The notes under the pieces: generated by a model
The model's input: the letters and a program-made list of their open reading frames with translations, nothing else
The model's database searches: none
What the model was told of the DNA's origin: nothing
Translations under genes and position numbers: made by a program
DNA from: a virus
Strand: one strand, 5' to 3'
IMG/VR virus record: IMGVR_UViG_3300032516_000195
Location: 1-24,424 of that record
Length of the DNA: 24,424 nucleotides
Shown: positions 1 to 24,424 of the stretch, piece after piece
Position numbering within the stretch: the first letter of the stretch is position 1
Layout of the letters: every line of letters begins with the position of its first letter

Positions 1-167
1 TCTTGTTTTACTTCTAACCAAAATGGTTTCATTACTTCATAACAATGTTGTGATATCTCATCTATTGCTATTAATGCACAGTGTTTACCATTTTGTTTTA
101 CATTTTTACAACTGTCGTTGCTTGTTAAGTGAATAAAAATAAAAGATTTAAGGTTTAATAATACAAT
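1..167 (-). CDS. Partial small phage protein, 5' end unresolved, runs off left edge
   Basis: On the minus strand a frame stays open from the stop codon at 168-170 down to the left edge. Its readable part includes GKHCALIAIDEI and, near the edge, PFWLEVKQ. This resembles small hypothetical proteins of Bacteroidota phages with an 'AL-(I/C)-(A/C)-VDEI ... YW-EVK' pattern. No ATG, GTG or TTG start lies in frame between the upstream stop and the conserved part, so the start may be non-canonical, the gene may have lost its 5' end, or it may be joined by frameshifting to the overlapping ORF at 148-228. It would be the last visible member of the minus-strand block. The family resemblance is from memory of the pattern only. 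Confidence 0.35.
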   Translation of the reverse strand, partial: MVLLNLKSFIFIHLTSNDSCKNVKQNGKHCALIAIDEISQHCYEVMKPFWLEVKQ

Positions 168-228
168 TTATGACTTGAAGCATAACAATCAACCCTATAA
201 GTAGAACAATCATCTTAATAGTATTCAT
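148..228 (-). CDS. Tiny hydrophobic peptide, single membrane segment (26 aa)
   Basis: An ATG at 228 opens a 26-residue ORF ending with TAA at 148-150. It is almost entirely one hydrophobic stretch (IVLLIGLIVMLQVI) behind a short positively charged N-terminus, as expected for a one-pass membrane peptide. Its start overlaps the end of the 27-aa ORF at 215-298, which suggests translational coupling. AT-rich DNA makes such hydrophobic ORFs by chance, so this is tentative. Confidence 0.3.
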   Translation of the reverse strand: MNTIKMIVLLIGLIVMLQVINCIIKP

Positions 229-298
229 AACAAATAAGTTTATATATAGGTGAAGGAACATCTTGTATTGTATGTGTTAATGCTATATGTATGCCCAT
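215..298 (-). CDS. Tiny ORF of unknown function (27 aa)
   Basis: An ATG at 298 starts a 27-residue ORF (MGIHIALTHTIQDVPSPIY, then a short tail ending in tyrosines) that stops at 215-217, 11 bases inside the next ORF. The composition is ordinary for a protein rather than low-complexity. No family is recognised. It is the first ORF downstream of the inverted repeat at 384-441 and could be the leader of a minus-strand operon continuing off the left edge. Confidence 0.3.
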   Translation of the reverse strand: MGIHIALTHTIQDVPSPIYKLICYEYY

Positions 299-383
299 AA
301 ATAACACCTTTTTATGTGTTTGCAAAATCATCTTCTATACCAAAGGAGTGTTTACAACCCCTATTTTACACTCAAATCCTATG

Positions 384-441
384 TTTTGTTTAACGTAAAC
401 TTCCAAAAACCCGCCTTTTCTTTAATCAACGTTAAACAAAA
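384..441. repeat. 13-bp perfect inverted repeat, candidate operator
   Basis: TTTTGTTTAACGT at 384-396 is the exact reverse complement of ACGTTAAACAAAA at 429-441, with a 32-nt spacer. The left arm also begins a smaller dyad, GTTTA-ACG-TAAAC, at 388-400. It lies upstream of the minus-strand tiny ORFs and downstream of the minus-strand terminator at 527-562, which is where the promoter and operator of a left-going unit would be expected. There is no T-tract at either end, so it does not look like a terminator. Confidence 0.45.
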
Positions 442-526
442 TGTAATTTAATTGTAATATGTTCAATAATACACTGATTAATATCCCCACCCTAAAGAAT
501 TAAACATAATTCCCACCCATATATAT

Positions 527-562
527 AAAAAGAACACATTGTAATTAAACAATGTGTCCTTT
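527..562 (-). terminator. Rho-independent terminator of the 575-982 gene
   Basis: Arms 531-542 and 549-560 pair over 12 positions with one mismatch around a 6-nt loop (ACACATTGT/ACAATGTGT core). Read on the minus strand, the stem is followed directly by a run of five T's (527-531 on the plus strand are A's). It starts 13 nt after the stop codon of the minus-strand gene. Confidence 0.8.
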
Positions 563-574
563 AATGCACACTTA

Positions 575-982
575 TTAAGCCATAAGCTCATTAAGTAGTG
601 CATCTGTAACAGGTGCTGTAGCAAGATGTTCGTAACGCTTAATCTTTGCTTTGTGCTCTGCTCTACGTTCTGTTTGTTGGAAGCTAACGAAGCTATCAAA
701 CGCTAATGTGTCAACTGTTACAATGGTCTCTTCGCCATTACTGTCAACTGTACTAACCTCACGTGAACCTTGTGTAAGTTTAACGCTATCAACATTACCG
801 TTGTTGAATGCAGCCACAAATGGACTATCGTTATCAACCGTGAACACTTTACTATCATACTTAAAACGTGAGAAGGTTTTACCGTCCTTACCTTTCTGTG
901 TAGTAGCCTTGTATTTATTATTAGTATCAATAATACTAATTTCGTCTACAAGGGTGTCTGTTAATTTAATTGGCTGTGCCAT
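575..982 (-). CDS. Hypothetical 135-aa soluble phage protein
   Basis: The start ATG is at 980-982 and the stop TAA at 575-577. The protein has no signal peptide or membrane segment. Residues 20-95 have short alternating polar/hydrophobic stretches typical of a beta-rich fold (for example FSRFKYDSKVFTV, then VDSKVKL-like strands), and residues 100-135 look helical (QQTERRAEHKAKIKRYEHL). No family is recognised. Codon choice is unlike most plus-strand genes: more GTT, ACC, AAC and CGT, as in the major capsid gene, which suggests strong expression. It is a single-gene unit followed by a strong terminator, and it diverges from the virion module across the 983-1352 gap. A nucleic-acid-binding early protein is possible, but nothing in the sequence proves it. 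Confidence 0.75.
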   Translation of the reverse strand: MAQPIKLTDTLVDEISIIDTNNKYKATTQKGKDGKTFSRFKYDSKVFTVDNDSPFVAAFNNGNVDSVKLTQGSREVSTVDSNGEETIVTVDTLAFDSFVSFQQTERRAEHKAKIKRYEHLATAPVTDALLNELMA

Positions 983-1091
983 ATGATTTGATTGCAGTGT
1001 TTAATGGTGTCGCACGCACCTTATAATGTGAATAGCAGGTGGGAATAGCCCCAACCGCCTAAATCCTACACGGGGTCTTGGTATGGAGTAA

Positions 1092-1158
1092 CCTCCTCTC
1101 TTATATATATGGAGGGGGGGTCTAATAAGAGGGAGGGGGTATATATAAAATTTTTTTT
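1092..1158 (+). other. Imperfect hairpin and G-rich tract ahead of a T8 run
   Basis: CCTCCTCTCTTAT at 1092-1104 can pair with ATAAGAGGGAGG at 1125-1136 with a 2-nt bulge. The loop carries seven consecutive G's (1114-1120). TTTTTTTT at 1151-1158 follows after a TA-rich stretch. It is too far from the stem for a standard terminator, and no plus-strand gene ends upstream, so the role is unclear. On the minus strand it would lie in the 5' leader of the 575-982 gene as a C-rich segment. Confidence 0.3.
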
Positions 1159-1166
1159 GTGAAGAG

Positions 1167-1182
1167 TTTTCCACGTGGAACG
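1167..1182. promoter_or_regulatory. parS-like palindrome
   Basis: The 16-mer TTTTCCACGTGGAACG contains the perfect 12-bp palindrome TTCCACGTGGAA (1169-1180). It matches the ParB/Noc-type site TGTTCCACGTGGAACA at 14 of 16 positions; the mismatches are at positions 2 and 16. No parA or parB gene is visible in the window. It could be a site for a host ParB-family protein, a phage-encoded repressor operator, or coincidence. Confidence 0.45.
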
Positions 1183-1245
1183 TTGTCAAAGCATAGCTTT
1201 CCTCCAGGGGGTGTGTATTCATTTTATAGTTTTATAAAAAATAAA

Positions 1246-1278
1246 TTTGGTTGTTTCAAAAAAAGATTACTACCTTTG
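1246..1278 (+). promoter_or_regulatory. Bacteroidota-type promoter of the plus-strand block
   Basis: TTTG at 1246-1249 and TACCTTTG at 1271-1278 match the Bacteroidota -33 (TTTG) and -7 (TAnnTTTG) elements, with 21 nt between them. Transcription would start near 1285, giving a leader of about 70 nt before the gene at 1353. This start lies inside the short ORF that begins at 1159, which argues against that ORF being a gene. Confidence 0.65.
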
Positions 1279-1352
1279 GGGTGGATGGGTGGGGAAGGAT
1301 GTGTATGTTCCTTTATATATGAATATTATTTTTTTAATTTAAATGATTTATT

Positions 1353-1592
1353 ATGATTTTGTTTATTATTATTGTTGTGATTTTATTGGTTATGGCTGTA
1401 TGGTGTGGAATGGAGAATGTTATAGATGGTTCTTTTCATATAGAGCTTAGAGCTTTTTCTCTTCCATATTATGAATTGGGTATTTCTTTTAGAGAACATC
1501 CTACACTGGATGAAGACTATATGGAACAAGAATTGATTATAGGATTGTTTTTTATTAATTTAGTGGCAACCTTTTATAAGCAAAATAGTTAG
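1353..1592 (+). CDS. Small membrane protein (79 aa)
   Basis: The N-terminus is a single strongly hydrophobic segment (residues 2-17, LFIIIVVILLVMAVW). A polar middle part follows, with a second, weaker hydrophobic stretch at about residues 63-73 (IIGLFFINLVATF). The C-terminal pattern 'QELIIGLFFINL-FYK' resembles small conserved proteins that sit upstream of packaging genes in Bacteroidota phages, an impression from memory. It is the first gene after the promoter at 1246-1278 and ends in TAG. The function is unknown. An inner-membrane location is inferred from hydrophobicity. Confidence 0.6.
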   Translation: MILFIIIVVILLVMAVWCGMENVIDGSFHIELRAFSLPYYELGISFREHPTLDEDYMEQELIIGLFFINLVATFYKQNS

Positions 1593-1630
1593 AATTGATG
1601 GATAATATAGCAATAAATTAAATAATTGTA

Positions 1631-1660
1631 TTTGATGTTGTAATATTATTCGTATCTTTG
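1631..1660 (+). promoter_or_regulatory. Bacteroidota-type promoter before the winged-helix gene
   Basis: TTTG at 1631-1634 and a perfect TAnnTTTG element (TATCTTTG) at 1653-1660 are 18 nt apart. The start codon at 1677 is 16 nt downstream of the -7 box, so the mRNA would have a very short leader of about 10 nt. The same -7 octamer recurs in the promoter at 21277-21284. Confidence 0.75.
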
Positions 1661-1676
1661 TATTAATAATTAAATA

Positions 1677-2033
1677 ATGGAACCAAGAAAAAGGATTGTA
1701 CAGAGTATTAAAAGAGTGGAGGAAGATAATTTTTCTCTAGCTGAACGATATTATTCTATTATATCTATTATAAATAATTTAAAACTGACGCAGAGGGAAA
1801 TACAATTAGTGGCATTTACATCCATTAAAGGAAATATATCATATGCTAATAATATGAAAGAATTCTGTGAAAAGTATAAATCCACTTCGCATACAATATA
1901 TAATATTATTTCTAAATTGAAAAAGATAGGAGTGTTAATAAAAGATGGTACAAAAATAAAAACAAATCCTGCCATATGTCTTTCTTTTAATAATGACATT
2001 ACATTAGAAATAAAACTAATATATAATGGATAA
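1677..2033 (+). CDS. Winged-helix-type small DNA-binding protein
   Basis: This 118-aa protein has a helical N-terminus. Residues 36-105 then read like a winged helix-turn-helix: an LTQREIQLVAF helix, an intervening segment, a second helical part (KSTSHTIYNIISKLKKIGVL) as the recognition region, and a beta 'wing' (IKDGTKIKTNPAI). Similar proteins in Bacteroidota phages are called transcriptional regulators or left unnamed. It has its own promoter at 1631-1660 and overlaps the next gene, also probably DNA-binding, by 8 nt, so the two are likely made together. It may regulate the late module or assist packaging. The DNA-binding fold is inferred from pattern, not shown. Confidence 0.65.
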   Translation: MEPRKRIVQSIKRVEEDNFSLAERYYSIISIINNLKLTQREIQLVAFTSIKGNISYANNMKEFCEKYKSTSHTIYNIISKLKKIGVLIKDGTKIKTNPAICLSFNNDITLEIKLIYNG

Positions 2034-2415
2034 ACCAATATCTCTTTCTGTAAAAGATTTTATTATAAGGAAGATGGCTGTAAAGCTGATGATGTCAGAA
2101 AAGACAATTGATGATGTTATTAATCATCAGTTTAATTCAGCAAACGAAGCTCTTAAATATAATAACAGTGTTGAAATTTCTGGGTTTGGAAAGTTTTTGT
2201 TTAACCAAAAGAAGGCAATAAAAAGACTTAATGTCCTACTGTCTAAAGAAGAATTATATAATAGTGTTATATTAACATGCACTACGGAAGAAAGGAAAGC
2301 ATCAATACAATTGAAACTAAATACTATTAAAACAGAGATTGAAATATTAAAAACAAGAACCAATGAAGATGTTTCAAATTTACGAGGGGTGGAGGAACAA
2401 GTTGTTGCCTCCTAA
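2026..2415 (+). CDS. HU/IHF-like DNA-binding protein with helical C-terminal extension
   Basis: Residues 8-62 follow the HU/IHF layout: an N-terminal helix pair (FIIRKMAVKLMMSEKTIDDVI then FNSANEALKYNN) and the strand motif VEISGFGKF (residues 49-57), which corresponds to the conserved GFG-F strand of HU. After about residue 64 the usual DNA-binding arm is replaced by a helical, coiled-coil-like tail (residues 72-112) rich in E, K, I and L. At 129 aa it is longer than typical HU (about 90). IHF-like genes are a known feature of crAss-like phages. The start overlaps the upstream gene by 8 nt and the end overlaps the zinc-ribbon gene by 53 nt. The role could be DNA bending in packaging or gene control. 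Confidence 0.7.
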   Translation: MDKPISLSVKDFIIRKMAVKLMMSEKTIDDVINHQFNSANEALKYNNSVEISGFGKFLFNQKKAIKRLNVLLSKEELYNSVILTCTTEERKASIQLKLNTIKTEIEILKTRTNEDVSNLRGVEEQVVAS

Positions 2416-2650
2416 AGAATTAGAAGAGCAAATAAATATAGTGAGTGCCGAGAGAATGCAGATATGTAATAAATGTCCTTTGCATTCAAAACATCACAAG
2501 TCGATACGTTTAGATAGTCATTGTACAGAATGTGGATGCACTCTGTCAGCTAAAACAAAATGTTTATCTTGTGCTTGTCCATTAAATAAATGGACTGCAA
2601 TGTTAACAGAAAAAAAAGAAGAATCATGGAAAAAAAAGGGAAAGAAGTGA
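2363..2650 (+). CDS. Cysteine-rich zinc-ribbon-like protein (95 aa)
   Basis: Eight cysteines lie between residues 35 and 72: C35-x2-C38, C54-x2-C57-x-C59, and C67-x2-C70-x-C72, with histidines nearby (H41, H44, H45, H53). The end of this region reads CPLNKW. Two CxxC pairs spaced about 19 residues apart are the signature of a zinc ribbon, and the 'C-x-CPL-x-KW' ending recurs in small Bacteroidota phage proteins. The C-terminus is very lysine-rich. The long overlap with the preceding gene (53 nt) argues for coupled translation. A nucleic-acid-binding or adaptor role is likely, but the partner is unknown. Confidence 0.7.
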   Translation: MKMFQIYEGWRNKLLPPKELEEQINIVSAERMQICNKCPLHSKHHKSIRLDSHCTECGCTLSAKTKCLSCACPLNKWTAMLTEKKEESWKKKGKK

Positions 2651-2874
2651 AGCTTTTAAAAGTTCCAATCAATAGTCTTATAGATATATTAACTGATTTA
2701 TATAATCAAGGGGTGGACTATGTTGATATTATAGGAATACATAATGTTGAACAAGACACCTTGGGAATTCGTTACAATCAAAATTATTTAACACCACAAT
2801 CAGATGATGAAATAATTTCTTCTGATTTATTTTTAAACCCACTGTCTGATGAAGACATAAACCAAATAATATGA
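2626..2874 (+). CDS. Conserved small phage protein (82 aa)
   Basis: The core reads LLKVPINSLIDILTDLYNQG-VDYVDIIG, then a NVEQDTLGI segment. This amphipathic helix plus beta-strand pattern recurs in Bacteroidota phages ahead of the terminase. The ATG at 2626 is preferred over 2590: the later start leaves a normal short overlap of 25 nt with the zinc-ribbon gene, and the earlier one only adds a basic low-information stretch. The C-terminus is acidic (SDEDINQII). The function is unknown. Confidence 0.65.
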   Translation: MEKKGKEVKLLKVPINSLIDILTDLYNQGVDYVDIIGIHNVEQDTLGIRYNQNYLTPQSDDEIISSDLFLNPLSDEDINQII

Positions 2875-3053
2875 ACCCATCTGTAGAAGCATTTATTGTT
2901 ATTGAAAAATTAGCAACATTGTGTGCCACACCAGGAATATCTGAAGACGTACAAAGTGCAGCAAATGAACAAATACAATTATTATTAAAGAATATAATTG
3001 CTCCTGGTTTAGTTAAACTAACAGCTTCTTCTTCAGGTATAATAATTAAATAA
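2871..3053 (+). CDS. Small hypothetical protein (60 aa)
   Basis: The start overlaps the previous stop in an ATGA arrangement, so translation is probably coupled. The protein is mostly helical (VEAFIVIEKLATL, then VQSAANEQIQLLLKNIIAPGLVKL), with no charged surface patch, no cysteines apart from one, and no signal peptide. No family is recognised. The position in a tight packaging operon suggests a virion or packaging accessory protein. Confidence 0.6.
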   Translation: MNPSVEAFIVIEKLATLCATPGISEDVQSAANEQIQLLLKNIIAPGLVKLTASSSGIIIK

Positions 3054-3056
3054 AAT

Positions 3057-3329
3057 ATGAAAAAAAACGAATACAATCAGATTATTTCTATACTTTACGA
3101 TTTACATATTGCCTATCCACATTATAATATAGGTAGACATTTAGCAACAGCGTTTGATGGATATGGAGATATATGGGGAATAACAGATAAAGAAATGTTG
3201 TTTTCTCTTACAAAGTATAAGTCTGAACTAGATATGGATTTTCCTCATATAGATGAAAAAGAAATTGAGAAGATTATAAAGGATGGTATGGACCTTGCTA
3301 ATATACTAAAAGAAGAAGAAGAATACTAA
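3057..3329 (+). CDS. Small hypothetical acidic protein (90 aa)
   Basis: This starts 3 nt after the previous stop. It contains aromatic-rich segments (ILYDLHIAYPHYNIGRHLATAF, then YGDIWGITDKEMLFSLTKY) and a strongly acidic helical end finishing in EEEEEY. Similar short proteins with a 'YP-YNIGRHL-TA' pattern occur near the terminase genes of Bacteroidota phages, but no function is known to me. It is probably co-transcribed with TerL. Confidence 0.6.
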   Translation: MKKNEYNQIISILYDLHIAYPHYNIGRHLATAFDGYGDIWGITDKEMLFSLTKYKSELDMDFPHIDEKEIEKIIKDGMDLANILKEEEEY

Positions 3330-3339
3330 AGATTGATAA

Positions 3340-3672
3340 ATGGCAACATTAAAGAAAACTACATATATTAACACTGAGCTTGAATGGGCAGAAGAACAGC
3401 TTACCTCTTGGAAAGCGTATGTAACTGCTAATCAATTACATGAGCTTAAAGATAGGATTGAATGGAAACCTACAGCTAAAGGAGGAATGTTACCAATGGT
3501 GATTGCATCCATAGAAGCTCAAGGTAAATTTGTTCAAGAGACTATGAAAAACTATTTGTCTTTATTAGAAGTGGTGGATAAGTTAAGAAGTATTGAAGAA
3601 GCTAAGATAGAAGTGAGAGGTAAGGGAGAGATGAGTTCTATGGCTGAAGACTTTCTTAAAAACAGGAAATGA
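3340..3672 (+). CDS. Candidate small terminase subunit (110 aa)
   Basis: The protein lies directly upstream of TerL and overlaps its start by 4 nt (ATGA), the usual place for the small terminase subunit. It is predominantly helical. It carries the pattern EWAEEQLTSWKAYV, then DRIEW, a glycine turn KGGMLP, a helix VIASIEAQGKFVQETMKNYLSLLEVVDKL, and a basic/acidic end. There is no classical N-terminal helix-turn-helix, so DNA recognition, if present, is different from lambda- or SPP1-type TerS. The assignment rests on position, size and helical character. Confidence 0.5.
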   Translation: MATLKKTTYINTELEWAEEQLTSWKAYVTANQLHELKDRIEWKPTAKGGMLPMVIASIEAQGKFVQETMKNYLSLLEVVDKLRSIEEAKIEVRGKGEMSSMAEDFLKNRK

Positions 3673-5693
3673 TTAAATTAGAGAATATAGATTACAAAGA
3701 TTGGTTTATAAATCAGAAACGTATTCCAGATAAGGAGAGTGGAGAATATAAAGCATTCTTCAATCGTCATAAAGATATTTGTTTAAATGGAGGTATAATG
3801 GATGGTGTATATATTAACCCATTCTTATATTGGCATTTAAACTTTTGGCATACAGAGGTGGACATAATAGATGATCGTGGTAGAATCTCACAGAAATATG
3901 CTAACCCATTTCTTAGAGATAACGAATGGGTGATTACCAATGAGATAGATAGAGCTCAGAATGAAAAGAAAGGACTACTAATACTTGGTATTAGACGTTT
4001 GGCTAAGTCTGTTATAGAAGCATCTTATGTATCTTGGGGTGCAACATTTGATGAAAACTCACAAAACATCATCTCTGGACTAAATGCTCCAGATATAAAA
4101 CTAATTACAGATAAGATAGATAAAGGCCTCAACTTCCTACCAGAAGCTTGGAGGTGGCAAAGGATAGAAGATAATTGGAAGAATCAAGTGACACTAGGAA
4201 TTAAAACTAAATCAGGAGAGAGAATACCATTCTCTTCTATTCTTATTCGTAACCTTGATGAAGGTAATAATGAAGAAGCAATTGCAGGTACAAAACCACG
4301 TAAATTAATTATAGATGAAATCGGTAAAGGCAATTTTCTTAGAGGTTTACAGGCAGCTATTCCTGGTTTCACTACACCCTATGGCTGGGGATGTAGCCCC
4401 ATACTTACTGGGACTGGTGGTGATATGAAGAAATTTATGGATGCTAAAAGTCTTATGTTTGATGTAGAGAATTTCAACTTCTTACATTATAACAATGAGA
4501 AAGATACACAGAGAGTCCATGGATTGTTTATTGGACACAAGTATAGAATGGAAGCTAAAGAAGAATCTACACTAGGAGCTTTCCTAAATCAACCTAATAA
4601 TTCAGACTTACACAATGTAAAAATGCTTGTAAGTAATGAAGATAAAGCTACACAGGTTACTAATGATAACTTAGAAAGACTTAAAAAAGCTGGAGATCGT
4701 ATAGCTTATTTAAAAGAGAAGATGTACTATCCACAAGAAGTGGATGATATATTCTTAAACGAGGACACTAATATATTTGATATAGAATCTGCAAAACGTC
4801 AAAAGGCTAGATTGTTACAGCAAGAACGTACAGGAATTCCTGTTATATTATATTCTGATGACAGTACAATAAAACATGAATTTACAGACAAGCTTCCTAT
4901 TACAAACTTTCCTTTAAAGAATAGTGATCAGAAAGATGCTCCTGTTATTGTATATGAATTTCCTATAGATAATCCTCCATATGGATTGTATGTAGCTGGA
5001 GTGGATCCTTATAGACAAGGTAAAGCTGCTTATTCAAGTTCATTAGGATCTGTATACATATATAAAAGAATGCATGAAATTACAGGAGAGAAGTATCAAG
5101 ATATGTTCGTAGCTTCGTATTGTGCTAGACCTGATAAGAAAGAAATTTGGGAAGAACAAGCTAGACTTCTCATCAAGTATTACAATGCTAGAACCTTGTG
5201 TGAGAATGATGATATATCCTTTATTGAATATATGAAAGCTAAAGGAGATGCTCACTATCTAGAGAAACAACCACAATGGTTGCAAGAAATTGTACCTAAC
5301 ACTACAGTGAAACGTGAATATGGTGTTCATCGTTCTGCTCAAAAAATAATTGACTATCTTCATAATTGTTTAAAAAAATACATGGAAGAAAAGATATTAG
5401 TTGAGAAAAATGAAGATGGTGTTATTACAAAGGAAGTGTTGGGAGTGAGTAAAATGTTTGATCCTGTTCTTCTTGAAGAAATAATACAATATAACGATAG
5501 AGGAAACTTTGACCGAATTGTAGCAGCAGAATTAGCAATAGCACAAGCTCTTAAGATGGATCCTATAATGGGAAAGGTGGGAGGAAGTGGTGATGTGAGA
5601 GTGAAAGCAATGTTTGCTTCTAAAAATAAAAATACACTATTCTCTGAATCCAGAGGATTATTTAATACTAAAAAAAGAAAATTGTTTACATAA
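3669..5693 (+). CDS. terL: Terminase large subunit
   Basis: This 674-aa ATPase/nuclease drives DNA into the procapsid and cuts it. A Walker A-type loop is seen at residues 107-114 (GIRRLAKS, the deviant form common in terminases), and Walker B at 213-218 (LIIDEI, with D216 and E217). A glycine/threonine coupling motif lies near 245-252 (ILTGTGGD). The C-terminal RNase H-like nuclease has GVDPY with D446, an acidic strand around E512-D515, and a late Asp near 610-615 (NDRGNFD). The length and architecture fit crAss-like TerL. It overlaps the portal gene by 1 nt (TAATG), so the portal is probably translated by reinitiation. Confidence 0.95.
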   Translation: MIKLENIDYKDWFINQKRIPDKESGEYKAFFNRHKDICLNGGIMDGVYINPFLYWHLNFWHTEVDIIDDRGRISQKYANPFLRDNEWVITNEIDRAQNEKKGLLILGIRRLAKSVIEASYVSWGATFDENSQNIISGLNAPDIKLITDKIDKGLNFLPEAWRWQRIEDNWKNQVTLGIKTKSGERIPFSSILIRNLDEGNNEEAIAGTKPRKLIIDEIGKGNFLRGLQAAIPGFTTPYGWGCSPILTGTGGDMKKFMDAKSLMFDVENFNFLHYNNEKDTQRVHGLFIGHKYRMEAKEESTLGAFLNQPNNSDLHNVKMLVSNEDKATQVTNDNLERLKKAGDRIAYLKEKMYYPQEVDDIFLNEDTNIFDIESAKRQKARLLQQERTGIPVILYSDDSTIKHEFTDKLPITNFPLKNSDQKDAPVIVYEFPIDNPPYGLYVAGVDPYRQGKAAYSSSLGSVYIYKRMHEITGEKYQDMFVASYCARPDKKEIWEEQARLLIKYYNARTLCENDDISFIEYMKAKGDAHYLEKQPQWLQEIVPNTTVKREYGVHRSAQKIIDYLHNCLKKYMEEKILVEKNEDGVITKEVLGVSKMFDPVLLEEIIQYNDRGNFDRIVAAELAIAQALKMDPIMGKVGGSGDVRVKAMFASKNKNTLFSESRGLFNTKKRKLFT

Positions 5694-8278
5694 TGGCCAT
5701 TATAAGATATACCAAAGATGCTACGATACGCTATGCATATTTAAACATCTTTCCAGATCAGTTCAAAACTGAGAAAGAAAAACAAGATGAGAGTTGGATT
5801 AAGAACACAATGGATTATTTTGCAAATAAGGCTTATGCTGAATATGTAAAAAATAGAGATACGTTTGTAAAAAACTATGATCTTGTTAAAGGGATTCTTC
5901 GTATGGAGGATTTTTATCAAGAACCTGAGGTGAGGAGTTTTACAGATATGCTTACATCAGATCTTAAACTTCCTTCCTATGTAAAAATGTATTCAATCAT
6001 AACCACTCCCATTAATGAACTAGTGGGTGAAGTGAGTAAACGTCCTGATGCATTTAGAGTGAAGGCCTTTGATGATGATAGTAAATCTGAAGAATTAGAA
6101 TTTAAAACTAGTATTTTACAGGAATATATTTTAAACGTTGCGAAAGAAAAAATATTACAAAAAGTTGAAATGCAAGGTGATGAGATTGATGATGAGCAAT
6201 TGCAACAAATGACAATGGAAGAAGTTCAAGATCAAATTGATACATACACATCTGTTGCAGAAAAATGGGCCAATCATATTCTTACATGTCAAAAAGCAGA
6301 GTTTAATTTAAAAGAAAAAGGAGAAGATGCATTTAGAGACTTATTGATTTCAGCTAGAGAGTTCTATCATATATATGAAGACAATTCTAAATTAGGATTT
6401 AATATAGAAGTGGCCAATCCTAAAAACACATGGTTTCTTTCCACTCCTGATAAAAAGTATATATCTGATCCAACAGGAAGAGCACAAGGAGCGTATGCTG
6501 CTGGTACTGTGCAAGTTATGGAACTGTCAGAAATAATTGAAAGTATTCCTGATATAACTAAAGAAGAGATTGATCACCTAAGAAGTTCACTACAAGACTA
6601 TGGATTGATTAATGTTCGTGAATCTAATCTAGGTAATCCAGATGCAACACCTGGTATTGACTCAGTGCAATATGATACATATGATCCTCTTGTTCTACAA
6701 ACTAGAATGATTATTGAATCAGAAATGAAAGATAATGATGATGGACTAAAAGACTTTTTAGGACTTACATCTAATGTTTCTTCTTTTGGATATAAATATG
6801 TTGTTGTTCGTGCTTATTGGATTTCTAAAAAGAAAATTGGTAAACTCATCTATATAGATGAAATGGGCAATCAACAATCTACACTTGTTGATGAAAATTA
6901 TAAATCAGGCACATTACCAACACAAGAGTCTTTAGAATGGGGATGGATTAATCAATGGTATCAAGGAATTAAAATTGGTCCAGACATCTATTTTATTAAG
7001 CCTTATAAGCTTTTAAACTATTGTCCTATTATAGGACTAATTCATGAGATAAAGAATACAGAGGCTAAATCCTTAGTAGATCTTATGAAACCTTTTCAGG
7101 TGCTTTATAATGTATGTATGAACCAATTATACAAGCTTCTTGAAAAAGAGGTGGGTAAGGTGTATCTTACATCTATAAGACATATTCCTATTCCTAAGGA
7201 TGGAGATGCACAAGATGCATTAGATGTTTGGGAAATGGAGGCACGTAATAGAGGAGTGATGTTTATAGATGACTCTCCTGAGAATTTAAAAAGTCCTAGT
7301 TCGTTTAATCAATTTAGAGATATTGATCTTACACGTACACAAGAAATACAATCTCGTTATACATTAGCACAAACTTTAAAGAATGAGTGTTGGGAACTAA
7401 TAGGTATGTCAAAACAAAGACTTGGATCTATATCTGCTAGTGAATCAGCAACAGGTACTAATGCAGCTATTTCACAATCATATTCTCAAACAGAACCTTT
7501 GTTTGTAGCTCATGAATATATATTAGGTCAATTATTTCAAGCAATAATTGATGCTGCTTTATATGTAGAATCTCAAAAACCAGAATCCACCCTTTCATAT
7601 ATTACAAATACAGGAGAGTCTGCCTTTGTTAAAGTGAATGGATCAGATCTTAAATTTAGAGATCTTAAGGTGTTTCTTACTAATAGACCAGAAGATCAAA
7701 GAATGTTTCAAGAAATTAGATCTTTATCTCAAGCAGTTCTTCAGAACGGTGGATCTTTATATGACATTATTGAATTATATTCAACCAATAGTGTAAGACA
7801 AATGAAGAAGGTGTTTAAAGATTTAAAAGTGAAGCAAGACCAAATGCAAGAGAGACAACAAGTGATGCAAGAAGAACAAATGAAAGCTCAACAAGAACAA
7901 GCTCAAGCACAATTACAACAGGTACAGCAAATAGCAGAACAAAAGATGGCACATGATGATTATCAAAAAGAACTTGATAGACTTTCTAAAGAAAAGATTG
8001 CTATTATTTCTGCTACAGGATATGGTAATGTACCAAGTGAAGATGAAAATTCTAACACTATTCCTGATGTATTAGAAATGAGTAAATTAACAAATGAACA
8101 AAATAAAGCTACAAAAGATTACCAATTGAAGATGGTGGAGATTAATTCTAAAAATAAACAAGCTTCTGAAAAAATAGCTATTGAGAGAGAGAAGCTTCAA
8201 GTGGATAGAGAAAATCAAGCCAATGATCTTGCTGTAGCAAAAGAGAACGCAAAAGGTAGAAACAAAAAATCTAAATAA
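5693..8278 (+). CDS. Portal protein
   Basis: At 861 aa this is large, as in crAss-like phages. It would form the dodecameric ring at one capsid vertex through which DNA passes. The N-terminal half is mixed alpha/beta (head-facing clip and wing regions). Residues around 575-640 (SASESATGTNAAISQSYSQTEPLF onward) match the portal stem/crown region with its long helix. Residues of about 712-790 form a glutamine- and glutamate-rich coiled coil (QERQQVMQEEQ-type repeats), and the end is highly charged, finishing in KKSK. Position after TerL and before scaffold/MCP supports the call. It ends in another TAATG overlap with the SPFH gene. Confidence 0.93.
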   Translation: MAIIRYTKDATIRYAYLNIFPDQFKTEKEKQDESWIKNTMDYFANKAYAEYVKNRDTFVKNYDLVKGILRMEDFYQEPEVRSFTDMLTSDLKLPSYVKMYSIITTPINELVGEVSKRPDAFRVKAFDDDSKSEELEFKTSILQEYILNVAKEKILQKVEMQGDEIDDEQLQQMTMEEVQDQIDTYTSVAEKWANHILTCQKAEFNLKEKGEDAFRDLLISAREFYHIYEDNSKLGFNIEVANPKNTWFLSTPDKKYISDPTGRAQGAYAAGTVQVMELSEIIESIPDITKEEIDHLRSSLQDYGLINVRESNLGNPDATPGIDSVQYDTYDPLVLQTRMIIESEMKDNDDGLKDFLGLTSNVSSFGYKYVVVRAYWISKKKIGKLIYIDEMGNQQSTLVDENYKSGTLPTQESLEWGWINQWYQGIKIGPDIYFIKPYKLLNYCPIIGLIHEIKNTEAKSLVDLMKPFQVLYNVCMNQLYKLLEKEVGKVYLTSIRHIPIPKDGDAQDALDVWEMEARNRGVMFIDDSPENLKSPSSFNQFRDIDLTRTQEIQSRYTLAQTLKNECWELIGMSKQRLGSISASESATGTNAAISQSYSQTEPLFVAHEYILGQLFQAIIDAALYVESQKPESTLSYITNTGESAFVKVNGSDLKFRDLKVFLTNRPEDQRMFQEIRSLSQAVLQNGGSLYDIIELYSTNSVRQMKKVFKDLKVKQDQMQERQQVMQEEQMKAQQEQAQAQLQQVQQIAEQKMAHDDYQKELDRLSKEKIAIISATGYGNVPSEDENSNTIPDVLEMSKLTNEQNKATKDYQLKMVEINSKNKQASEKIAIEREKLQVDRENQANDLAVAKENAKGRNKKSK

Positions 8279-8808
8279 TGTTTGATAAACTAGTAGAACT
8301 CGTAATAAATTGGATGGATAAAATCATGCCAATTGTAATAATTCCTTCATACGAAGAAGGTGTTAGGTTAAGTTTTGGTAAATTTAAAAAAGTGCTATAC
8401 CCAGGAGTTCATTTTAAAATACCTTTTGTAGATGAAATTATTAATCAACATGTTGTAGTGACCACCCTTAGCCTTCCAGCTCAATCACTATATACTCTTG
8501 ATAAACAGAACTTTGTGGTGAAAGGTGTAATCAAATATAGAATCACTGATGTTAAAATATTTTTATTAGAAGTGTATGATGCTCAAGATGCTCTATCAGA
8601 TATGACTTTAAGTATAATAAAAAATATAATAATATCACTTCCTGCAGAAAAATGTATAGATCCAGAACTAGATAATCTTCTTACAAAGAAAGTTAGAGTG
8701 GAAGCAAAGAAGTGGGGAGTTGAAATACAACAAGTCACTCTCACTGATCTAGCTCCAATTAAAAGTTATAGATTAATAAATGATAGTTTTTTAAACAAAC
8801 TTGATTAA
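8278..8808 (+). CDS. SPFH/Band 7 (stomatin/prohibitin-like) domain protein
   Basis: This 176-aa protein begins with a hydrophobic N-terminal part (residues 5-24, LVELVINWMDKIMPIVIIPS) that could insert in one leaflet. The SPFH signature follows: SYEEGVRLSFGKFKKVLYPG, then HFKIPFVDEI, beta strands with VVVTTLSLPAQ, and a TLDKQNFVVKGVIKYRI repeat. A helical section and the AKKWGVEIQQVTLTDL ending of Band 7 domains complete it. The long C-terminal coiled coil of cellular stomatins is missing. SPFH proteins scaffold membrane microdomains and regulate membrane proteases; a phage copy between portal and scaffold may tie head assembly to the membrane or interfere with a host protease such as FtsH. 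The role is inferred; the domain call is strong. Confidence 0.85.
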   Translation: MFDKLVELVINWMDKIMPIVIIPSYEEGVRLSFGKFKKVLYPGVHFKIPFVDEIINQHVVVTTLSLPAQSLYTLDKQNFVVKGVIKYRITDVKIFLLEVYDAQDALSDMTLSIIKNIIISLPAEKCIDPELDNLLTKKVRVEAKKWGVEIQQVTLTDLAPIKSYRLINDSFLNKLD

Positions 8809-8842
8809 ACAAAAATATATTAATGCTATATTACAACAAAAA

Positions 8843-8870
8843 TTGGAACATATAATCAATCATCTCTTTG
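8843..8870 (+). promoter_or_regulatory. Probable promoter of scaffold and MCP genes
   Basis: TTG at 8843-8845 and TCTCTTTG at 8863-8870 resemble the Bacteroidota -33 and -7 elements, with one mismatch in TAnnTTTG and 17 nt between boxes. It sits in the 118-nt gap before the scaffold gene, the longest non-coding break between TerL and MCP. An extra promoter here would raise scaffold and MCP over portal. Confidence 0.5.
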
Positions 8871-8926
8871 TAATAACATATATATAATTTACTTTTACAT
8901 TCATAACCAACCAAATACAACTACAT

Positions 8927-10174
8927 ATGGCTGAAAACTTAGATAATGATAAATCATTTGGTAATTTTAGTATTGAAAATACCATGGAAATGGGAATGGG
9001 AAATTCTGAACTATTGAATGACTTAATGTCCCCAGAAACATCAACAAGTAGTCCTGATGATATTCAGGATATAACAGAAGAACCTGCTGCTCCTAAAACT
9101 AAAAAAACTGCTAAATCTATAGGTGAAACTATAAATGAAGCTAATGTTGAAAAAAAAGATGAAGCAGAGAATGATAAAAAATCTTTAACTGACTTCTTAT
9201 TAGATGTTGATGAAGAGGAAGAAGAAGAAGTAAAACCTTCCACTGTTGTTGAATCAAGTTCTTCCACTGATGAACCTGAAGAAAAAGAAATTAGCAGATT
9301 TAGTGCTCTTTCTAACGACCTATATAAATTAGGTGTCTTTTCTAAGGATGATGATGAAGAAGCTTTACCAATTAACACTCCTGAGGAGTTTCTTGAAAGA
9401 TTTCAAGAAGAAAAAAGAAAAGGTGCTATAGATGTGGTGAACACATTCATTAGTCAATTTGGAGAAGATTATCAACAAGCATTTGAAGCCATATATGTAA
9501 AAGGAGTTAATCCTAAGGAATATTTTGGTGCATATAATAGTATAACAAGTTTTGCTGAACTAGATCTATCTAATGAGTCAAATCAAATACATGTTTTAAA
9601 ACAAGCATTGAATGATCAAGGATTTGAACCAGAAGATGTTGAAACAGAGATAGAAAGATTAAAAAACTACGGTGATCTTGAAACCGTTGCAGCAAAACAC
9701 CATAAGGTGTTAATCAAAAAAGAAGCTATAAAACTTCAACAAATAGAGCAACATTCTCAACAATTGCTTCAACAGAAACAAGCTATTAAAAGTGAATATG
9801 CAAATAATGTAAATCATATTTTGCAAGAAAAACTAAAGACAAAAGAATTTGATGGTATTCCCATCAATCCAAAGTTAATAAACGAACTACAAGATTTTTT
9901 AATAACAGATAAGTATAAAACATCTTCAGGTGAACAAATCACTGAATTTGATCGTACTATTCTAGAATTAAAAAGACCTGAGAATCATGAGAAAAAAGTG
10001 AAACTAGGTCTTCTCCTTAAAATCTTAGAAAAAGATCCCACTCTATCCACTATTCAAAAAAGTGGAATAAGTAAAAAGTCTGACATTTTATTTAGTGAAG
10101 TGGCAAGACAAGTTACAAAAGAAGGAACAAAATCATCAAGTGGTTCAAACAAATCTAATTCATGGTTTTTATAA
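8927..10174 (+). CDS. Head scaffold protein
   Basis: At 415 aa and placed between portal and MCP, this has the composition of an internal scaffold. A disordered acidic N-terminal third is rich in E, D, S and T (residues 40-125, including a run of E around 97-104). A helical middle follows. Residues 260-300 are a glutamine-rich coiled coil (LQQIEQHSQQLLQQKQAI). The end is basic and serine-rich with SGSNKSN, typical of the coat-binding tail of scaffolds. No protease active-site motif is seen, so scaffold removal would need another enzyme or exit without cleavage. The start ATG follows the same CAACTACAT leader as the gene at 11950. Confidence 0.8.
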   Translation: MAENLDNDKSFGNFSIENTMEMGMGNSELLNDLMSPETSTSSPDDIQDITEEPAAPKTKKTAKSIGETINEANVEKKDEAENDKKSLTDFLLDVDEEEEEEVKPSTVVESSSSTDEPEEKEISRFSALSNDLYKLGVFSKDDDEEALPINTPEEFLERFQEEKRKGAIDVVNTFISQFGEDYQQAFEAIYVKGVNPKEYFGAYNSITSFAELDLSNESNQIHVLKQALNDQGFEPEDVETEIERLKNYGDLETVAAKHHKVLIKKEAIKLQQIEQHSQQLLQQKQAIKSEYANNVNHILQEKLKTKEFDGIPINPKLINELQDFLITDKYKTSSGEQITEFDRTILELKRPENHEKKVKLGLLLKILEKDPTLSTIQKSGISKKSDILFSEVARQVTKEGTKSSSGSNKSNSWFL

Positions 10175-10207
10175 CTAATTCATAACAAAAATTAAAAGAA
10201 TAACAAA

Positions 10208-11761
10208 ATGGCAATTCAAACAATCCCAGGTCTTACTGGTTTTACCTATGCTAGGGTCGCTTCTATGGACAAACGTGCTGTAGGTAAACTTACTGACTCA
10301 AATCACTTAGAGAGCTTTCACTCTACAGAACCTGCTGACTATGATAAAAAAATCATAAGTTTATACACACAAAGTTCTTTGTATAGTAATGACTTTTTAG
10401 ACATGATAAATAAGAGTACTCCTTTCTATATCGACAATAATAGCGATGCATGGAAGTGGCAAGTACAAGTTCCTTACAAATTTCCTAAAATCATTGATGT
10501 TCCAGATTCAACCTTAGCGTTGAGCAAGCCTGGTATTGATGGTCAAGAGTTTTCTCTTGTATTGGACACTAATGAATTTTCTAAGAACGCTATTGTTTCT
10601 GTAGGAAGTCGTCAATATGGTCCTCGTTTTTATGTAGTAAAAGATCCTCAACCTTGGAACATGGGATTTCTTTATTCTTTTACATTAGTAACTGATAACC
10701 CAACTGTAGATTTTGTATCTAGCACTTTCTTAAATACAGGTATTGAACTAGAATTAGTTGATGCTGCTATTGGTGAATTTGATCAAGATCTTTTAGGTCT
10801 TCCAAGATTAGGTGAGCAAATCACAATGTTTGAATCTTTAGGTTCTGCATATGGTTATGAGCACAAAATCACTGAGTGGGCTGATGACAAGATGATGAGA
10901 GATGCTTCTGGCAAACCTTTAGATATCTTAGTATATGCTCCTCAAAGACGTAACCAATTACCTTTAACTCGTAATGATGTTAAATGGGAACCATTTATTG
11001 AGTTCTGGATGCGTAAGTCTATGTTAGAATTAAAAGTTAAGCGTATGATCTGGGCTAAGCCTGGTACAGTTAAGACTAATGGTTCTAAGCAAGAATTAAA
11101 AAGAACTTCTGCTGGTGTTTACCACAGAATGAGAAATAACGGTAACTTAGTTCAATACAACCGTGGAGAATTCACTGCAAACTTGATTCGTTCTGTGTTT
11201 GGTGACTTATTCTATCGTAGGGTGGATGTTAAGGATCGTAGAGTTAAAATGTATACCAATGAAGCTGGATTCGATGTATTCCAACAAGCTTTAAAGAATG
11301 ATGCTTTAAATAGTGGTCTTACTTTCATGGCTGATTCTGGTAATCGTTACATGCAAGGCGAAGGACAACACATCACTTACAACTTTGCATTTGATGCAAT
11401 GGTTACACGTGAGACTGGTCGTGTTGAACTTGTTCATTTAAAAGAACTAGATCTTCCACAAACAAATTTGGAATTTGGTCAAAATAAGAAATCTACACCT
11501 GTATTTATGGTATTTGATGTTAGTCCTATGAGCGATGGTTCAATGATTAATAATATTAGAGAAGTGAGAATGAAAGGTGCTCCTTCTATGACTTGGGGTT
11601 ATATTGATGGAACTCGTCATCACTTAGGTTTTGCTAAATCTCAAGGTATGTCTAGTGCTAATAAATTCCCAGGATATGAAATTTGGATGAAAGATCGTTG
11701 TGATGTATTCATTGAAGATTTATCTAGAACAGTATTGATCGAAGAGATTCCTCAATTCTAA
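10208..11761 (+). CDS. Major capsid protein (HK97 fold, crAss-like)
   Basis: This 517-aa protein follows the scaffold and has features of crassvirus major capsid proteins: an N-terminal arm, an aromatic-rich E-loop-like part (WKWQVQVPYKFP), a central KITEWADDKMMRD region, the AKPGTVKTNGSKQELKRTSAG loop, a LIRSVFGDLFYRRVD helix and a C-terminal GYIDGTRHHLG segment. It would form the icosahedral shell. Codon use is distinct from neighbours, with CGT more frequent than AGA and many AAC, TAC and GCT codons, as expected for the most abundant virion protein. An A-rich leader lies before the ATG. A structured untranslated region follows the stop. Confidence 0.92.
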   Translation: MAIQTIPGLTGFTYARVASMDKRAVGKLTDSNHLESFHSTEPADYDKKIISLYTQSSLYSNDFLDMINKSTPFYIDNNSDAWKWQVQVPYKFPKIIDVPDSTLALSKPGIDGQEFSLVLDTNEFSKNAIVSVGSRQYGPRFYVVKDPQPWNMGFLYSFTLVTDNPTVDFVSSTFLNTGIELELVDAAIGEFDQDLLGLPRLGEQITMFESLGSAYGYEHKITEWADDKMMRDASGKPLDILVYAPQRRNQLPLTRNDVKWEPFIEFWMRKSMLELKVKRMIWAKPGTVKTNGSKQELKRTSAGVYHRMRNNGNLVQYNRGEFTANLIRSVFGDLFYRRVDVKDRRVKMYTNEAGFDVFQQALKNDALNSGLTFMADSGNRYMQGEGQHITYNFAFDAMVTRETGRVELVHLKELDLPQTNLEFGQNKKSTPVFMVFDVSPMSDGSMINNIREVRMKGAPSMTWGYIDGTRHHLGFAKSQGMSSANKFPGYEIWMKDRCDVFIEDLSRTVLIEEIPQF

Positions 11762-11823
11762 TAATGCCCCTCTAAGAAGAGTGTTCTTAGACTGACACCA
11801 ATGGTGTTTTGCATAAAAAAACC

Positions 11824-11862
11824 AGAAGACTTTCCCCCCACCTCCAAGTGGGGGAGTCTTCT
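11824..11862. terminator. Strong GC-rich hairpin, T-tract only for the minus strand
   Basis: AGAAGACT (11824-11831) pairs with AGTCTTCT (11855-11862), and CCCCCAC (11835-11841) pairs with GTGGGGG (11848-11854), giving 15 bp with a 3-nt bulge and a 6-nt loop. On the plus strand no T run follows. On the minus strand the stem is followed by GG and seven T's, so as an intrinsic terminator it would stop antisense transcription. On the plus strand it would act mainly as a 3' mRNA barrier. Confidence 0.6.
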
Positions 11863-11865
11863 ACA

Positions 11866-11921
11866 CAGATGGACAGATAGGCTTTATGCTTCATTGTGTT
11901 CCCTTCGATGGGAACCATCTG
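11866..11921 (+). other. tRNA-like acceptor/T-arm minihelix
   Basis: A 7-bp stem CAGATGG/CCATCTG (11866-11872 with 11915-11921) encloses a 5-bp stem TTCCC/GGGAA (11899-11903 with 11910-11914) with the loop TTCGAT. The 3' strands of the two stems are directly contiguous, exactly as the T-arm abuts the acceptor stem in tRNA. The intervening part is 26 nt, with at most a weak 4-bp hairpin, so D and anticodon arms are not complete and there is no 3' CCA. It is not a functional tRNA. It resembles the minimal substrate shape of RNase P. Confidence 0.4.
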
Positions 11922-11949
11922 CAAATAAACCAAATAAAAACAACTACAT

Positions 11950-12918
11950 ATGGCTAGAATAGGAAAAATCTCTACAATTAGGAAAGAGTATAATAATTCG
12001 CAATTGCAAACAATGGATGCTGGTCTTGCACAAAAAGGTATGACAAGAATTCCTGGAACAGGGGTATTTAAATATCCTTACAAGGAATTAGATGGTCAAT
12101 ATAGAACAGGTCTTGATGTGAATGCTGCTTATATTAAAAGAATTCAAGATCCTACTGAAAAAGAACTAGAAATAGAACGTGTATCAGAACTTAAAACAAA
12201 ACTAGAATCTGCCTTAGGAGATGTAAACTTAGGATCTCGTTCTCCATTTTGGAACTACGGACTTTCAACATCAACAGAAGATGTACTACATGTACAATCT
12301 GTAAAACTAATGGATGGTGATAATTATTTTGATTTAGGAAATCCTTTACAAGAATTAGCTTTTTCATGGTTAAGAGTTCATCCTACAATTGCTTCGAGTT
12401 ATCAAGCATGGGAGAGAGGTGAATACCCAGCAGATTCACAATTTTATGTAGCAGATGATGAGATTGAAAATAAGGTGATCTTTAAAAAGAAACAACTTAT
12501 TAATAAAGCAATTGTTAAGTTTGATTCAATGTCTCCTGAGAAGAAAAGAAAAGTGGCAAGATTATTAGGACTTCCTGTAACAGATAATAGTAAAGAAGAA
12601 TTAGTATACAATTTAGTTGATAATGCTCTTAAGCAAACTGAATTTAAAAATGGTAAATACCAAGGATTAAATCCTGTTGAAGTGTTTGGTAGATTTGCTG
12701 ATATGAAAGAAAACATATTACATATCAAAGATCTTGTAAAACAATCAATTACACATTCAGTATATAGACAAAAACCTAACGGTAGAGTTTATGAAGGAGA
12801 TTTTGAAGTTGCTAAAGATGAAGAAGATTTAGTAAAGTTTCTAGCTGATGAAGATAACCAAGATGAACTAATCACTCTTGAACAAAAATTAAAAACTAAG
12901 AAACTAGCTGCTATGTAA
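11950..12918 (+). CDS. Conserved phage structural/head protein (322 aa)
   Basis: This is the first gene behind MCP. The N-terminal third is an extended, basic, arm-like region (MARIGKISTIRKEYNNSQ, then GTGVFKYPYKELDG). The middle (residues 100-175) is mixed, with FWNYGLSTSTEDVLHV and LGNPLQELAFSWLRVHP. Residues 175-225 form a compact helical SAP-like or Rho-N-like module (INKAIVKFDSMSPEKKRKVARLLGLPV, then EELVYNLVDNAL). The C-terminus is acidic and then basic. This layout recurs after MCP in crAss-like and related Bacteroidota phages. It may be an auxiliary or internal capsid protein; the helical module could bind DNA. The exact role is not known to me. Confidence 0.65.
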   Translation: MARIGKISTIRKEYNNSQLQTMDAGLAQKGMTRIPGTGVFKYPYKELDGQYRTGLDVNAAYIKRIQDPTEKELEIERVSELKTKLESALGDVNLGSRSPFWNYGLSTSTEDVLHVQSVKLMDGDNYFDLGNPLQELAFSWLRVHPTIASSYQAWERGEYPADSQFYVADDEIENKVIFKKKQLINKAIVKFDSMSPEKKRKVARLLGLPVTDNSKEELVYNLVDNALKQTEFKNGKYQGLNPVEVFGRFADMKENILHIKDLVKQSITHSVYRQKPNGRVYEGDFEVAKDEEDLVKFLADEDNQDELITLEQKLKTKKLAAM

Positions 12919-12941
12919 GGAGATAGTTTTAAAATAATAAC

Positions 12942-13673
12942 ATGATACCTGTAGACAGTTTATTATATAAAATAGATCAGAAACTAAATAAACTATCAAG
13001 CAATGAACATCAACAGATTCAATTAGAAGATAAAATCCTAGCTTTAAATGAAGCTCAGATTAAGCTTATAAAACAAAAGGTTGATGGTCAAAGTACAAAT
13101 TCTGGTCTTGGCATGGACGCATTTAAAAAGCGTTATGAAGACTTACAGAGTTTAGTGATTAATTATAATAATCAACCATTAGATTTAACATTATTAAATG
13201 TAGAATTAAATCAATGGCGTGCAAATATTCATCAATTAGTTCCTAAATACATGTTCTATGTAGATAGTTATGTAGTGGCTGATAAAGGAAGATGTAAAGA
13301 TAGAAAGATTTGGATTAACAGAGATCTTGCTAAACATAGCGATCTTCAGTTTATTCTGAATAATACACACTACAAACCTTCTTTTGAATATCAAGAAACA
13401 TTTAACTTTCTTTCTTCTGATGAAATAAGTATATTCACTGATGGTACATTTATACCAAAAACAATTAATATAATGTATATGAGATATCCTCAATACATTA
13501 ATAAAGATGGATATATAATGCTAGATGGTCAGCCATCATTTGATCAAGATTGTGAATTAGAATTATACTTAGAAGATGAACTTCTTGATTTAACAGTTCA
13601 AAACCTAGCAATGTATACAGAAAATTCAAGTGCTGTTCAAAGTGCAACATATAGAATTCAAACAAACGAATAA
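12942..13673 (+). CDS. Conserved virion structural protein, possible head-tail connector (243 aa)
   Basis: The N-terminal 55 residues form a coiled coil (IDQKLNKLSSNEHQQIQLEDKILALNEAQIKL). The rest is mixed and contains WRANIHQLVPKYMFYVDSYVV, an IWINRDLAKHSDLQFILNNT segment and a beta-rich end with YMRYPQYINKDGY. The MRYP-x-Y and QNLAMYTEN parts are typical of conserved proteins between MCP and tail genes in Bacteroidota phages, where such genes often code for connector or neck proteins. It starts 23 nt after the previous gene and is followed by the abundant protein at 13700. No enzymatic motif is seen. Confidence 0.6.
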   Translation: MIPVDSLLYKIDQKLNKLSSNEHQQIQLEDKILALNEAQIKLIKQKVDGQSTNSGLGMDAFKKRYEDLQSLVINYNNQPLDLTLLNVELNQWRANIHQLVPKYMFYVDSYVVADKGRCKDRKIWINRDLAKHSDLQFILNNTHYKPSFEYQETFNFLSSDEISIFTDGTFIPKTINIMYMRYPQYINKDGYIMLDGQPSFDQDCELELYLEDELLDLTVQNLAMYTENSSAVQSATYRIQTNE

Positions 13674-13699
13674 TTTTTAACATTTAAATATATAACAAA

Positions 13700-14866
13700 A
13701 TGGCCGATTTTTCATTAACAACCCTCTTCGTGGTTCCTGTTGGTACTTCAATTGCCAATAGCGGTTCTACGCAAGACCTTTCAGCTGGAGAAGTAGGATT
13801 CTTCAGAAGCGATTACACTGTTGCAACTGCAGGTAATATTGCAGCATCTCCTTATTTTTACGTAGCACAAGGACGAGTGAATACTTATCTTCAAGGATCT
13901 AAAAGATCTGATAAGATTAAAGGATGTCCTTCTGGATCTGGATGTAGTTCAAATGTAACAGAACTTTATAAAGTTGCTGGTTGTCCTACCCCTGCCACTC
14001 AAGTGACAGACGTTGATAACTGGACTGTACAATGTGGTGATGTTGTAACATTAACTTTACGTGCACACTCTTCTTACATTGACACATTGTATTTTAATGG
14101 TTTCACTCGTAGTGTAACTGTTCAAGCACCTTGTTGTGATTGTGGTGGTGATCCATGTACTGATGTGGATGTTCCTGCTTTAATTGATCAATTTATTATT
14201 AAATTGACACAACAAGCTCCTGGTAACAACCCTGATAATATTTCATTTAACACTTTTTATCAATTTCAAAGAATTGGTAATGATGCTAGTGCCATCTTGC
14301 GTATAACTGGTAAGCCTTTAACTGCTTATGGTCAACCTTGTGATGTTGCAGCATTTCCTTTCGAATATGACAGAATGTATTTCCGTACATTTGTATACAG
14401 TGGACCTGCTACTACAGCTGACTTTATTGTTGCTGATAATTGTAACACTGTTGCTGATGCTGTAGTTATACAACGTGCATCTTATGCTACAGGTACATCT
14501 GCAGAGATTGCTCAATTAGAGAAAAACTTTTATTCTTATCAAGCTGGATATTTGAAACATTTATACAGAATGGTTGGATATAATGAAAACTTTGAAAGTT
14601 GGGTTAGTTCTGGTACTACATATGATACTTTTTATATTAGATTTAATGAGTATGATAAGTCTGCATATCAATGGGGTGATTACATTATGGAAGATTCAAC
14701 GGTAATAATTGCTGTTGAAGCAGGATCTGGTGCTGAAACTACTGTTAGTGCTATACTAAATGCTGCTTTAGGTACAATAAGTTTTGATAATACATGTGTA
14801 ACAACTACATCAACCACAACAACCGTGTGGCCAAGTACATCAACAACTACCACTTTGATTCCTTAA
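13700..14866 (+). CDS. Major auxiliary virion protein with C-terminal Thr tract (388 aa)
   Basis: The N-terminus (MADFSLTTLFVVPVGTSIANSGSTQDL, then GEVGFFRSDYTV, YFYVAQGR) reads like a conserved crAss-like virion protein found soon after MCP. The middle contains two cysteine clusters (CPSGSGCSS near residue 75 and CCDCGGDPC near residue 148). A beta-rich domain and an IAQLEKNFYSYQAGYLKHLYRMVGYN segment follow. The protein ends in a Thr/Ser/Pro tract (14801-14854) and LIP, with no domain behind it. Codons are biased as in MCP, and a terminator follows. It is probably abundant, for example an auxiliary capsid or tail-tube-like protein. Which of these is open. Confidence 0.7.
   Translation: MADFSLTTLFVVPVGTSIANSGSTQDLSAGEVGFFRSDYTVATAGNIAASPYFYVAQGRVNTYLQGSKRSDKIKGCPSGSGCSSNVTELYKVAGCPTPATQVTDVDNWTVQCGDVVTLTLRAHSSYIDTLYFNGFTRSVTVQAPCCDCGGDPCTDVDVPALIDQFIIKLTQQAPGNNPDNISFNTFYQFQRIGNDASAILRITGKPLTAYGQPCDVAAFPFEYDRMYFRTFVYSGPATTADFIVADNCNTVADAVVIQRASYATGTSAEIAQLEKNFYSYQAGYLKHLYRMVGYNENFESWVSSGTTYDTFYIRFNEYDKSAYQWGDYIMEDSTVIIAVEAGSGAETTVSAILNAALGTISFDNTCVTTTSTTTTVWPSTSTTTTLIP
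14801..14854 (+). repeat. Thr-tract coding repeat ending the 13700-14866 gene
   Basis: ACA/ACC/ACT/TCA codons encode two Thr blocks separated by VWPS. The tract lies three codons from the stop, so it is a bare tail rather than a linker. Confidence 0.85.
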
Positions 14867-14898
14867 TAAGTAAGAGGTATAAATAATATCATATAACC

Positions 14899-14943
14899 TA
14901 TGCCAGAGGGAAAGAGGATTAAATCTCAAAATCCTCTGGCATA
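14899..14943 (+). terminator. Intrinsic terminator with alternative inner pairing
   Basis: TATGCCAGAGG (14899-14909) pairs with CCTCTGGCATA (14933-14943), followed by TTTATTTT. An inner segment, AGAGGATT (14913-14920), can compete for the same right arm (AATCCTCT, 14930-14937). It lies 32 nt after the gene stop and only 15 nt before the next start codon, with no recognisable promoter between. It therefore probably reduces rather than abolishes downstream transcription. Confidence 0.75.
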
Positions 14944-14958
14944 TTTATTTTAAATAAC

Positions 14959-15522
14959 ATGGCAGCTTTAAATTTAGACATATTAGTAATTCCTACATAT
15001 AATGTATTAACATTAGGTGTTGCTGACATTTCTACATATCCTGTTTCCCCTATTGTTTCTTCTCCCACTATTGAAATAACTGTTCCAGGTTTTGGAAAAA
15101 TCACTCTCCCTTTTATCCCTAATGATTTTAATGTTTTTACATCTTTAACACTTGGTATAACTAGTGTTGGTCAGCCTCTATTACCTCTTCCTGATGGTGT
15201 TTACTATTTAAGATATTCTGTCACTCCTTCATATATAAATTATGTAGAGAGAACAATTATTCGTGTAGAACAACTTCAAGAAAAGTTTGATAATGCATTT
15301 ATGCAATTAGATATGATGGAATGTGATAGAGCTATTAAAACTCAATCTAAGGTGGATTTAACCAGTATATATTTCTTTATACAAGGAGCAATTGCTGCAG
15401 CTAATAACTGTGCAATAATTGAATCAAATAAACTTTACAACCAAGCAAGTAAAATGTTAAATAATTTTATGAGAAATGGTTGTCAATGTTTTGGAAATAA
15501 TTATATAATTAATTTTTCTTAA
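14959..15522 (+). CDS. Conserved virion protein with beta N-terminal and helical C-terminal domain (187 aa)
   Basis: Residues 1-95 form a beta-rich domain with proline-rich turns (VIPTYNVLTLGVADISTYP, then PLLPLPDGVYYLRYSVTPSY), like a small immunoglobulin-type or fibre domain. Residues 100-187 are helical: VEQLQEKFDNAFMQLDMMECDRAI, then a IYFFIQGAIAAANNCAI core, then KLYNQASKMLNNFM and a final CQCFGNN. The 'LQEKFD-AF-QLD' plus 'GAIAAANNC' pattern recurs in Bacteroidota phage structural clusters. It follows the terminator and probably is made in small amounts. A head-fibre base, tail-tip adaptor or neck protein would fit. Confidence 0.6.
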   Translation: MAALNLDILVIPTYNVLTLGVADISTYPVSPIVSSPTIEITVPGFGKITLPFIPNDFNVFTSLTLGITSVGQPLLPLPDGVYYLRYSVTPSYINYVERTIIRVEQLQEKFDNAFMQLDMMECDRAIKTQSKVDLTSIYFFIQGAIAAANNCAIIESNKLYNQASKMLNNFMRNGCQCFGNNYIINFS

Positions 15523-15523
15523 A

Positions 15524-15676
15524 ATGGCAAACTGTCGTAATTGTGGAGCAAAATTTGGTTGTGGCTGTCAATTAATTAATGGCCTTTGTGCAGCGTGTAA
15601 TGCTGCATTAACTAAAGGCACAAAAAGAATAAAAGATGTTATTACCCAAACTTACAAATTGTGTAGATTGTTCTAG
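15524..15676 (+). CDS. Cysteine-rich mini-protein, zinc-ribbon-like (50 aa)
   Basis: The ATG at 15524 is one nucleotide after the previous stop, and the ORF ends in TAG at 15674-15676. Six cysteines lie in the first 25 residues in the arrangement CRNCG, CGCQ and CAAC, so two Zn-binding pairs are possible. A basic helix follows (LTKGTKRIKDVITQTYKLC). The pattern 'GCGCQLINGLCAACN' looks like conserved small proteins in Bacteroidota phage tail clusters. It overlaps the next gene by 41 nt in a different frame. Confidence 0.65.
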   Translation: MANCRNCGAKFGCGCQLINGLCAACNAALTKGTKRIKDVITQTYKLCRLF

Positions 15677-15914
15677 TATTCCTGCTTTACTTGCAGATAT
15701 TAATTGTAAGTTGGCAGAACTTGCAAATAATCTATATAATAATACAGTATTTTCTTTAAATCGTTCTATAAAAAGCGAAGTGACTTTTGATCTCATAAAC
15801 TATAAAAGAATTCTATTATATAGAGCTTGTAATATAGATTATGGTAATTATTGTAACACTGATATTTCATTAGAAATGATTGCAAGTAGAGTAAAACTAT
15901 TAATACACAAATAA
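15636..15914 (+). CDS. Small virion-associated protein with CVDC motif (92 aa)
   Basis: The start at 15636 lies inside the 50-aa gene. The first conserved part is NCVDCSSIPALLADINCKLAELANNLYNN, a helix-rich segment with three cysteines, followed by KRILLYRACNIDYGNYC and a helical end. It resembles short proteins next to adhesin genes in Bacteroidota phages. No catalytic motif is visible. The start could be a later internal codon, but the overlap fits the coupled translation used throughout this operon. Confidence 0.6.
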   Translation: MLLPKLTNCVDCSSIPALLADINCKLAELANNLYNNTVFSLNRSIKSEVTFDLINYKRILLYRACNIDYGNYCNTDISLEMIASRVKLLIHK

Positions 15915-15926
15915 AAATAAAAATAA

Positions 15927-17000
15927 ATGTCTTGTTCAAATTGTTATAATGGATGTTCAGAAATTGTTTCTGATCAATGTGTTAAATATACAGGAGTTAA
16001 TGTTCCTGTTCTTGGTATTCAAACTGGAGATTCTCTATCGTATGTTGAACAAGCATTGATTGAATTTCTTTCATCTACATTAAATGGAACAGGAATTAAA
16101 CCAGATATTGATCCTGCTATAATATGTACATTAGTTCAACAATATCTTCCTGATTGTGGAGATATTACAGCTGTTGATTTATTTAATGCTTTAATTAAAG
16201 CTGCTTGTGATCTTCAAGAACAAATTGATATTATTGTTGCAGACATTGCAGTTATTGAAGCTCCTTATACAGTGGGTTGTTTAACTGGTGTTATATCAAC
16301 TTCTGGAACACATGCTATTTTACAAGCTGTAATAACAAAACTTTGTTCAATAGATGTAGCATTAACAGCACTCACTCTTGATGTTAATACTAATTATGTA
16401 AAACTTGCTGATTTATGCACACTTGTTGATGCTTGTATAGCTCCTATTCCTACTGCTCCAGAACAATATAAAAAAATGGTTCCTTATACAGTGGTAGAAT
16501 ATTATGGAACTTTGGCAAACTTTGATGCAGCTGGAATTGGAATTACTGGACTTGGTTGGCAATATATATATTTATGTAATGGAGCTAATGGCACTCCTGA
16601 TAAAAGAGGAAGAACACCTGTTGGTGTAACCACTGTTACTGGTGGTGGTGCATTTAATCCAAATGTAGATCCTGCATTCCCTGGTAATATAAACTATACA
16701 TTAAATCAAATATATGGAACTAACACAGTAACGCTTACAACAAATCAAATTCCTGCACATACACATAATGCAATAACTGTTATATCTCCTGATCCTCATA
16801 CTCACACTTATAATACAGGTTCACGAACTACTACTGGTTGGAGTGGAGATAATGATGTTGATAATCTTGGTCCTCTAAATTCTACTACAGGAAGCACATC
16901 GTTAACAGCAACCACAACGATTGGTTCTACAGGAACAGGTCTTTCACATTCTAATATTCAACCTGTATTAGCTTGTAATTATATAATGTATATTCCTTAG
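15927..17000 (+). CDS. Tail-collar-domain protein, probable receptor-binding tip (357 aa)
   Basis: This starts with a short cysteine-rich stretch (MSCSNCYNGC) and a module (VKYTGVNVPVLGIQTGDSL-YVEQAL-EFL, residues 18-51) shared with the next gene. A helical middle follows (residues 60-190). The C-terminal 150 residues are a phage tail-collar/microcystin-dependent type domain: WQYIYLCNGANGTPDKRGRTPVG near 209, NQIPAHTHN near 272, a second histidine cluster PDPHTHTY near 290, and SHSNIQPVLACNYIMYI at the end. In T4 gp12-like fibres this fold binds metal through HxH pairs and contacts the host receptor. The gene ends in TAG. The receptor is unknown. Confidence 0.85.
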   Translation: MSCSNCYNGCSEIVSDQCVKYTGVNVPVLGIQTGDSLSYVEQALIEFLSSTLNGTGIKPDIDPAIICTLVQQYLPDCGDITAVDLFNALIKAACDLQEQIDIIVADIAVIEAPYTVGCLTGVISTSGTHAILQAVITKLCSIDVALTALTLDVNTNYVKLADLCTLVDACIAPIPTAPEQYKKMVPYTVVEYYGTLANFDAAGIGITGLGWQYIYLCNGANGTPDKRGRTPVGVTTVTGGGAFNPNVDPAFPGNINYTLNQIYGTNTVTLTTNQIPAHTHNAITVISPDPHTHTYNTGSRTTTGWSGDNDVDNLGPLNSTTGSTSLTATTTIGSTGTGLSHSNIQPVLACNYIMYIP

Positions 17001-17020
17001 TTTAAATAAATTAATTATAA

Positions 17021-18910
17021 ATGTCTTGTAATCCTGGAACACCGTGTTATTCAACCAAAGTAGGTTATCCTAAAGGATGTAATACAAACTATCCATGTGG
17101 TGTAAAAAAAATAACCACTGATGATATTGTATATTCAGGAGCAAATCTTCCTTGTTCTGGAATAAACACATGTGATACACTTACAGTGCTTATTCAAAAA
17201 ATAGATACATTTCTATGTGAAAGTTATATATGTGAGGTAGTGGCACAATGTTCTACCACCACCACCACAACAACAACAATTCTTCCTTTCACTTGTAATC
17301 CTTGTGTAACATATCTTTTAATCAACACTACATCTGTTCCTCAACTGTATAGTTGGACAGATTGTTATGGTGTAGTATATAGTGATTTCCAAATATTAGG
17401 AGATCAAGCTATACAGATATGTGTTTGTGAAGGTTCTCTTAGTTATAATCCAGAAGACATTTTAGCCTATCCTATTGGAGCAGGATGTCATCCTGTACAA
17501 GATACAACAACCACTACATCCACATCCACATCAACAACAACTACTACCACAACATTTTTTCCTATACAGTTTTGTGTATGGTCTACAGATTTTGTAGAAA
17601 CATCAGAATATAATGTAACTACAAATACTCTTTATAATGTTCCGATAGATAATGATCTTGTAGGAGTTGTTGGTATGACATCTACATATACAAAATTGTG
17701 GAAATATGATCCAATTACTAGAACAATTAGAGAATGGTTTATAAACTCTAATCCTGATTCTCTTGCATTTAATAGAAATATAACACATCAAGATCAATAT
17801 CCTAACTGGATAACTAATTCTGTTATTGCAGCTGTAGATAATAACACTATTCTTACAACACTTAATCCTACAAGTCTAATTTATCCATTAGGTGTTCCAG
17901 GAACAGTATTGTTATGGAAATATGATATATCTACAAACAGTGCATCCTATGGAACTGCTTTATTTGGAATAACAGCAACATATAATGCAACATCAATGAT
18001 GTTTACTACAGATAGTAAATTAATTGTTATTGCATCTAGATTGATTAATAGTGTTCCTACATTTTATTTAACTCAATATTCATACCCAGATGGATTAGTA
18101 GAAGTAGATATTAGTTTAGCATCTATATTGTTTAATCCTAGTGCTATTAGTTTAGGTATTTATGTAATTACACACAATAATGAAATTTACCTTATAAGAA
18201 CTTATGATAGCTCTTTATTTAAAATAGATACTACTTACCCATATGCAATAACAGAAGTTACAGCTAATTTAGGATTTCAACAAGAAAGAATATTTGAATC
18301 ATCCACTGGAGAATGTAATAATGTTAGTTTCACTTCTCAATTTCCTCAATGCGGTACAACTATTCCAAAGGTAGGAGAAACTTTTACTTATTTTGGAGTG
18401 ACAGGAACTGTTACAACACTTAGTGGAGGAATTGCTATTTATGGGTTTCTTTCTCCAGGATATTTTACACAATGTTCAGCACTGTGGCAACCTCCATTTT
18501 ATTGGATAGCTAATGGTCCACCTGCTACAATTGTATTAACATTTAATAGCCCTATTAATAACGTAGGTATTGTACTTAGTATATTAAATCTTGGTGATGT
18601 TTTTACAATTACAACAAATACAGAGGTTCCTACTTTAACAGCAAATATTTCATGTTATTCACATGTTTCTGGTAATCAAATAATAACTGATCCAAGTTTA
18701 CCAGGGCTTGGAGGAGATGGACAATTTACAATCACTACAATCACTCCTTATACAGTGTTAACTATAGTGGCTACAAATGGTGGTAATGGTGGTCCTATAG
18801 GACTAAGTTGTGATCCTAATGCACCACCAACAACTACTACTACAACAAGTACTACTACATTAGCTCCAACAGGATTTAATACTATATACACACACTTTGA
18901 AGCTTTATAA
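17021..18910 (+). CDS. Multidomain adhesin: anchor, Thr linkers, beta-propeller-like domain (629 aa)
   Basis: Order of parts: a cysteine-rich N-terminus (residues 1-30), an anchor module (IVYSGANLPCSGINTCDTL and LIQKIDTFL, about 34-65) shared with the preceding gene, Thr tract 1 (17255-17278), a compact domain (CNPCVTYLLINTT onward, about 90-160), Thr tract 2 (17504-17554), and a large domain of about 180-430. The large domain repeats strand-turn units such as LWKYDPITRTIREW, LLWKYDISTNSAS, LTQYSYPDGLVEV and LFKIDTTYPYAITEV, as in a beta-propeller. A beta-sandwich-like domain (about 430-600), Thr tract 3 (18830-18859) and a short end THFEAL complete it. It is likely a tail fibre or spike contacting the host surface. 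No enzymatic residue set was recognised. Confidence 0.75.
   Translation: MSCNPGTPCYSTKVGYPKGCNTNYPCGVKKITTDDIVYSGANLPCSGINTCDTLTVLIQKIDTFLCESYICEVVAQCSTTTTTTTTILPFTCNPCVTYLLINTTSVPQLYSWTDCYGVVYSDFQILGDQAIQICVCEGSLSYNPEDILAYPIGAGCHPVQDTTTTTSTSTSTTTTTTTFFPIQFCVWSTDFVETSEYNVTTNTLYNVPIDNDLVGVVGMTSTYTKLWKYDPITRTIREWFINSNPDSLAFNRNITHQDQYPNWITNSVIAAVDNNTILTTLNPTSLIYPLGVPGTVLLWKYDISTNSASYGTALFGITATYNATSMMFTTDSKLIVIASRLINSVPTFYLTQYSYPDGLVEVDISLASILFNPSAISLGIYVITHNNEIYLIRTYDSSLFKIDTTYPYAITEVTANLGFQQERIFESSTGECNNVSFTSQFPQCGTTIPKVGETFTYFGVTGTVTTLSGGIAIYGFLSPGYFTQCSALWQPPFYWIANGPPATIVLTFNSPINNVGIVLSILNLGDVFTITTNTEVPTLTANISCYSHVSGNQIITDPSLPGLGGDGQFTITTITPYTVLTIVATNGGNGGPIGLSCDPNAPPTTTTTTSTTTLAPTGFNTIYTHFEAL
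17255..17278 (+). repeat. Thr tract 1 of the 17021-18910 gene
   Basis: Eight consecutive threonine codons (four ACC then four ACA) join the anchor module to the next domain. Confidence 0.85.
17504..17554 (+). repeat. Thr/Ser tract 2 of the 17021-18910 gene
   Basis: Seventeen codons encode Thr with three Ser (TCC, TCC, TCA), ahead of the propeller-like domain. It is the longest such tract in the window. Confidence 0.85.
18830..18859 (+). repeat. Thr tract 3 of the 17021-18910 gene
   Basis: Ten codons of Thr with one Ser near the C-terminus are followed by a short tail ending in THFEAL. Confidence 0.85.
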
Positions 18911-18912
18911 TT

Positions 18913-20163
18913 ATGAATATTGAAGATATAAAATTAAAGGTACAAGAGTTGGCTGTTTCTACTTCTAACATCAATAGTGTTTCCTATGGATTTAAATTTG
19001 TTGGAAAAGAACAAACTAATGAGCTTTGTATAATGTATGGTGTAGAACAGAAAAAACCTCTGTCTGAACTATCTGCTGAAGAAATTTTACCTAGTGAAAT
19101 AACTATAGGAGATCAAGTCTTAAGAACAGATGTATATGAAATTAGTAGAGCAGAATTATTAGCATGTAATCCAGTATGTGGTCAAGTTGCAGGTGCAAAT
19201 TCTGCAGCTAATAGAGCTTTTACAAGACCATTAAAAGGTGGTTTATCAATTACATCAACTAATAATGTATCCACTGTAGGAACACTTGGATTTATAGGTG
19301 TGCATACAGAAACACAAACACTAGTAGGTGTTACTAATAACCACGTTCTTATACAAGATGCATTCTTTACATCAGAAAGAAATTTAACTGGTGTTATTAA
19401 AAATGAATACTCTCCAGTAGACTATGTATATCAAGATGGTGAATCTGGAGTTATTCCTCCTTTAAACTATAATATTGGTCAAACATTAAGATATGTTCCT
19501 ATTTCAAAAAATAATATTAATTTTGTTGATGGTGCAATATGTTCTTTAGAAGCTGCAGATGTAAATATTGCAACATCATATCAACAGGCTGGAGTTAGTG
19601 ATTATACACTTCCTCTTCCATTTGCTTCAACATCAGAGATAGATAATTTATTATCTACAAATCCAATGTTATATAGTTCTGGTAGAACTACAGGACCAAA
19701 AGGTGGTGTATCTTGTCCAGTTAGAGTGTTTGCTATATTTTCATCAACAATATTAACATATAATTTACAAGGAACTCCTACAATTTGTCAATTTCTTGAT
19801 CAAATAACATTTGTTAAACCAGAGAATGATCCTAGTTTAACAACTATTTGTTCTAATCCAATATATTCTGGTGATTCAGGATCTGCATTGATTGCTGATT
19901 TTGGTGGTGTAAGAAAAATAATTGGATTGGTATTTGCTGCAGGATCAGTTGGTGGTATAATCTATTATGGATATGCAAATAGAATTGATAGAGTGGCTAC
20001 AGAACTAGGTATAGAAGCTTGGGATGGAACAGCTAAAAGTTATGTAGATCCAGCATCTATTACATATAAAACTACTTATAATGGTAGCTCAAATAAAATA
20101 TTAAATTGTGCTAGTACAAACTACTGGCAAGTAGGATTAACTATACTAAATACCCCTTGTTAA
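18913..20163 (+). CDS. Trypsin-like serine protease with N-terminal prodomain-like region
   Basis: At 416 aa this carries a full chymotrypsin-fold triad by motif: H144 in TNNHVL, D206 in VDGAI, and S322 in GDSGSAL. The preceding strand GTLGFIGV is the usual first barrel strand. Residues 1-85 (SVSYGFKFVGKEQT, KKPLSEL, LPSEI, LRTDVYEI) look like the N-terminal domain of bacterial Nal1/trypsin-like peptidases, ending in a TDV-x-E element. Residues 85-110 may be a processing linker. No signal peptide is seen, so it would reach its target in the virion or after lysis. It lies 2 nt after the adhesin gene and 26 nt before another Thr-linker protein. Roles could be cleavage of host surface proteins during entry, or maturation of neighbouring tail proteins. 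Confidence 0.85.
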   Translation: MNIEDIKLKVQELAVSTSNINSVSYGFKFVGKEQTNELCIMYGVEQKKPLSELSAEEILPSEITIGDQVLRTDVYEISRAELLACNPVCGQVAGANSAANRAFTRPLKGGLSITSTNNVSTVGTLGFIGVHTETQTLVGVTNNHVLIQDAFFTSERNLTGVIKNEYSPVDYVYQDGESGVIPPLNYNIGQTLRYVPISKNNINFVDGAICSLEAADVNIATSYQQAGVSDYTLPLPFASTSEIDNLLSTNPMLYSSGRTTGPKGGVSCPVRVFAIFSSTILTYNLQGTPTICQFLDQITFVKPENDPSLTTICSNPIYSGDSGSALIADFGGVRKIIGLVFAAGSVGGIIYYGYANRIDRVATELGIEAWDGTAKSYVDPASITYKTTYNGSSNKILNCASTNYWQVGLTILNTPC

Positions 20164-20189
20164 CTCTAAAATTATAAAAAATAAACCAA

Positions 20190-21134
20190 ATGACAATATT
20201 AATAACATTAACTGTTGCTGGAACTGATACAGGTCCATTTAATCTATATTCTAATTTAGATGGATATACATCAGCGTTTGAAACAGGAGTGGCTAAAATT
20301 GACCTAGTTGCAGGTTATATATCAGGAGTTGTTCCTGATGGTACTACAATAATTAAAGTGGTATCTGATAATCCTATTTGTACAAATGATATAAACATTC
20401 CATTAAATTTAACTACTACCACTACAACAACTATAGCTAATCCTGCTACATCAATTTTAAGGTTTGATAATTACACAAGTGGTCTTTTTGAATTTACATT
20501 ATCCAATCCTATTTATTCTACAAATATTATTGTAAGTAGTGCTACAGTGGAAGGATGGACAAGTGGAACAGAATGTGCAGGTGAAACAGATGATAGTGAT
20601 TATGTTGATTGGTTAAATCCTATAATTGTAGGAGCTGGATCATCCACCGCTTCTTCTTTTGGAAATACACCAATGTCTCCTATAGTACAAAGCTGGAAAA
20701 GAGGAATTACTATTACAATAGATGGATATGGAAATTATGTAGATGCTGATACATTAACAATAGATGGAACACTTGTCACTGTAGAAATACCTAATGACTG
20801 TGAAATATATACTTCTACTTTATTTACAGAATATTCAGTGGGCGTTACAGTTAATTGTCCTACAGAATGTGATAATATATGTATAACAACACCTATTACT
20901 GTTTATACAGTTTTTGGTGCAGGAATTGAAACAGGAGTAACTGTTTATACAGACTCCTTACTTAATACACCACTTACTGGATTTAACTATATATTAAATC
21001 CAAACACATTTCATATTTATACTATAGATAGCGTTACAGGAGTTATAGGAGCTGATACATTGTTAACATGTCCTCCATCAACCACCACAACAACAAGTAG
21101 TACAACCACAACCACCACCACTATTCCTGTATAA
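20190..21134 (+). CDS. Thr-linker tail protein, probable host-interaction module (314 aa)
   Basis: The first domain (residues 1-70, LTVAGTDTGPFNLYSNLDGY, then VVPDGTTIIKVVSDNPICTN) is a beta-rich unit typical of tail proteins with Thr linkers in Bacteroidota phages. A seven-Thr tract (20412-20432) leads to a second domain (about 90-225) with FEFTLSNPIYSTN and GWTSGTECAGETDDSDY. A third beta unit (about 226-295) precedes the C-terminal Thr/Ser tract (21081-21122), and the protein ends in IPV. The second domain may be lectin-like, but no binding motif is clear. It is the last gene before the terminator at 21171 and so closes the adhesin group. Confidence 0.65.
   Translation: MTILITLTVAGTDTGPFNLYSNLDGYTSAFETGVAKIDLVAGYISGVVPDGTTIIKVVSDNPICTNDINIPLNLTTTTTTTIANPATSILRFDNYTSGLFEFTLSNPIYSTNIIVSSATVEGWTSGTECAGETDDSDYVDWLNPIIVGAGSSTASSFGNTPMSPIVQSWKRGITITIDGYGNYVDADTLTIDGTLVTVEIPNDCEIYTSTLFTEYSVGVTVNCPTECDNICITTPITVYTVFGAGIETGVTVYTDSLLNTPLTGFNYILNPNTFHIYTIDSVTGVIGADTLLTCPPSTTTTTSSTTTTTTTIPV
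20412..20432 (+). repeat. Thr tract 1 of the 20190-21134 gene
   Basis: Seven consecutive Thr codons link the N-terminal beta domain to the second domain. Confidence 0.85.
21081..21122 (+). repeat. Thr/Ser tract ending the 20190-21134 gene
   Basis: Fourteen codons, twelve of them Thr and two Ser, lie three codons from the stop. Together with IPV at the end it mirrors the LIP-terminated tract of the 13700-14866 gene. Confidence 0.85.
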
Positions 21135-21170
21135 TAGATTAAAAGTTCTGTTTGTTGGTTTACAGAGCAT

Positions 21171-21199
21171 CTCCCTAAGTTTTTACTTGGGGAGTTTTT
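21171..21199 (+). terminator. Rho-independent terminator closing the adhesin operon
   Basis: CTCCCTAAGT (21171-21180) pairs with ACTTGGGGAG (21185-21194) over 10 bp including one G-T pair, around a TTTT loop, and is followed by TTTTT. It lies 36 nt after the stop of the last adhesin gene. Confidence 0.9.
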
Positions 21200-21252
21200 A
21201 TATAATCTCTAATTACATTGATTAAACAATATAATTAAATAAGTTAAATTAA

Positions 21253-21284
21253 TTTGGTAAATATAAAACAAATATCTATCTTTG
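21253..21284 (+). promoter_or_regulatory. Bacteroidota-type promoter of the metallophosphoesterase operon
   Basis: TTTG at 21253-21256 and a perfect TAnnTTTG box (TATCTTTG) at 21277-21284 are 20 nt apart. The start codon is 28 nt downstream. The promoter follows directly behind a terminator, so a new transcription unit begins here. Confidence 0.8.
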
Positions 21285-21312
21285 TACTAATTTTAACTAA
21301 ACTAAACCATAT

Positions 21313-22563
21313 ATGTCAGAAAATCAACAATTATTACAACAACTTGAAAAGCTATTAGTGTGGAAAAAAAGTAAAAAGTTTTATGCTGAAAAACTTGGTG
21401 TTACAGAAATTGAAATTGATGAATTATTAAATGAGTTAAAAAATAGAGAAACTGTACAAAATGATGCTGAAGCTGGAGTGTACATTAGTGAATTAGAAAA
21501 ACAAGTTGTAAAGTTTGAAGAAGATCTTATAAAAGGAGTTGGAGAAGTTATTATTAATAGCAAGGATGAAATTAAAAGTATTGATGAACTAATTGAAAAG
21601 TGTGGAATTGATACAAGTGTGTGGGAAATAACTAAATATGTTCAAAATTATTGGGGAAATAGTTCTACACCACATTGGCAAGTGAAAGCTTGGTTAGCAA
21701 AGAAAAAAGAAGAACAACTATTTCAAGAATCATTTGTTGAATTTTTAGCATCATACCAGCCTGTCTCTCAAGAGATTATGAGTCCAATGGTTGATTTTCG
21801 TAAAGATGATGCTTCTTTAATTATCAATAAACAAGATTCTCATTTAAATAAATATGATATAGGAGGGAACAATGATGTAGATGAAAGACTATCTAACATT
21901 CTTTATAAAGTGGAAATGATTGTTCATCAAGCTGTTCTTTCAAACAACTTAGAAAACATAACATATATAATTGGTTCTGATGAGTTTAACAGTGAGTTTA
22001 CAGGAATGACCACTAAAGGCACTCCTCAAACTAATACACATACATATCAACAATCATTTGAATACATATGTAATCATGAAGTGTTAATGATTACAATGTT
22101 ATTACAATATACTAAAAATGTTAATGTAGTGTATGTACCAGGCAATCATGATGAATATGTTGGATGGCATATGGTGAATTGGTTACAAACATATTTTAGA
22201 GAAACAACAAGAATTATATTTGATGTATCTCCTAAATATAGAAAATATATAAGTTATGGTAATTCTGCTATGATGTTTAATCATGGCGATGCTATTAAAC
22301 CTTCAAAGCTTGCAGCAATGTTTCCAATAGAATATAGAGAAGATTGGTCTTCACATTCCAATTTTTATATATTTACAGGAGATAAACACCATGAAGTGTC
22401 TCATGATTTTCATGGAATTAAATTTTATCAAATTTCAGCATTTTCAAATAGTAAAAGTCTTTGGGACGATAAAAATGGACATACATGTTCTAGAGGAGAA
22501 GTTACTGCTTTCCTTATAGATAAGGAACAGGGAATGACAAATATATTTAAACAGTATTTATAA
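21313..22563 (+). CDS. Calcineurin-like metallophosphoesterase with N-terminal helical extension
   Basis: This 416-aa protein has the metal-binding series of the calcineurin-like superfamily: D175-S-H177, D223 in IIGSDEFNSE, the GNHD box at 277-280, HGD at 324-326, and the GD-x-HH box at 356-360. The GSDEF in place of the usual GD in the second motif and the following TKGTPQTN match a phage branch of the family. Residues 1-45 (KSKKFYAEKLGVTEIEIDELLNEL) resemble a small helix-turn-helix, and residues 50-130 are helical with WEITKYVQNYW. The substrate may be DNA, a nucleotide or a phosphoprotein; none can be chosen from the sequence. It has its own promoter and a 1-nt overlap with the next structural gene, so it may act in virion assembly or genome injection. 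Confidence 0.88.
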   Translation: MSENQQLLQQLEKLLVWKKSKKFYAEKLGVTEIEIDELLNELKNRETVQNDAEAGVYISELEKQVVKFEEDLIKGVGEVIINSKDEIKSIDELIEKCGIDTSVWEITKYVQNYWGNSSTPHWQVKAWLAKKKEEQLFQESFVEFLASYQPVSQEIMSPMVDFRKDDASLIINKQDSHLNKYDIGGNNDVDERLSNILYKVEMIVHQAVLSNNLENITYIIGSDEFNSEFTGMTTKGTPQTNTHTYQQSFEYICNHEVLMITMLLQYTKNVNVVYVPGNHDEYVGWHMVNWLQTYFRETTRIIFDVSPKYRKYISYGNSAMMFNHGDAIKPSKLAAMFPIEYREDWSSHSNFYIFTGDKHHEVSHDFHGIKFYQISAFSNSKSLWDDKNGHTCSRGEVTAFLIDKEQGMTNIFKQYL

Positions 22564-23291
22564 TGGCAACAGGAAGAAAATTAGTTAGTGATGTTAGAGG
22601 TATGCACAAGTTACTTTCTAGTGATAATTTAATAACAGATAGAGTAATTCTTTCTGAAATAAGAAACAATTCTTTAATGTTAATTAAAAGGGAAACAAAC
22701 CTAAGAAAACTTTGGGCAACTGACACCTTATTCACTACCATTCCATGTTTAGAAATGGTAGAAGTTCCTATATCAGAATGTTGTAATTATGTTGATGAAT
22801 GTACAATAGCAAGAACAAAACATAAACTTCCAAGAATTTCTGAAGGAAATTATCAATATGTTATTCAAGGTGTTTATTCTATAAATGCTATGGGAGGAAA
22901 AGGAAAGAAAATAAAAGAGATAACTGTTAACAGATATATAAATCTATTAAAGCTTCCTTATATTAAAAAGGAAGAGTATTTTTGGATATCCAATGATTAT
23001 TTATATGTAAGTAATCCATTACTACAAGCATTAAGACTTGTTGCACTTTTTGAAGAAGATGTTCCTAACGATGTTCTATATTCAGAATGTGATTGTGGAA
23101 CTCCTCAAATTAGTATTGAACAATTATGTATAAATCCTTTAGATAAGGAATTCGCTCTTCCTGGATATTTAGAAAAACAAGTGTTAGAACTCACTTCTCA
23201 AAAGTTACTATCTACATATTTTAGATTAAAAACTGATATGACAGATGATGGAGTTGATAGTCAAGCTCCTAATTCAAAACCTACAAATTAA
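22563..23291 (+). CDS. Conserved crAss-like tail/connector ring protein (242 aa)
   Basis: A TAATG overlap couples it to the metallophosphoesterase. The N-terminal helix region (DRVILSEIRNNSLMLIKRETNLRKL) is followed by a beta part with FTTIPCLEMVEVPISECCNYVDECTIARTKHKLPRI. This CC-x8-C-x8-KLP pattern recurs in crAss-like phages. Residues 95-190 are beta-rich (VIQGVYSINAMGGKGKKI, EEYFWISNDYLYVSNPLLQALRLVALF), and the end is polar. In crassvirus virions proteins encoded at this locus form rings in the tail barrel below the portal, which is the most likely role. Which ring it is cannot be told from sequence reading. Confidence 0.7.
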   Translation: MATGRKLVSDVRGMHKLLSSDNLITDRVILSEIRNNSLMLIKRETNLRKLWATDTLFTTIPCLEMVEVPISECCNYVDECTIARTKHKLPRISEGNYQYVIQGVYSINAMGGKGKKIKEITVNRYINLLKLPYIKKEEYFWISNDYLYVSNPLLQALRLVALFEEDVPNDVLYSECDCGTPQISIEQLCINPLDKEFALPGYLEKQVLELTSQKLLSTYFRLKTDMTDDGVDSQAPNSKPTN

Positions 23292-23292
23292 T

Positions 23293-23769
23293 ATGAGAAT
23301 TAAAATAGATTGGAGATCTGCCAGTAAGGAAAATTATATTAATTTTTGTAAAAAAAATACATCTACAAAATTATCATTTGATGAATGGAAAAATATTGTA
23401 TATCTATACATTGATTTATTTAGAGAATATATTTTAGAAAGTGGAGAAAAAGCAAAACTTCCTTATGGGTTTGGAGAGTTTTCTATAAATAAAAAAAAAA
23501 GAAATAAGATAAAAGTGATTGAGGGAAAAGAGTTTATTAACTTACCCATTGACTGGCAAAAAACTAAACAGAAAGGAAAAATTATATACAACTTTAATTA
23601 TCACACAGAAGGTTATTTTTTTGGATGGACTTGGTTTAAAAAAACAGCAAGATTTAAAAATACAAATTTGTGGTATTTCAAACCTTCAAGAACCACATCA
23701 CGACTCCTCTCCCATTATTTAAAAACTGACGAAAAATATCAACATATTTATTGTCAATGGAAATTTTAA
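23293..23769 (+). CDS. Conserved crAss-like structural protein (158 aa)
   Basis: The ATG at 23293, one base after the previous stop, is preferred over an earlier in-frame ATG inside the upstream gene. Residues 28-50 form a helix (FDEWKNIVYLYIDLFREYIL), followed by KLPYGFGEFSIN (residues 55-66), which superficially resembles the GFG strand of HU. Later landmarks are LPIDWQKTK, YNFNYHTEGYFFGWTW (residues 99-114), and YFKPSRTTSRLLSHYL, a series strongly conserved among crAss-like phages next to tail-ring genes. I take it for a connector/ring component rather than a true HU protein. Confidence 0.68.
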   Translation: MRIKIDWRSASKENYINFCKKNTSTKLSFDEWKNIVYLYIDLFREYILESGEKAKLPYGFGEFSINKKKRNKIKVIEGKEFINLPIDWQKTKQKGKIIYNFNYHTEGYFFGWTWFKKTARFKNTNLWYFKPSRTTSRLLSHYLKTDEKYQHIYCQWKF

Positions 23770-23788
23770 ATTTTATAAATATATAAAA

Positions 23789-24424
23789 ATGAGTTATTAT
23801 TATAAATATGCCTTTATAAGTCCTGAACCAGTATATTCCACTGTTAAAGAAGAATTAAAATCTTATTTTGATACAGGTGCTATTGATGATCTTTTATTTC
23901 CCACTTATTTAGATAAATGCTTAAAAAAATTAGGAAGAACAACATATATTATTAGTGAAGAAATTTTAAACATTGAGAACTTTAATTGTCGTCTTCCAGA
24001 TAACTTTTATGCTGTAAGAGAAGCATGGATGTGTACAGCAGTGAATGGCTTTCCATATCAATCTGCTAATTCTTTTTATTCTCAAGCAGCAACACAATCA
24101 ACTATTCAAATAAGTCCTGTTACAATAGGAGGTACACCTTGTAATAGTGGTTGTCCTCCTGATGCATGTACATGTATGCCTGATTTAATTCAAGCTGTAT
24201 ATAAAACAAATAATTCTGTTGCTATACAATATGAACATCAATATCTACTTAAGCCTGGTAATATATCTGTAAGAAAACATTGTGATGTAAATTATACAAA
24301 TGATTGGCAAAATTCACAACAAGCTTTTTCATCAAATCAATTTACACCAGGATCTTCTAGTATTGATTCATTTGATATTAGAGATAATAAATTTTTTACT
24401 AATTTTAGATGTGGCACTGTACAT
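23789..24424 (+). CDS. Conserved virion/connector protein, cut by right edge (212 aa seen)
   Basis: The ATG at 23789 opens a frame that stays open to the end of the window. It starts MSYYYKYAFISPEPVYSTVK, then KSYFDTGAIDDLLFPTYLDKCLKKLG, IENFNCRLPDNFYAVREAWMC, a cysteine-rich insert (CNSGCPPDACTCMPD, about residues 118-132) and a tyrosine-rich YEHQYLLKPGNISVRKHC segment. The 'RLPDNFYAVREAW' core is widespread in structural modules of Bacteroidota phages, where it is probably part of the head-tail connector or tail. The inserted Cys cluster suggests a metal or disulfide-stabilised loop. It is 19 nt behind the preceding gene and so in the same operon. Confidence 0.7.
   Translation, partial: MSYYYKYAFISPEPVYSTVKEELKSYFDTGAIDDLLFPTYLDKCLKKLGRTTYIISEEILNIENFNCRLPDNFYAVREAWMCTAVNGFPYQSANSFYSQAATQSTIQISPVTIGGTPCNSGCPPDACTCMPDLIQAVYKTNNSVAIQYEHQYLLKPGNISVRKHCDVNYTNDWQNSQQAFSSNQFTPGSSSIDSFDIRDNKFFTNFRCGTVH

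Follow-up and report, generated by a model that had tools for sequence, protein, structure and literature searches.

Genetic composition of the locus

The window analyzed in this study is a stretch of 24,424 nucleotides from the viral record IMGVR_UViG_3300032516_000195. It encodes a terminase (PHROG 6681), a major capsid protein (PHROG 11589) and a CrAss_Ring_2 protein (PF25702, 2.7e-18). The terminase matched crAss-like phages of Leptolyngbya, of Cellulophaga and of the gut. Judged by its sequence, the window is a fragment of a crAss-like phage that is distantly related to the gut crAssphages. Between the portal and the scaffold-like genes a short protein (8278-8808) was judged by eye to be SPFH/Band 7-like (prohibitin-like), which is unusual in a late phage cluster.

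The gene under study is an ORF on the plus strand encoding 416 aa from ATG to stop. It starts 2 nt past the stop of a fibre ORF. A preliminary description of this DNA had placed it between two tail proteins with Thr linkers and 2 nt after one of them, and both neighbours do carry Thr-rich linkers. The following features were assigned:

15927-17000, plus strand: tail fibre protein of 357 aa (PHROG tail and tail fibre; weak Gp10_C)
17021-18910, plus strand: partner fibre/adhesin of 629 aa with Thr-rich linkers, directly upstream of the protease; its homologous C-terminal part (residues 179-629) stays by the protease in the related genome G001
18881-18898, plus strand: fibre C-terminal tag TIYTHF, within NTIYTHFEAL-stop, conserved in upstream proteins
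18913-20163, plus strand: NAL1-like chymotrypsin-fold serine protease of 416 aa (ORF, PHROG 20754, AlphaFold2 model and NAL1 structural match)
18913-19164, plus strand: N-terminal domain, residues ~1-84, counterpart of the NAL1 N-domain (profile and structural alignment; Agromyces homologue)
19165-19230, plus strand: linker with conserved Cys85/Cys89 and NR...RP..G (32-sequence alignment)
19231-20028, plus strand: catalytic beta-barrel domain, residues ~107-372 (alpha-lytic and S. griseus proteases align to 105-372)
19342-19344, plus strand: codon of catalytic His144, invariant; pairs with the His of NAL1 LTNHHV in the profile alignment
19528-19530, plus strand: codon of catalytic Asp206, invariant
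19876-19878, plus strand: codon of catalytic Ser322 in GDSG, invariant; pairs with NAL1 EGDSGS
20044-20160, plus strand: phage-specific C-terminal module, residues ~378-416 (SITYKT..C..YWQVGLT..C), past the end of the NAL1 match (~382)
20190-21134, plus strand: downstream protein of 314 aa with Thr-rich linkers; its adjacency to the protease is not conserved

The 357-aa tail fibre protein is located upstream of the fibre-protease pair in the window and downstream of it in most relatives. The N-terminal modules MTILITL.., MLLPKLTNC.. and MSCN.. are shared by the starts of otherwise unlike fibre genes, like interchangeable virion anchors. Genes with such shared modules in the window are located at 20190-21134, 15636-15914 and 17021-18910.

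Family and fold of the protease

Searches with the single window protein gave no match to Pfam, even with E values of up to 1 allowed, or to NCBIfam, and a sequence search against the PDB was uninformative. However, PHROG 20754, annotated as protease, matched residues 3-153 (E 1e-16). When a profile of 32 sequences was compared with solved structures, plant NARROW LEAF 1 (NAL1) was the top match (E 0.005), with the alignment starting at profile position 27.

An AlphaFold2 monomer model of the window protease (pLDDT 87.7, pTM 0.91) was aligned to plant NAL1 by VIA-align over 330 residues, covering model residues 1-382 (Z 30.4, rmsd 3.4). The next fold classes were alpha-lytic-type proteases (Z ~18) and HtrA (Z ~14). 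A chymotrypsin fold of the NAL1/HtrA type had been suggested before, together with a check of an AlphaFold model for a protease fold; the model has a clear NAL1 fold, with NAL1 as the best match by a wide margin. With the alpha-lytic and S. griseus proteases and HtrA/DegP, the similarity is confined to the catalytic barrel, from residue ~105 on. HtrA proteins additionally carry C-terminal PDZ domains, which are absent here: PDZ had no Pfam match, and only ~40 residues lie beyond the barrel.

The bacterial homologue from Agromyces (L076) matched Trypsin, Trypsin_2 and NAL1_N as well as, weakly, Nal1_C. Its match to NAL1_N was 1e-4, which is under the Pfam cut-off, and that to PHROG 20754 was 4e-41. 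Linked by profile, by modelled fold and by this intermediate homologue, the window protein is with high confidence predicted to be a NAL1-type protease, an assignment well outside what chance would produce.

Plant NAL1 (Pfam NAL1_N, Nal1_C) shares the two-domain architecture, in which an N-domain is joined to a chymotrypsin-type barrel, and the triad. However, the identity is ~16%, and the phage members add a C-terminal module of ~40 residues, conserved cysteines, adhesin-type fusions and the pairing with a fibre. The bacterial-type NAL1-like proteases (L076 and that of the phage LR756508.1) and PHROG 20754 have the same N-domain motif and catalytic domain, but the L076 and LR756508.1 proteins are shorter (299-336 aa) and lack the C-terminal module, and the LR756508.1 copy is not near fibre genes.

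The N-terminal domain

The N-terminus had been described as prodomain-like, with possible self-activation at the linker of residues 85-110. The first reading did not hold, and the second is unsupported. The structural alignment to solved NAL1 starts at model residue 1 and runs through the 85-110 region, and since the NAL1 match covers residues 1-382, the N-domain is part of the mature NAL1 architecture. The reading as a prodomain or zymogen was rejected accordingly. Trypsin-style activation after a Lys or Arg ahead of the barrel is likewise unsupported, because the residue preceding the GG step varies among relatives (K, L, Q, I or V) and no Lys/Arg is conserved there. Within the linker, C85, C89, N100, R101, R105, P106 and G109 were each present in at least 90% of the 32 aligned sequences.

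Distribution and conservation

Two scans of viral contigs yielded 74 related viral loci, all of them metagenomic, and one scan of bacterial genomes yielded a single distant homologue, that of Agromyces. Among the phage records searched for a homologue of the protease, only the jumbo phage LR756508.1 was found.

The triad is contained in the stretches TNNHV (His144), NFVDGAI (Asp206) and SGDSGSA (Ser322). It was complete as first described, with the residues at the expected positions and invariant in alignments of 6 and 32 members. All three residues were kept in every relative whose sequence spans the site. The second viral scan used the patterns IQDAF[YF]T or YWQVG[LF]T; because the triad is in neither, its conservation is not by construction. 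With regard to the Asp at the base of the S1 pocket, which goes with the Arg/Lys specificity of trypsin in the narrow sense, the residue six positions before Ser322 is Pro316, nearly invariant in the 32-sequence alignment. The dN/dS of the protease against near relatives ranged from 0.23 to 0.40, indicating purifying selection. With its intact triad under such selection, the window protease is probably active, as far as sequence can tell.

The C-terminal module was present in full-length viral members, a conservation that is partly by construction, YWQVG[LF]T being one of the two search patterns. Neither this module nor the N-domain was found among the other ORFs of the protease loci.

Twelve long contigs carried one protease gene each, with the exception of one contig with two in tandem. 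Several variants of the gene were seen among the loci. In L007 (4710-5978 and 5992-7278) and also in L006, tandem proteases that are ~50% identical follow a single tagged fibre, a duplication inside the cassette. In L061 the protease frame is broken in two (1160-1531 and 1777-2463) and neither ORF has the His region, which may reflect a frameshift, an insertion or an assembly error. In L062-L066 the N-domain is rebuilt with insertions, giving proteins of 506-645 aa, and the catalytic domain, the C-terminal module and the tag of the partner are retained. The partner fibre in L065 contains Fib_succ_major repeats.

The upstream fibre and its C-terminal tag

In loci with upstream sequence, the distance between the end of a fibre-like gene and the start of the protease is -4 to 34 nt. 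The encoded proteins are 389-1998 aa in size, some frames being open at the contig end, and their N-terminal modules, bodies and Thr runs vary. They share a tag near the C-terminus with the consensus T-[IMLV]-[YFW]-x-x-F. The tag was found in 57 of 59 distinct immediately upstream proteins. These are not independent, as many are from close relatives, but several clades are represented, whose proteases share 40-83% identity with the window protease. About 0.05 occurrences would be expected in the 59 proteins by the background rate of the motif. Among the other ORFs of the loci (plus strand, at least 100 aa) none of 315 carried it. Three long genomes had one tagged ORF each (1/178, 1/147 and 1/282), and in a fourth, belonging to an untagged clade, the tag was present in 0/226 ORFs.

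The tagged fibre ends with NTIYTHFEAL in the window, and elsewhere with NTIFTYFQGVTP, NTIWMWFETETPA, VRTIFTKFNLFNQSV, VSTIYTTFKAI and IHTIYMKFGTKNC. The codons of the tag differ between relatives (ACA/ACT/ACC, ATA/ATT, TAC/TAT), and it is located 2-9 residues from the fibre end at a variable distance to the stop. Since both codons and distance vary, the tag is conserved, and under selection, as a peptide. A nucleotide-level translation signal was rejected because of the same synonymous changes and variable stop distance.

From the sequences we lean slightly towards the view that the tag contacts the protease. When tag and protease were modelled by AlphaFold2 as a single chain, by reading through the stop codon in relatives with a shared frame of the two genes, the tag was disordered (pLDDT <50). 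This is weak evidence against docking, because the tether is short, the model monomeric and the fibre probably trimeric. Furthermore, the upstream protein of the divergent clade L060/L067/L070/L075 lacks the tag, and in L067 it has a weak C1q-like end. At the sequence level, this clade counts against an explanation based on the tag.

Relocation of the fibre-protease pair

The genome G001 encodes, within the same structural block, a capsid protein sharing 94% identity with its counterpart in the window. Here, the C-terminal part of the fibre (179-629), the tag and the protease were found together ~46 kb away. The old site retained a match to the fibre N-terminus alone, and a tagged ORF was absent there. 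The relocated pair adjoins a gene which we take to be DUF5856-like. Judged by this arrangement, fibre and protease change their place in the genome jointly, which the preliminary description had missed, as it had the tag of the upstream fibre.

This arrangement also bears on whether the enzyme could be a prohead maturation protease, as might be supposed because the major capsid protein precedes it in the window's late gene cluster. In G001, however, the gene is ~50 kb from that highly similar capsid gene, and no protease was found in the 38 kb searched of the crAss-like Leptolyngbya phage Lbo-JY46, the nearest isolated relative by terminase. Known prohead maturation proteases moreover have a different fold, and we regard a role in the prohead as extremely improbable.

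Fusions with adhesin-type domains

Proteins of 766-1282 aa from several clades start with the protease as their N-terminal domain, behind which Thr-rich linkers and further adhesin-like domains follow, an arrangement resembling that of the fibre genes. These fusions are the strongest sign that the protease belongs to the adhesion apparatus. Together with the conserved linkage they bear out the tail-fibre context that the preliminary description had proposed. Presence in the virion is inferred from linkage and fusions, and a role of the protease at the fibre or in the virion appears likely.

A soluble intracellular protease directed against a host target (take-over or counter-defence) and located among the tail genes by chance would fit a protein in which no virion-attachment motif is recognisable. 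The homologue of LR756508.1 likewise lies outside any fibre cluster. However, the protease constantly has a tagged fibre as its neighbour, at several positions in the genome, and is fused to Thr-linker adhesin-type domains, which makes a soluble enzyme of this kind very unlikely. The LR756508.1 gene (L078, ~7983-8990), from a jumbo phage of 484 kb, encodes a protease of the bacterial NAL1-like type.

The protease fold might also serve mainly to join the fibre to adhesins, with catalysis being secondary. Such a connector would account for the location between the tagged fibre and the fused adhesin-type domains as well as for the phage-specific C-terminal module. Occasional loss of the triad would be expected in a pure scaffold, yet no broken triad was seen in members spanning the site, and we assign this explanation a low probability.

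In the main alternative, the tag is a substrate: the protease would clip the tag or a linker during assembly or adsorption, by which the fibre is activated or the particle released. One tagged protein per genome beside one protease is what would be expected of a dedicated substrate, and the common relocation of fibre and protease is in line with this. However, with the tag so close to the fibre end clipping would remove little, and the partners in L010, L013, L014, L019 and L062-L066 have no Thr run by the tag, so that the Thr linker is not a universal substrate. In addition, the fusion to adhesin-type domains in several clades is more than a pure processing enzyme would require. Fibre maturation is therefore considered rather unlikely.

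Proposed role of the protease

Our preferred explanation is a NAL1-type protease of the tail fibre that is docked by the tag at the fibre end and trims a host surface protein. The fibre would be anchored to the virion via its swappable N-terminal module, and its C-terminal tag would bind the protease, much as gp38 sits on gp37 in T2-type phages. In the fused forms, the protease domain would bridge the fibre to further adhesin domains. On contact with the cell, the protease may trim the protein cover of the host surface and so give the phage access to its receptor; this is the least certain step, and it is a guess that the target is a surface protein. Digestion of host surface proteins or of the S-layer, cutting of adhesin linkers and release of the particle, all suggested in the preliminary description, are alike compatible with the sequence data. 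The enzyme would thus be a protein-cutting counterpart of the polysaccharide-cutting tailspikes. A point against this explanation is that none of the known virion-attachment domains is present in the window protease itself. Derived from sequence comparison, the chain as a whole is put forward tentatively, as a nearly even matter. A modular, relocatable pair, in which the tag on an interchangeable fibre recruits an active NAL1-type protease as a swappable protein-cutting head, is a serious possibility, of which we are not convinced.

Comparison with known systems

The gene for gp38 is located next to that for gp37. In T2-type phages gp38 is a separate protein at the tip of the long fibre on gp37 (PMC12892980). 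The likeness is a functional analogy and no homology is claimed, gp38 being a poly-glycine receptor binder and not an enzyme. Virion-borne depolymerases and lysins are also virion enzymes that breach a surface layer, but they cut sugars or peptidoglycan (PMC6116005); in a word search of that review, "protease" and "proteolytic" were absent. The related crAss-like phage crAss001 has fibre hubs in its virion, and its fibres are trimeric; the atlas of its virion mentions no protease (PMC10172136). For T4-like rhizobial phages, a trypsin-like protease gene is on record but has been assigned no function. No earlier description of a crAss-like or tail protease was found in the open literature searched. 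The fold family is known; a viral branch which is paired with fibres, fused to adhesins and accompanied by a partner tag was not found in the literature searched.

The NAL1 family is best known from rice, mainly from plant development. Plant NAL1 degrades a corepressor (PMC12915138).

Sugars and peptidoglycan are the main substrates of the virion enzymes known to break through surface layers. If an active protease is indeed tied to the receptor-binding fibre, it would follow that phages breach protein coats as well, with the tag pointing to the partner or the substrate of the enzyme. The present analysis provides a concrete protein pair, and it adds a viral branch with a link to fibres to proteases that are otherwise familiar chiefly from the development of plants.
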